DNA from: Pyropia yezoensis
Lineage: Eukaryota > Rhodophyta > Bangiophyceae > Bangiales > Bangiaceae
Reading direction: 5' to 3'
Assembly: GCA_009829735.1 (NCBI GenBank)
Contig: CM020620.1
Span: 20,000,020-20,064,019, forward strand
DNA length: 64,000 nucleotides
Part shown: piece by piece, positions 1-64,000 of the stretch
How the letters are laid out: each line of letters begins with the position of its first letter
How positions within the stretch are numbered: position 1 is the stretch's first letter
The notes under the pieces: generated by a model
Database searches by the model: none
The model's input: the letters and a program-made list of their open reading frames with translations, nothing else
What the model was told of the DNA's origin: nothing
Translations under genes and position numbers: made by a program

Positions 1-564
1 GACCCCCGCGGGGGGCTCGTACCGGGCGCCCCGCGTCAGCAGCAGCGGCCGGTGGATGGGCGGGCACGCCGTCACCCGGCGGGTGGGGGGCAGGCGGGCG
101 CTCCCATTCCCCGCCGCCGCCGGCGGCAGGTGGCGGAGGGCGTCTCCAAGCGGGTCCGAGTAGCAGTGGGTGGTGAGCCCCAGGGGCCCCTCGACGAGTG
201 ACCGCACCAGCGGGTGCTCCCCGCGGTGGAAGCGGTAGGCGCCCACGTCCACGGCGGGGGTGGCCCCAAACGCGGGCGGCAGCTCCGTGACGGTGCGGAT
301 GCGGCCGCCCGGCCGGGGGGACGCCTCAAAGACGCAGACGGTGGGGGCGGCGGCGGTGGCGCCGTCGCCGCCGCCGCCGCCGTCGGCCGCCGCGTCAACG
401 GCCAGCCGCCAGGCGGTGTAGGCGCCGCCAATGCCCGCCCCCACAATGACCGTGCGGCAGTTGTCGTACGGGCCCGCCACGGCCGAGCCGGCCACCGCCG
501 CCACCGCCGCCGCGGCGGTGGCCAGGCCGGCGGTGGTCACGGCGTGCAGCCGCCGCCGCCGCAT
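1..564 (-). CDS. FAD-dependent amine oxidase-like protein, 3' end outside window
   Basis: The minus-strand frame is open from an ATG at 564 to the window edge (188 codons). The N-terminus is MRRRR followed by a hydrophobic Ala/Val stretch to about residue 31, which reads as a signal peptide or membrane anchor. A Rossmann dinucleotide-binding motif follows (VIVGAGIGG, GxGxxG at about residues 42-47). After it come the acidic residue that normally binds the FAD ribose (FEAS, E80) and the PGGRIRT motif typical of flavin amine oxidases and related monooxygenases. A Gly/Asp linker interrupts the fold between strand 1 and strand 2. The start was chosen because it is the first ATG before the leader and has a poly-C tract (586-603) about 20 nt upstream. 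Family assignment is secure at the level of FAD/NAD(P)-binding amine oxidase-like. The substrate cannot be told because the C-terminal part is missing. Confidence 0.82.
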   Translation of the reverse strand, partial: MRRRRLHAVTTAGLATAAAAVAAVAGSAVAGPYDNCRTVIVGAGIGGAYTAWRLAVDAAADGGGGGDGATAAAPTVCVFEASPRPGGRIRTVTELPPAFGATPAVDVGAYRFHRGEHPLVRSLVEGPLGLTTHCYSDPLGDALRHLPPAAAGNGSARLPPTRRVTACPPIHRPLLLTRGARYEPPAGV

Positions 565-585
565 GATGATGACGCCGAAAAGGGT

Positions 586-603
586 GGGGGGGGGGGGGGG
601 GGG
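586..603 (-). promoter_or_regulatory. Poly-C tract (sense strand) upstream of the amine oxidase start
   Basis: An 18-nt G-run on the plus strand is a C-run on the coding strand, ending about 22 nt before the ATG at 564. It belongs to a recurring pattern in this window, in which several genes have such a tract in the presumed 5' leader. A role in transcription or translation is inference. Confidence 0.4.
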
Positions 604-3600
604 CGGTGAAAGAAAAGTGGGAGGGCGCCCGGCGGGCGACGGAAGGAAGCGGGATGGAAGAGAGGAGAGGGCAACAGGTTGGTCCGTCCGGGGTCACCAC
701 GGGCTCTCCCTGTTGGTGACGCCACGCGCCAACGCGGCGCCGCGCCGGCGGCGAGGTGCGTGCGGGCTGCGTGGCCGCCCCCACGCGATCCAGTCCCGCC
801 CGGGGGCGTGTCCGCGTCCACCTTGGACGCGCCGCCCCCGTCGCGGAGCACACCACCCGCAAGCCACGCTGCCCCTTGCCCCCCCTCGCCCCCCACCCCC
901 CCCCACCTCCCGGCGGGACCCCTTTTTATGTGCGCAACACAACAGCCAGCTAGCACAGCTGCAACGGCCGACGCCCGCGACACGCAAGGCACTGGTGGAC
1001 GGGGCGCGCCTGCCTGTGGCGGGGGCCCTTCCCCAGGGCCGCCCGCCCGCACGGTCGCCGCCGGGGGGCTGTGTGGCGCGGCCGTGTGGCCGTGTCGGCG
1101 GCCGCCCCGCGCGCCCGGTGACTGCTGCCCACCCGCGCCGCCCCGCCGGCTGTGGCCCCCCGCCCGAGCCGCGCCACGGCGGCAGCAGGGATGACGTCGG
1201 GGGCGTAGCGTAGCGGTGGAGGGGGCAAGGCCTCGCTCCCGGGGGTTCCCTCCCCCAGTGAGGGTGTGCGCGTTTTCGCCCGATGTAGCATATGGGACAA
1301 CGGCAAGGCCGGGGGGGGGGTGGCTGGGAGAGGTGTCCCCCGCAAGGAGGGTGGGGGGAGGTCGGTAGGTGCGTGGGTCGGGGTTGGGTGCGGGCGGGTG
1401 CCGCCGACCGGCCGGGGGTGTCAGCCGCCCTCGGGAGGGGGCGGGCGTCGGTTCATCACCCCTGTACAGTACACACTGTAGGTGGGCCCCCGAGCGGGCG
1501 CCGCCACGGGGGCACGCACCACCCCGCCGCCGGTGGACGGGCGGCGATGAAAAAAGTTGACTCCCCCCCCGCGCCGGTGAGAGAAAGACCCACCGGCAGC
1601 GGGCAACCCGCGGGGGGGGGAAGGTGCGGGTGGCGGCCCCCGCGGTGGCACTCCTGCTGCTGCACAGACAGTGGGGGGGGGGGACAAGGAAGCACAAAAG
1701 AGAATTCGGGAGGAAAGGGGGGGGGGCGGGAAGGCGTCGGCACGAGCACACGGCTGTGGCACGAGGACAAGGGGAGGGAAGGGAGCGGGGGGGCGCGCGG
1801 GCGCACCGCGTGTCTGAGGCGTTATTTCATGAGGGGGGCAAGGGGTGGCGGGGGGGGACACGTTCCCACCTGGTGTGCTGGGTGGGGGGAGAGGCGCGCG
1901 TCCACACCGCCCACGCGCGGTTGTGGGTGGAGCTGACGGTGAGGGCCGCGGCGGCCTGCTGCCAGTCCCTACCTCAGCGCACTCGCCACGCACACTCGCG
2001 CGGGACCCCAGCGCGACGGGGATCCGTCCACCAGATCCAACACTGCCCCCCACACAGTCTGGGCGGCCGCCGCCTCTGTGGATGTTCTTCCACTCCCCGC
2101 AAGGGAGGTCTGGCTCCCACACGACGCGGGGCACCAGCCACCTTGCGTGGTGCAGTAGGATCCACCCGGCTGGGGAGGGGAGAGAGGCGTGGGGGTGCTG
2201 GGGGGGGGGGGGGGGGGGCGGGCGGCCGCGCGCGTAGCGCCGCCGAGGCGGTGCCACGGCGTCCCCATGATGGGTGACACGCGGCGGGCGGCCGGCGCAT
2301 GCCATCCGGCTGCTCCAGAGGCGACCCAACCGCCCGATGGGGAGGTGGTGGCCGCCCATTGGTCCACAGTGCCTGACATGGTATGCGGACCCGGGGCGGA
2401 GGATAAAGAGGCGGGGGGGGCGGGGGGGGCGTGGGGGCATGGGATGGGGGAAAAAAAAGTAGAGGGAGAGATACGCCAGCTGCGGATGCCCCACAGGCGG
2501 GGGGTGGTGCGTGGTGGTGTTAACACATGCAATGTGTTGCGGGGGAGGGGGGGGAGGTGGACAAGACAAGACGCACCGCCCAGGGGACAGAGGGTTGTCG
2601 TGGGAAATTCCCCTGTTTCTCCCCCAGGCGCCACACTTTGCCCCCCGGCCAGCTGCCCCTCATGTCGAGGGATGGCCGGCCTTTGGGCGCTCCACGTGCG
2701 CATGTCAGCGGCCGTCTTCCGTTCCCCCCCCCCTTGCCGTCTTTCCGTTGCCCACCAAGGGGCGCGGCATGGACACGATAGAAAAGGGACTCGCCAGATA
2801 TGTACCCCACCGGCTGGAGTGGCGGCGGGCGGGGGGGGGGGGGAGACACGACGCGCTGGGTGGGAGGGGCAGCTCTGCAGAAAATTCTCGCTTTTTTCTT
2901 GTTTTTCTCCCCCGCCACGCCCCCAGAAAGAAGAACAGGGGCCAGGGTTGTCATAAGCTGAGAATGGCTCTCTCGTCGCCCTCACCCGCTCCCTCGCTGA
3001 ACGTAGATGCGGCGGACTGGGTTCCCCGTCCGCTTGCGCCTGTCCAGCCATACCTAGGGGTGCCAGCCCGCCAGCTTGGATGCGTACAATACACAGTGAC
3101 ATCTTGTCCCAGTCTGGGAGGGGGCACCGGCCGACATGATCAGGTACATAGCCGTTCCAGCCTGGCTGGGATCACCCCAGTCCTTCGCAGGACGTTGGCC
3201 CCCCCCCCCTCGGCTCCCGTCGCCTGGTCAGCCAGGTAGGCCCCCAAAGACGTGTGCGTGTCAAGCGGGGGGCCCGCACCCCTGCTCTCTCCCCACCCCC
3301 CCCCCTCCCCACCCTATCCACCACGGGGCGCGGACAACCACCTCCCGAATGACATTGGCGGCCGCTTCCCATAATCCAGTCACATAGAAGAGCGGCAGCG
3401 TTCCCCGCGCTGGCGTCTGGGCGACGAGTCACTGGCCACGAGGGTAGATATCTCCCCGTTGCAGGGGCAACGGGCGCAGCGGCACCGCGCCCGCGAGGAC
3501 AGCGCATCCCCCGCACCCCCCCTCCCACACTGGTGTATCCTACACGGCCAGGGGCGGCGGGGAGGGAGAGGGGCCCTCTGCCCAGCCCCCCTGCGACGCG

Positions 3601-4095
3601 CCCGCCGCGGTCTGGCACACCCCGCCGACCCCCTCCCCCCGCCCACACGGCCACGGGCAGCGGGCGGGCGCGGCGCGGTGCTTGACGGCAATGTATCCAA
3701 CGACCGCCACCCAGCCCCTCCCCCCCTCCCCCCCCCTGCCGCCCCATTTGCACGCAATCGTGTCGGGGCGGTGGGGGTGCCCACCGGGCAGTGGGGGGAA
3801 GACAACGACCCGCGGGAGTGGTCAGACGCCGACAGTCGCCGCCGCGGCGAGAGCCCCTTCCTCACTCCCCTCTTCACCCCTCCCGTCCCTCCTTGTCCAT
3901 CCCCACCACTCTGCGCCCAACACGTGCGCCCAACACTAACCCACCCACCAATCCAACCCGCCTGCACGCGGAAACAACAGGGACCACACGGCAGTGCGCT
4001 CACACCGGGGGTGCGCCTTCCCCCGCGCACCGCCCCCCCCCAGGGTCCACCACCCCCCCCAACACCACACGGGAAAGAAAGGGGACGCCATTCCG
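604..4095. other. Gene-poor GC-rich spacer
   Basis: About 3.5 kb with many G- and C-runs. Open frames exist on both strands in every phase, but they are Pro/Arg/Gly-rich, have no domain-like sequence, and look like by-products of high GC. No RNA gene or repeat was recognised. It lies between two divergently spaced minus-strand genes, so it probably holds the upstream region of the amine oxidase gene and the 3' flank of the next. Confidence 0.5.
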
Positions 4096-4865
4096 TCAGA
4101 CGCCGCCGGCCTCGGCGCCCACGCCCCCCCCCCCCGGGGCCAACGACCGCCGCCGCCGCCGCCGCTCCGCCGCCGTCACAGCATCGTCCAGGACGGCCAG
4201 CTCCCCCTCCAGCGCGCCCACAAACCGGGCGTACGCCAGCGCCAGCCGCGCGACGCCCACCCCCGTCGCCACCACCCCCGCCTCGACGGCCGCAACGGTG
4301 GCGGCAATGGCCGCCACGCCGCCCGCCCCCGCCGCCCCGGCCGCCGCCCCCGCCGCGGGCCGGGGACCTCTGCCGGGGGTGCCCCCCCCCGCCCCCCCCC
4401 CGCCCCCCGCACCACCCACCACCACCACCCCGTCGGGCGGGAGCAGCGCCGCCACGTCCGCGTCGGCGAGCCCGTCCCCCGCCGCGGGGCCGGTGCGGAG
4501 GAGCTCCGCCGCCGTGTCGGCGGCGGCGGCCAGCCGCGGCGCGGCGGCCGCAATGCCCGCCGCCGCCGCGGCGGTGGCGTGGGCGGCGGCGGCGGTGGCG
4601 GCGTCGGCGTCGGCAGCCGGCGGCGGCGCCGCGGCGGCGACCGCCTCGAGGTGGGGGAGCGCGTGGACGGCCGCGACCGCAGTGGCGCCGGCGGGGCCGA
4701 GCGCGCAGAGCAGCCGCGAGCGGATGGCGGGGAGGGAGACGGCCAGCGGGGGGGAGGCGGGGGGGGGGGGTGGTGGGGGGGGATGCGCCCGGGTGGGGCG
4801 CCCAAGACGTGGCGCTCGAGCGCCTCGACGCGGGATTCCAAGGCATCCAGGGTGGCCGCGTCCAT
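4096..4865 (-). CDS. Ala-rich protein with N-terminal coiled coil, frame break in poly-C
   Basis: The ATG at 4865 opens with MDAATLDALESRVEALERHV, a strong heptad coiled coil. The frame then enters a run of about 12 C residues near 4757-4785. After it, the convincing coding pattern continues in the next frame: SLPAIRSRLLCALGPAG, then Ala-rich helices, then YARFVGALEGELAVLDDAV, ending at a stop at 4096. A one-base difference in run length joins the two parts into roughly 250 residues. No GT-AG intron fits the gap, so a run-length error or a true frameshift is likely. A poly-C tract at 4896-4909 lies just upstream of the start. The first 20 residues resemble, from memory, the start of dynactin p24 (DCTN3), but the rest is too Ala-biased to confirm. 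Function is unknown. Confidence 0.5.
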
Positions 4866-5504
4866 GGCGTGAGGGGAAATGGAGAGGGGCGGGGTGGGGG
4901 GGGGGGGGGAGCAGGGACAGGGGGAAGGGGCGAGAAGGGGGGGGGTGGCGTGAAGGGACGGGGTTGGGGGATGGAGAAGGGACGTGGTGGGGGTGTCGCA
5001 GGGACAGACCGCGTGGCGCACCGAGACGACCATTGGTGCAAGGTGGAATTGGATTCGACAGAGCGATCAAAGGGGATCGGGCCCTACGAAGTCAACGGAC
5101 AGAACATGCGTTGAAAAGTCCTCGTGAGGCGAAACGCTGCCTTCAGCTTCACGCCCGCCCCCGCTGGCCCTGCGTAGCTGCTGCAGGCTCATGCCCCCGC
5201 CCGTCTTCACCCCCCGCCACCGATGCAGTTTATAGGGCGTTTAAGCACAGGCGCCCGCCCGTCGCCTTCCCACTCCCAGCCGTCTCAGGGGTCGCGACGG
5301 GTATGTGCATCATTCGGATGCAGCTCCGCGGCTTCCGTGCTTCACCTTTCCCCCCCCCAATCCCCCCCCCGGGGACAGCGCTGTTGTGCCCCATCGTCAA
5401 GGCACTGAGAGCGCCGCGGCTGGGGTGCTGCCTGCACTTGAGCCGCCCGCCGTCAGCCATGCCGGTCGCATTGCCGTCGACGACAGCGTCGAGCAGCGCG
5501 GCTG
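4866..5504. other. Spacer without recognised gene
   Basis: It contains the poly-C/G leader of the upstream minus-strand gene and mixed-composition sequence. A TATA-like tttataggg lies near 5229. No supported coding region was seen, although HEAT-like residues may begin before 5505 in another frame. Confidence 0.4.
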
Positions 5505-7570
5505 ATGCTGCGGCCGACTCCCCCGGCGGCGACTGGCATGTCCGTCGAGACGGACGACGCTGTGGGTGCGGCGGTCGCGGGCGTGCTCCCCCTCTGGCAG
5601 GCACACCTGCTGGAGCTGCTTGATGAGCTGCGCAGCCACGTCACCCTCGTTCAGAGGGGGTGCCAACGTTTTAAACGTATTTGTGTGCCCGACGGGGAGG
5701 GCGCTACGGTGGATGGCAAAGCCGGGCAGTCCGTGCTGAGCCACCGCGGCGGGTCGCTGGAGGAGCTGCCATTTGGTGGCGTCCGTCTCGGCGGCGGCCT
5801 TGCGGGAGATTGTGCGGTCGGGGCCAAGGGCGACGCTGACCCTGTCGGGGCCCTCCTCCAGCGCCTCTCCTTCGCCGTCATCGACCCGTCGGCAGGCGTC
5901 CGCGCGGCGGCGGCCACCCTACTCGGGGCACTGGCGGCGGTGGCGCCGCCCGCCGTGGTGATTGACAACGCGGCCGAGCTCTCCCGCTCCTCTTCTGCTG
6001 GCTGGTGGACGTGGACGCCATCTCCGCCGCCGCCGCCCCGATGGTGCATCGTAGGCTCCCCGAGGGGGGCTCGTCGGCGGCATGGCCCGCCCGGCCGCAG
6101 TACGTATGTGGTGTGTGTGGGTACATGTATTGTACAGAGGTCGATACGATGCTACCGTCGGGACACGGACACGGGTGACGGCTGCCCGGCTGGAGGGGGA
6201 GGGGCGAGACCAGGGGACCAGGAAGGGAGGCGGCGGCGGCTCTCCAGCCCATTTTGCGGAAGGAGATTGAGGACAAGGACAAGGGGTGTGCGGGGGGGAA
6301 TAGGCTCGCCCCCCTTCCCCCCAGGGAGGGGGGCAGCACCCTCCAGCATTGCCAATCTTCACGCGCCGTGTATTGCTCCCAGACCATGCGAACGAGGCAT
6401 GAGTGTGTGGCTGAGCGGCTGTATGGCGGGACTGCCGGCTGCCTTTGACAGTGGTTCCGCTCAGTATAAAGGGGGGCGGGGGAGGGGGGGGGGAGTGGTG
6501 ACAAGGGCGGGGAGCTGGGCGGGGGGGGTCGGCAGGGCTGTCAACGTCGTGGCTCAGCGACGCGTCCACGCGGGGGAAGGCACAGGAGGGTCCCCGGCGG
6601 AATTTTCCGACCTTGCGGAGCATGAATGGCAGCAAGACATTGGGGAAGAGGGGGGAGGGGCGGGAGGGCGCGGCAGCGGGGGGTGATGGCAGGTGTAACG
6701 AGGAGCACCCGACGCCGCGCCACGAGCAGAGACAGCGGCGGCGACGATGGCGACAGCGCCGCCGTCCCCCCCCCCACCAAACGACGACACGTGTTGTTCT
6801 TTCGATACGATACGATACATTTACTATGTCACTGCACCAGCACCTCGGGGCCACTGCCGGCGGCTCGGCGTGGCAGGGCAGTTTGCTCTGGACCGACACC
6901 CTCCGTTCCCCCCCCCCGCCCCTCTCACGCGCGCGCGGGATCGCGCAAGCCCCCTACTCCTCCTCGCCCCCCCCCCCCCAGTACCAAATGTCCCGCACGT
7001 ACCGCCCGGCCTTGGCCCACCCAGCCACCACCGCCGCCGCGCCGGCCACCCCCCCTACCGCCTGCCCCCCGTGGGCCGCGAGCACCTCCACCAGGGCGTC
7101 GTGGACGCCCGCCGCCATACCCGCCCCGTCTCCACACACATACACCGAACACATAGCGGTGGTCACCATGGCAGCGTCGTTGCCGGTGCGGGCGCTTTTC
7201 GAGCACATCTCCTACCTCCGCCAGCACCGACTGTTGCCCCAGGCGGCGCTTTGCAGACCCCTCTCGGCAATGTGGAGCTCGTTGAGGCGGCGCGCGCGCC
7301 CCCCCTGCCCCCCTGGCTGGGGACGTTGGTGTTCGTGCGTTCCAACCCGCCATAGGCACCTGGCTGCACTGTCTGTCGCTGGCGGGCACGTTCCTCCGGG
7401 TCCTCTCCGAGCGCCTTGCGTGGCAGGTGTGCGCTGCGGCGCTCACGGCGCTGCGGGCGTTGCTCACCAAGGCGGGCGTCACAAACCAGCCGGCTGCCGT
7501 CAAGGCGCTCGCCGACGCGAGCCGGCTGATGCGCTTTGCGGTTGCCCGCCGCCGCTCACCGCCAAAGGAT
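5505..7570 (+). pseudogene. Decayed HEAT-repeat protein (HEATR6-like?) fragments
   Basis: Several short stretches read like helical-repeat protein but sit in different frames with stops between. One is VLPLWQAHLLELLDELRSHV near 5580-5640. Another is DPVGALLQRLSFAVIDPSAG followed by VRAAAATLLGALAAVAPPAV near 5840-5960. Others are LFEHISYLRQHRLLPQ near 7195-7245 and VCAAALTALRALLTKAG near 7425-7480. The middle stretch matches the pattern of HEAT repeats in HEATR6/DUF4042-type proteins. The interval also contains microsatellite-like and intergenic-looking sequence. Either this is a pseudogene, or it is a gene with several introns that I cannot place. A fragment of another gene lies on the opposite strand inside it, which favours decay. 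Confidence 0.35.
6954..7152 (-). pseudogene. Orphan C-terminus of a CPR/sulfite-reductase-type diflavin reductase
   Basis: The frame reads VYVCGDGAGMAAGVHDALVE, continues with VLAAHGGQAV, and ends in GRYVRDIWY plus a short G-run tail to a stop at 6954. This is the NADPH-binding C-terminus of cytochrome P450 reductase, CysJ and related flavoproteins. Recognisable features are the CGD motif, the helix MAxxVHDALVEV, and the terminal (K/R)RYxxDxW. No upstream FMN, FAD or NADPH-binding segments were found on the minus strand up to 8.9 kb. Either it is the last exon of a gene with distant exons, or a relic fragment. The absence of any earlier motif within 1.7 kb in an intron-poor genome favours a relic. 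Confidence 0.55.
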
Positions 7571-7584
7571 GTAGATGTGGCCAC

Positions 7585-8996
7585 GGCGGCGGTGGCGGCG
7601 GTGGCCCGCCCGCACCGCTCTCGTCGCCCTCGTGTGTTGCTGCGGCGGCGGCCTGTCCGACGCGGCGGTCGCGGCCGACTCCCGTGCTCGAAGCGGCGCT
7701 TTTACCGCTTACCGCCCGACGACGCTGGCGGGGCGGCCGAGATTGTGGCGCGGGTGCTCTCGAAGGCCACCCTTTGGGCTGTGTGCGGCCGCGTCGCCGC
7801 CTCTCCCCCTGCCTTTTGGCACGGCGCTAATGGAAACGCCTCGCCGCCGCCGTCGACGGCGGCCTCGTCTCCCTCAAAGCGTTCCCTGATGATTGCCGCG
7901 ACCGCTGCAGCCGCCGCTGAGCTCCTTTCCTTTGCGTCCGCCGCGGGCGCGGGCGTGTGCTCGACGCGCCCGCGACGGTGGCGTCCCCACAAAACACAGC
8001 CGACGCAGGCAGCGACTGAGGGATTCGACGGCGTGCGAGCGGGATGCGCCTCGAAGAATGAAATTGTCCCCCCACCGCGGAAGGGCTTGTCGGCCAAAAA
8101 AAGCGGAAGTAAATAGCCCTCGCGAGAAAAGTCGCTGTCGCACAGCGGCTGAGGGAGGGGGGAGTCGCCAGGCAGCGGGTCCGACCAGCGGGCCAATAGC
8201 CGGCACCCACCGACCCGCAACGGCATAACATTGTTTCCACGCACAGGCGAACACGGTCCAGCACCCCACCGCTGGCAGACCGTCCAGCCTGGCGCCGCCC
8301 CTCTGTGGTGGGGGGGGAGTCGGCAGAGCCCCGGCCGGGCGTGTGACACGCCCATGGCGGGTCTGGTAGCGGCGCGGGGCCCCCTGCTCTGCCCTCCACC
8401 TGAGCCCAGCAAGCCACCTCTGGCGGTGCGTTTGGCGCGCTCGACGCAGAGGGAAGGCCCCCGAGCGGGGCCGCGAACGCAGGGCCTCTCGCTAGGGGCG
8501 GGTAGAAGAGGTCGCATCCACGGCCTCGGGGCTCTACTCCCCTGTCTCTGCTCCCCCAGCATGCCCCAGGGTGCCCCACCCAAAAGGGTGCGTTGGGTGG
8601 GTGCCGTGGGCGCCTGCGACCTCGGCAGAGAGAGGCGCGCCACGGTCGCGGCGGAGCGCTACGGTTAGGGCCCCCGCCGACGGCCCAGCCGCGACGGCGT
8701 GCGGGCGGCGGACCCTGCCCACGTGCGGGCGACGGACCATGCCCACACGCCCCACTCTGGGTACTTCCAGCCACCCGCGAGACGGCCGCCAATAGCTGCT
8801 GTCACTCCCCGCCTTCACCGCTACACCAAGAGGGCGTCCGGCTCGCGGCGGACCACCCGTCCACCCCCCTCCACGGAGACGCTGCCGTCGGTGGCCCGTC
8901 GCCCCCGCCTACCACCCCTCCCGGCGTCTGTCACGCAATATGCCAATGGGGAGTCGTCTCCTCTGCGCGGCGGCTCCTACGCGTCCGCGCCTCGCC
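7585..8996. other. Spacer upstream of the protease gene
   Basis: Open frames continue on both strands but show no family-level signal. The last 150 bases before the protease start are C-rich. Nothing else was recognised. Confidence 0.4.
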
Positions 8997-10550
8997 ATGG
9001 TGACCAGCTGTAACCTGGAGGGGAGGGCGGTGTTCCTGTCGGTGGTGGGCCCCCTGCTGCTGGCGGCAGCGGCGGCGGCGGCGGCGGCGGCGGCGGCATC
9101 GGCGTCGGCCAACCCTGTCGGCGGTGCTATTGGGGTCGCTCGCGCCCCCTTTTTTTCCGACCGGCTGAGCGTGTCGACCCGGTTCACCCGCGAAGTGGTG
9201 AACACGTGCTTCGGGGCTGTCACCCGCGGGCCTGTGCAGTGCCCGTGCGACCTGTCACTGGTGGTGTTTACCAGAGTACTCCCTCAAAGACTGGCGTGGG
9301 CCCTCCAGGCGACGGTGGAACGGGGCGGGACGGCCGTGGAGATCCTGCAGTTGCCCAACGTGACGGTCATCAAAGAAGTCCCAGGCACGGACGGCTCTCT
9401 GTACACGTCGATGGTGCAGTACGCGTCCATTGAGGTGGCCGGACCTGTCTCTTTCCGCTTGTCGCTCATCGCCGGCTCCTCGACTGCCGAGTGCCGGCTC
9501 GCCCAGGTGATGGTGGGCATGGAGCCCAAGCCCGGCCCGTGCCCCGTGCGCAACGTGTCCCCAGGGGGGAACGGGGGCCCCGTTCCCGCGGCGCCGTCCA
9601 CGCAGCTGCTGGCCCTGGGCGGGGAGCGCGTGGCCGACGGCACCACCGCCACCCCCGCCGGTGCCACCGCCCCCGTGACCCGCATCGTGGGCGGTCGACC
9701 CATGCCGACGGCAGGCAAGCAGGCGCTGCTCGTCCGGCTGGTCAACTCGAAAGGACGGGCCTATTGCACGGGCAGCTTCTATGCGCCGCACCACGTCGTC
9801 ACAGCCGCCCACTGCCCGGTAAACCTGAGTGACATTGCGCAGGTGTTCCCCCCCAGCGGGAACCACGGCGCGCCAGCGGTTTTGAACATGACCGTCGCCA
9901 CCGTCATCACCCACCCGCTCTACGAAAACGAACGCACCTACATACTGTACGACGTGAGCATCTTGACGCTGCGGCCTCCAGAGGGCACGTCCGCGGCGGC
10001 CGTCGCCGCCATCCCGTGGCCGCGGCTCGTCCTCAATAGCGGCGCCGCCGTGCCCGCCGACGGCGACGCGGTGCGGGTGGCGGGCTTTGGCCGCGTCGTC
10101 GACGGGGGCCCCGCGTCAGACGGGGCGTTGTTTGTGGACCAGCCGGCGCTGACGCCCGGCGAGGCGGCCGAGTATCAGCGCGACGTGGAGCAGCCGCGTA
10201 AATACCCGAATGGCCGTAACGGACCACTCCCCCCCGAGGAGGCCCTCGAGCACCCGGCGCGCCTGTGCACCGCCGTCTGGGCGGGCGACTGCTCGGCGTG
10301 TCAGGGCGACAGCGGCGGGCCAGTCTACCAGGTGGTGCCCCCCGAGGACACCCCCGGCGGCGCGCCTACGTACGTACAGGTTGGCATCACGAGCTATGGC
10401 GACGGCTGTGGCCGACCCGACACGGTCGACGTCAATGTCCGCGTGTCAACCGTAAAGGAGTGGGTCGACTCGCGCATGCGCGCCGCGTCGGAGGGGAAGG
10501 TGGCCGCTATGCGGGCAACGCGGTCGCCAGACGGGTCTGTGTCGGTGTGA
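8997..10550 (+). CDS. Secreted trypsin-fold serine protease (S1 family)
   Basis: A secreted endopeptidase of 517 residues if translation begins at the ATG at 8997. I chose this start over the in-frame ATG at 8940 because it directly precedes a clear signal peptide (VFLSVVGPLLL plus a poly-Ala stretch). A pro-region of about 200 residues follows. The activation site is TRIVGG (Ile about 230) and the catalytic triad is complete: His272 in TAAHC, Asp319 in YDVSILTL, and Ser439 in CQGDSGGP. The specificity-pocket residue equivalent to chymotrypsin 189 is Ser433 (SACQGDSGG) rather than Asp. This predicts a chymotrypsin-like rather than trypsin-like preference. The pro-region has cysteines and no recognised domain. 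The gene appears intronless. Confidence 0.9.
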   Translation: MVTSCNLEGRAVFLSVVGPLLLAAAAAAAAAAAASASANPVGGAIGVARAPFFSDRLSVSTRFTREVVNTCFGAVTRGPVQCPCDLSLVVFTRVLPQRLAWALQATVERGGTAVEILQLPNVTVIKEVPGTDGSLYTSMVQYASIEVAGPVSFRLSLIAGSSTAECRLAQVMVGMEPKPGPCPVRNVSPGGNGGPVPAAPSTQLLALGGERVADGTTATPAGATAPVTRIVGGRPMPTAGKQALLVRLVNSKGRAYCTGSFYAPHHVVTAAHCPVNLSDIAQVFPPSGNHGAPAVLNMTVATVITHPLYENERTYILYDVSILTLRPPEGTSAAAVAAIPWPRLVLNSGAAVPADGDAVRVAGFGRVVDGGPASDGALFVDQPALTPGEAAEYQRDVEQPRKYPNGRNGPLPPEEALEHPARLCTAVWAGDCSACQGDSGGPVYQVVPPEDTPGGAPTYVQVGITSYGDGCGRPDTVDVNVRVSTVKEWVDSRMRAASEGKVAAMRATRSPDGSVSV

Positions 10551-11769
10551 AGGCCGTAGAGGGGGGCCGCCACCGCCGCCGCCGCCGCCGCCGCATGCTC
10601 AGGGGCGAATAGGCTCACCCTCTGCCAACGTTCGTCAGTCCGAGCCCCTTCCTGTTTGTCATGTGGACCCGCTGCTACCCCCACGGCTGCGCTACCATTC
10701 CCCCTTCAGCGGCAGTCCCCGCTGCTTGCTGGCCGCCAGCCAGCCCGGCGGAGAGAGAGGAAGCGGCGGGGTTGGGGGTGACACTCCCAACGGGTCGGCC
10801 GAGGCTAACGAGGCTGGCGCCTGTGCCGCCGCGGGCGCGGTCCGCCGCCACGTGGGCGGCGGCATGAAGAGCGCAGCGGGTCCGGCTTGGGTGCTCCCGC
10901 GTGCCGTGCGCCCTCCTTGCGTCGCTGCTCCTGTGACCGCCCCCGACGAGACGGGCACCTGGGCAACTGTCTTGGGGATTGCCGCTGCTGCTTGTTGCTT
11001 TCCATGCGACGGCATCAGTGGTGCCTGTTGTGCAGGCCGACGCCAGCGGGTCGGTCGCACGCGCCTGCAGCGCGCGACGTGGAAGCGGCCCCACCGACCG
11101 GGTGGCCGCTGCACGCGGTGGGAGTGCGGGGGTAGGAGGGCTTGGGGTTGAGGGTGGGGATGGAGGTACAGTAGTGGTGCCGGCGGCGACGACGGTAGCG
11201 GTGGCGACGGTAGCGGTGGCGGTGGTCGGGAGCGGGAGGTCCACGGCTGGGGGTGCCGCCGGTGGGCCGCCAGCGCCGTGTTTCCAGCGGTTTGGGGGCA
11301 ACCGGATTTTCAACATTCACGGAAAAACAGGCACAAAAGTTCTTTCAATTATTCGTCACCAAAAAATCACGGGAGGCACGCGTGCGCGTTGGGTGTGACG
11401 CGAGTGATGGACACGTTTTGCCTGCGCCCCTCCCCCTCCCCCTCCCCCCCCCCCCCCCTCCCTCTGTTGTTCCGCACGCGCTGAGTACGCTTCGCCGACC
11501 GTGCCGGCGCCACCCCGCGCCACGACCTCCCGCTGCTACACGCACTTAGCCCGTTACCTCGTTTGTTGCTGCCGTTGGTCGCGCGCGCTCGCATTCCTCC
11601 GTGGGCGTTTGTCTACGCTAGCCAAGTCTCCCCCCTCCCCGTTCATCACTTGCTTCGCTCCCCCTCCTTCCCCCCCTCCTTTCGCCTGCCCACCCGCCCC
11701 CACACCCCCCCCCCGCGCCCCCATTGCCTCTATATTCTTTACCTGCCTCCCCCCTTCCCCCTCGTCCTC
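10551..11769. other. Spacer with pyrimidine-rich promoter-proximal part
   Basis: No supported gene. A short AT-richer patch occurs at 11305-11390. From about 11,425 to 11,769 the plus strand is strongly C/T-rich, with C-runs at 11,425-11,460. This is the probable promoter and leader of the downstream gene. Confidence 0.45.
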
Positions 11770-13026
11770 ATGTCTGCCATTGTGACCCGACGTCGAACGA
11801 GCGCGGCCGCGTTGAAACCGGCGGCGGAGGTGATTGACTTGGAGTCGGGCTCGTCTGATGATGATGTGCCGCTCATCCACATGCGGCATGCCAGCCGCCA
11901 CCTGACACCAGCCGTGCCGCCACCGCCGCCGCCAGTCGCCGCCGTGGCTCTACCCGGCGGCGTCGGCACCGCCGCCGCCGCTGAGGACAGTGACGATGAC
12001 CTGGTGGTGGTGTCGCCTCCTGCCGGCGCACCTACTGCACACCCCGCCGCCTCGGATGTGGCGGTCGTTGCTCCGCCGGCGGCACCCCCGCCGGCGGCAG
12101 TGGTCCTCGACGATGGACTGGAGCTGATGGCCACCACCCAAAACATCCACGTGTACCCCCACGGGCGGGCCGACTGCCCCGCCCACCGCTTCACCCCGGG
12201 CGTCACGGCCGCGTCGGTGACGGCGAATCGGGCAACCTGTGACAAGTGCTTCTGCTACGTGTGTGACGTAACGGCGGCCGAGTGTGGCGACTGGGCGGTG
12301 CACTGCATGGCGCACGCGGGGAGTGAGGCGTGGCAGGCGGTGCGGGCGCGGAAGAAACGGCGGCTGGCGCTGCAGATCACCGCGGAGCTGTTCGTCCCCG
12401 GCGCCGCCGCGAGCCGGGCTGCCGCCGCCGGCCGCGGTCGTGGCGTTGCCTCCCGGGGGGGACGCGCCACCGCGTCTAGGGGGATGGCCGCCGCCTTTCC
12501 CGCTGCCTCTGCCCGTGGCGCGCCCGCCGCACCCGCCACCGCCTACACTGTTTCGTCGGCTGCATCTGCGGCTGCCGCGTTGCAGGCGTGGGCGTCGGCC
12601 ACTGGCGCGGGGAGCTCCCACAGGGGCCTGCCGGCAGTGCCCCCGCCGCGGCGACGCGTGTCGTCAACCGGGTCGGCCGCGGGTCCTGCTGCTGCTGCTC
12701 CATTGGTGGCGGCGCCCCCGCCTCGCCGGTGGGCAACACTCGAGGAGCCTGGCCCTGCCACGTCGGGGTTGGCGGCCCCGCCGCGGCGACGGGTGGCGAC
12801 CGGTGCGGCTGGTGGTCCTGCTGCGGCCTTGGCGGCGGTGCCTTCGCCACGGCAATGGGCAACGCTCGAGACCCCTGGGCATGCCGCCTCGGCGGGCCGC
12901 GGTGCTACCGCCCCGCCGCTCCGTCGCATCGCCCGACCCGCATCTTCGAGGCCAGGCCCGTCCGCATTGGCAGGACGGCGGGCGATTTCCAAGCGTGGCA
13001 AGCGCACCTCTGGACGTGACGCCTAA
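11770..13026 (+). CDS. SUMO-interaction-motif protein with RIN13-like Cys/His cluster
   Basis: 418 residues from the ATG at 11770. In-frame sequence upstream is Pro/Leu-rich leader without an alternative convincing start. The N-terminus has two SUMO-interaction-like motifs next to acidic or Ser residues: VIDL at 21-24 followed by SSDDD, and DDDLVVV at 75-81. A Cys/His cluster follows at about 136-179: DCPAHRF, then CDKCFCYVCD, then CGDW and HC. It closely resembles the Cys-rich block of plant RPM1-interacting-protein-13-type proteins, from memory. The C-terminal 220 residues are basic and Ala/Pro/Arg-rich, with RG-type segments and an imperfect tandem repeat built on PPRRRV and RWATLE units. 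A nuclear, SUMO-linked or chromatin role is inference. No intron is needed. Confidence 0.75.
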   Translation: MSAIVTRRRTSAAALKPAAEVIDLESGSSDDDVPLIHMRHASRHLTPAVPPPPPPVAAVALPGGVGTAAAAEDSDDDLVVVSPPAGAPTAHPAASDVAVVAPPAAPPPAAVVLDDGLELMATTQNIHVYPHGRADCPAHRFTPGVTAASVTANRATCDKCFCYVCDVTAAECGDWAVHCMAHAGSEAWQAVRARKKRRLALQITAELFVPGAAASRAAAAGRGRGVASRGGRATASRGMAAAFPAASARGAPAAPATAYTVSSAASAAAALQAWASATGAGSSHRGLPAVPPPRRRVSSTGSAAGPAAAAPLVAAPPPRRWATLEEPGPATSGLAAPPRRRVATGAAGGPAAALAAVPSPRQWATLETPGHAASAGRGATAPPLRRIARPASSRPGPSALAGRRAISKRGKRTSGRDA

Positions 13027-15919
13027 TGTGGCTGGGGGAGGGCGAAGGTGGTGTGGTCGTATTTTGCGGTGACCGATTTTTTTTGTGTTTCCGTGTGACG
13101 CTCAAGCGGCCAGGGCGCGTGGACGCGAGATGGTTTTTTTTTTTGGGCATTCGCGGTGTGGGCCTCGGACGTGGGATGAGAGCGGGCCGCAATGAGTGAG
13201 CCGGTGGGGCGGTTCTGTGACGAGTCGCGGCGGCCGTGGTCGCGTCTGGTGTCTCGTTCGCCTTGCGGTCTTGTACCTGCACCAGTCGGAGGCGGCGCCG
13301 GCTAAGGGTGGCCGCCCCCACGCTTCAATGACTGGGTGTGTTGGCTGCCGCGCCCAGCGCCCTGCGGCGCCGCGCAGTACGGACCCAATGCAAATGAGAG
13401 GCTAAGGGGATGACCGGGTGTTGGTGCGGGCGGATCCGACCAGTAGGTGATGGACGTGTCGGTGGGGAGCACCCTTGGCGTCGTGGGCTGTCGTGGTGGC
13501 GGGCCGGCGCGGCGGCCGCGCTGTTGTTGTCCTTCCGGCCTCTTGTACAAGTGTCGGGAGGTGGGGCGAGCTCGGATTGGTCGCGTGCGCTAGCGGCTGC
13601 TGTGGTGGGGCAAGGGCGAGGGTGGGGGTGCCCCTTTTTTTTTTTCGTGCGCCGACGTGTGTGCCCCTTTTTGGGTGTTTCTCTCGCGGTCGGACACAAG
13701 CAGCAGCAGCTTCCGGCGGCTTCGTACTTAGCCCCGTTGGCTGGGGCTGCCGCTGGGGAAGGGGCGCCCACCCGGCGCTGGGCGTCTGCGGCGCTCTGTT
13801 GTGCTGGTGGCTGCCCACTTTCGGCCGGCGACTGGTGGCGGGTGCAACGTTTGGTGGCGGCTGACGCCCGGTTGCAGTGGCTGTGTCGCTGGTTGTGCTA
13901 TCGCGCGGTGTGCCGCTGAGGTGGGCGCGGGAGGGGAGAAGGTGCCACGGCGCGGGAGGGCTCGGAGCTGTACGGTACCTCATAGGCTACCTACATTTTA
14001 GGCGGCTGGCGCTTGCGCTTGCCAGCCAACACACCACCGGGTCGCGGGGGGGTCTTTCCAGAGACGCACGCCTGGTAGGCGTCCCGCACGTGCGCCACTG
14101 CTCTTCGCGGCAGGGTGGTCGTACGACCACCCCCTCCGTCACCGACGCCGTGGGGGCGGGGGGGCTGGGAGAGCGACCTCTGGCCGCGTCCTGGCTACCC
14201 CTGTACAGGCGGTGGTGGCACAAACAGTGTCGCGGGTGGGGCAGGGTGGACACGGGGGTGTCGGTTTTTGGGGGGCGGCCCCCACGGCCACCTCTAGCTC
14301 CCGCCGCCCCTTCTCGCCTCGCCCCCAACGTCCGCGGGAGCCGCTCGTCGGTCGCTCACAGCCGCCCTCGCCCACGGGTCATCCTCCTCCCCCCCTGCAA
14401 TCCCACCCAGCGGGCGTCCCCCAACCAAGCGTGGGGCAGCCAACCTCCTCCCGTCGGCCACCGTGGCGATGCCGTGCGCAGGAGCGGCACCATGCTCGCT
14501 CATTCCTGTGACCCTCCCTTGTCTCTCCCTCCTCCCTGCCCCACCCCCCCCCCACCCCTTTGTCTTTGTCCGTTGATAGCTTTAGGCGAAACGGCCATGG
14601 GAACAGGTATTGGGGGGGGGAAGGGGAGGCGGGGGCGTCATGTAAATGACGCCGGCCACGACGGCGGTCGCGGTGGCAGCGGAGATGGACGCGGGAGTGG
14701 CAGCGGCAGGGGTAGTGGTCGGGCGCTCGTCTGAGTGTCGGTGGGGACGCTCTTCAAGGCTGCCGTGGCCGACCTGGTCGCTGCTATGGCGGCAGCGGCC
14801 GCCGCACCAGGGCGACGGGATTGGGGTCGGTGGCGCGGAGGTCGGTGGCGGCAGCAACGAATGCGTTGCTATCCTTCCAGCCGTGCATGGGGTTGATGTG
14901 GGAGCGACGGGGCGGGAAAGCTGGGAAGGGGTTGAGCGGGGAGGGAATAGACGCGGATGGCACAGAGAGTAGCAGAGGGACTCGTGCGTTGGTAGGTCGT
15001 GGCAGGTACCCACCGCATCAGCCAGAGTGCGCGCGCACTCACTCGCCCTTGGGGGAGAGTCCACCCCCCCCAGCTCGTCCCCCCGCCCCTCCGCGCACCC
15101 CTCACCCCAGTTGGGACACCAATCAGCTCACAGGTCGCAAGCGACATTCACGAGGGCACGCGGGAAGGGGGTTCCGCTGGCAGCGGCAATGGCCGGCCGT
15201 TGCCTCCTCTGACCCGCTGCGCTCGGCTGCGGACACCGCGTCGCACGGCTCGGTCTCGGTGACGAATTGGTCTTCCTTTAGTATATCCCTAACTCCCTCT
15301 CAAGGACATGCCTTCTTTCTCGGGCCTTCTCCCACGCTCCTACGCTTCCTCTTCCCAGCCAACCCTCCCGCTCCCCCATCACAGCAGTGAGGGTGGCCGC
15401 TGCACTCACAGCAGCACATACCTACGTGTGATATCAGGTGATAAGGATTCGGGGGGAGATTGGGGGGGCAACAAGACTGCACGCTGCGGACAAGGGCAGC
15501 CCCAAAGGCAGGGCCCGTGGGGCGCACAAGCGTACAACAGGCGCGCCACTCGTGGCGCGTCTGGGACCATGTCGGGTGGAGCCTACGAAAAAAAAACAAG
15601 GTCACCAGGGAAACGGGGGCGTGCGCATGGGGGAGTGCGTTGGAGCGTCACGGACACCGCGGCCGCCCCAACCCCCTCCCCCGCCCCACTCCCCCCCCCC
15701 TCTCCCTGCCTTACACGGCCCCGTGCATGTCAGTGCAATCAAACAGTAAGACCCACATTGGCGGGGCTACCCTCCCCAACCCCCCCCACCCCTCTCCTCT
15801 CCTCCCTCACTCTCTCCTCAAGCCTCAACCCGGCGCCACCACCACCCACCAATCATCACCCCCCGCCCCAGCTTCCCCCCCCGCCTCCCCCCCCCGCCCA
15901 GCCACCCATCTCTCTCTCT
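13027..15919. other. 2.9-kb spacer without a convincing gene
   Basis: Composition is mixed and less extreme than elsewhere, with T-runs at 13,079-13,146. A short plus-strand stretch near 14,731-14,880 reads like a helical protein (VSVGTLFKAAVADLVAAM) but cannot be extended in either direction. CT-rich sequence before 15,920 is the 3' flank of the minus-strand gene that ends there. Confidence 0.4.
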
Positions 15920-18019
15920 CTACCTGCGCCCATACCCATCCGCCGCGTCGGCACGGAGGTCGCTATACTCTGGGCTGTCCAGGACGGGCATGCCCATATC
16001 GCGGGCCTCCTCCGTTGCCCCCGCCGCACCAGCCCCACCCGTCACCGACTCGTAGGCGCCCGTGACCGTGTCACGGCCCGCGGCAAGCCCGCCCGTCAGG
16101 CCACTCATCATCTTGCCGCCAAACGACGCGGGCTCCTCCACCCCCGCCCCATACACGTCGGCGGCGGGAAAGTCGGACGCCGGCGGCGGCACCCCATACG
16201 CCGCAGCGGCGGCAGCCTCATTGTCCATGGTGGTGGCGCCAGCGGCACCCACGACGGGCAGCACTGGCAGGGCGGGCGGCGGCGGCGGCGGCGGCGGCGC
16301 GTCCGACCCGTAGCGCACGTTTTGGTAGTAGGCCCGCTCCTTGTCATTCATGACGGGCGCCTCTGGGGCGCCGCCCATGCTCGACGCCGAGCTCCGACTG
16401 TCCTTCCGGCCCGCCACCACAAACGGCGCCGCCACCGCCGCGCCCAGCGCCGCGCCCGTGGCGCCAACGGCCGCCACGCCGGGCAGCGCCGACGACGGGG
16501 CGCCGGCGGCCGCCGCGGCGTCAACGCCTTCCACCACCGTGGGCGCCGCCACCGTCGGCGGGAGGGTGGCGCCCTCCACGGCCGCCAGCCCCTCGACGCC
16601 GCGGGTACCCGCGGTGGTGCCATCCACCCCGCCAATGGCCGCCGCCTCTGCCGGGATGACAAAGCCCGGCGGCGGCGGCGGCGACGATGCCGCCACAGGC
16701 CCCTGCCCAATCTGATAGTCGTGCGTGTTGGCGCCCGCCGCCGCCACCAGCGGCACCACCGCAACCGCCGCGGTGCCCGCGGCGGCGGCGCCCGCCACGG
16801 CCAGGCCGGTCGCGTCGCCGGCACCGGCACCGGCCGCCGCGCCGACAGGCTCAACGGGCACCACCACCGCGGGCGGCGGCGGTGCCACCACCGCCGCCGC
16901 CGGGGGCGGCGGCGGCGGCGCCCGGGCTACCGCGGCGCCCGCAGCGGCCGCGGGCGCTTCGCCCGTGCGGACGTGCGTGAGGATGGCAAAGGCGGCGAGG
17001 CCCAGGGCGGCGGCGCCGAGGGCGCAGCCAATAAGGATGGGCACCAGGTTGGAGCCCCCATCGTCCGTCTCGCCCGCAGTGGCTTCCACCTCGCCCTCTG
17101 CGGCGCCCCCCACAAGGGGCTCTGCCGTCGACTCCTCCGACGGCTCCACCGTCTCCTCCTCCTCCTCACCCCCACCCCCGCCGGTACCTCCGACAATGGG
17201 GGCGGGCACGGGGGTGGTGGCGGTGGGGGGCTCCCGCGGCGCCGCGGTCGCCGCCACCGTCGGGGCGGCCGTCGCAGGGGGCGTCGTAACAATGGGGACG
17301 GGCACCGGGAGGGGCACAATCGGCGCAACGGGCGCGACGGTGGCCGCCACCGGCGGCGTGGCGGGCCCCACTGGCCCCGCCACGACAATGCTCCCCACCG
17401 CCGTCGCTTCCGAAGCGTCCGTCGACGGTGGGATGAGGGTGCCCGCCCCGCCGGTCGGCTCCACCCCCGCCGCCGCCGCCGTCTGCAGCCGCACCGTAAA
17501 GTCCGTCCCGTTGCACGCCGGCTCGTCGTCCATATCCCGGTCCAGCCTGCCGCCGCCCACGTACCGCGCGTACCGGAGGGCCACGTCATCCTCCCCCGCC
17601 GCCGATTCCGCCAGCGCCGCCGTGTAGCGCGTCGCGTAGCGGGTGCGCCCGCCCGTGGTGGCCGCCCCGTCGCCCAGGGTGGTCAGCGCCCAGTCGTCCA
17701 CCGTCGTGCCCGTCGCGGCCGCCGACAGGGCGCGGATGCACTCGTCCACGGGCACCGTGTAGTTGCCATTGGGCGCGCCGTCTGTGGTGACGGCGAGCGG
17801 GAAGATGGTGTTGTTCCCCACCGACGGCGGCGGCGGTGGCGGCGACGTGGGTGTGGCCAGCGGCACCCCGTCGTCCGTCTCGGTCAGCTGCCGTACCAAT
17901 GACGCTGCCGATTCAGCGGCGGCAGCGGGGGGTTGGAGCGGCAGTGCCGACACGGCCGCCGCTGCAGCGAGCGCCGCGCCCACCGAGACGGCCGCGGCGG
18001 CCGCCACGCGACGGGTCAT
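15920..18019 (-). CDS. Type I single-pass membrane protein, Ala/Val/Pro-rich, unknown function
   Basis: 699 residues from the ATG at 18019. I preferred this start to in-frame upstream Met codons because it sits directly before a signal peptide (MTRRVAAAAAVSVGAALAAA). The presumed lumenal or extracellular part (about 26-320) carries NxT sequons (NNT, NYT, NGT) and a few cysteines. It is followed by a Val/Thr/Pro stalk and an acidic EEEEETVEPSEES segment. One transmembrane helix lies at about 323-346 (LVPILIGCALGAAALGLAAF). The cytosolic tail of about 350 residues is Ala/Val/Gly/Pro-rich with a charged patch (MNDKERAYYQNVRYGSD). No known domain was recognised. A 40-nt poly-C (sense) tract ends 15 nt before the start. 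Confidence 0.72.
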   Translation of the reverse strand: MTRRVAAAAAVSVGAALAAAAAVSALPLQPPAAAAESAASLVRQLTETDDGVPLATPTSPPPPPPSVGNNTIFPLAVTTDGAPNGNYTVPVDECIRALSAAATGTTVDDWALTTLGDGAATTGGRTRYATRYTAALAESAAGEDDVALRYARYVGGGRLDRDMDDEPACNGTDFTVRLQTAAAAGVEPTGGAGTLIPPSTDASEATAVGSIVVAGPVGPATPPVAATVAPVAPIVPLPVPVPIVTTPPATAAPTVAATAAPREPPTATTPVPAPIVGGTGGGGGEEEEETVEPSEESTAEPLVGGAAEGEVEATAGETDDGGSNLVPILIGCALGAAALGLAAFAILTHVRTGEAPAAAAGAAVARAPPPPPPAAAVVAPPPPAVVVPVEPVGAAAGAGAGDATGLAVAGAAAAGTAAVAVVPLVAAAGANTHDYQIGQGPVAASSPPPPPGFVIPAEAAAIGGVDGTTAGTRGVEGLAAVEGATLPPTVAAPTVVEGVDAAAAAGAPSSALPGVAAVGATGAALGAAVAAPFVVAGRKDSRSSASSMGGAPEAPVMNDKERAYYQNVRYGSDAPPPPPPPPALPVLPVVGAAGATTMDNEAAAAAAYGVPPPASDFPAADVYGAGVEEPASFGGKMMSGLTGGLAAGRDTVTGAYESVTGGAGAAGATEEARDMGMPVLDSPEYSDLRADAADGYGRR

Positions 18020-18032
18020 GGTCGACGTTGGG

Positions 18033-18033
<1 letters not shown>

Positions 18034-18073
<40 letters not shown>
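18034..18073 (-). repeat. 40-nt homopolymer (poly-C on the coding strand)
   Basis: An uninterrupted G-run on the plus strand. It lies 15 nt upstream of the start codon of the membrane protein gene on the opposite strand, and is the longest tract of the window. Confidence 0.95.
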
Positions 18074-18074
<1 letters not shown>

Positions 18075-18086
18075 GAGGGGAGCAGC

Positions 18087-18112
18087 ACGCGCGCGCGTGC
18101 GCGCGCGCACAC
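18087..18112. repeat. Alternating purine-pyrimidine (CG)n tract
   Basis: CACGCGCGCGCG followed by TGCGCGCGCGCAC. It has Z-DNA-forming potential. A second tract of (GC)n lies at 18971-18992. Confidence 0.9.
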
Positions 18113-18970
18113 CGCAGCGTCTGTCGGAGGGGGGGGAGGGAGGAGGAGGGGGGGGAGGAAGAGGGGAGGGGCCACCCCGCCGACGGGTCGCGCGCGGGAG
18201 CAGCGGAACGGCGGCCGACCGCGGCGGGGTGGAATGACAAAGACGTGGACGGTGGACGCCACGGGGATCGGGTCGGCGCAGCGGGGAGGGAGGGGGGCGG
18301 GGGGGGGGTGGGGTGGGGTGGGGTGGGGTGGGAGGGAGCGGGGAGGAGTTCCCGGCCGACGGGAGAGCTGGGTGACGTGAAGAAAAAAAGCGGCCGCCGA
18401 CGGCCGCCGTCGGTACGTCGAGTAGGGGTGTGTAAATAAGGCGTAGAGGAAAGGGGGGGGGGGGGGGTGGGGGGGGGAGGGGGGGGGGGCCGGCGGGCGG
18501 CCGGACGGACAGACGGACGGACGGACAGAGGCGGCTGTGGGGTGCGGCGCGGCAGGCAGCGTCGGGAGCGGGTGGCCCTATAAACCAACCGGGCGGACGG
18601 CGGGGGGGGGGGGGGTGGGGGGATGGGGCGATGCGGGCCCGGGGGGGGGGGGGGGGGGGGGGGAGGGCGGGGGAGGGGGGGGAGGGCGGGGGAGGGGGGG
18701 GGGGAGGGGGCACGGCTCCCCCCCCCCTCCCCCCTCCCCCCCCCCCGCCCCGCCCGGTGCGGCAGCCGCGGCACGCCGGCCCAGCGGCGGCACCTGCTGG
18801 GCGCGCGCCCCGTCGGGGCGCGCCCCCGCCGCCGCGGCGGCCGCGTGAGCCGCAGCGCCGGCGGCGGCGGCAGCGGCGGCAGCGGCGGCGGGGGGGCCTA
18901 GCCGCGGCTTCCCCCCCCCCCCCCCCCCCAACCCGCTGGTGCACCAGCGGCACACACCCCCCCTCGATCG

Positions 18971-18992
18971 AGCGCGCGCGCGCGCGCGCGGG
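18971..18992. repeat. (GC)n dinucleotide tract
   Basis: About 22 nt of alternating G and C. It is the second Z-DNA-prone tract within 900 bases of the one at 18087-18112. Confidence 0.85.
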
Positions 18993-19099
18993 CGCGGGCA
19001 CGCTCGTCCCGCTTCCCCCTCCCCCGCCCACCCGCCAGGGCGGGGGGAAGCGCCCGTGTGGTTGGGAGGGCCCCCGCCCGCCCGCCCGCCCGCGCGCGT

Positions 19100-19168
19100 G
19101 GTCGCGGTCGCGGTCGCGGTCGCGGTCGCGGTCGCGGTCACGGTCACGGTCGCGGTCACGGTCGCGGA
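19100..19168. repeat. GGTCGC hexanucleotide microsatellite
   Basis: About eleven tandem copies of GGTCGC with GGTCAC variants. On the minus strand it would read as an Arg-Asp dipeptide repeat. The flanks show no coding sequence, so it is treated as a simple repeat. Confidence 0.9.
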
Positions 19169-19210
19169 GCGGGCGTGGGGGGGGGGGGGGGCGGCGGGTG
19201 GTGAAGAGAC

Positions 19211-19212
<2 letters not shown>

Positions 19213-19248
<36 letters not shown>

Positions 19249-19259
19249 AGAGAGAGAGA
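19213..19259 (+). repeat. Poly-A (about 33 nt) followed by (GA)n
   Basis: An A-run from 19213 to about 19245 runs directly into an AG-dinucleotide repeat. It is unusual in a region that is otherwise almost only G and C. It could be a relic retroposed poly-A tail or simple-repeat expansion. No retroelement body or flanking duplication was recognised. Confidence 0.8.
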
Positions 19260-22200
19260 CGAAAAAGAGGGGGTCTCGGCACTACTACATACACCCCCCC
19301 CTCCCCCAACAACCAGTCCAGGGCAATCGAAAAAGAAACGCGTGGCTGGGAGGGGGGGGGGTAGAGGGTGGAGGGGGGGGGGGGGGGGGGGGGGGAAAGC
19401 GGGTTGGAGGGGGGACCACGCCATGGCCGCCCCTCCTCCCCACACACGTGACGATCTCGCGGGGTCGAGACGCTGCCGTCGTCCCCCCCTGTTTGCACCC
19501 CCCCCCCCCCCCCCCACCGGGTCACTGCTCTCTCTGCTGCGAAAGAGTGTTGTGTGTGGGTAGGTTGGGGGTGGGGGGTGCGTGGTGTGCGTGGTGGGGT
19601 GGCCTGGGGTGGCTTGGGTGGACAGAGCCGGCCTCTGGTGGCGGGTGGGCACGGCGTGGATTGGATGGGCTGGCGGGGTGGGTGGTGGTGTGGGTGCGTA
19701 GGTAGGTAAATGGTAGACCCGGGCTGGGGGGAGGGGGGGGGGGGGGAGGGGGTGAGGGCGCGGGGCGGGGGATAGCTTTTTCCTACAAAACGGCTACCGC
19801 ACGTCCACACCCCCCCCCCCCCCCCGCCCCCTCACCACCGCCTCCACACGTGAGGGAAGCGGTTGACAGTTTTGGGCGGGGGGCCCGGGGGGGGTCGCGC
19901 GGCGGCACGGGGGCGGTGCCGCCGCCGGCGGGACCCCCTCAAGGGGATGACAGTTTGGGGGGGGGGGGGTGAGCTGGGCGGGCACGGCGTGGCCAAACGG
20001 GGGGGGGTGGTGAGGGGGGGGGTGTCGGAGGGGGGGCGGGGGGGGGGTGGGAAGGCAAAGGCTGTGGCACCCTCTCGGCTTGGTGACCTCCCACCCCCCC
20101 CCCCCCCCCCCTTCCAACCCATCCAGGGTGGTGGTGGAGGTGGTGGCACTCGTCGTCGTCATTCCCTGCTTCCCTCCTTGGCCCAAGGGGAAGGGGGGTG
20201 GGGGGGGGGGAGTGGGCTGGGAAGAGCGGCTCGCCGCTGGGTTGGCCCGCCCAACCTTGCTGGGTGCGCACCCGCGCCGCCGCTCCAGAGCGTCGCCGCC
20301 GAGCCAGTGGCCCAGGCACGCCGGGCCGGCGTGGCGGATCGTGCGACGGGGAGAGAGGGGGGGGGGGGGGTGCGAGGGAGAGGGGGGGGGTGGGCCGCCA
20401 ACGCTTCCGCCCCTTGCGCCGCACCAGAGGGCCCTGTCCTTGGGCGGGCCGGCCACAGATGCACGCTCCTGTCGCACTCCCCCCCCCCTCCGCCCCTCCC
20501 CCCCGGGCCCCACGCTGTGGCCGCTGCGTGCACCGCCGTGGGCGGGGGGGTGGAGGAGGTCCTCCCCCAAGCCCCTCTCTGTCTCCCCCCACCCCCCCCT
20601 CTCGGCTCCCCCGCGCCCCCACCTCACCGCTCAGCAACCGCCTCGCCCCGAGCGCGGCCTTGCGCCACAAGCCCCCCCACCGCCCCGCCCCTTGCGGCAC
20701 ACCCGTTTTTTCGTCACCCACAGGCCCACCATCCGAGACAGCCCACTAGTGGGCGTAGGCAGGCAGCTGCCTGCACGCTCCATCAATGTCGACGTGCTTG
20801 CGCCTGGGCGGGGGGGCAGGGGCTCGGCGGGGGGGGGGGGGTGCATATGTACTGCCTCTGGGGCTGTTAATCCGCCTCGGGAGGGCGGCCAACGTGCGGG
20901 CCGGGCTGCCGACGAGACTCTGTCCGCAGCATCGTCGATGAAGAGCGTGCACGCCCTGCCACTGACGCCACAGCAGAGGGGAAGAAGAGGGGGGGTGCAA
21001 CGTCTGCCTGCCCCCTCCCCCCCCCCCCCCCCTCTCCTCGCGTCGTTTGGACGACCACGAGTGGGTGGGCCATGACGGCGGCACAGTTGGCCACCGTACA
21101 TATTTTTTTACGTCACGCGTGTGATCCAGCGTGGACGGGTTGACAGCGATGGAGGGGGGGAGGGGGGCGGAGAAGAGCCGTGGGAAGGTCGGTGACAGGG
21201 AGCGTGGGGCGCCGCCGCTGCTGCTCGCCTTCCTTGTCCTGCCATGCAATGTCAATCGCCCACGAGATTACAGATCTACGGCCGACGTCTTCCTCCCTTC
21301 CTCCCCCTCCCCCCCCCCCCCCCCCCCCCCCACACCTCTCTTCCAAGTGTGTCGATGACACAAGGTCCTCCATCCATCGACGCTGTGCCACCTCGACTGG
21401 GCTGGGGCACTATCGACTACGTCGGCCTGCACGACCGCGACCGGGATGGATCTGCCAATGGGGTGCCAGTTCCCCCGCCTTGTCGCTGGCCCCGTCACCC
21501 ACCCACCAATATCCCCCTTCCCCCTCCCCCCCCCCGCCTTGTCTGGGATCACTGCACGACGCAGGGGCAAGAGCCTGCTGCGGTCTGTAGTGAACCTGCT
21601 TCACAATCTGTTTTTGCAGGCGCCGACGGAGGGAAACCCCCCCCCCCGCCCCCCGCACGCCAACGGCTGATCGGTTGCTATGCGCACGTGGGGTCGACAA
21701 GTGGCGACTTGCACAGACAATGAGGCGACGGTGTGGCCTCTGGAACCGGCTTCTGGGCACGGCCTGTCCGCTCATGGTTGAAATTGCGGCAGACGATTGA
21801 TCAGGGTGAGGTCGTCCACCCGCAAGGACGGCGTCCCTGCTGTACGTATGTACAAGACAGACGCTGCTGTAAATCTTGTTCGCGAAAAGGCAGCAACTGG
21901 GGAGGGGCGTCGCTAAGCCACACCCTCGCGCTGGCAAAAGAGCAGAGGACGTATGGGAGGGTGGCACCGTCACAGCGCTGTGCCGCTGCAACGGAAGGAC
22001 GTGTGCCCACCTGCAGCGCTGCCGCTTCTTCAGCCAAGTCCGACTGGGATCCCCAACGGCATGCGTGCAGTGTCATCTAAATAGTGGTAGACGATCTGCG
22101 GGGCGGGGCTTGTTCGGTGGTCGACGCCGCAGCCGTAGCGCTAGCACGTGCCCATTGACCACGCGGGCGTCAAGAGTCTCCTGCGCAGAGTGACCCCCGC

Positions 22201-23983
22201 TGATCCGATCAGCGCAGGGGGGGGGGGGGGGGGGGGGGGGGGGGGAGTGGAAGCCCCGGCGTCACGGCCGCTCTGGACCTGTGCCAACCGCGCCGCCACC
22301 CAGCCTGTGAGACACTCGTTGAAGGGGCGTGGATTACCGTCGATGGCGCGAGGGGAGGGGACTCCCAGCCGCACACGCGCCCCAGGCCTGCGCGTATCTA
22401 CCCCTGCTTGGCCGCGTCGCGGATCGAACAACCCAGGGTCCCCCGAGGGGGTGGGTCTGTCACCCAAGCGCAGGGGCACCCACCCCCACCTACATACCGC
22501 GGGTAACTATCCAGGGATGACGGGACGGGTCCCCGCCGTCGACGGCCATGAATTGGGCGCCAAAACGGGGTGTGTGGCTGCCAGCGCTCGGCCGTGGGCG
22601 CCAGAGCGCGTCTGGACGGCAAATCGTGAGGGGGGGGAAGCGGGCGGTCCAGAGCGGGAGCCCGCCGACGGCAGCCACACAGAGCCCGCCACGCACCCAC
22701 CCACCCCTCTGCCAGACCGCCGTCTGGTGGTGTGGACGTTGCCGCCGCGTGCGGCGGTTGCCGACCGCAGCTGCGCGGGGGCCCCACGTGACGCCGAGTT
22801 CCCTACGCATGCCGCCACGCTTGCAACCCCCCAGCGCCCCACGCGACCCACCACTAACCGCCCCACCCCGCACACAGGGGTCCCACCAGCCTCGAGGGCC
22901 GCCCCGCCAGCGTCTGGGCAACGCCCACGACTCTCCCGTCTAGGCATTGTGCCCCGTACGACCTGCCCTCTGTTCGTGGCCCATGAACACATATCAAAAA
23001 CCACCGCCGCAGCAGGGCCATCAAAGGACAAAGTGGAGTCCATGTCATGGGGAATGGGTCAGGGGAGACTTCCAGCGCACCTCTCCGCACTGCAGGTGGC
23101 ACCGCCAACAGACAGGTAGTTGGGGCCGCTTGCCTCGTCACGGCAGGGGCGATATCCATCGTCAAACGACGACGATCCCTACAGCCAGTCGTGTGCGTGG
23201 ACAACCACTGGTGTCGGCACACCCGTTGACGACCAAAAAGCGCAGACCGCGGGCGCCGTCCGGCACACGGACTGCTGGAAGGGTGATACTGTCAGCGCCG
23301 GCTGGGGCGTGAAGAGGGGCAGAGGACAGCCGAGCCAGCCCATGGGACCAACAGAGCTGAAGCCGTACGGCATCGGTTCTACCTCGCGGTCGCGCCGGCG
23401 GTGGTAACCAGACATAGGAAAAGACAACCATGTCAGCAGCGGCAAGAGCAGACGCCAGTGTGGGAGCGACACTCTACAGTTGCGCGCTGCGTGGCGCGGC
23501 CCGTCAACGGCCCAGTGCAGGTCTCTCATCCGGCCTCCCCGTTTGGCACCACGGCCGTGGTGGAAAGCACGGAGACGGACAAACACGCAGTTCAGCCCGC
23601 AACGCTGCTTCCACCACCTGGTCGCCAACGCCGTCGATGACGTCGGCGGCCGCCTTGGTGGCACCAGCCTTGGAGGTGGCGGGGGGCGCCCCCCACCCCC
23701 CTCCAAAGAGCCTCCGCCGACGCGCCCTTTGCTGCCGACGCGCAAAGACAGGCGGCCATGAGTGGAGCGACGCAAGCGAGACGGCACCCGCGAAGCCGCC
23801 GGCGAGTCCGTCGGCGAGGCCCCGACATTCGTGCCTATCTGTAGCTGAGGCTCTGCCTTGCCCACCAAAGCCATCTGGTGGCAAAACCGCCAGTCATACC
23901 AGCAGCGGCGCCAAATGGCGTCAAGGGACGCCCAGACGCGTGCCCGCCCACTCCCCCCCCGCCCCTCCTGCGCCCCGCTCCCA

Positions 23984-25346
23984 TCATTGGCGTGCCGTCG
24001 CGGCGCCCAAAAACGTGTCGGCCATCCGCGCCGCCACGGCGCGGGCGGTCATGTCCCCCCGGGCCAGCCGCGGGCGCAGCGCCGCTGCCGTCGCGGCGGT
24101 CGCCGGGTCGGCCGCCGCGGCGGCAGCGAGGAGCTCCTTGAGCTCTGCCCGCGCCCACGCCTCCCGCTGCGCGGCGCGCTCGGCGAGCAGCTCCGCCGCG
24201 GGCGGGCGGGAGAGCGCCCGCCACAGCGGCAGCACGTGCTCGTCCCACACGCCAATGGGGCGGAGGACCGCCTCAGCGTCGACGCCGCCGCCGCCGCACA
24301 GGTCGCCGCCGCCGCGCGGCGCGTCGGCAAAGGGTGACGGCGACGGCGGCGGCGGCGGCGGTGACGCCGCCGGCCCCACCGCAGACCCGCCCGGCGGCGG
24401 CAGCGAGTCACACAGCACCACCCGCGGGCGCCAGTACCGCCGGCGGGAGCGGACGAGCGACACGGCGGCGGCGTAGTCTTGTCGCGTCGACCGTGCGGCA
24501 GACGACGGCTGCGGGGCTGGGGCGGGGCCAACGCCCCCCCCCCCGCCCCCCGCCCCCCCCCCCCCCCCCCCCCCCAGCTGCCCCCCCCGACGCGGCCTTG
24601 TGCACGACCACCACGTCCGCCAGGTCCAGCACCCCCCGCTTGGCCGCCTGCAGCCCGTCCCCCGCCGACGGGGGCACCAGCAGCACCAGCGCGTCGGCCA
24701 CCGCCGCGGCGGCGGCCTCTGACTGGCCCACCCCCACGCTCTCCACCAGGACGGTGCCGTAGCCGGCGGCCTCGACCAGCGCCACCGCCTCGTCGGTGCG
24801 GCGGGCAACGCCCCCCAGCGCCCCCCCCGACGGCGACGGCCGCACGTACGCGAGCGGCGAGCGGGCAAGGCCCGCCATGCGGGTCTTGTCCCCAAGGATG
24901 GCGCCCCCCGACCGGGGGGACGACGGGTCCACCGCCAGCACCGCCACCCGCTCGCCGCGGGCGGTCAGGGCGGTGCCGAGGGCCTCGATAAAGGTGCTCT
25001 TCCCAACGCCGGGGCTCCCAGAGATGGCCACCCGCAGGGAGGGGGGTGCCACCCCCGTGGCCGCCGCCGCCGCCGCCGCCGCCCCCGCCGCCTCCGCCGC
25101 CGCCCCACCAACCCGCCCACCCCCGACGCCGTCCCCGTCGCCCCCGCCACCAGTGGCGGGGGCGGTACGGGACGAGGCACCGCCCCCCCCACCGCGCGCG
25201 GCCAGCACCCGCTCCAGCAGCGCCGTCGCGGCGGGCAGGTGGGCGGCGGCGGTGGACTCGACGAGCGTGATGGCCCGGCTGAGCGCCCACGTCTCCCCGC
25301 GGAGGACCGCGTCGGCCAGCGCCGCCACCCGCGGGGGGCCCCCCAT
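23984..25346 (-). CDS. MMAA: Methylmalonic aciduria type A (MMAA)/MeaB-like GTPase, frame broken
   Basis: A G-protein chaperone that loads and protects adenosylcobalamin-dependent methylmalonyl-CoA mutase, usually mitochondrial. From the ATG at 25346: the family start SRAITLVES (about 23-31), P-loop GSPGVGKS at 110-117, [18 protein letters not shown] at about 140-157, and [10 protein letters not shown] at 201-210. The base-specificity motif, normally NKAD, is HKAA at 249-252. Directly after it the frame enters a C-run of about 23 nt (24,553-24,575). The family C-terminus continues in another frame ([47 protein letters not shown]) to a stop at 23984. Total length would be about 450 residues. 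The start lacks a targeting peptide. A basic leader ([20 protein letters not shown]) begins at 25539 in another frame, upstream of a second C-run. Function is secure; the exact frame is not. Confidence 0.85.
24553..24575 (-). repeat. Homopolymer at the frame break in the MMAA-like gene
   Basis: About 23 C residues on the plus strand (a Gly-coding G-run on the coding strand) lie exactly between the two halves of the GTPase that are in different frames. Run-length uncertainty of one or two bases would explain the break. Confidence 0.8.
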
Positions 25347-27264
25347 GGTGCGCGCGCGCCGGGGGACAGGGCGGGCGGGGCGGTGTGCGGGGGGTGGCGG
25401 GGAGAGGGGACCGGAGCGGGGAGGACTGGGGGGGGGGGGGGGAGGGGGGGCGGAAGAGGGGAGGGAGGGTAACGCACCGCCGCCACGCCACAGCCAGCGC
25501 CGCCACCAGCCGGCGGCGGCGGCACGCCCGCCGTTCCACGCGCGGCCGCTACCGCAGCGGGAGCGGCGGGGCGGGGGGCACCACCGTGGCGGCCGGCGGC
25601 GCGCGAACCATGCCCCCGCGGCGGCCGCCCGGGGGACCCCGCCTGGACGTGGCGGCAGCGACGAGGCGCCCGGGCGCAGCGGGTTCGGGGAAGGAAGGGT
25701 GAGGGGGGGGGGGGGGGGAGGGGGGGGTGGGGGGGGAGGGGGGGGGGGAGGAGGACCTTTACCGGCGCGGCAGAGGCGCGGCGCGTGAGGTGGCGGGAGG
25801 GGGGTGGAGAGAGGAGGAGCGCCGCGCGGACGGGGCCGCTCGCCCCGCGGGGCGTGAAGGAGGGCTCAGTGCCACGTGGCAAGAAGGCCCCCGCCTACTC
25901 CCCCTCCTTTGCCGCCCGCAGCGGCCGGTGGGGGCGGGACGCTGGCGCCGCCAGCGTGCTGTGCCGCCACCCTCCCCGCGCCGGCCTACGGCGGCCGCTG
26001 CAGCGGCGGCGGCGGGCGCGACGGCGGCGGCATCAGCGCCAACCCCCCCCCCCCAAAAAAAACGGGGCGCCGGCCCCCCCCCCCCCTCCCCTCTCGGAGG
26101 GCCCCCCCCCTCCGTTCCCGCACGGACGACGGCCCGCAGGTCCCTACCGCACAGACGCCTCGAGCCGCCCCGCCGCTGCCTCAATGCCCGGCTGGCCGGG
26201 CACCCGTTTCAAGTCACGCTTGCCGGCGGTTCCTCCCGTCCCAGCCGGGGCCGCCGCCGATGTCACTGGCGCCTCCCACCCCCACCCCCACTCGCCCGTA
26301 CCGTCGCCCCCAAACCAGAGGCGGTCCCACGGGGCGGGCGTTGTCGCCCCGGGTGGGTGGGGGGGGCTTGGCTCTTCCTGCCCGCCACGACGCGGGCGGA
26401 CGCAGCGTTCGAAAAAAAAAAAGGTGCGGCGGTGCGCCGCCGAGGCACGGCGGCGGGGGTGGCCACCCATCGCATCAGCCCAATAATGCGGCTGCCCGTG
26501 GCCGAGTACCATTCTCGGCACCAGCGCCTGCTCCGCTTCGCGCGCGAGTACGACAGACGCCTGCAGGCTGCTTCGGGATGCGACGCCGCCTAACGAATCC
26601 GTGACGGCGTCAGACCTCGTGCAAGCCCTGGCGGTGGTCCTGCCCGTGCTGGTGGCCCTTACGGTCCATGTGGTCACCGTCCGCGACTGGCGCCGCGGCG
26701 AGGTGGGTACTGCCATTGGGAACTCTTGGGAGGGCGTCACCGCTCTCGCTGCCACCGTAGGGATGGCTGTGAAGAAGGCGAAAGGCAATGCTGACGCGCG
26801 GCGGGAACGTTTGAAGATCTGTAGGTATGACGGTTTTTCGACAAAGGAGACAAGCGTCGACCTCCGCGACACGAACCTGCTGCTCTCTGAGACGCTCCTC
26901 GTCGTGACCCGCTCGGGCCGCAACCCGCGGCTGGGCCTCAAGCTGGCTCTCGGCTCGGCGGTCCTCTTCCTCAGCACCTTGTAGTCCTGGTAGCGGTAGC
27001 GGTACTGAGGGCGCCGCAATATCGGATGGGGACGGCGGATGAGAGCGGGAAAGAGCCGATGCAGAGGGGGGCACACTCGGCCAAGCGTGAGTGGCCACTG
27101 CTGCGCCTGTCTGCTGCCTCCCGCGTGGTTGGCGCCGTTAGGAGCGCGGTCATCCTCCGCAACGCAGGCTATGTACATATGCGCTTGCGCCTTGCGACGC
27201 CGGACCGCACTCGCTCGGACCTTCCCCCGTTCCGTCTCTGGGTGAGGGCGGTCATGGGTGTAGC
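25347..27264. other. Spacer, with possible small membrane protein ORF at 26487-26984 (+)
   Basis: From 25.35 to 26.4 kb the sequence is low-complexity with long G-runs (25,697-25,750). From 26,487 the plus strand looks more coding. One frame gives MRLPVAEYHSRHQRLLRFAR and stops at 26,593. An overlapping second frame (about 26,590-26,984) gives a hydrophobic helix (LVQALAVVLPVLVALTVHVV) and then a basic region ending at 26,984. The second frame has no ATG of its own, so a frame shift or intron would be needed to make one protein. No family was recognised. Confidence 0.35.
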
Positions 27265-27387
27265 TATAGTGCGTCCCACAATTAGTGGACGTGCACCTGT
27301 CGTGATCATGTCATAATATCGGCCACTGGACCAATCAAACCCACACTGCACGGCCTGTGCACGTCCACTTTTTACGGGACGCACAAT
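27265..27387. repeat. MITE-like element, copy 1 (about 123 bp)
   Basis: It shares a nearly identical core with 55698-55818, including TCGTGATCATGTC and the stretch ATCGGCCACTGGACCAATCA. The right end GTCCACTTTTTACGGGACGC is the inverse of the left end of the other copy. The left end of this copy has diverged. Possible 5-bp flanking duplication GTAGC at 27260-27264 and 27388-27392. There is no coding capacity. The class is unknown. Confidence 0.75.
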
Positions 27388-27616
27388 GTAGCAAGTGCTG
27401 GCGGAATGTTGACCAATACGTCACGTGCCGTCGTCGACCTTGTCGCTGTGAGGGTCAAAACACACCATAAAAACGCTCTCGCTGTGAGCATCACAACGCA
27501 TATATTTTTTCTCGGTGTTGTTGCTCTGGCCGAGACGCATGCACGAGAAAGTGCTGAATGTGAAAGCGGCAATGTCGACCAGTTGTACGCCAATGACATG
27601 GGAGTATTCCGGCGTA

Positions 27617-27643
27617 TGGTACGTTGCACAAAAAAGATACATC
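27617..27643 (+). repeat. Left terminal inverted repeat of the 6.8-kb element
   Basis: Starts TGGTACGTTGCACAAAAAAG and continues ATACATC. It pairs with 34411-34437 at about 25 of 27 positions and matches the left end at 59022. Confidence 0.75.
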
Positions 27644-28332
27644 GGGCATTATTTTCTTTCTTCTCCGGCGTTGTTCGGGCCACACCCCTCGGCCAATCAG
27701 GTGCCTCGGGAATTTGCCCCGGTGTAATGGACTGGTCCTGCTTGATGGTGGGCCCCTTTCGGGTGTGGTGTGCACGCTCATTAGGGCACGTCTTGACGGC
27801 GGAACTCGGGCGTGTCTCAGACAAAAAACAGAGGCAGAGAGCTTTCTTATTGGTTAGAAGAGGAAACATGCTTCGCGCACTCGATGAGCCGGGCGTCTGG
27901 GGCACAAGAACTTACTCAGACATTTTCAAGTAAAACGAGTTGCAGACATGCCTCGTTTGTGGTCGGAAATGCAGTGTGCTTTTCCGACCACAACAAAACA
28001 CGCCGTCGCCGCAAAACAAGATCCGCAAGGGCGGACGAGAGAATCCATTTGGGGCTCTCCGAGCCTCCAGCCTCCTGCCGTCCACAGACAGATCACGATC
28101 TGCGAGGCGCGCTGCAGCCCGTGGTCTCGCCCCTCCAGCCCACTCGAAGCGCGAGAGCGGTTCGGGCTCCCAACAGTGTGGCTCCGTTTCGAGGTGCCCC
28201 CAACCATCCAGGCGTGACCCCCGTCATTACTCCCAGCTTCACGACCCAGTCATCATCCTCCCTTCTCATTCTCTTCTGTTGCGTTGCTGTTTTGTTGTGC
28301 ACCGCCACCACCGCCCTAACCCCCCACCAACG

Positions 28333-29817
28333 ATGAACTCTACCACTTCTCCTGGCTTGGCGGCGCAAGCTCCAACACCTACTGCGCCCGCCAACGAGGC
28401 TCCGGCGACCACGGGCCTCCCTGGGATTCCGGCGCTACCGGTCGATTCCGGTCCCGACACGCTCCCGGCGCCGAGGCCAGGTTTTGACTTCGCTAAGGCC
28501 GAGCTCTACCTATCGCGGCTCTCGTCCATGGACCTTCGCCAAGTGCTACGTGTCCTCAGGATCAAGGGCAAGATGGGCGCCCCTGTCAAAGAGAAGCGAT
28601 CCAGTGCCCTGGAGATGATGCGCGCGAGGGACATGGGCGACGAGGAGGTCGAGGCGTTGGTGGACGACTTGGACATCGAGTCGGCCAGCGCGCACTCTGG
28701 CCTGGCTCCGAGGACCTTGAGCAGCCTGCTCACGGTGGTCCCTGCAGCCTCCTCACCCGCCCCGCCGCCGACTGCGGACTGTGCTGTCCCTGCTGTCAGC
28801 AACGGCCTCGCGGTGGGGACCAGATGGGCGGCTGACACAGCATCCAGCAGTATAGCGATTGGCGGGGCGTCTGGAGCGCAAGGAGGCTCGGCCAATCCGT
28901 TAGGGCGGCCCCCACAAATTCCCCGGGGCTCTACAACGGGGATTTGTGGGGCGAACCCTGGCCCGAGCAGGCGGGCTTCCCAATCCCCGTCAGTTCCGGC
29001 CGCAGCCGAGCCCGGGCGCGCGGCTGGCGCGAGGGAGCCCGAATTTACGGCAAATGACGTCGCACGACTTTTTCACGTTGTGTGTGATCCAATGCACAAG
29101 GACGCTTTGCGAAAGGCTAACCAGCCCATGTCAAGGGCGGACCTCGACAGGGAGCATGTGAGCTTGTAAAGCTCCGTTCTCGGCCCCCTCTACAACCGCG
29201 AGTCCTACCGCCCTGAGCCCCCCGCACTGATTGACGGAATGATGGACGTCGACCTGCGGGGGATGGACCCGAGCAAGCACTCCGGCCAACGTGACCTTTC
29301 TAAGCTGGAGGGTCATTATCGCACCTTGCGGTCGCTGTACACCGTCGCAGTTGCAAACTACACGAGGTCGGGCCAGAACGAGCCCGTTTTCAAGAGCTTT
29401 GTCAGAGGCGACCACCGGCTACTTTATATTCACTGTTTGCTGAAAGGGAGTGACGCGGCCGACTTTGTTCTCCGCACAGTTCCTACCGGTGCGCAGTGCG
29501 AGGTTGGCTTGCCCAACCGCACCCGCGTCGAAGACACGGAGCCAACCCCTGCCAAACGCGCCAAGGTCGCCCACGTCGCTGTCCAAGGACTGAGCGGTCT
29601 GACCAGCGCGCTGGCTGGCTTCGCAAAGGCTATGGCGCCGGCAAGCTCTGCCGGTACGACAGCCGCAGAGATATATGACAACGCCGAGTCCATTGGGGCG
29701 GTCACGAAGCAGCTACGGGCCGCTCGCCAAGATCTTCTTGCCGACCCGACGGATGAGATTGCCGCCCGCGTTGTGAAGCACTTAGAGTTGCAAGTGTCAA
29801 AGCTGCTTGGGTGAGAG
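28333..29817 (+). CDS. Transposon accessory protein, SAP-like motif and C-terminal coiled coil
   Basis: Starts at the ATG at 28333 after a C/T-rich leader. The N-terminal 50 residues are Ala/Pro-rich. A helical motif follows (YLSRLSSMDLRQVLRVLRIK, then GAPVKEKRSSALEMM) whose leucine and glycine spacing resembles a SAP DNA-binding motif. A Ser/Gly/Pro-rich middle is next. The second half (from about 29,305) has LEGHYRTLRSLYTVAV, GDHRLLYIHCLLKGSDAADF, a basic KRAKV patch that could be a nuclear signal, and a C-terminal helix (IAARVVKHLELQVSKLLG). One in-frame TAA at 29167 interrupts the frame. A phase-0 intron from GTGAGC at 29158 to TTTCTAAG at 29304 (147 nt) would remove it. Composition is lower in GC than the neighbouring host genes. 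It presumably partners the transposase, replacing the Myb-like second protein of other Harbinger elements. Confidence 0.55.
29158..29304 (+). other. Probable intron in the accessory gene (147 nt)
   Basis: Donor GTGAGC and acceptor CCTTTCTAAG are both in phase 0, and the interval contains the only in-frame stop of the gene (TAA at 29167). A shorter alternative acceptor would be at 29,202. A true nonsense mutation is the other explanation. Confidence 0.4.
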
Positions 29818-30047
29818 TAAAGTTGGAGCCTAATATATTTTTTCCACGCTCGAGTCGAGGTGGGACAGGGAGCGAGCCGTCGCGCACGGCGCCCGACGTC
29901 CATGATGCATGATAAACCAGCACACCGTGTGCTGGTAGCTTCCCCAAGAAGACGGGCGAGCGACCATATTGTCAACTGTTTGTTTACTATTTCTCATCGC
30001 GGCAGATGATGTGGTCTCCGTGCTTCACTCAAAAAAAAAGAGCTTCA

Positions 30048-31507
30048 TTAGGCAGGCCTACGGACCTGGTTCACCTTAAGAAACCTGGTCATAGCCACGC
30101 GGAGAGGGCACTTCTCTCCATCCCTACGACGATGTCGCAGTCTTGTGTCGTTGTCATGTCGATCCTGGAACAGCACTTCCCCAGACCCGCCAACCGTGTC
30201 ATCTTGTAAGACCGGTGGAACAGCGCTGCTCCGGTCAATGAGAAAGTTATGGATCTTGGCACAAACGCGAATCGATCGGGCCGTGGGAAGAGAGAAGAGA
30301 ATAGGCTTCCACAGGATGCCCCACCGGCCCACGAGCTGCCCAAATGTCTGCTCGACAAAAATCCGAGCAGATGACTGGTAGTAGTTAAAAGAGTCTCGCT
30401 CCCACGGCAGGTTGCGTCCCGGCCACGGTGTCAATACTCTCCTCCCAGCCACGTACGCGTCGTCTGCAGCTACCCAGTATCCGTCGGGCAGTGAACCGTC
30501 CTCAGCCAGGTGCCTGGAGAGACCGCTCGCGGAAAAGGCGACGCTGTCGTGGCATGATCCCGTTGCAATCGCCGACAAAAACTGCACCTTAAAGTCTGCA
30601 CCTACAGCGGCCTGCACGTTCACAGCGAAAAAACCCTTCCTGTTGTAGTACGCAATCGGATTGGGTGCATCGCGTACAGATGGCCGCCGGATGCGGGCAG
30701 CCAGGCCATCGATGGCGGACACGCAGCCGCGCAGTGGGTTGCGCCCGTCACGTGCGAAAAGATGACTCTGTCGGTCAAAGTCCGATTGGGTTGTGGGGAA
30801 TAAAATGTTGTTTAGCTCAGGTATGCAATCCAACACGTTGAGAACCTTCGCATAGTAGCAAGATAAATGAAAACGTCGACTAGTTAGAACATCCTCCATG
30901 ATACCTGCCTCAGGGTACTGCTCGCGCAGCACAGCTTGTAAGCCCCACATATGAAAGACACACGCATACCGATGCAGCACAGCACATTCCGTGCACCATC
31001 CCCCCCACGCCACCGCACGGCATACCCGGACACACATACCTGATGAAACACATCAAAGACGGTGCACCGTCCCAACCCAAAGGCCAGCATGCAGTCCAGG
31101 TACGACGCCCCAGCCAGCAATCGAAGCGCCAGCGCCAGTCGACAGTCGGCGGGGATAGGCTGGCCCGCCGCCAGTATAGCCATAGCATGATTAGTCCGCA
31201 ACCCATCTCTCACCAGCTCCAGTAATGCATTAAAGTCGTTGCGCTCCATCCGGAAGAGAAGACGAAAGTCGTTGTCTGATAGGGCCTTGAGAGTGTCTGA
31301 CATGCCCAGACGTGACCGCCGGCCGATCCCAGTATTGCGGGGACGCGGCACCGCCATCGCAACAGCATTGCTAAGAACATCAACTGCAGCTGTCACGGTC
31401 ACCAGCGCAGCAAACCTGGCAGCGGCTGACGGTCGCATCCGAGCGTTGCGGCCGATCGTTTTCCGGGGCACGCCCCGAAGGGAACCAGGTCCAGAGCCAG
31501 GAGGCAT
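30048..31507 (-). CDS. PIF/Harbinger-family transposase (DDE_Tnp_4, HARBI1-like), one intron
   Basis: Cut-and-paste transposase of the surrounding element. Exon 1 is 31507-31040 (156 codons), with the N-terminal helical domain LSDNDFRLLFRMERNDF and the HTH-like stretch LAFGLGRCTVFDVFHQ. A 194-nt intron runs from GTATGT (31039) to CTATGCGAAG (30846), with a CTAAC branch-like site near 30,884. Exon 2 is 30845-30048, in phase 0, giving 421 residues in all, normal for the family. The catalytic acidic triad is visible: D202 in SAIDGL, D284 in AADDAY, and E321 in FVEQTFGQL. The family GSxHDS motif (GSCHDS) and YYNRKGFFAVNVQA are also present. The gene has no internal stop, so it may be functional. 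An alternative with a short middle exon is possible but less economical. Confidence 0.85.
30846..31039 (-). other. Intron of the transposase gene (194 nt)
   Basis: GT-AG intron with consensus donor CAG/GTATGT, a CTAAC branch-like site about 40 nt before the acceptor, and phase 0 on both sides. Removing it joins the helical N-terminal domain to the DDE domain. Confidence 0.65.
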
Positions 31508-32559
31508 ACTCCAAAAAGAAAGAGCTTTTCTGTTGAGTCATAAGTGGACGAGCACAGAGAGACACGCGAGCAGATATGAGTTGAAGAGGACACACAAAAC
31601 ATCAGCAAAATTAGAGTTCGAGAAAGATTCACGGCGTGGCGGTACGCGTCAGTATGAACACGCTAGGTCGTCTCCAGCCCAACATGACGCAACGGCGGCG
31701 GTCAAGAACACGCCAAGCACATAAATAAGGCATGGAGAACGTACACTGGTGCTGAGTTGCGAAGAAAAAAAACTCGTGGCTTGACGCAGCAGAGAGTCTT
31801 GACGAGACGCGTGCTCGGGCAGGGCACGGGTGGTAGATCACCGTGGGAGCAGGCTTGACAGCACGTCCGAGGGAGAGGGAAAGAGCACGCAATGACCAAC
31901 GGCGCGGTGACTGTGGGGGGGGAAAAACGGAGTCGATCGGTGGGGTAGAAGTGATCAATCAGTGAGAGGGATCGGGGAGGTGGGGGCGGGGGGCGGGGGA
32001 GGGGGGGGGGGGGGGGGGGGGGGATCGGGGAGGTGGGGGAGGGGGGGGGGGGACGGGGGGGGACGGGGGGGGGGAGGGAGTGCCGCGCGGGGGTGGCCCT
32101 GGGGCTGCGGAAGTACGCCAAGGTGACAGGAGAGACGGTCCGGCCGTGGGAGGATTGTCCCTCGCGTAGATCACCAGCGGCTACACACTGACGTGGAAGA
32201 ATACCGGTCCGAGGAGAAGAACGAGCTCATCGTGAGGGGCGAGCACGGGCACCGGACCGGACGGTGTGGTGTCCCTCGTTGTGGACCCGTGATGTGTGCG
32301 CGCGGCCGCAGGCACGCCGTCTCTCCTCGCGCAATCGTGGTGTGCAAGAAGGTAGCCCACCCCTCGCCGTCGTATCTCCCAGTCACCAACAATTGCTCGT
32401 GCACGTTGTCTAGTCGTCAAGACAGGGCGTGTCTGGCTGCGTGCGCCCACGGAATTACAGCCTGTGTTTTGTGCATTCGCAGACACTTTCCAGATGTCGT
32501 CAAGACACGCCCTTAGTCAGGCTTTTGGGAAAGTGTGCAGGGTTTTGACGGCCGCCGCG

Positions 32560-33150
32560 GTGGCCACGCCAGGGGTGTCGCCGGTGCTGCGGTCGGCGTC
32601 GGCGACGGCGGCGACGGTGGCGACGGCGGCGACGGAGGTGGCAGTGGCGGCGGCGACGGCCGTGGCGGTGGCGACGGCGGTAACGACAGGGGTGGCGGTG
32701 GCGACGGTGGCGACGGTGGCGACGGTGGCGACGGCGGCGGCGGCGGCGTCGGTGACGACGGCCGTGGCAGTGGCGATGGTAGCGACTAGGGTGGCGCAGG
32801 CGACGCAGTGGCGGGGGCGACGGCCGTGCCGGTGGCGACGGCGGTGGCGACGCGGTGGCGGGGGCGACGGCCGTGGCGGTGGCGACGGCGGTGGCGACGC
32901 GGTGGCGGGGGCGACGGCCGTGGCGGAGGCGACGGCGGTGGCGACTGGGGTGGCGGTGGCGACGGGGTGGCGGCGACGACGGCGGCGGCGGCGGCGTCGG
33001 TGGCGACGGCCGTGGTGGTGGCGACGGCGGTGGCGACGGGCGTGGTGGCGGCGACGGGGGTGGCCGTGGCGACGGGGGTGGCCGTGGCGACGGGGTTATC
33101 CGTGGCGACGGGGGTGTTGGTAGCTTTGGCTGTGGAGTGGGGGGCTTGGG
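32560..33150. repeat. GC-rich minisatellite inside the 6.8-kb element
   Basis: Tandem and interspersed units of the type GGCGACGGCGGTGGCGAC, with longer units of about 60 bp around 32,790-32,940. Frames through it read as Val-Ala-Thr or Pro-Val-Ala-Thr repeats. I treat them as by-products of the repeat because the phase differs between strands and no flanking coding sequence exists. Confidence 0.75.
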
Positions 33151-34410
33151 TTTGTGGCGGTGGAGACGGAGAGCTTTCTCTGACGGTCGGGTCGGCCACG
33201 TGTTTGGGAGAGGGGGGGAGAGGTTGGCAGTATGTGGGGGGGGGGGGTCGTGGGCGGTGTGATTTATGTGACGGGATGGGAAGCGTAGGTGGTGGCGGTG
33301 TTGCTGGTGGGGTTGTTAGGGGCGGTGATGCCGCCAGCGCTGGGTGAATCGCCGGCGTCGGCACGATTGTTTTTTTATAGTAGGGCGGTCATGGGTGCCT
33401 TGTCGACTATGTCATAGCCAGGCAAGGTATCCCAGAATGTCTCGTGCAGGAAATCGGTGGCGGGAGTGTGGAGCGCGGCGGAGCAACGCACAATGCATGC
33501 AGACTACCCCCTCTCTCGCACCCCCGCGCAAAAGAGAACAGGCGCTTGTTTTCCCTATTTTCTTTTGCGCCCCGGCCCTAGACCACAAGAGCCAAGCAGA
33601 CCGTCGCGTTCCGCTTTCTTTTTTTTTTCCCTCCCGCCTGCCTCCCATTATCATCCCCCTCCCCCCGCCTCGCCCACACGCCCGGGGTGCGTTTTCCTCA
33701 CCCTGGCACGCCCACCACAGCTCATCTGACGTTGAGGCTGGCGGCACCTTCTCCCTGGTTACCCCGTCCCCCCATCCCCCGAGCCACGTTGGATGCACCG
33801 AGGCTGGCACCACCTAAGTCGCCAACAATGGACCTGTCGTGCCAGGCGGGAGGAAAGGGTGGAAGGGGTTGCTTGGCACTGGCTGGCGGGAGGGGCAGGA
33901 CGATGAGAGGGAACCAGAAGGCGAGAGAGGCGCTTTCCGCTTCCTCATCGGGGACCGTCGGGGCGCACGCAAACGGTCTCGAAGCATGACTAACGCATAA
34001 GCACCAGTCTTGCTCATCGAACAATCACACGAGCGCATTGGTTGGAACTATTTCCTCTCGCGAGACCGTTTTATACACGAGGTCTCGCGAGCGAAAAAAG
34101 AATCTGAAAAAAGTGCCCTCCAGCTGTCCCCGCGAAGCTCCCCTATCTCGACTACCCCCCTGCCAAGCCTCAGTTAGCACATGGGCCCGAATCAGCCCCC
34201 GAGCAGTGCAAATCAATGCGAAAAGAAAGGCCCCATTTCAGGTTCGTCAGCATCTGGTCCACTCAGGGTGTCCCTCAGAGCGGTACACAAACCAGGAGAC
34301 CCAAGGACCTCATTAGTTCGCAAGGACCTCTATGATCCTTGTGTCAGCATAGCGGCCGTGGACCCCGTCACGGCCGATGTCCTGCCCGGGCCCGAGCCGA
34401 GAAGAACCTC

Positions 34411-34437
34411 GATGTATCTTTTTTCTGCAACGGACCA
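34411..34437 (-). repeat. Right terminal inverted repeat of the 6.8-kb element
   Basis: Ends CTTTTTTCTGCAACGGACCA followed by TA. It is the inverse of 27617-27643 with about two mismatches and homologous to the right end at 61460. Confidence 0.75.
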
Positions 34438-36525
34438 TAGCACCAATCATACGCGGAGGAGAAAGCATTGGAAATACCCTCCTCATCGTTGGGTGACTGG
34501 GGGACCTTCTCAGCCCCTGAAAAAGGATAATTCTGGGCATAAAACAGACACGGAAGGCAAGAAGCACACGCTTGCAGGCCACAGTTTTTGTACACGAGGT
34601 GAAGACTCTGTTCTTCGCCGTCTGTGAGAAGCTGATGGTTGTAGCATAGATAGTGCGTGTGTTGCACTACGTGGAAGAAAGCAAGGAGAACGCTGTGTCA
34701 AAGACAATCGGCCTCCACAAGGTCACCGTGCGCAATCCGGGCCCGGTCAACGTTGAAAGCATTGGTTAACATTCCACCACCACGTGCTACGGGCTCAGGT
34801 GCCATGGACATACGAGATTCCCAATTCAGCCGGCCAATAGAATCTGACCTCTCTGTTAACGTGGGGACCTCGTGCCGAGCTGTCGACCTATCCTGGCCAC
34901 ACCTGTTAACGGATGGCCCCAACCGCAGCAAGGTCGTCGGGCATCAGCCTATAGAATTTTTGGGATAACCTCATGACCTCGACCACCGTGAAAAAAGACA
35001 TTAAAAAGTAATATAGTATCGCTTTTGGAACACATGTTGGCCTCGGGTAGGTTTCGAGCAGTCGCCTCCCGTCACCATTGCCACCTGGGCTACGCCCATC
35101 TCTCCGCCCCCGCACCCGCCCCCTCTCTCACTGTCCATCTGGACCATTTTCGCGCTCTTCATCCACAGGCACCCCAGTGGCCCCCCCGCATCACGCATGC
35201 GGGGAGGCCCCCGTTCTCCCGCCACCCCTCCGAGAGTCGTTGGCACGTCCGCAGCTCTGTGTACGCATGAGTTTCGACAGCCACGGACCAAGGCATACCC
35301 CGGCAGCGGCTGGGCTGGAGCGCTCCCTCTTCATCATTGTATGTCTCCGCTAAAGTGCTCCACCTGAAGGTAAAAAAACGTCAGTCCTACAGGCCGCTCT
35401 CTTCACCGCATGTCAGGTAGATACATGGCGAGCAGGAAATAATCAAATGTTTAAACTTTTCAGATGTCCCCGGAAGTTCTAATCAAAATTCAAAAGCGTC
35501 CCTAATCAAAGCACAAATCTCGTATACAGTCTTTCTCCATTGTTGGGCACCCTGTGTGGCGACCGTAAGCCTAAGGATTGTAACTTAATTCCGCCCTCTG
35601 ATTGGTCGGTGACAACGATCGAATGCTGACACATGCGTTGATCTCACCGTAGAGGTCGGTCGACCTGCAGTGGTTACTAGACACCGTGCCCAAGAAAGGA
35701 TGTCACAGCAATGGAGAAAGACAGTATGAATGGCACCCGAGCCATCCGGCTCAACGTGCGGCCAGGAGCAATCTGATATTACCAATACGTGGACCATCCA
35801 AAGGGCGTTAGCGCGACAACAAGCGTGGCCGCTTCATAAGGAGCTTCGCCAGCAATTCAGCATGAAAACATGACTCCTTTGCATCGCTTCTTGGAACTTT
35901 CGCCTCGAGACTGGGTGATCCTCTTTCAGCTGCACTTGGCCGTGGAAGGGCTCTGGTTGCTCCCACGGGGCCAAGGTCGGGCCGTCTTTCTGCGCTGGTC
36001 GGGCGCCCGTCCTCCTGGCAGGTCCCATCACACCCACCTCACCCCCACACTCCCCACAACCACCAGCAGCCGCCGCCCGAGCTCGGTGCAGTAGAAGGGG
36101 GGGGGGGACCGCGGCGCCGTGCTCCCCCCCCCCACCCCCCCCCTCGGCGGTCATTGCCGTCGCTGTACTGGGCGGCTGCCGTTGCCGCTTTCGTACCAGG
36201 CGCGACGGCGGCGGCGCGGCTGCAGAGGCGGCCACCGTGCGTCCACCGCGCCCCGGGTGGGCGGCGGCGACGGCGGGAGGTGGCGTCGGCAGCTTTCTGC
36301 GGCTCCCGCTTGCAACCCCACGTCCCCTTTGTGTCCATCGTTGTTCTGGCTGCCCCTACGACGTGACGGGCGCCGGCTTGTGGGCCCGCGGTCGACAGGT
36401 TTCCTCCCCCGTTCTGTCCTTCCCTTCACGTAATTCATCCCGCTTTCCATTTTTCTTCTCTGTCTTCTCTCCCCCCCTTCTTGTTTCCCTCCAGCTCCTG
36501 ACTTGGCCGCTCCCCCTTTGTTCCC
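34438..36525. other. Spacer, AT-richer first half, pyrimidine-rich leader at the end
   Basis: 34.4-35.9 kb has balanced composition and no ORF of note. The last 90 bases before 36,526 are C/T-rich (including a CCCCCCC run at about 36,470), which fits the promoter-leader pattern of other genes here. A TTATTTCCG-type AT patch lies near 35,430. Nothing else was recognised. Confidence 0.4.
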
Positions 36526-39500
36526 ATGGCGCGGGGTGTCCCGTCGGCACTGGCCCCTCGAGCCGTGGCCGACGCCGACCGCCCCTGGACCGCCCGCCTG
36601 GTTGGGCTCGTGCGGTCCCGCCGCTTCCACCGGGCCCTCAAGGGTGCCGCCGTCTATTCGGTGGCGGCGGTGTTTGTGTACGTGCCGGCTCTCACCGACG
36701 CGGTCCGCTCGTACGTCCTCTTTGTATTGCTGACGGTGGTGTTGAACCCGCCAGGTGTGGCGGTAGGTTCGGCCCTCCAGGGGGTGACCCGGGCTGTAAT
36801 GGGCGTCTCGGTGGGGCTGGCCGCGCTGGCCGTGCTGGGCCAGCTGGCCGGGTCGCGCGTCGCCCTGGCGTTGGGTTTTAGCATCTACCTCTACGGGCCG
36901 TCCTACCTCCGCGCGTCCGACCCGTCGTTGATTACGCCGGTGGTGCTGTCCCTGCTCATCCCCGCCGCGTCCTTGTGGCGGATGGGCGTGGCGGGGAATT
37001 TTGCCGCGGAGGTGTTTTCGGAAGCGGCGGTGGCCGTGTCGGTTGGCCTGGGCCTCTCTTTGGCAGGCAGCCTGCTGCTATTTCCCGAATTTGCCACCGA
37101 CGCCGCGAGTACGAAGTTCACCGCCTTCCTCACCGCCGCCGCGGACGTGACCCGCGCGTTTGGCGACGAGTACCTCTACCTGCCGTCGCCCAAGTCGGCT
37201 AGTGACGTCAATGGGGTGGGCACGTCGTCTGACGTCGACGCTGACGCTCACGCTGACACCAACGCATCTTCGGGGACGGAGAGTGACGCGGACGCTGTCA
37301 CAGACGCGTTGGTGGCTAAGCGCCGCGCCGCCATGGATGCAATGGAGTCGGCGCTCGGCGCGCTCGCGCCTGCCGTGGAGGGGGTGCTTCTCGAGCGGGC
37401 AGACCTGGACCTCTCCACCCTTCGCAAGTCGCTGACCCTGTGCCAACGCATCCAACGCACGCTGTTGGCAGCGATTGTGACGCTGCCTTTTCTCCGCCGC
37501 TGCACCGCCGACGATGCCTTCATGCGTCGTTCCCGCTTGCGCTTTCTCTCTCACGTCGAGACCTCTGCGCGGGCGCTATTTGGCGCCGTGGCCGACTATC
37601 TAGAACACGCCAGGGTCTATTATGATGCGCCGAACCAGCAGCTGCCCTGCGTGCAGCGGCTTCAAGAAGACATGGACGGTCTACGGTCCTTGCTCGACGA
37701 CTATCACAAAGCCCACCAACGGGGCCTCACGGCCCTGTGGAAGGAGCCTCAGTTCTTGCCATGTGGCAAAAGCGGCAGCAGCGACAAGAGCGACGGCCGC
37801 TCCGATGGTCCTGTCGAGGACGACGACGCCGACGACGGGGATGATACGGATGACTCGACGATTGCGGAGGAGCGCAGCTTGCTGCGGTGGGAAAAAATCA
37901 CGCGCGGGGCGGGCCTCCGGTATGCCATCCATGGCTTGGTGGCCTGCTGTGGGGAGCTGGCTGACCTGCTCGATGTCGCCCAGCGGTCACGGTCGGACAA
38001 GTCGAGCGTCCGCCACCGCATGGTGGCCATCCGCAACGCCTTCCTCCCCGACGCGGCGGTCCACCCGAGGGAGACAATGGCGGGACTGCGCCGCCGCGTG
38101 CGGGCGGTGAAGCGGCTGCCGCCGCAGCGCAGCGGAGGGGCGCTACACGGCACGCTGTCATCGGCCGACGCCAAGCGCAACAAGGCCGGGGACAGTGGCG
38201 ACGGTGACGCCGACAATGGTGGACGCCGGCACCGGGGCAGTGGAGGTGGTCGAGGTAACGGCGACCGCGCGGCGGGTCGGGGGAAGCGCGGCAAATCGTC
38301 ACGTCACCCCACCGAGGACGTCCCGTCTTCCAACCGATGGAGCAAGGCATATCGGGAGCGACTTGCAGTGGCCCGCCACTTTGCACACGTCATTCTAAGC
38401 GCCTGTGTCTTTGAGGCGGCTGGGCGGTACGCTCTCAAGCTGTCGGTGGCGGTGCTGGCCATCCACGCGCTCTTCCTGGCGAATGGCACCAGCGAGTGGA
38501 CCACTCGTTGGGGTGGCAACGCCGCTCTGTTGGTCGTGATTGTGCATTCCGACCCCACGGTGGGGGGGGGGCTGCAGCGCATGTTTTTCCTCTCCCTGTG
38601 CGCCCTCTTCGCAGCCGCCTGGGGCTGGGCCACCGTGCGGCTGGCGGTGGTGGCGTCAGTTACGGACGGTGTGGACGGTGCACGGGAGCTCCTTGCGCTG
38701 CCCGTGGTGGTTTTGTCGACGGCGGTGTACTCAACGGGCGCCTTCTACATCTTGGCGAAGAAGTCGCGCTTCTTCTATTGTGGGGTGGTTCAAATGGTCG
38801 TCTTTCAGGCCATTACCTTTCCCAGCTACCTGTACCTTCGCGACCTCACGGGGTCTCTGGACATGGACGTTATCCACGCTTTTACGCTGGAGCGACTGGC
38901 GGGCACGGGCCTGGCGCTTGGCACCATATTTGTCACCCAAGTGTTGCTGTACCCCAACCTAGCGCGCAACGGCATGAAAGTCCACCTGGCCGACGCGCTG
39001 CTGCGCACACACGCATGCTACCTCCTGCTCACTTCCTCCCGCACGGCCGAGAGCACGGCCGATGATGACTCGCGGGCCGTGACGACGGCGGCCCTGTTGA
39101 CAGAGGAGCGGGCGTTGGGTAACGCTGTACGCGCTCTGCGCGTGCAGCTGGGCTTTGCGGTTGCCGAGCCGCGACTCGAAGCGGCCTACCCAGCCGACAT
39201 TATGGCGACGCTGCTGGTCAATCTGGATGCCGTCCTCAACCACCTCACCTTTGCTTCTCTGATCCTGCAAGGCGGCATTGAGCGTGTGCGGCACGAAGAG
39301 GTGCGACGCAACGTGGCGTCGCTGCGCGTTGCTGTTTCTGTCCAACTGCACGCAATTGCCGCGGCGGTGCGGTCGGGGCTGGCGCTCCCGCCACGGATGC
39401 CCGACGCGCTCCGCATCCGCCGAAAGCTCCTCTGCTCGATTGTCTACCACGTGCAGCGGGTTCACGCGGAGGAGGCGGGCGTGCCGCCGCCGCCACGGCT

Positions 39501-39951
39501 GGGGGTACCGGGGTCGGCAGCCGGCTGGACGCCGGGGTCTGGGGAGGCGGACGGCCGCCCCGCCCCCACAGAGGCGGACGGAGGCGATGGGATTGCCGTC
39601 TCGGCGTCGGCGCGGCGCGCCGCATCGTCGGCTGCATCGTTGTCCACGTCGGCCGGCGGCGATGCGGTACCTGCCGATGCTGACACCTTCCCCTTTTCCG
39701 TCAGCTACTTGGCGTACATGGGCGCCCTCGGTGACTGTTATGGGGAGCTGGCCGATATGGCGTCGGCGGCGCGGCAGCTGGTGGGCTCCCTCCACCCATT
39801 GTCCACTGGCGACAGCGACGGCGACAGTGAAGAAACGAAAGCTGATGGAGGGACTGCCTGCACCGGGGGCGGTGACGACACTGACAATGACTACAACGGA
39901 GAGATCAACGACGACTACACTGGAGACCTGGAGCAGGGGAAGCAGGGATGA
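36526..39951 (+). CDS. FUSC/ArAE-type multi-pass membrane protein (1141 aa)
   Basis: Large integral membrane protein with two hydrophobic modules, the arrangement of fusaric-acid-resistance (FUSC), ArAE_2 and aluminium-activated malate transporter-like proteins. Module 1 (about 40-190) begins after a basic N-terminus and has about six helices (for example SYVLFVLLTVVLNP and ITPVVLSLLIPAASLW). A hydrophilic domain of about 420 residues follows. It has acidic Asp/Glu tracts (DDDADDGDDTDDS near 440) and basic Arg/Gly-rich sequence (about 570-600). Module 2 (about 622-830) repeats the helices (AALLVVIVHSDPTVGG, ALPVVVLSTAVYSTGAFYIL). The C-terminal 300 residues are soluble and end acidic. The ATG at 36526 has a good context (CCCATGG) and is the first Met. 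One exon. Export of organic or aromatic anions is a family-level inference. Confidence 0.85.
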   Translation: MARGVPSALAPRAVADADRPWTARLVGLVRSRRFHRALKGAAVYSVAAVFVYVPALTDAVRSYVLFVLLTVVLNPPGVAVGSALQGVTRAVMGVSVGLAALAVLGQLAGSRVALALGFSIYLYGPSYLRASDPSLITPVVLSLLIPAASLWRMGVAGNFAAEVFSEAAVAVSVGLGLSLAGSLLLFPEFATDAASTKFTAFLTAAADVTRAFGDEYLYLPSPKSASDVNGVGTSSDVDADAHADTNASSGTESDADAVTDALVAKRRAAMDAMESALGALAPAVEGVLLERADLDLSTLRKSLTLCQRIQRTLLAAIVTLPFLRRCTADDAFMRRSRLRFLSHVETSARALFGAVADYLEHARVYYDAPNQQLPCVQRLQEDMDGLRSLLDDYHKAHQRGLTALWKEPQFLPCGKSGSSDKSDGRSDGPVEDDDADDGDDTDDSTIAEERSLLRWEKITRGAGLRYAIHGLVACCGELADLLDVAQRSRSDKSSVRHRMVAIRNAFLPDAAVHPRETMAGLRRRVRAVKRLPPQRSGGALHGTLSSADAKRNKAGDSGDGDADNGGRRHRGSGGGRGNGDRAAGRGKRGKSSRHPTEDVPSSNRWSKAYRERLAVARHFAHVILSACVFEAAGRYALKLSVAVLAIHALFLANGTSEWTTRWGGNAALLVVIVHSDPTVGGGLQRMFFLSLCALFAAAWGWATVRLAVVASVTDGVDGARELLALPVVVLSTAVYSTGAFYILAKKSRFFYCGVVQMVVFQAITFPSYLYLRDLTGSLDMDVIHAFTLERLAGTGLALGTIFVTQVLLYPNLARNGMKVHLADALLRTHACYLLLTSSRTAESTADDDSRAVTTAALLTEERALGNAVRALRVQLGFAVAEPRLEAAYPADIMATLLVNLDAVLNHLTFASLILQGGIERVRHEEVRRNVASLRVAVSVQLHAIAAAVRSGLALPPRMPDALRIRRKLLCSIVYHVQRVHAEEAGVPPPPRLGVPGSAAGWTPGSGEADGRPAPTEADGGDGIAVSASARRAASSAASLSTSAGGDAVPADADTFPFSVSYLAYMGALGDCYGELADMASAARQLVGSLHPLSTGDSDGDSEETKADGGTACTGGGDDTDNDYNGEINDDYTGDLEQGKQG

Positions 39952-40260
39952 ATGAAGAGGAATTGTTGCAGGAAAGAAGGAAAGCACCTTGAGCGCAAGC
40001 CTTGTTTCCTTCCCCTTCGTGCCACTTCAGAATCACGTATGTATGGCGGGCCATAATTGGGGGGCGGGCGTGCGAGGCGAACGCGCGGATGGCAAGAGCG
40101 GCGCTGGACGTGATACAAGCGAAAAAGAGCACAACCATGTTCTATGTATTTACATTGACCTCATCATCAGCAAGAGAACGAGAACACTTTCGACAGAGAG
40201 CCACCGCCCAGATTCCACCCCCAATTAAGCCTTCCTCCCTCCCCAACCCACCCTCCCCCT
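39952..40260. other. Convergent 3' intergenic region
   Basis: About 300 bases between two convergent genes, AT-richer than either. It probably contains both polyadenylation regions. No clear signal was identified. Confidence 0.5.
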
Positions 40261-42003
40261 TCAGCGCGGTAGGCTGGCAATCCGATTCCGATCCGCCTCG
40301 ACCCGCTGCCACTGCCGCGACATCGGCGACTCGGACCGCGGGGATGGGGACCGGATCTCTGCTATGGCCGCCTCCAACTTGTCCAGCCGTTCCACCCGAA
40401 CGACGACGTACGACACCCCCCGGATGGGGGCGTAAGTAGCGAGGCCTCGCCGCCCATCGGGTGCCACGGGCGGCGGCGTCCGCGTGCATAGCGCCACGTT
40501 AAGGCGGTCATCCAGGCGCCCATAGAGGCGCTCGGGGACGGCGCGGGAGAGGAAAAAGTAGGTGCCGTAACGGAGGTACTCACTGCGCCCGGGAGGGGGG
40601 GGCACGAACCGCGATGCCTGCCACTCTCTCTCGGCGCTCCCCTCCTCTGGATCGTCCACCGAGGGCGAAGAGCGCCTTGATGCGGGCGGGGATTCAGCCA
40701 TTCTGAGCGATGGGGCCGCCACCCGGGGTAGAAGCCGAAAGTCCTGGTCGACCGACAGCACCATGTCCGTCCGCGCGGCACGCTCAAGCGCCAATTGAGC
40801 TAGCCGACCCGCCCCGTTTGCAGCGCCGACGAGCCCGTCGGCCACCTCGGCGCTCCCGACCGCCTCAGCAATGTACCCCGCGCCCGAAGAGCTCAGTTTG
40901 GTGGACACCCGATTCGAGGACGACACAAAAGAATGGATCGACGAGAGCAGCGACGAAGAGTTGTCCACCTCGGCCACGCTGATGCGAAGGTTAATCGACG
41001 CGGGAGCGTCATCATCGTCGGGGTCGGTCTCCACGTCAGCCACCCACGGCACGGAAGCGCCCGCCCCCCCCGCGGCGGCCGCCGCGAGGTCCTGTGGGCT
41101 GGCCCAGCCGGCCAGCCGCAGCGGCGGCCCGCAGCCCAGCTCCCGCACCGCCACCGACCGCGACGCCGGGACGGGCACAAAGCCGCCAGGCCGGGACGCG
41201 TAGCCGCCCCGCTCGGCAAAGTCAAAGTGGATGGTCGACACGCCCGCCGCGTCTGCGCCCGACCGCGACGTCGCCACGGCGGCCGCGGCGGCCTCGGAGG
41301 CGGGCGCCGGCGACGCCGCAACGGCCATGCCCGCCGCGACGCGCGCGTTGCGCCGCACCGCCCGGTGGCGACGGCGCGCCGCGTCGCCCCGCTCCGACCA
41401 CACAACCAGCTCGTTGCTGCCGGCGATGCGGTTGTTCTTGCGGCTGATCCGCCAGTCGTGCGGCGTCGCCATCACTCCCAGCACCCGCACGACAAACGCG
41501 TCGCCTCGGCGCACGTACGAGGGCGCCCCGTCCGACGCCTCGGGCGGGTTGCACGTCACCCCGCGGGTGCGGATAAGCGGCTCATCCGCCGCGCGCGTGT
41601 CGGTCGCCGACGAGAGGCGGGAGCGGCCGCGGCGAGAGGGGTTGGTGCCCCGCTCTGTTGTTGGGCGGGGCTTGGCGGGGCTCCGGCCCGAGTCCGCCAC
41701 GCCCGCAGAAGACTCTGATGATACGGACGACATGGAGTCGTCTGCATCGTCGTCGCCGCCAGCGCCGCCGTCACCACCGCCCTCCACGCTGATCATTGCA
41801 CCGTCGGTGAGGTCGTCCGTGTCCTCCTCGGGGGCGTAGAGCGCTCGGTAGGAGCCCGCGCCCGCACACATCTCGACGCCCCCGGCGGGGGGACCCCGCC
41901 ACAGGCGCAGCGCCGCCAACCCCGACACGCAGCGTCGGACGATGGAAGCCGTGGGGGCGGCTACGGCCACGCGGCGCCCACGAGGGGAGGCGGGGCGGAC
42001 CAT
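40261..42003 (-). CDS. Protein of unknown function with mitochondrial-like leader
   Basis: 580 residues from the ATG at 42003. Upstream in-frame sequence exists but the leader and poly-C tract (42,024-42,033) favour this start. The N-terminus MVRPASPRGRRVAVAAPTAS, then IVRRCVSGLAALRLW, is basic, Ser/Ala-rich and acid-free, like an organelle presequence. An acidic low-complexity segment follows (EEDTDDLTDG, DDDADDSMSS). From about 170 the sequence has beta-rich stretches (DAFVVRVLGVMATPHDWRIS, STIHFDFAERGGY, ASINLRISVAEVDNSS) that could form C2-like or other beta-sandwich folds. A Ser-rich helix follows, then a last beta-rich part (YLRYGTYFFLSRAVPERLYG, GVSYVVVRVERLDKLEAAI). No family was recognised. 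Intronless and convergent with the FUSC-like gene. Confidence 0.75.
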   Translation of the reverse strand: MVRPASPRGRRVAVAAPTASIVRRCVSGLAALRLWRGPPAGGVEMCAGAGSYRALYAPEEDTDDLTDGAMISVEGGGDGGAGGDDDADDSMSSVSSESSAGVADSGRSPAKPRPTTERGTNPSRRGRSRLSSATDTRAADEPLIRTRGVTCNPPEASDGAPSYVRRGDAFVVRVLGVMATPHDWRISRKNNRIAGSNELVVWSERGDAARRRHRAVRRNARVAAGMAVAASPAPASEAAAAAVATSRSGADAAGVSTIHFDFAERGGYASRPGGFVPVPASRSVAVRELGCGPPLRLAGWASPQDLAAAAAGGAGASVPWVADVETDPDDDDAPASINLRISVAEVDNSSSLLSSIHSFVSSSNRVSTKLSSSGAGYIAEAVGSAEVADGLVGAANGAGRLAQLALERAARTDMVLSVDQDFRLLPRVAAPSLRMAESPPASRRSSPSVDDPEEGSAEREWQASRFVPPPPGRSEYLRYGTYFFLSRAVPERLYGRLDDRLNVALCTRTPPPVAPDGRRGLATYAPIRGVSYVVVRVERLDKLEAAIAEIRSPSPRSESPMSRQWQRVEADRNRIASLPR

Positions 42004-44379
42004 GACGACCGCCGCTTGGCCGAGGGGGGGGGGCGGGGCGACAGCACCGGAACGAGCCGCCCTCAGCGGGGCAACGCCCAAGTCAAACAAACAAGCGAAA
42101 CCACACGAGCAGAGGGAGCACACGACGGGCACCGACGGAAGGGTTGAGGGGAGACAAGGACGGGTGGCCGAGATGATGACGAAGAGGGGGGAGCTGCTGT
42201 GCAGTGCTCGCTGAAGACAAAAGATGGCGCGCCCTGCTCCCCTGGCGGGCCCACAGACCCCTCTCCCCCACCCACAGCCTCGTCACACCCTTCGTGTTCC
42301 CAAGGACGTCGGGCAGCGGGGACGCCCACGGCGTACCAGCGTGACGGGCCCCACGAGGAGGCCAGATGCCGGGCGCAGTGGAGGGTGCAGGGGAGCGCCC
42401 TGACGGGTGCTGCCCCGGCGGCGAAGCCGACGGCGGCTGTGCTGGCGTGGCGGCGACCACGCCCCCCCGTGACGTCCTCGCCCGCACTGTCAAGCGGCCC
42501 AGTCAACCCCGCGCGCGAGTCGTCCCGCGGCTAGGGAGAAATCCGGTCCCGCCTGCACGCGAGTGAGCGGGCCTTGCCGTCGAGGGTGAGGCCCCCCCCC
42601 CCCCCCCCCCGTATGAAGAGTGGACGGGGGTGATGCTGCCATCGACTGCGGTGCGCGCGCCATGACCACCCCCCTCCCAGCAGCATCGAGGGGGGGGGGT
42701 GTTGAGGGAAGAGAGCGCGCTCCAGCCTGCGGCACGGCGCGCCCCCAGCAGGCAAGGCACGCAGCCCGGCTGGATCCTGCGCGGTGCTGGCAACGTGCCC
42801 ACGTCACCCCCCCCCCCGATCGTCCGTGGCAGCCGCGGGGCACCCCTGTCAGTGCCGGACGAGGAGAGTGGAGGCCTCGCTCGGTTTTCTCGCGCACAAC
42901 ACGCGGCGTGCGTTGTGCGTTTCTTTTTCCGTGCCGCCCCGCTGCTGGCGCTGGCGCGCACTGGAAAGACAGGGTGGGTGGGGGGGGGTGTATGCACCCG
43001 GCCCGCTCGCTCGTCCTGCTGCTGCCAATGGGGAAAGCCCCGGTGGCTCACCACCACTGACAGGCTGGGGCCCAAGGCACGACCTTGGGTGTCCTGCGCA
43101 GTTCCGTTGTCAACCGATCGGGCAGGTTAGGTGTGTCAAAACGCCAAGTCGGCGTGGGGCGGAGGTTACCGCCCCGGGCCCAGAGCCCGACGGGTGACCC
43201 ACCGGGAACAGAGTCGGGGCATGGTATGCACACTATTGGCCGCGCCCTCGTGGGTTGTCGGGCTGGATTTTAGGTGACGCCGGCTGCCGTCTGTCAGCCC
43301 GGCTCGACGACGACGCACAGCGCGGCCAGAACAAAAGTCGGTAATAATTTCTTAATGACCCAGTACGAACTCTGACAGTCACCTCAAGGACTCCTCACGT
43401 AGATATTGATCGAGAAGGCAGTATTCACCTCTTCAAAAATTACACGACTTCTACAGACGTCTGGAAAGCTGAAAGTGAGATTTCAGTCTGGACGGGCGAA
43501 GCCGCTTCGCCGAAGCGTCACTCCCGGGCACATGGGGCGACTCCATTGAGAAGTCAGTTGCCCTCATTGAGAAGTCAGTTCCCAGTCGCCAGGAGAACCA
43601 GACATCAGCAACTGAACTATTATCTTTTTGGTGCTGCAGTGAAGTGAGCCCAAGAAACACGTCTGAGTTTGTACGCTATACGCCTCGCGTGACACGACAG
43701 CACCACCGGATCCACGTGGTCAGAGTTCTGTAAGGTGATATATGCATCCACTGTTCACAAGCGCACATGGCTGGCCCGTCTGCAACACGCTACAGGAGCG
43801 GAGTCGAGGATGAGGCCTCCGCGGACGCCGACTGCTGAGACGCCTTGTTCTGCATCTTACGAGGTTGATGATACTGAACCTACAGAATACAGCGCTCCAC
43901 AATGCTAAGTCGAGCACACGAGTGGTCAGGGGAGAGAGCACATGTGCCAGCGAGCAGGCAATGACACTTACGCGACGAGCACCGAGTGTCAGTGCACGCC
44001 AAGCACCTGCAGCAATGAAAGCGGTATAAGATCTTCGACCTATGCGGCGCGCACCCGTCACCACCAACGTGCACTCAAGCTTCAAACATACAATGAGGTA
44101 TCGACCCGCAACGTTGAATCCACTCAGCCGCTCGACCGCCGCTTTGGCGTCATAGATGTCCTCGTATACAGTGTGTTCGATTATATGCGGCTCGTTTATA
44201 TGACCCCGGGTCATAAAATCGAGCCGATCTCGCAGAAAATACCGTGGACTGTCCTTACAGCAGTGTACTTCCGCAGTTTTGATGGGACCGCCCCAACAGT
44301 ATTTCGACGCATGCGTCTCGAACACCTGCACCAGTTCTGGTCCCTGCGCCTCCTTGCGTGCCACGGGGCGGGGGATTGG
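42004..44379. other. Spacer with small tandem duplication
   Basis: No convincing gene. A C-run of about 20 nt lies at 42,594-42,611. From 43.3 to 44.4 kb composition becomes AT-richer and transposon-like. ATTGAGAAGTCAGTT is duplicated in tandem (about 43,546-43,581, spacing 21 bp). Confidence 0.4.
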
Positions 44380-44757
44380 ACCAAGGGGGGCAGGTGCACC
44401 TGCTGGATGCAGCTCGCATTCTTCGGGGGGAGTGGGACAAGGTGACCCCGGTGAAGATTGCCAACTGTTGGCTCACGGCAGACGTGTAACGCCCGTCGAC
44501 CACACGTGCTGCCAAACGAGGCGGTCGCTAAGGTACGGCGCCAACTCCACGGGGTTGCACCCCTGGCGGACAACGTCCACACCAACATGTCAAAGGTGGT
44601 AGCCCTGTTGACCAATAGCAGCATGAGGGGTGACTTTGAGGGGCTGTTCGTAGGGAAGTTTGGGCGCGCCGTTGAGGGGTGGTTTGCTTCGGTGGACGAT
44701 GTAGAGGCCGTAGACGAGACGGTTGACATGGTTTTGGCTGGGGAGGACAGAGAGTAG
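44380..44757 (+). pseudogene. Remnant of a pogo/Tigger-type (DDE_1) transposase C-terminus
   Basis: The plus strand reads QVHLLDAARILRGEWDKVTP then VKIANCWLTADV up to a stop at about 44,487. This is the pattern of the conserved end of CENP-B/Tigger/pogo-like DDE_1 transposases, in which a helix is followed by W-x-x-V-x-P-x-T-I-x-N-C-W/F. An overlapping second frame continues with acidic helical sequence (NMSKVVALLTN, DDVEAVDETVDMVL) to 44,757. No DDE core was found upstream. A degenerate fragment is most likely. Confidence 0.45.
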
Positions 44758-46606
44758 GATAGGTGCGCTGACGTTTTTTTTCTTCTCCATGATGGCGCAC
44801 ATGGCCGCCTCTGGTCTTTTGTGCACACCAGCCACGCCCGCCTCTCCCATCTTTGTCTTCGTCAGCGTGACCACGGACGGACCGAACAGAATTTCTCTGG
44901 AACTACAACTGGAAGTGCCTCTTCTGTCAGTCACGACTTAGTGCGTCACAGCTGAATATTAGAAATGAGTAGCAGGCTACTTCCGCGTGGCCCCGCATCA
45001 TATTGTCGAATAATGACTGTACGACGTAGGCCGTACCACTCGTGGCGGGCGCCACGCCGAGGCGGATCTGGCGAACTGCACCATGTGCCCCGAAAATGAC
45101 GTGGAAGATCGTCGCGGTATGATCAAGTCTCAACTGGATACTTAAAATTACGGCACTACATGCACAAGTGTGGATCGAATTGAAGCAATTGTACTGTCAC
45201 CTGTTTGAACTGCATTGTTGCACTCAACCGCACGCCGGCCGTATCCGTGCCGCCCCACAGATCCAGTCCCGATCTGCACTGCAGGGATGTGTGGCTCGGC
45301 TGCTGTGGAGCGCTGCCCCTTCTCAAGGGTGTCTGCCGCGTAGCCCACGCGCTCAAGATGGTTGGTTGGTCGACACTGTGGGCAGGTCGGCCGGCCGCGC
45401 CCCCCCGCAGGAATGTTTTCCACGCGGTGGAGGTGGCGGTTGTGGCGGCGGTGGCGGTTGGTGTCGCGCCCACAACCGACAGCGTGTCTGTTGTGGGAAG
45501 GGGCGAGGCGGAGCGGAGGGGCGCCGTCGGCGTGGGCAGGGGCGCTTCGTGTCCCCCACAGAGGGTTCCGCCTACAGTGGCACACTCCCCACCTGCCCGA
45601 TGGTTGCCGCCACTTGCCCTGTGTGGCGGGTGAGGCCTTGCTCTCTTGTGGCACGCCAGCCTCTGTCGGGAGGGGGCGGCTCGGCCCGCGCGTGGCCAGT
45701 TGCGTGACGCGGCCGGCACTGGCGAGCTGCTGGCGAGCGCCGCCCCCCGCCCCTCCGTCGTCCTCGGCACCAGCAGCGGCTGCCGAATGGGCCGCGGCCT
45801 CCCGTACGCGCGTGCGGCTGGGTGACCCGGCCGCCGCCGCCAGTCCCGGTAGACGTCGCCTCCCCTTGCCCCCGCCCTGCCTCCTTCCCGCCCGCCCCCC
45901 CCCCCCTCAGTCCCTCTCCCCACGAACCCCTACCTCGTTTGACTCACAAGCGTCCACTCTGGCGGCAGCAGCCGCTGCTGCGGCGCAGCGTCGGCCACGT
46001 CCTCGGCTCCCGGCCACGCATCGCGTTGCGCCCGTGACTGGAGTGGGTGGGCAGGAGGGGGGGCGGCGGGCGGCCACCCGCGGCTTGGCGGTCCCGCCCG
46101 CCCGGGGGGGGGGGGGTGCGTTGACGCCCGCGGTGCGTACGGGCGGTGCCACGAGCTGGGGGGCTGCCAGTCGGCCGGAGCGGCTGGGGGGGAAGAGAGT
46201 GGGGGAGGAGAAGAGGAGGGCGGGTAGCGACGACGTGGCGTGCCGAGGAGGCGGAGGGGAGCACGTCGCGCGCCGCCCGACTGTGGGGGGGTGGGGGGGG
46301 AGAGGGAAGGGAGGGAGAGTGGGAGCCCCACGGCGCCCGGGGGCTGGGGTAGGGCGGGGGAGTGGAGGGGTGTGGCGGAGGTGTGCCAGCGAGCAGCGCC
46401 GCTGCCTGTGCCGGCGGGACTGGGGCGACGCCTACGGCCGCCCCCGCCGCCGCTGAAGGCGGCCACCCCCCCCTGTGCCCTCCCCGCGTCTCGTTTGCCA
46501 GAGTTGTGCAGGTGTCCCCCCCCCCCCCCCCCCCCCCCCCGACCCAACCCCTTATGCCCGCTCCCCACCATTGCTCGCTGTTCGCCGCCTCTCCCTGTCC
46601 TGCGCT
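44758..46606. other. Spacer ending in a poly-C leader
   Basis: No supported gene. The final part carries a C-run of about 26 nt at 46,515-46,540, some 66 nt before the next start codon. Open frames on both strands here are Gly/Arg/Pro-rich without domain signal. Confidence 0.4.
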
Positions 46607-49600
46607 ATGGACGAGCCATCCTTGAGCCCGACGCCGCCACCGCTGCGGCCGCCGCCACCGCCGCAGCCGCCGCCGCCTCTGACGCCGTACCTTCCCCCAT
46701 GGCTGGCACCACCGGCCCCGTCGGCGGAGGGCCGCACCCCCCGTCAGGGACGTACCCCCCTCGCGCCGCCGCCACCCGCCCGTCCTCCCGAGGGCGCCCC
46801 GGCTGACGCCCGCCCCTACCGTGCGCAGCCGCCACCCCCGTCGCCGTGCACGCCCCAGAGGGGGCTCCCGTCTACTCCCGGGTCGGCGCCTGTTGCAGCT
46901 GGCAGAGGAGGCGGCGACGGCTACGGCGGTGGCGGTGGCGGAGGCGGCCATGCGTGGGGGCGGTCCACGTGGGGACCACCGACCCCATCGTCTGCCACAG
47001 CGGTAGGCAGTGGCGGTGGTCGTGGCGGTGGCGACGGCGGTGGCGGCGGCGGCTGCATCTGGTCTGCGGGTGGGTGGGTGGTGGGAGGGCGGGGGGCGGC
47101 GCCCCCCGGTGGTATCGCCGATGCTACCGCCCGTCGCCCCGTTGTGGGGGCCGCCGCTCCGCGGTCGGCGCTCCCCCCTCCCGTGTCCCCGCTGCGCAGT
47201 GACATTTTTGCCGCCTTTGAGGCGCTCGTCGACTCGCCGTCGAGTGGCAGCGTTGGTGGGCGGGGGGTGGCGCACCCGCTTCCGCCTCCGCTGCTGCCGC
47301 CGCCACTCATCCCTGGCCTACCGGGAGGCGCGACTGCAGCAGGGGGCGGTGCGGACGATGGGGAGGACTGGCGGGGACGCCCCCGTCGGCGGCTGACATC
47401 GGGTGTGGCCATGCCGGCTGGCGGTGGCGGCGGCGTGGGCGCCCACCAGGATGTCGTGGGGGGGGAAGACTTGCGCGCCCCCGCGCCAGCCCCTTGGCCG
47501 AGACCGGCAAGTGAGGTCGGCCACCCGCCGCCTGGAGGGGACTTGGCAGCCACCGCGGCGGTCTCGGCCGAGGCGGCGGCAGCGGCGACGACGGCGGCGG
47601 CGCCGCTTCCGGGACGGTCCGCCCGTCGTGCCCGTCGGGGGCGAGGCGGGGGCGTCGGCCGGCGGCCGCTGCCGCCACCACCCCCCACCGCCCCCGCCAG
47701 TGACCCCTGGCCAGGCGTGGGCGCCCCCGTGGTGGGCGCCTCTGCCGCCCGTCCGCCGCGGTCCCCGGTGCCAGGAGGGCTCCCCAGCACCTTCTCCCCG
47801 TCGCTTTGGGCCGATGGCGATTGCGGCGGCCGCGGCCCGCCGCAAGCTGCCCGTCGGGCGAGCGGCCAAGACCCCTGGGGCGGTAGCCCGCGTGGATGGA
47901 CGAGCGCACGGCCGCCCTCCCGCCTGTCTGGCAGCTTGTGGGCAGGGGCCGGGGGCGCGCCCCCCCCGCCGGTGAGCGAGCTCCCCCTCGCAGCAAAGGC
48001 TCGCCGGGGCACCGCCGCTAGCGCTGCTGCGGCGCGGGCCCTGGCCGCCCGTGCCACCCGCGCGGCGGCCACTGTCACGGCGGCCGTTCAATCGGCCGGT
48101 GGCGCGGTGTCGGCCGCTCGAGGGCGCGGCATCGCGGCTGCCACCCGCGGTGCGTGCCGGTTAGCCCGCCGGTTCGCCGCCGCGGCCGGCCGCGCGACAG
48201 CGGTCGCCGTCGCCGGCCACGCGGCGCTGGCCACTGTCGCCTCCGCAGCGGCGCCGCCCGTGCCCGCTCGTGCAGACGCGGTGTGGCTGATTGCCCTTGC
48301 CGTCTTGACCGTCGTGGCGGTGGGCTCCGCGGCCGTGGATCGGTCGGCCGCCGCGGCTGACGCGTGGGTACTCTCGGACGCCGTGGCGGTCACGGGGCGG
48401 CTGCCACCGCGGCCGCTTCTACCGCCGTTGCCTGGGGGAGGAGGCAGCCGAAGGGTGATCCCGGCGGTTCTAGCGGCCGTCACGGCTGCCGCAGCCTCCA
48501 CCGATGAGGCGGTGGCGGCCGCTGCCGCGGCCGCGGCGCCCCCAGAGGAGGATGAGGACGAGGAAGAGGAACGGGCGCAGTGGGGCCCGGGTGGGGCGCG
48601 GTACCCTCGCCGCTTCCCCCCCGGCATGGACGACTCGTCCCGGGGGGTGTGGGCCGCCTTAGGCCTGGCCTTTCCCCACCCATTGTCCATCGTTGCCGAA
48701 CGCGCTGCCATGGCGGGGGCGATCGTTGGGCAGCTACCACCGCTGGGTGCGTACGTCGGTACATCGCCGGCAGCGGTGGCGGCCGAGGTCCGCCGCTTGA
48801 CGCTACCACCACCCGGCTATGCCAACCGCCGCAGGGGCGTGTTCCGGGACCGCTACCCGGCGACGGCGCCGGCGGCCGAGGCGCCCCCCGGTGGCACTGC
48901 CGCCTTTGACGAGGTCTTTGTGCTTGTCCCATCCGACTGCAATGGCCGGTGGGAGGCGTGGCGTGCGGCAGCCGCGGCGCGGGGCATCCACCGTGTCACG
49001 CGCGTGCTGATTGGGGAGAGCGGGGGGCCTGGGGCGCTCCCGGTACGCACCGATGCGGCCGCCCTGGCGGCGGCGGCCATCCCTGCCGAAGGGGCGGCAG
49101 CGTCGTTCTTGACCGGTAGCGCTGTATGGCATGCGGGCGCCGGCCACGGTGAGGGCTGGCTGAATGCTGCGGTGCGGTGGGCGCTCGGGTCAACGGCGCG
49201 CCCTCCCATTCCACCCCCCGCGCCTCCCCCCCCCCCACCCTTGCCGTCCCCCGATATGGCAACAGCAGCGCGCATCTTGGGTGCTTTCCCTCGCGACGCC
49301 CGCCGCCTCGACGTGGCGTCTGTGAAGGACCTGGAACGCCACGCCGCCCTGGCCGCCGCCCATGACGCGGTGTGGCGCGCCGCCGCGGCGCGCAACCGCA
49401 CGCGGGTGCTGGTTCTCGACGCGGACCTCGTGCCGTCGGCGGGGGTCCTCGCTGGCCTCCCCGCGCTGATGAACGAGGTGGACGCGGCGAGCGTCGACGC
49501 CGCCCGCGCGTGGCACGTGCTGTGTTTGCGGTGTGTGCGGGTGGGCGACGGTGGCACCGCCGCGGCGGCGGTCGCGGCCCCGTGGGCGGTCGCCGGTGGC

Positions 49601-49924
49601 CTCACCATCTCCGCTGGTGGCGGCCTGCCCGTCGGGGCCGGCGCGTATGCACTGTCGGCGGCGGGGGTGGCGGCACTGACCCGGCCGCCCGCTGGGTATG
49701 GAGCGCCAGCTGACGCGGGGTGGGCGGTGACGGCGGCGGCCAGTGGGGGGGCGTTCGTGGCGCTCCACCTCGCCGAGGTGGGGCGGGGCGTGGGGGGGGT
49801 GCAGGCGCTCCCAGACTCCGCGGGTGGAGTGCAGGGGGGGGAGGGGTGCGCCTGGCGTCGCGCCGCCGAGGCAGATGTTGCCGCGCGGCTTGGGGGGACC
49901 GGTCCGTTCCACATCTCTAGCTAG
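46607..49924 (+). CDS. GT25-like glycosyltransferase with long disordered N-terminus and one TM helix
   Basis: 1105 residues from the ATG at 46607. The first 550 residues are Pro/Gly/Ala-rich with basic patches and no domain. A membrane helix follows at about 558-578 (VWLIALAVLTVVAVGSAAV), then an acidic EEDEDEEEE tract. The last 340 residues look like a glycosyltransferase family 25/LPS-type domain. Visible elements are a start strand FDEVFVLVPSDCNGRWEAW, an SVKDLERHAALAAAHDAVWR helix, the metal-binding DxD motif in RVLVLDADLVPS (Asp938-Asp940), and the AYALSAAGVAALTRPP segment that corresponds to the family's Y-x-(I/L)-S-x-x-G-A motif. Topology as a type II Golgi or ER enzyme is inferred. 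The donor and acceptor sugars are unknown. The poly-C tract upstream and the first in-frame Met support the start. Intronless. Confidence 0.7.
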   Translation: MDEPSLSPTPPPLRPPPPPQPPPPLTPYLPPWLAPPAPSAEGRTPRQGRTPLAPPPPARPPEGAPADARPYRAQPPPPSPCTPQRGLPSTPGSAPVAAGRGGGDGYGGGGGGGGHAWGRSTWGPPTPSSATAVGSGGGRGGGDGGGGGGCIWSAGGWVVGGRGAAPPGGIADATARRPVVGAAAPRSALPPPVSPLRSDIFAAFEALVDSPSSGSVGGRGVAHPLPPPLLPPPLIPGLPGGATAAGGGADDGEDWRGRPRRRLTSGVAMPAGGGGGVGAHQDVVGGEDLRAPAPAPWPRPASEVGHPPPGGDLAATAAVSAEAAAAATTAAAPLPGRSARRARRGRGGGVGRRPLPPPPPTAPASDPWPGVGAPVVGASAARPPRSPVPGGLPSTFSPSLWADGDCGGRGPPQAARRASGQDPWGGSPRGWTSARPPSRLSGSLWAGAGGAPPPPVSELPLAAKARRGTAASAAAARALAARATRAAATVTAAVQSAGGAVSAARGRGIAAATRGACRLARRFAAAAGRATAVAVAGHAALATVASAAAPPVPARADAVWLIALAVLTVVAVGSAAVDRSAAAADAWVLSDAVAVTGRLPPRPLLPPLPGGGGSRRVIPAVLAAVTAAAASTDEAVAAAAAAAAPPEEDEDEEEERAQWGPGGARYPRRFPPGMDDSSRGVWAALGLAFPHPLSIVAERAAMAGAIVGQLPPLGAYVGTSPAAVAAEVRRLTLPPPGYANRRRGVFRDRYPATAPAAEAPPGGTAAFDEVFVLVPSDCNGRWEAWRAAAAARGIHRVTRVLIGESGGPGALPVRTDAAALAAAAIPAEGAAASFLTGSAVWHAGAGHGEGWLNAAVRWALGSTARPPIPPPAPPPPPPLPSPDMATAARILGAFPRDARRLDVASVKDLERHAALAAAHDAVWRAAAARNRTRVLVLDADLVPSAGVLAGLPALMNEVDAASVDAARAWHVLCLRCVRVGDGGTAAAAVAAPWAVAGGLTISAGGGLPVGAGAYALSAAGVAALTRPPAGYGAPADAGWAVTAAASGGAFVALHLAEVGRGVGGVQALPDSAGGVQGGEGCAWRRAAEADVAARLGGTGPFHISS

Positions 49925-50385
49925 CAATAGACACTGACACTGGAGTTCCATCTGGGGGGGGGGGCACATCTCATCTTGTTAACAACGCAACTATCGTCTG
50001 CTTCGCATTGGCCTTCGCGCGCCCTGCAGCCACAGCACACAAAAAGCTAGCCACCAGGCTGCGGGGGTAGTCGCTGGCACAGTCGACTGAGGGCTGGTCT
50101 GGGACACGGCGGAGCCGAGGCGCAAAGCGGTCCGCGTACAAGACGTACAAACGTTTGCCTGTCTAGTGGTTCCGCCGATTACGTCCGCGAGCCGCGCATA
50201 CAACAGCCGCCCTGCGTGCTGACCCGGGTCGGTGCGGAACTGCACGTTTCAAGAGTGAGGCATCAAAAAACACAACCGCCACCTTCCCCCCCCCCTGCGC
50301 CCTTCCCCCTTCCCGACTTGAACCCCCCGTTGCAAGTTGAACCCCCCCTCCAAAGTTGGACCCCCCCGCTCAAGTTCGACTATCC
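49925..50385. other. Intergenic region, convergent
   Basis: It contains a G-run after the stop and a cluster of CCCCCC(T)CAAGTT(G/C)-type short repeats at about 50,315-50,380 (TTGAACCCCCC repeated with variations). No gene. Confidence 0.45.
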
Positions 50386-50386
50386 C
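50310..50386. repeat. Short imperfect repeat, AAGTTGAACCCCCC type
   Basis: Four imperfect copies of a unit of about 17-20 bp (GACTTGAACCCCCC, AAGTTGAACCCCCC, AAAGTTGGACCCCCC, CAAGTTCGAC) lie just past the stop codon of the thioredoxin-like gene on the minus strand. Their function is unknown; they could be part of its 3' UTR. Confidence 0.6.
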
Positions 50387-51377
50387 TAGAAAAAGCGGCG
50401 CGTCAGCACCTGCGTGCGCGCCCCTCCGGTCAGCGCCCGAGACGTGGGCGCCACAAACGCCGGCCCTGGCGCTTGGAGCACCCCCCCCCCCCCCCGAGCC
50501 TTGCCGCCCAGCCCGAGTGCCCGCAACACCCCCAAAGGACCCCCGCCGTGGGAGCCCGCCGCCCGCGCCTCGAGGCTCCCCGCCGCGTCGGGGGAGGACA
50601 TCTTGGGCGCCGCCCCGCCAGCGCCCTCGCCACCTGCGGTGGTGCTATCGGCAGCCGACGCGGCGGCAGCGCCCCCCTCCCGCACGCTCATCCGCTCCAT
50701 GGCCGTCTCGCGAATGCGGGCAAAGAATGACTGGGCGGCGCCAAGACGGGTGTTCTCCTCTTCCTTAGGCGGCGGCAAGAACCGCTCGTGGGGGGCCCCC
50801 GTCGCCCACGCTTTGAAGTTGGGGTAAGTTGTGGCACCACAGATCCACCCGCGTGTCTTCTTGTTGAAGTAGAAAGGAACACCCCCGCATGCCCCGTCCT
50901 TATCGAGCATCGAAAGAACTGCAGTGACAAAAGGTGAACATCAGGGTCACAGACCGATGCGGCAGTAGCGGCACACAATATGCAAGCATGCGCCACACAC
51001 AACCAGAGACGAGCAACAGGGCAACCGAGAAGCGTCAGAAAGGTCAACAACAGAAGATACTCCCACCCACAGCAGAGTCACAGTGCACACAAACAGGCAG
51101 AAACACGGGCGACGTTCCAGTGCCGGTTTCCCCCGCAGACGCGACAGAACGGGAAACTCAAGTATACGCAACGAAAGGACAACGTACGCTTCAGGTTGCT
51201 CTGGTTGAACCACACCTCAAATCCCCGCAGCGTGAGCCCAGTCTCGGCCTGCAGTTGATCCATCAGCGGGTGCATCTCCACACAGTGGTCGCACTCGACG
51301 CCGTAAAACTCGAGCAGGTGCGACTTGGTCGGGGGTGCACGGCGACGCCCAAGCAGCCCAGCCAGCGAAAACCCCAT
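50386..51377 (-). CDS. Thioredoxin-like protein with C-x-x-C (CDHC), one intron
   Basis: Exon 1 is 51377-51188: MGFSLAGLLGRRRAPPTKSH then LLEFYGVECDHCVEMHPLMD. This is a thioredoxin-type strand and active site with Cys29 and Cys32, but CDHC in place of CGPC. Donor C/GTACGT at 51187, acceptor TTGTCACTGCAG at 50919, phase 1, intron 269 nt. Exon 2 is 50918-50386 and starts LSMLDKDGACGGVPFYF, which carries the cis-Pro loop (GVPF) needed in thioredoxin folds, then GWICGATTYPNFKAWATG. The C-terminal half is Ala/Gly-rich and probably disordered. Length is 240 residues. Similar short thioredoxin-like proteins with (E/D)CxHC sites occur in plastids of plants and algae, from memory. No clear transit peptide is seen, so an upstream exon is possible. 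Redox substrate unknown. Confidence 0.78.
50919..51187 (-). other. Intron of the thioredoxin-like gene (269 nt)
   Basis: Consensus GTACGT donor and pyrimidine-rich CACTGCAG acceptor. The phase (1) is consistent on both sides and restores one thioredoxin fold across the junction. Confidence 0.75.
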
Positions 51378-52655
51378 GGTGGCCGGTCACCCACTCAGCA
51401 CGCCACTGCAGGGGAGGGAGGTCGACGATAGGGACGCGGGGGCAGTCCCACGCTCCAAGAGGGGAGAGATGGCCAACCAACACCAGTCGGGTCGGTTCAG
51501 ACACAAACGGAGCCCGCGGCACGTGACGAAGACGCAGCTTCAAAGACTAGTCGGTGGAAGCGGGAGAAACGCGATGTCAAGCGTCTGGAGGGGACGAGGC
51601 ACCGTGCCTCAGGCACGTCAGAACCGAGCCTATCGCCGCCTGGGGCTCGGTGGGGGCTCCACGACAGAAACCACCCGCCAGCCGTCGGACGCGATGGCTG
51701 TGATCCCCGCGGGGCTACCGCGGGCTTGAGAGCGTGGTCGCCCTCGTTCAGAATAGAATTGGACGACAATGAGGAAACAATTGTACAAGTAAATACCTTG
51801 CCAGATGAGCGAGTCGAATTGGAGCTGCCTGATCTGTTAGCGCCTCCTCTCTTGGCATCGACCAGGACGCAGGCGCGTCTGCCGGCTCTGCCACGGACTC
51901 CTCGCCCGGCGCCTGCAGAGCACCTGCGCCGCCCGTCTCCACCAGGCGACTGGCGTCTGCAGCAGCAGGCGGGCGGCACTGGTGGTAAGCGTCTGCCATC
52001 AAGAGGCCTCCTCCCGACGTGTTGCACGTCGCGCTCGTCGGTAGCGTCGGGACGGCTCGAATTTTCCCTGGCCGCGGACGCACGCGCCGTCGTCCCCGAG
52101 GAACCCTTCCCCCCACCCGTGGCGGGCGGCGCTTCTGCGACACGCGGCCGTTTTGCCGCGTCCCCACCTCGCGCATCGTCTGCTGCGCGCGGGCGGGGCT
52201 GAAACAATGGTGCGCAAACGCACCCCCCCCCCCCCCCCCCCCCCTGGAATCACCTGTGCCTCGTACTGCTTGTTTCTTTCACCATGGCCTCTGCATGAGC
52301 GGTGCAGCCGCCGAGGGCCTGACGCGTGAGCGTGCCTCGCGGCTGGACCGCACACACCCCTGCCGAGGCGCCCCGCTGCCGGGTCACCCGTCTCTGCTCG
52401 GCCGTGACCACGGTGCACGGCTCCCGCCGTTGCGTTTTTGTTGTTTTGTGTTCTCCCGTGGCCTCCCACCAGGCAGACGCGACTCTGGTATCCAAGGGTT
52501 CATCCCCCTTGGTCGTTGCGCGGCACAGCCAGTGATCCTGACGGCCTGCGGCGGGGGGCTCCGGCTGTGTTCCGGGTGGTCGAGGCCGTGTTTCTTCTGG
52601 TGCCCCCACGACCCCTGACGCGCCCACGCTCGCCGGCACTCATCCACTTGGCATC
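51378..52655. other. Divergent intergenic region, possible uncharacterised minus-strand exons
   Basis: Between two divergent genes. Minus-strand frames from an ATG at 52207 (MFQPRPRAADDARGGDAAKR, basic, nuclear-like) and from about 52,010 to 51,748 look mildly coding but sit in different frames without a clear intron. A plus-strand C-run of about 22 nt lies at 52,221-52,244. I cannot support a defined gene. Confidence 0.35.
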
Positions 52656-53372
52656 ATGGGCAGGGGAGGGGGCGGCCGGGAGCTGGCTCTCACCATCCAC
52701 GGGGCGGTTGTCGGGCTGCTGTTGCTCGGGGGCGTGACGCTGCTGGCTTTTGGGATCGTCGACGTCATCACCGCGCGGGATTCGGTGGTGGACCTCAAGT
52801 ACACGGGCTCGTCTCGGTGGAATGGGCTGCTCAAGCTGGGCATCGCAGCCATCATTGTAGGCTCTGTGCTGTCGGCGGTCGCCATCTTTGGCTGCCTGGC
52901 CGTGGGCAGAGGTGGCTGCTCGACCCTTTTTTTCATCCTCTTTATTGCCCTACAAGTCGTATTGGTGGCGCTCCTCATGGCGGTTGCAATGCTCTCCCTC
53001 ACGCTTGCAACCCGGGACGCCCCCGAAGGTGTTCGCACCTTCCTCTCGGACTCATGGAAGGAGTCGGTGGCGGACCCCGAGTACCTGGAGGCGGTCTGTG
53101 GGCTGGAGGTGGAGTTTTCTTGTCGCGGCTTTTACAATGGCCAGTGCGTCGGCTGCACCACCGCTGATCTGATCAGCAACTCGTGCACCAAGGAGCATCT
53201 AAAGTGGTGCCCGCGGTGTGAGAAGCAGCGACCGATTTCGGACTTCTCAGCCAACGGGTGTTTCCAAGACACGTACAACGACGCACGGAAGTATTTCAAG
53301 CCGATTGGGGTCGTGGCGTCGGTGCTGGCGGCCATTGTCGTGTTTGACATGCTCGTCGTTTGTTGTGTGTAG
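52656..53372 (+). CDS. Tetraspanin-like four-pass membrane protein
   Basis: 238 residues. TM1 at about 12-37 (GAVVGLLLLGGVTLLAFGIV), a small loop, TM2 at about 58-83, TM3 at about 89-117, a large cysteine-rich extracellular loop at about 118-213, and TM4 at about 214-238 ending VVCCV. The large loop has eight cysteines in patterns CGLEVEFSCRGF, QCVGC, SCTKEHLKWCPRCEK and NGCF. The canonical CCG motif of animal tetraspanins is absent. Topology and length fit tetraspanins; plant and algal members also vary in the loop. It probably organises membrane microdomains. The ATG follows GGCATC and is the first Met in frame. Intronless. Confidence 0.8.
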   Translation: MGRGGGGRELALTIHGAVVGLLLLGGVTLLAFGIVDVITARDSVVDLKYTGSSRWNGLLKLGIAAIIVGSVLSAVAIFGCLAVGRGGCSTLFFILFIALQVVLVALLMAVAMLSLTLATRDAPEGVRTFLSDSWKESVADPEYLEAVCGLEVEFSCRGFYNGQCVGCTTADLISNSCTKEHLKWCPRCEKQRPISDFSANGCFQDTYNDARKYFKPIGVVASVLAAIVVFDMLVVCCV

Positions 53373-54038
53373 GCGGCAGCGGCGCGGCAGCAGCAGACGA
53401 GGGAACGAAGGGGAGGGGCCTTTTCGGCCACAAGGTGCGCGCTGCGCTGTACGTCGCGAGCACGCTTACGTCGCGCCGTGGCTGTTGCTGATGAGGAAGC
53501 TTGTTGGGATTGGTTGTACGGCTGCAACTCTTTTTGGTGGGTGGGGTGGGTGACCGGTGAGTCGCCGGGAGGGAGCAGTAGGGGGGTGCGTAGTGTGCCC
53601 TGTTCGACGGGTTGAGCATCGCCAGCCCACTGGTACCGCGCGCTTTTGTGTGACGCCATACGTGGCGGGCACTATGGGTACCGGGGGCAGCGCTGGGTGC
53701 GATGCCTGTTCTGGGTGTCCCTTGCGGTCCCCGGGGCGTCGAGTTGGGGGCGGGCCCGGGCGCTGCGCGCCCAAGTCTTTTTTGTCGTGGGCTGATTCGC
53801 GCGCTACTGCCGTGCTGGACCTGTGCAGACATACAAAGAGCTGCTGCGGAAGGGCGGAGTGCCACGGTACTATGCGTGAACGCCTCCTGGCAGCCTGCCT
53901 GCGCGAGACGAGACCTGGAAGTGCCTGCCGCCGCGGCCGCAGAAGAGCCCCACAACCAGCCGTCGCGCTGATAAATACCCTTTCCCCCCCCATCCCCCCG
54001 CCATACCCCGCATGCACTGCACACAGGGCAGGCGCGAG
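53373..54038. other. Convergent intergenic region
   Basis: About 670 bases between two convergent genes. No coding signal and no recognised element. It presumably contains both 3' UTRs. Confidence 0.5.
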
Positions 54039-55436
54039 TCAGTGCCCCCCCTCCCACAGGGGCGGCGTGACCGCCGGGGCCTCTCGAAAGTAGGGGTGGT
54101 CGAGCGCCGCCCGCGCGCTCAGCCGGCGGGCCGGATCCCACGCGAGCAGCCCCCGCAGCAGGTCCAGGCCGACGCGGGTGAGGGGCGTCCGTCCTCCAGC
54201 CAAGAGCCCCACCCCCAGGCCGCCACGGCCCCCCGCGCCTCCAGGGCCGCCCAGGCCCATCTCCTCAGCCAGACGCCCCGCTTTCCGGCGGAAACGCACC
54301 TTGCCAGCATTTGGCAACGCCCCCATTCCCGGCCAAACGGCCTCGGTCGGGCAGCCGAGAAGGTCATTGATCTTGGCGAGGGTGGCGAGCTCCCCCTCCC
54401 CGTCAAAGAGAGGTGCACGGGAGAGGAGCTCGGCAAAAATGCAGCCTACGGACCACACGTCAATGGCAGGGGTATAGGCAGTGGCGCCCAGGAGGAGCTC
54501 TGGTGCCCGGTACCAGAGGGTGACCACCCGTGGCGTCAGGGGCGGCAGGGGGTCCCCATAGTGGCGGGCCAGCCCAAAGTCGGCCACCTTGAGGACGACC
54601 CTTTCCGCGGCGGGCGCCCCCGTAGCGGCCGAGGCAAGGAGGAGGTTGGCCGTCTTCAAGTCCCGGTGCAACACCCAATGGTCATGAAGATAGGCCACCG
54701 CTGAGAGCAGCTGGGCAAGGATGGTCTTGACCGCCCGCTGGCTCAGCGCCACCCCCCCACAAGAGGTGAGAAGCCCCCGCAGGTCCCCGTCACAGTGCTC
54801 CATGACCAAGTAAAACGACTCGTCGCCGCCAACGCGCTCGCCCACAACCACCTCCCGCACCCGCACAACGTGCGGGTGGCGGAGAGCGAGCAGGAGGGTT
54901 GCCTCCCTGAGGGCCGTCACCGGGAAGGAGCCCCCTTCCCCCTCCCCCGCCATCTTGACCTGCTTCAGCGCATACAGTCGCCCGCTGGCGGGGTCCCGCG
55001 CTCGCCACACCCGCCCATAGGTGCCCTCATCAATAAAGGCAACCCGCTCATAGACGTCCACGGGGCGGCAGGGGGGGCGCCACGTGCCGGGCGCGGGAGT
55101 AAAGAGGGGGGGGGACGGTCCCCGAGCGGGCAAGGAGGAACCAGACACGCCGCCACCCCGAGTAAAGAGGGGGGGGGACGGTCCCCGAGCGGGCAAGGAG
55201 GAACCAGACACGCCGCCACCCCGACTTCTGCCGGGCGCGTGAAGGGGGATGCACGGGGGAGACCCAGGGGGGGAGGGAGAGCTGGGTGGCGTCACCCCCG
55301 CCACCGCCGCCAGGCTCGCGGGGCGACCGCCCGTCGGCCCGCCGTCGGTGCTCGCGTCATAGCCGAGTTGCCCATCGGCGGCGTCCGCTTCGTCCTCGGA
55401 GGAGCTGCCCCGCCAACGCTTGTTTGGGCGAGACAT
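54039..55436 (-). CDS. Cyclin-dependent kinase, CDK11/PITSLRE-type
   Basis: 465 residues from the ATG at 55436, the first residue of a hydrophilic N-terminus; the in-frame sequence further upstream is leader-like. The N-terminal 125 residues are Ser/Pro/Gly-rich with SSSEDEAD and many SP sites, and contain a perfect 21-residue tandem repeat. The kinase domain runs from about 129 to 460: Gly-loop DEGTYGRV, Lys158 in ALK, alpha-C signature PVTALRE (Glu178), HRDLK (Asp259), DFG (Asp286), and activation segment TPRVVTLWYRAPE with Thr306 as the CAK-type site. EGTYG, FP(V/I)T(A/S)LRE, and YGDPL-TP-VVTLWYRAPELLLG resemble CDK11 and CDK10 more than cell-cycle CDKs. A role in transcription or splicing is therefore likely by family. 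Intronless. A Gly-rich insert lies near 385-405. Confidence 0.9.
   Translation of the reverse strand: MSRPNKRWRGSSSEDEADAADGQLGYDASTDGGPTGGRPASLAAVAGVTPPSSPSPPGSPPCIPLHAPGRSRGGGVSGSSLPARGPSPPLFTRGGGVSGSSLPARGPSPPLFTPAPGTWRPPCRPVDVYERVAFIDEGTYGRVWRARDPASGRLYALKQVKMAGEGEGGSFPVTALREATLLLALRHPHVVRVREVVVGERVGGDESFYLVMEHCDGDLRGLLTSCGGVALSQRAVKTILAQLLSAVAYLHDHWVLHRDLKTANLLLASAATGAPAAERVVLKVADFGLARHYGDPLPPLTPRVVTLWYRAPELLLGATAYTPAIDVWSVGCIFAELLSRAPLFDGEGELATLAKINDLLGCPTEAVWPGMGALPNAGKVRFRRKAGRLAEEMGLGGPGGAGGRGGLGVGLLAGGRTPLTRVGLDLLRGLLAWDPARRLSARAALDHPYFREAPAVTPPLWEGGH
55098..55223 (-). repeat. Perfect 63-bp tandem duplication within the CDK gene
   Basis: Two in-frame copies of 63 bp (55098-55160 and 55161-55223) encode a repeated 21-residue unit with GGGVSGSSLPARGPSPP in the disordered N-terminus. 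The copies appear identical, so the duplication is recent or kept homogeneous. Confidence 0.9.
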
Positions 55437-55697
55437 GAAAAGGTTGGGAAGGAGGCACGCAGCAGCGCAGCAGGGTATCACCTGCAGGGTAGCGTGAGAA
55501 ACACGGCAGAAGCGGACTCGTCCGCGTGGCGGAGGGATATATGTAGGCGAGAGATGCAGTACAGTAGGGTTGGCGCGGGTGCTCGGAGCGGGCCGCGGCC
55601 TGTACCTAAGCCCCACCCTAACCTTAACGCAATTGCAAGACACAGAGTTTAGTTAGCGGATTTTCGCTGCAAGTCGGTGGGGCCACCGACCGACGCT
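55437..55697. other. CDK promoter region
   Basis: Upstream of the CDK gene on the minus strand. A GATATATG-like TATA patch lies at about 55,540 and a pyrimidine-rich (sense) stretch directly before the ATG. An intron-like GTATCACCTGCAG motif near 55,472 may only be chance. Confidence 0.35.
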
Positions 55698-55818
55698 ATT
55701 GTGGGTCCCGTAAAAAGTGGTCGTGCACGTGTCGTGATCATGTCAAATATCGGCCACTGGACCAATCAAACCCACACTGCACGACCTGTGCACGTCCACT
55801 TTTTACGGGACGCACAAT
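55698..55818. repeat. MITE-like element, copy 2 (121 bp)
   Basis: The left end (ATTGTGGGTCCCGTAAAAAG, then TGGTCGTGCAC) and the inverse of the right end (ATTGTGCGTCCCGTAAAAAG, then TGGACGTGCAC) pair at about 29 of 31 positions. The core is nearly identical to 27265-27387. Non-coding. Both ends of this copy are better preserved, so it is the better guide to the family. Confidence 0.85.
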
Positions 55819-56214
55819 ACCGGGAACAAGGACATCACGACATGAAGTGGGGGAGCTCTGTCCGCTGCGGCGGACGTGCTGCCCGTGGGCCCGCACGAGG
55901 CATCACTGGTTGAGCCCATCACTTCACTAGACCTCAACCGAATCCTCTGAGGACCTCAAATGCGGTCCGCGGAAGGCAAGACCTCCCAGGACGAGAAATG
56001 CGACATGCAGAAAACTTCCTCAGACCCGAAAACACCCATGAGACCATTGGGGCGATCAGGAGCTCCTGTGAGTCATCTCTGTGTGAGCTTTCTGTCATGA
56101 CCTGGTACAGCATAGGTCTTACGGACGTGTCGCGAAGACCTATGTTCATATTCAATTTAGCCCCCCCTTGCCTGCCAAGATGTCATTGGGGTTCCAATTG
56201 CACAAGCGCCACCA
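55819..56214. other. Short spacer in the transposon-rich block
   Basis: AT-richer than host genes, without ORF or recognised repeat. Confidence 0.4.
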
Positions 56215-56245
56215 GCGCAGTGCGGCTTAAAGCGGTGTCACGGAA
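56215..56245 (+). repeat. Left arm of the 31-bp inverted repeat
   Basis: Exact inverse of 57847-57877. Contains AGTGCGGCTTAAAGCGGTG. Confidence 0.9.
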
Positions 56246-57846
56246 ACGGCCCGATTTCTTGCTCAGATCTGTTGACCATTTCTTGCAACCCCTCCGTATG
56301 GTATGCTGGAGGCCCACAAATCAGCTCTTTTTTTTTGTATGACTTATTCGGACAGGTTCCGCACGGAGGCCACGTGCTCACGATACACGACGTGAAGCGT
56401 CATCATCAGACCTCTCTGGTGATGTGCTTTGAGCACATGGCCGTCGTGCAACTATACCGCTCGGCAAATTTAAGCAAGTAGACAAAAAGGGAGCTTGCAC
56501 AAACGCGCTAAATAAAGTGCAAAACCATGCAGCTTTGCATAACAGTTTTGACAATATCTCATTATTAAGGTAGTGCTTGTTGAAGGCTTAGCAGTGATTG
56601 CTGACTCGCTGGCGATGAAGAATGCCGCGTTCTCATGTCTGCAGCGGCCGCGGCCGGTCATGCGGAATCTGATTCCGTAGACTCATTGTCTCCAACTGTG
56701 ACCTAGCATATACAAATCTTTTTCCATTTCCAGAGTCTTACTTTGAATGAGATGCGCACTTGCGCGTCAGCACCTGCCAACTGCAGCTAGCTGCAGCCGC
56801 CGACTTGAGCTGCCTAATGGCTGTGGCTTCCGCTTGGTCTGTGAGTGACCAAGATTCAGCTGCACGTCTGTGTGGGCCTCAGCGATGGATGCTCAACCAT
56901 TCTGCTTCTCCCTACAGGTAGTGCCGCCGTCCCCGCCAGGCACGGGGCGGCCTCCTGGGAACTGGAGGGCAAGCCAATGACGCCAAGCCCGCCCGGCGTG
57001 GACCATGGCGACAGTACCACGACTGCCGCGACACCAGGAAGCACATGTGCCACGGGGCGACATGAAAATCGGCAGGAGAGCTGGGCCGTTGGGACTAGTG
57101 CACAGATCACGAACGGGTAGGCGGACAAGAATGTCCAGACGGGCAGCATGATTATTTTTGTAGATGAGGGAGAGGGACGACCGGGATGAGGCCCGGTAGC
57201 AACAAGACCACCCTTTCTCACACCTCGTACAACTCAAGCTATGGATAGTGGGCGCAAGTGAATCGAACTCGGGGGGGGGTGCAGCCGACTACTCTTGTGG
57301 GCGGGTCGCTAGTTCGGGAGACGGGTGGAGTGCGGTGGGAAAGGGGGGGGGCTGTGCAAAGGGACCTGTGGATGGTGGGTGCTTAGGACAGGGGGGTGTC
57401 TTTTTGCCCTTGAGGCGACGCGTCGGCATGGTTGTTCTTCGTGGAGAGTGCACAGTGTGAAGCACAAGTTGGTCACATGGGTCGGGTTCCTCCAGCAAAC
57501 TATTTTCTCGGGACTCACTAAAGCCGAGAGAGCCCCAGGAAGCAGCCTAACTATGCCGATCATTCCAAAACTCGTCCAAAGACGATTGGCATTATCTTAG
57601 TTAATCTGTTGTCTTTGGATTTGTGTGACGTCCATGGCGGTACGTAGCCGTTTTGTGCAAGGACCTCTCATGATTTCATTGGATGACAAGCCGTCGGAGA
57701 TTTGCACTCTCGTGCGGGGACAAAAGCTTTTCTTGCGCGTTTGAGCAAGAATTCTGTTGGTTTGTACAGATTGACTTTCACGTTCTTACAACTGTGCCGA
57801 GGCGACTGAGCAAGTCTGAGCAAAGAAAAACAGGCCCGAGCAACTA

Positions 57847-57877
57847 TTCCGTGACACCGCTTTAAGCCGCACTGCGC
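57847..57877 (-). repeat. Right arm of the 31-bp inverted repeat
   Basis: Exact inverse of 56215-56245. Beyond it the sequence forms a small palindrome (CACTGCGCAGTG). Confidence 0.9.
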
Positions 57878-59019
57878 AGTGTTCGCTGACAGTGTCTCGC
57901 ACTGGTGCGCTTTTTTGTGTCAGGTGAACGGGCCCGCCTCCCCTCCCTTCTGTGGCCCCAGCTGGGAGAACTGCGGGGGGGGGGGGGGGGGCGGGACGGG
58001 GGGGAGATGGGAGATCCGCCTCCGCCGCCTCCCCCGCCTGCCGCCGCCACCGCCGCAACCCTCCCTGCCGGTGACGGCCGCCGTGGGTGCGCGCCCGCCC
58101 GCCGCCGGGGGTGCGCGCCCGCCGGCCGCGTGCCCGCCGGCCGCCGCGGGTCGGCCGCTCCCCCGCCACTGCCGGCGGGGCTCTCTACACGCAAGGACGC
58201 GCCGGGTTCTGCCGCGGCGCTGGGCCGTTGCCCCCGGAATCCCCCATTGTCGGAGATGCAGCACTGGCGTCGCTGCCGCCGCCGCCGCTGCAGCTGAACC
58301 CGCCGGGCCGTCTTTGCTGCTGGTGCTGCTCGAGGACCGGATGCTTTGGGGGGGGGGGGGGGGGTGGCGCTCCCCGGGCGTGCGCGAGCAGGTTGAGCGA
58401 CACGCGGTCAAGGTCTGTTGCCGCCTTGCTAGCTGGCTTGGGCGCCTGGTGTGCTCTTTTCATTTTATTTTATTTTCAAGTGGTGGAGATGGCCCTTGGG
58501 GTCGGAGTGGGTGGGGCCGTGGGGCGATTGAGGGTGCTGCCCAGCTGGTGCCGGGCGGTTCTGTGCTGCGACTGACGCATCCATGAGTGTGTCCTCGCGT
58601 ACGACTGGCGGTGCTGCAGCTAGTTTGTGTCTTGCGGCCATCCCCTTTTTATCCGTCCTTCCCCCCCTGTGTTCACCTCCTTTCGCGCCCCACCCCCCTC
58701 ATCTCCCCTTTACAGGTCAAGACCTCTTCGTGGAAAGATAATCCGGATCACCCTCCTCGCGCGCCCAGGTACGTAGCTCGGGGGGTTGCAAGCTTGTGGG
58801 TGCGGGGGGGTGCCGGAAGGTGCGCGGTGAGGGGGCGGGCTTATCAGCGATGGCGGGAGAGCTGGTGGGTGGTGTCACGTTGTTTTCTTGAGGGTGTGTA
58901 TGAGTGGGCGGTGGAAGGAGAGAAGGGTTGCGCCCATGATGGAAGCTGACATGCTGCCAATCCCCATTGCTGTCTGTGTTGTGGCTGTGCGATGTGCACG
59001 ACTGTCTTCTCTGTTTGCC
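57878..59019. other. Spacer between transposon-like elements
   Basis: GC-rich with G-runs at 57,975-57,990 and 58,349-58,362. No supported gene; plus-strand frames are Pro/Arg-rich. Confidence 0.4.
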
Positions 59020-59021
59020 TA

Positions 59022-61460
59022 TGGTACGTTGCAGAAAAAAGGTACACGGAGCGTTCTTTTCTCATTCCACGGAGAACCTTCGGGCCACATACCTGAGCCA
59101 ATCAGGTGCCTGGACGGCACGCCCCGGTGAAATGCGCCCCACATGAGCGGTGGTGGCTCCGTTTCGGAAAACCATGCCAGGACGCTCATCAACTGGAGAG
59201 CGAGTACTGCGCGTGGGGAGGGCCACGATTCGGCGGGCGGGGGGGGGCGGTGCCGCGGCCGGCGTCGACGACGGCAGCATCGTCGGCAGCATCGACGGCA
59301 GCATCGACGGCTGCGGCGACAGTGACAGCGGCACGACGGCGGCGGCAACGGCGGCAACGGTGGCGGCAACGGCGGCGGCAACGGCGGCGGCGACGGCGGC
59401 AACACCGGCGGCGTCAACGGCATCTGCGGCGGCAAGGACAGCGATGGCGACGTGGACGGCGATGGTGGCGATGACGTTGCGTTTGGGGGGGGGGGGCGGG
59501 GGGGGGCGGGGGCGGCGCCGGCAATGGCGACGGCGACGGTGCCGGTGGCGTCGTCTCCTCTGATTGCGGTCGGCGCGGCGGTCAAGAGTGTGGCGGTGGC
59601 CACCCCGTCTGTGCCGGTGCCCACGGTGGCGGCCACCTCACCTGCCGCGGCGTTCGTGGTGACGGCCGCTGCATCCGACGTGGCGGCAGTGGTGACCGCG
59701 GAGGCGGCGGTGGCGACGTCGGTCACGGCGGCGGCGGTCGACGCGGGGGCGGAGGTGGCCATCGACGATACGGCGGCCACGGCGGCCGCCGCGGCAGCCA
59801 TCGAGGCGGTTGCAAAGACGGGCAGGCCGTAGGCGGCTGTGGTAACGTGTTTTGGGGAGGGAGGAGACGGGGACGGGGTTTGGGGGCGGGGGGGGGGGGG
59901 GGACGGCGGACAGACGGCCGTGTGGACTTTCTGGTGGGGGTAAGAAAGGCCACAGGAAGCTATGGCTACGTTTTTTGCGGGGGCGGTGGTGCCGCTGGCG
60001 TTGTGGGGAAGGGGGAGGAGGGCGGCAGGCGGCCGCGGGGATGGTGCGCAGGGGGAGGGTGGGGGGATGGTGGGGGCGCTTCGTGAGGGGGTCGGGCAGG
60101 TCGCTGGGGACGTCGGGGTTGGTGTTTTGGCGGGGGGGTGTGGTGGCGGTGGCAGCGCTAGGGGTTGGAGGGGGAGGGATCCAAGGGCTGGTAGCTTCCC
60201 TTTTTTGGAGGGGGAGGGCCGGGGATGTTCATGGCTTTCTGCGTTGGGGGCATTCTGGTGACGCATGGCGGCGGGATTTTTTTTGGGCGAGGGCGGCTAC
60301 GGCGAAGGCGGGCGGTTTGATAGCTGGATGGGGGGGCGGGGGGAGGGTCCGTCGGCGCAAGGCGAAACGTGCAGGGCAAAGTCACTGTTTGAATTGGAGT
60401 GGAGCGGGAGGCGGCGAGAATAGTGGCGGTGGTGTTAGCCGCCGGCGCCGGCGCCGGCGACAGCGCCGGCGTTTTTCTTTCCGTTGCGAGCGCAGGGGGG
60501 CAGGCGCGGTGGCTCCGCTGGGCAGAAGGGATATGAGGGACGGGGCGGGTGACTTCTGGTGCAGCGGGAAAGGGAGGAAGATGGTGTTGGGATGGTGCAG
60601 GGCGTCGTGCGGGCCGACTTTGGGGGGGGCCTTGGGAAGGTCTGCCCGATAGGCCAAACAGCATCGAGGCACTTGTTGCTCAAAGCACGAAGTGCCTTGA
60701 TGCGATGTCGTGCACTTCCGCCCCTTCTCGAGGCATGAACCCCCCCCACGCGACGCTCACGGGGGACGCCTTCCCAGTTGCTTCCTGGGTCCGCGCACTG
60801 TCGGCGCCTGTGGAAAATCCACTCCACGTGGGCACGCCCCCTCGCACTGCACTCCACCTGCCGAAGGTGGAACCGCCAGAGGCAAGCGGGCTGGGGGGGG
60901 TTGCCTCCCCAATGCGTCCAGTCCAGGAGAGGGGTCCAGGAGGGGACGGGGGGGGAGAGGCTCCTTCATCAAGAGGCAGGGGAGGGCCTGTCACAGATGC
61001 CTGAACAGGCAAGGAGCACATGAGGACCAGGCTTCTTCGTGATCCAATCAAACGAGCCCATGACATTGAACATTTTCCGCAAGAACAGCGATCTCAAGAA
61101 CAGGGACCCGCTTACGGAAAGAGGTCCTCAATACAATGGCCTCCAGCCTTCCGCGGGCTCCTCCCCAAAATCGAGCACCCCTCTTCCAAGCCTCAGTTAG
61201 CACATGGGTCCGGGCCGACCCCAGAGCCGGGGAAAATAGTGCGAAAACGATGGCCCCATTTCAGGGTTGACAGCCACCGGTCCACCCAGGGTGCCCCTGA
61301 GAGAGGTACACCGGCCGGGAGACACACAGACCTCATGAGTTCTCGTAGGGCTCTGTCATCCTTCTGTCAGCATGGCGGCCGCGGACCACGTCATGGCCGG
61401 TCTCCTGCCCGGGCCCGAGCCGAGAAGAACCTCCACGTTTCCTTTCTGTGCAACGCACCA
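59022..61460. mobile_element. Non-autonomous derivative of the 6.8-kb Harbinger-like element (2.4 kb)
   Basis: Begins TGGTACGTTGCAGAAAAAAG and ends with the inverse form (CTTTCTGTGCAACGCACCA). It is flanked by TA at 59020-59021 and 61461-61462, as for the 6.8-kb element. The left 130 bp (including TCGGGCCACA, GCCAATCAGGTGCCT and GCCCCGGTG) match 27617-27730. The right 430 bp (including CCAAGCCTCAGTTAGCACAT and CCTGCCCGGGCCCGAGCCGA) match 34,020-34,437. There is no transposase or accessory gene. The interior instead holds a GC-rich minisatellite (59,270-59,810) and G-rich sequence. It would depend on the enzyme encoded elsewhere, presumably the 30048-31507 product or a relative. Confidence 0.75.
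59270..59810. repeat. GC-rich minisatellite in the 2.4-kb element
   Basis: Units of the types GGCGGCAACGGCGGCAACGG and GACGGCAGCATC are followed by Val/Ala-codon-like GTGGCG repeats. It occupies the same relative position (middle) as the minisatellite of the 6.8-kb element and has similar codon-like periodicity. Confidence 0.7.
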
Positions 61461-61462
61461 TA

Positions 61463-62446
61463 TGGCTCAGCGTACAGCAACTTATGTACAGATCCCCTAC
61501 CCTCAGCGGTAGCGGGGAGTAGCAGTGGGGTGTAGGCGAGGTTGATACAATCAATAAAACGATCAATGTAAATAGCAATGCCTGCGGGAATAGGTCATGA
61601 CAAAATGGTCCCTCGGAGGAGATGCAAAGAGGTCCTGGGGAGGTACTGAGAATGTCGTTCAAACAGGCATGGCGAAGACCTGTCCAGTACAAAATCCCAG
61701 GTTATGCTATAGTGGCACCTCTGTGGAAGGTCTTCGAAATGCCGTACCTCGAATATCCCTAGATCCTCTGGGGGAGGTATTTCGACCTTAATATTGAAGT
61801 CTAGTGTTTGCAATCAGACGCCCATTGGGCTTTGGGGAGCGGTGCGCGGGGGTCAAGCGTAGCACTGCCAGGTGTATGTGGCTGCAAGTAAATAAGTAAC
61901 TGATGATGGAAGTAAGGTTGGCGATTGTGACGACCGCGACTGATTTACCTGATGTTCCTTTCCGTACCTGAACCTGCATATCCCCCCTTCCCCACCCCAT
62001 CCGGACGCGCCAAAAAAACAAGCGCCCCCATCGAGGTCGCCAAAAAAAAGGCGCAAATCGTGGCCCTCACTCTCAGGGGGGGGGGGGGCATCCACGCCAT
62101 GCCACCCCGCGTCGACGCCACCCCGCCCGCCCCCCATCCACCCCGCCCGCCGTCGTCGATCCTCCGCCTTCCGTCGTCGCCCCCCCGCCGACCCCCTGCC
62201 GCCCCCCCCGGTCGGCCCCCTGTCGTCGCTCCCCTACTCGCCCCCTGAAGTGGTGACAGCGCCTGCTGTCGTCTATACCCCCGCCCCGGTCGTCACCACC
62301 ACGCCCGTCCCCCCACTCGTTTCCCCTTCCTCGCCCTTCCGCCTCCTCTTTCTTGCGTGCGACCTACTATATTCAAGACGTGGTGCCGTCGTGGACGCCC
62401 TTCGCTCGGCGACGGGCCCCCCCGACGTCATCTGGTACTGAGTAAT
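61463..62446. other. Spacer and leader of the right-edge gene
   Basis: AT-richer to 61,980, then C-rich with CCCCGCC-type runs to 62,440. No gene was recognised. Confidence 0.4.
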
Positions 62447-64000
62447 ATGCCATCTGGGGCGGAGAGCGGGGAGGGAGCTGCAACGGCGTGTCAGTCGCCG
62501 GCGCCGCGAGGGGCCAGCGCGGACGAGCTGCCACCTGATGGACTCGATGCCTCTCTTCTGCAGCTCCCCGTGCTTGAGGTGGGCCCTAGGAGAGCCAAAC
62601 ACACCCAGACGGCGAAGAAAGTGATTGAGCGTCTCATGGTGCCATCCCACCCCCAGACGTCGAATTCGTCGACAAGCGGAGTTCTCACAATGGTTCCCGT
62701 TGCTTCGGTCGAGAAGGACCTCAACCCCAATATGTTCGTGGCGTAAAAGTCGCCAGGGGGTCTGAGCCGCAAGCTGGTCAGCCAACTATCTCTCAGCTTC
62801 GGATTTTGCTCTTATGAGTGGACCGAATACCCGTGCTCTGGCATTGACGCTTGCGCCAACATGCCGCGCACTGTTTTGGATGTGCCCCACACGGCTCTCG
62901 AGGCAAGGGACGCGGACCAGTACGGTGTCTACGAGAAGCTATTCGCGGAGGCCAGCTCCGAGACGGCTTCGGCGGACACTGAGCAGCAGGCGCTGGTACG
63001 GGAGTGGGACCGGTACACTTCTGTCGTGGTGCCCTTTGAGCACAAACAGTGCCCAAACGTACTGTATGCGCGCGTGGCAACTCCACCCACGGGCCAGGTT
63101 GTGACGATCCGGTCGTCGGGGAGAAAGTTTTTGGGGTGCGCAGCCTACTCGCGCGACAACCGCATCGGCCACAAAAACTCCTCCCTTGCTAACATCCAAA
63201 ACTTGACCAACATTGAGAGGTGGCTGAGCGAAGAACGGTACGTTTTTGAGGGCAAGGGTTGTGTAGCGAGCGGGGTGAGGGAGGGTGGTGTTGAGGGCGG
63301 TGGATGGAGGACCGGAAAGGGGAGTCGGCGCGTCATGTGTGGAGGGGGCATCGTGCGGGCAGCAAGAGTCCGCCTCAAGTCGCCCAACGTGGCCACTACC
63401 CACGGTGGCTAGCGCAGCAGTGGCGATGCCGCCATTGACGCAGGGCTCCCATGGCGCCCGCTTCCGTACTGGAGGGCCGGTAACAGCGGTCGTGTGGCGG
63501 CATGCTCGGAGGCGAATGCATCGCACCAGCAAACGATCACCATTGGGCCGTGCCTGACGGTGCCGTCCCCAGCCTCCAACGACCCACTCATTCATGGCGG
63601 ACCTGGAGCTGCAACCACCACGCTTCCACACTCAGTGGTCATGGATGCCCACGTGACGGAGGGACGGCGCCCTCGCCTCCGCCGCGATTTGCTGCGAATG
63701 TGGGTACACCTGCTAAAGAGATCGTCCTCGATGACGAGCACTGCGGCTGCGGCGCAATGCCGGGACCCTCAAAAATGGCGGCAACGACGAGCGGCGACGT
63801 GTCCATCATCTTTGGATATGGAAAGCGCAGGTCTGACATCCCGTGTTCATGTCTGCCGTCGAGGTACTTGTGTTATTGCTCTATTGTTTTCTCCTGTTTT
63901 TACCCATCGCAGAGAAGTGACGAATATCCCTCCAGGGGTCAACACAAACCACCCATGCATGACGATCCGTGCAGCAGGATCCCGGGGTCAGCACAAACCA
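62447..64000 (+). CDS. Multi-intron gene of unknown function, truncated by window edge
   Basis: One frame from the ATG at 62447 stays open to the window edge except for TAA at 62744 and TAG at 63410. Both stops fall inside intervals that fit introns with consistent phase 2: 62743-62796 (54 nt, GTAAAA to CTATCTCTCAG) and 63238-63417 (180 nt, GTACGT to GCGCAG). Exon 1 contains LLQLPVLEVGPRRAKHTQTA then KKVIERLMVP. Exon 2 contains FGFCSYEWTEYPCSGIDACA, ALVREWDRYTSVVVPFEHKQ and IRSSGRKFLGCAAYSRDN, where the Cys-x-Tyr spacing recalls small zinc fingers. Exon 3 starts SGDAAIDAGLPWRPLPYW. A further intron near 63,655-63,715 may switch to a frame with EIVLDDEHCGCGAMPG. Lower GC and transposon-rich surroundings suggest a mobile-element or recently acquired gene. 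No family recognised. Confidence 0.5.
62743..62796 (+). other. Probable short intron (54 nt) in the right-edge gene
   Basis: GTAAAA donor directly covers the in-frame TAA. CAACTATCTCTCAG forms branch and acceptor. Phase 2 on both sides and length divisible by three. Confidence 0.45.
63238..63417 (+). other. Probable intron (180 nt) in the right-edge gene
   Basis: Strong donor CG/GTACGT and acceptor GGCTAGCGCAG. Phase 2 on both sides. It removes the in-frame TAG at 63410 and a G-rich insert. Confidence 0.5.
63937..64000 (+). repeat. Direct repeat at the window edge
   Basis: GGGTCAACACAAACCA at about 63,937 recurs as GGGTCAGCACAAACCA at the very end, 48 bases later. This may be the start of a tandem array outside the window. 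Confidence 0.5.

Follow-up and report, generated by a model that had tools for sequence, protein, structure and literature searches.

A TA-flanked stretch with a Harbinger-type transposase in Pyropia yezoensis very probably consists of two nested cut-and-paste transposons

The window, i.e., the whole 64,000-nucleotide stretch of Pyropia yezoensis DNA analysed here, contains a 6,821-bp sequence with matching inverted termini and TA at both ends, within which lie a DDE_Tnp_4 transposase gene and a second gene. An earlier note read this sequence as one Harbinger-like element and proposed a distinct lineage comparable to the ISL2EU-like groups with 2-bp target duplications. PIF/Harbinger elements have TWA as their target duplication, and in most candidate autonomous members a Myb/SANT protein accompanies the transposase; this second product binds DNA, but its function is given as unknown. 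ISL2EU elements duplicate AT and carry THAP and YqaJ, Spy elements make no target duplication, and NuwaII elements use the target C|TNA|G (PMC4482050). The locus raises the question of whether this red alga has Harbingers that duplicate a 2-bp TA. Our analysis indicates, with high confidence, that the 6,821 bp are instead two nested cut-and-paste transposons of different superfamilies, an inner PIF/Harbinger element and an outer element that is most likely of the Tc1/mariner type (Table 1).

Table 1. Positions in the window of the two nested elements, their genes and their target duplications, together with a second member of the outer family
Feature	Position	Strand	Evidence
TA, outer target duplication, left copy	27615..27616	.	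flanks; empty sites show that the family duplicates TA
Outer element, left inverted terminal repeat	27617..27644	+	26/28 bases match the right end
Outer non-autonomous TA-flanked element, left part, ending in the TTA target	27617..27783	+	core-free copies elsewhere
TTA, inner target duplication, left copy	27781..27783	.	single TTA in 24/25 inner-free outer copies
Inner PIF/Harbinger element, 4,729 bp	27784..32512	- (transposase strand)	alone at 3 other places, 98.7-99.2% identical
Inner element left end, GGGCACGTCTTGACG	27784..27798	+	
Partner gene, 493 codons, putative SAP-like N-terminus, in-frame stop 29167-29169	28333..29814	+	
DDE_Tnp_4 transposase gene, predicted GT-AG intron 30921-31039, predicted product 446 aa	30048..31507	-	
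Inner element right end, GGGCGTGTCTTGACG on the minus strand	32498..32512	-	
TTA, inner target duplication, right copy	32513..32515	.	flanks of copies; core-free outer junctions
Outer element, right part	32516..34437	+	core-free copies elsewhere
Outer element, right inverted terminal repeat	34410..34437	-	matches the left end
TA, outer target duplication, right copy	34438..34439	.	flanks; empty sites
Outer family, second diverged member, 2,439 bp	59022..61460	+	TA at 59020-59021 and 61461-61462

The whole 6,821-bp stretch was searched against the P. yezoensis genome (107.5 Mb, 11 contigs), with the best 40 of 2,964 candidates scored, and copy counts from this query are therefore lower bounds. 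The query split into two parts, positions 165-4899 (window 27781-32515) versus positions 1-168 together with 4890-6821. Among the scored candidates, the core with its two genes was also found by itself at three further places (99.2, 99.1, and 98.7% identical to the window copy when aligned from 27784 to 32512), and TTA flanks it on both sides in 4/4 copies. The earlier note had allowed that other copies might end elsewhere, and that check, once run, went against its reading: the three other copies end at places equivalent to 27784 and 32512, and the Harbinger-like element bounded by TA flanks and TGGTACGTTGCA ends gives way to a transposase unit with termini of its own. The outer parts, conversely, occur without the core at many places, 26 of which were fetched (L005-L030). 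The left side of the junction was matched in 25 of these 26 loci, and in 24 of the 25 it reads GCTCATTA followed by GTCAGG, with a single TTA at the site where the window copy has two. Hence, the TTA was duplicated by insertion of the 4,729-bp element into the outer element. In one outer copy, L010 (C3:17843312-17848147), the TTA used by the inner element is followed by other sequence, and the expected continuation is absent from the locus. Two steps would account for this architecture: a non-autonomous element of ~2.1 kb with TGGTACGTTGCA ends would have inserted at TA and duplicated it, and a 4.7-kb PIF/Harbinger element would later have inserted at a TTA within it, duplicating the TTA in turn.

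The outer termini themselves are as previously described, with TGGTACGTTGCACAAAAAAGATACATCG at 27617 and TGGTCCGTTGCAGAAAAAAGATACATCG at 34437 (reverse strand) alike at 26 of 28 bases and TA on both sides, and the same kind of ends with TA flanks is found again at 59022-61460. Within the window, the 12-base outer end alone gave 6 matches at up to 2 mismatches against 3.27 expected, which is not beyond chance, while a 22-base pattern, TATGGTNCGTTGCANNAAAAAG, gave 404 matches in the 107.5-Mb genome and 0 for its reversed control. The positions of the first 100 of these matches were listed. Of 51 listed combinations of ends, 25 were dropped as pairings with internal matches and 26 were judged genuine; 24 of the genuine pairs are flanked by TA on both sides. 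Further, for 23 outer copies the two flanks were fused around one TA and searched in the genome, and six matched across the join, leading to eight places that were fetched. At seven of these, representing five insertions (L006, L008, L020, L024, and L025), the overlap between the two flanks is exactly TA; at the eighth, L077, the left side gave no resolved overlap. The outer family therefore duplicates a 2-bp TA, and the empty-site alignment proposed in the earlier note upholds a TA duplication for this family and not for the transposase-bearing element, which duplicates TTA. Both window copies of the outer family (27617 and 59022) are non-autonomous. Another outer copy, L030 (C3:16566681-16571504), abuts a second, diverged outer-family end, has a right flank other than TA, and lies 1.6 kb from a DDE_3 match.

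Much longer relatives of the outer element are also found, with at least three outer-family end pairs on C1, among the matches listed, spaced 14 to 18 kb apart (L061-L062 at C1:18441100-18455300, C1:20455035-20473210 at 18.2 kb, and C1:40719472-40735283 at 15.8 kb). Both ends of L061-L062 (~14 kb) are identical over 30 bases to the outer left end in the window, and this relative has near-identical sisters on C2 and contains a cysteine-rich frame that is conserved but matches nothing in Pfam. Fifteen places matching the conserved gene of the long relatives (four 177-base entries left out) were compared with the DDE_3 matches in the genome, for which 150 of 308 candidates were scored. A DDE_3 match lies within 7.5 kb at 10 of the 15 places (9 distinct matches, one being shared by two places), whereas 2,000 random placements gave 0.32 such places on average and never more than 3, and DDE_3 is at a like position in sister copies of the long relative. 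One such transposase, L083, matches PF13358 at 5.6e-13, shows a sub-threshold helix-turn-helix match, and has 33 residues from the second D to the E. The long relatives thus appear, by position, to carry a Tc1/mariner-type DDE_3 transposase. Since these genes lie near long relatives with the same ends, we take the outer family as most likely of the Tc1/mariner type, a positional rather than a proven link, and its members would be mobilised by the DDE_3 transposase of their long same-end relatives. Tc1/mariner-type elements as long as 14-18 kb would be unusual.

Two further observations belong here. Just within one end of L061-L062, an open frame (L061:38-907) has a sub-threshold match to TB2/DP1/HVA22 (6.7e-5, 23.2 bits versus a cut-off of 27.2) and is possibly a captured host gene. 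For the 18.9-kb interval between L081 and L082 (C3:11892235-11892305 and C3:11911090-11911160), a large inverted duplication seems a better description than one two-ended element, since the 71-base stretches at its two sides, flank included, are exact reverse complements.

The inner element is a two-gene PIF/Harbinger element with the ordinary 3-bp TTA target. Its end pattern (GGGCACGTCTTGACG/GGGCGTGTCTTGACG) with TTA gave 27 matches at up to 2 mismatches versus 5 for the control; 12 of the 27 have at most 1 mismatch, and these include all eight ends that belong to the four copies. The earlier description of a spliced DDE_Tnp_4 transposase holds for the domain (PF13359, 7.9e-23, 81.3 bits versus a cut-off of 24.8) and, for the splice, stands as a prediction of a GT-AG intron; a 451-residue version of the protein served as query in the searches, and its relatives elsewhere in this genome span identities of 33 to 99%. 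This transposase would cut and join at the inner element's own GGGCRYGTCTTGACG ends. The genome also contains another Harbinger-type transposase, which shares 42% identity with that of the inner element and is present in eleven equal-score copies with open 421-aa frames (C1:6273989, C1:18937812, C2:6381636, C2:6942031, C2:6957425, and six others), perhaps a young and recently active family.

The second gene is convergent with the transposase gene, as the earlier note had it, and its window copy is interrupted by an in-frame stop, whereas other places in the genome have copies with an open frame; no stop was counted in either L002 or L003. Matches to the partner merge into 34 loci, 25 of which have a convergent transposase within 5 kb. 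Counted from the other side, a partner accompanies the transposase at 17 of the 18 loci with at least 55% identity and at 25 of all 76 transposase loci; at some loci it is missed because it is too diverged for that search, as at L056, where a related partner protein was recognised by eye and by profile beside a 41%-identical transposase. The pairing of the two genes is thus long-lasting.

What kind of protein the partner is can be answered in part. Its N-terminus appears SAP-like, by a fold model in the window's family, where the assignment is a putative one, and by Pfam in one distant relative. This agrees with the earlier statement that the partner looks SAP-like rather than Myb/SANT-like, as does the finding of no Pfam match to Myb/SANT among the proteins scanned. 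A PF12776 profile search of the genome recovered 0 of 14 controls and is uninformative on this point. A 175-residue model of the conserved C-terminal domain places helices at H5-15, H43-52, and H87-110 with low confidence (mean pLDDT 51), and no fold support was found for it. Among public proteins, 15 relatives were found at E ≤0.001, none with a function, and the six with a named organism are hypothetical proteins of P. yezoensis. In other Harbingers, the Myb-like partner recruits the transposase by binding DNA at the ends or close to them. By analogy, the partner described here, which combines a putative SAP-like domain at its N-terminus with a helical domain that is conserved, would play this role at the ends of the inner element.

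How well do other explanations fare? That the locus is one element, from Harbingers whose target duplication is a 2-bp TA, would fit the matching inverted ends and the TA flanks that surround both genes, but it is ruled out, with next to no probability left to it, by the stand-alone copies of the core with their own ends and TTA flanks and by the core-free outer copies, which keep the single-TTA site intact in 24 of 25 cases. Nested insertion is thus the reading we retain, and within it the outer family could belong to some other TA-duplicating superfamily, the nearby DDE_3 genes being separate insertions or passengers. We consider this unlikely. DDE_3 is common in the genome (at least 150 scored matches), five of the 15 conserved-gene places have no DDE_3 match within 7.5 kb, and the long copies were read in part with DDE_3 placed by proximity; against this stand the excess of nearby DDE_3 over chance, the like position in sister copies, and the fact that TA is the target of Tc1/mariner, and we therefore keep the Tc1/mariner-type assignment for the outer family.

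For the partner, the balance is closer. It may be a conventional Harbinger partner of the Myb/SANT type that has diverged beyond the reach of Pfam and bears an additional SAP-like domain at its front, and the trihelix-like positions of the helices in the low-confidence C-terminal model, as well as a C-terminal sequence pattern that is trihelix-like by eye, point that way; the lack of a Myb/SANT match in any protein scanned and a helix model with a mean pLDDT of 51 and without fold support speak against it, and we regard it as a serious possibility, if somewhat short of an even chance. Our own proposal, that red algae carry a long-lived PIF/Harbinger lineage in which a SAP-type DNA-binding domain of the partner replaces or precedes Myb/SANT while the TTA target is kept, with another DNA-binding module thereby recognising the ends, is tentative and just under evens. 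At that strength, the SAP-partnered Harbinger lineage of P. yezoensis looks like a modest new variant; no description of such a partnership was found in the literature searched, a search that had Repbase, with its many red-algal entries, outside its range.

Set against known groups, the inner element resembles PIF/Harbinger of the PHIS superfamily, as described in PMC4482050, in its DDE_Tnp_4 transposase, two genes, TWA (here TTA) duplication, and short inverted ends, and differs in a partner that seems SAP-like at the N-terminus and lacks a recognised Myb/SANT domain. With ISL2EU it shares two genes, a DDE transposase, and the superfamily (PMC4482050), but it duplicates TTA, not AT; the ISL2EU-like lineage suggested earlier is therefore dropped, TTA being the ordinary TWA target of PIF/Harbinger in that description. 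Neither THAP nor YqaJ matched the transposase or the partner at E ≤1, and YqaJ had no match in the genome in a search that recovered its control in 2 of 14 cases. On its left and right, TTA is bordered by A/G, T/C, C/C, and A/A in the four copies, unlike the C|TNA|G of NuwaII. The outer element, for its part, is like Tc1/mariner in duplicating TA and in having long same-end relatives that lie with DDE_3, one with 33 residues from the second D to the E, and is unlike it in the non-autonomous state of the window copies and in the other conserved sequence of the long relative L061-L062, which is ~14 kb in length.

Together, these results remove what seemed to be an exception among Harbingers, the 2-bp TA duplication, and explain its origin: TA flanks the outer element and the inner element duplicates TTA, which makes the 2-bp Harbinger an artefact of nesting. 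What remains, with modest weight, is a SAP-like partner kept with its transposase across diverged lineages in P. yezoensis, and such a lineage, if true, would open the question of which portion of the partner recognises the ends and which contacts the transposase. Of greater value than the nested-element finding, perhaps, are the long TA-flanked relatives that lie near transposases of the Tc1/mariner type.
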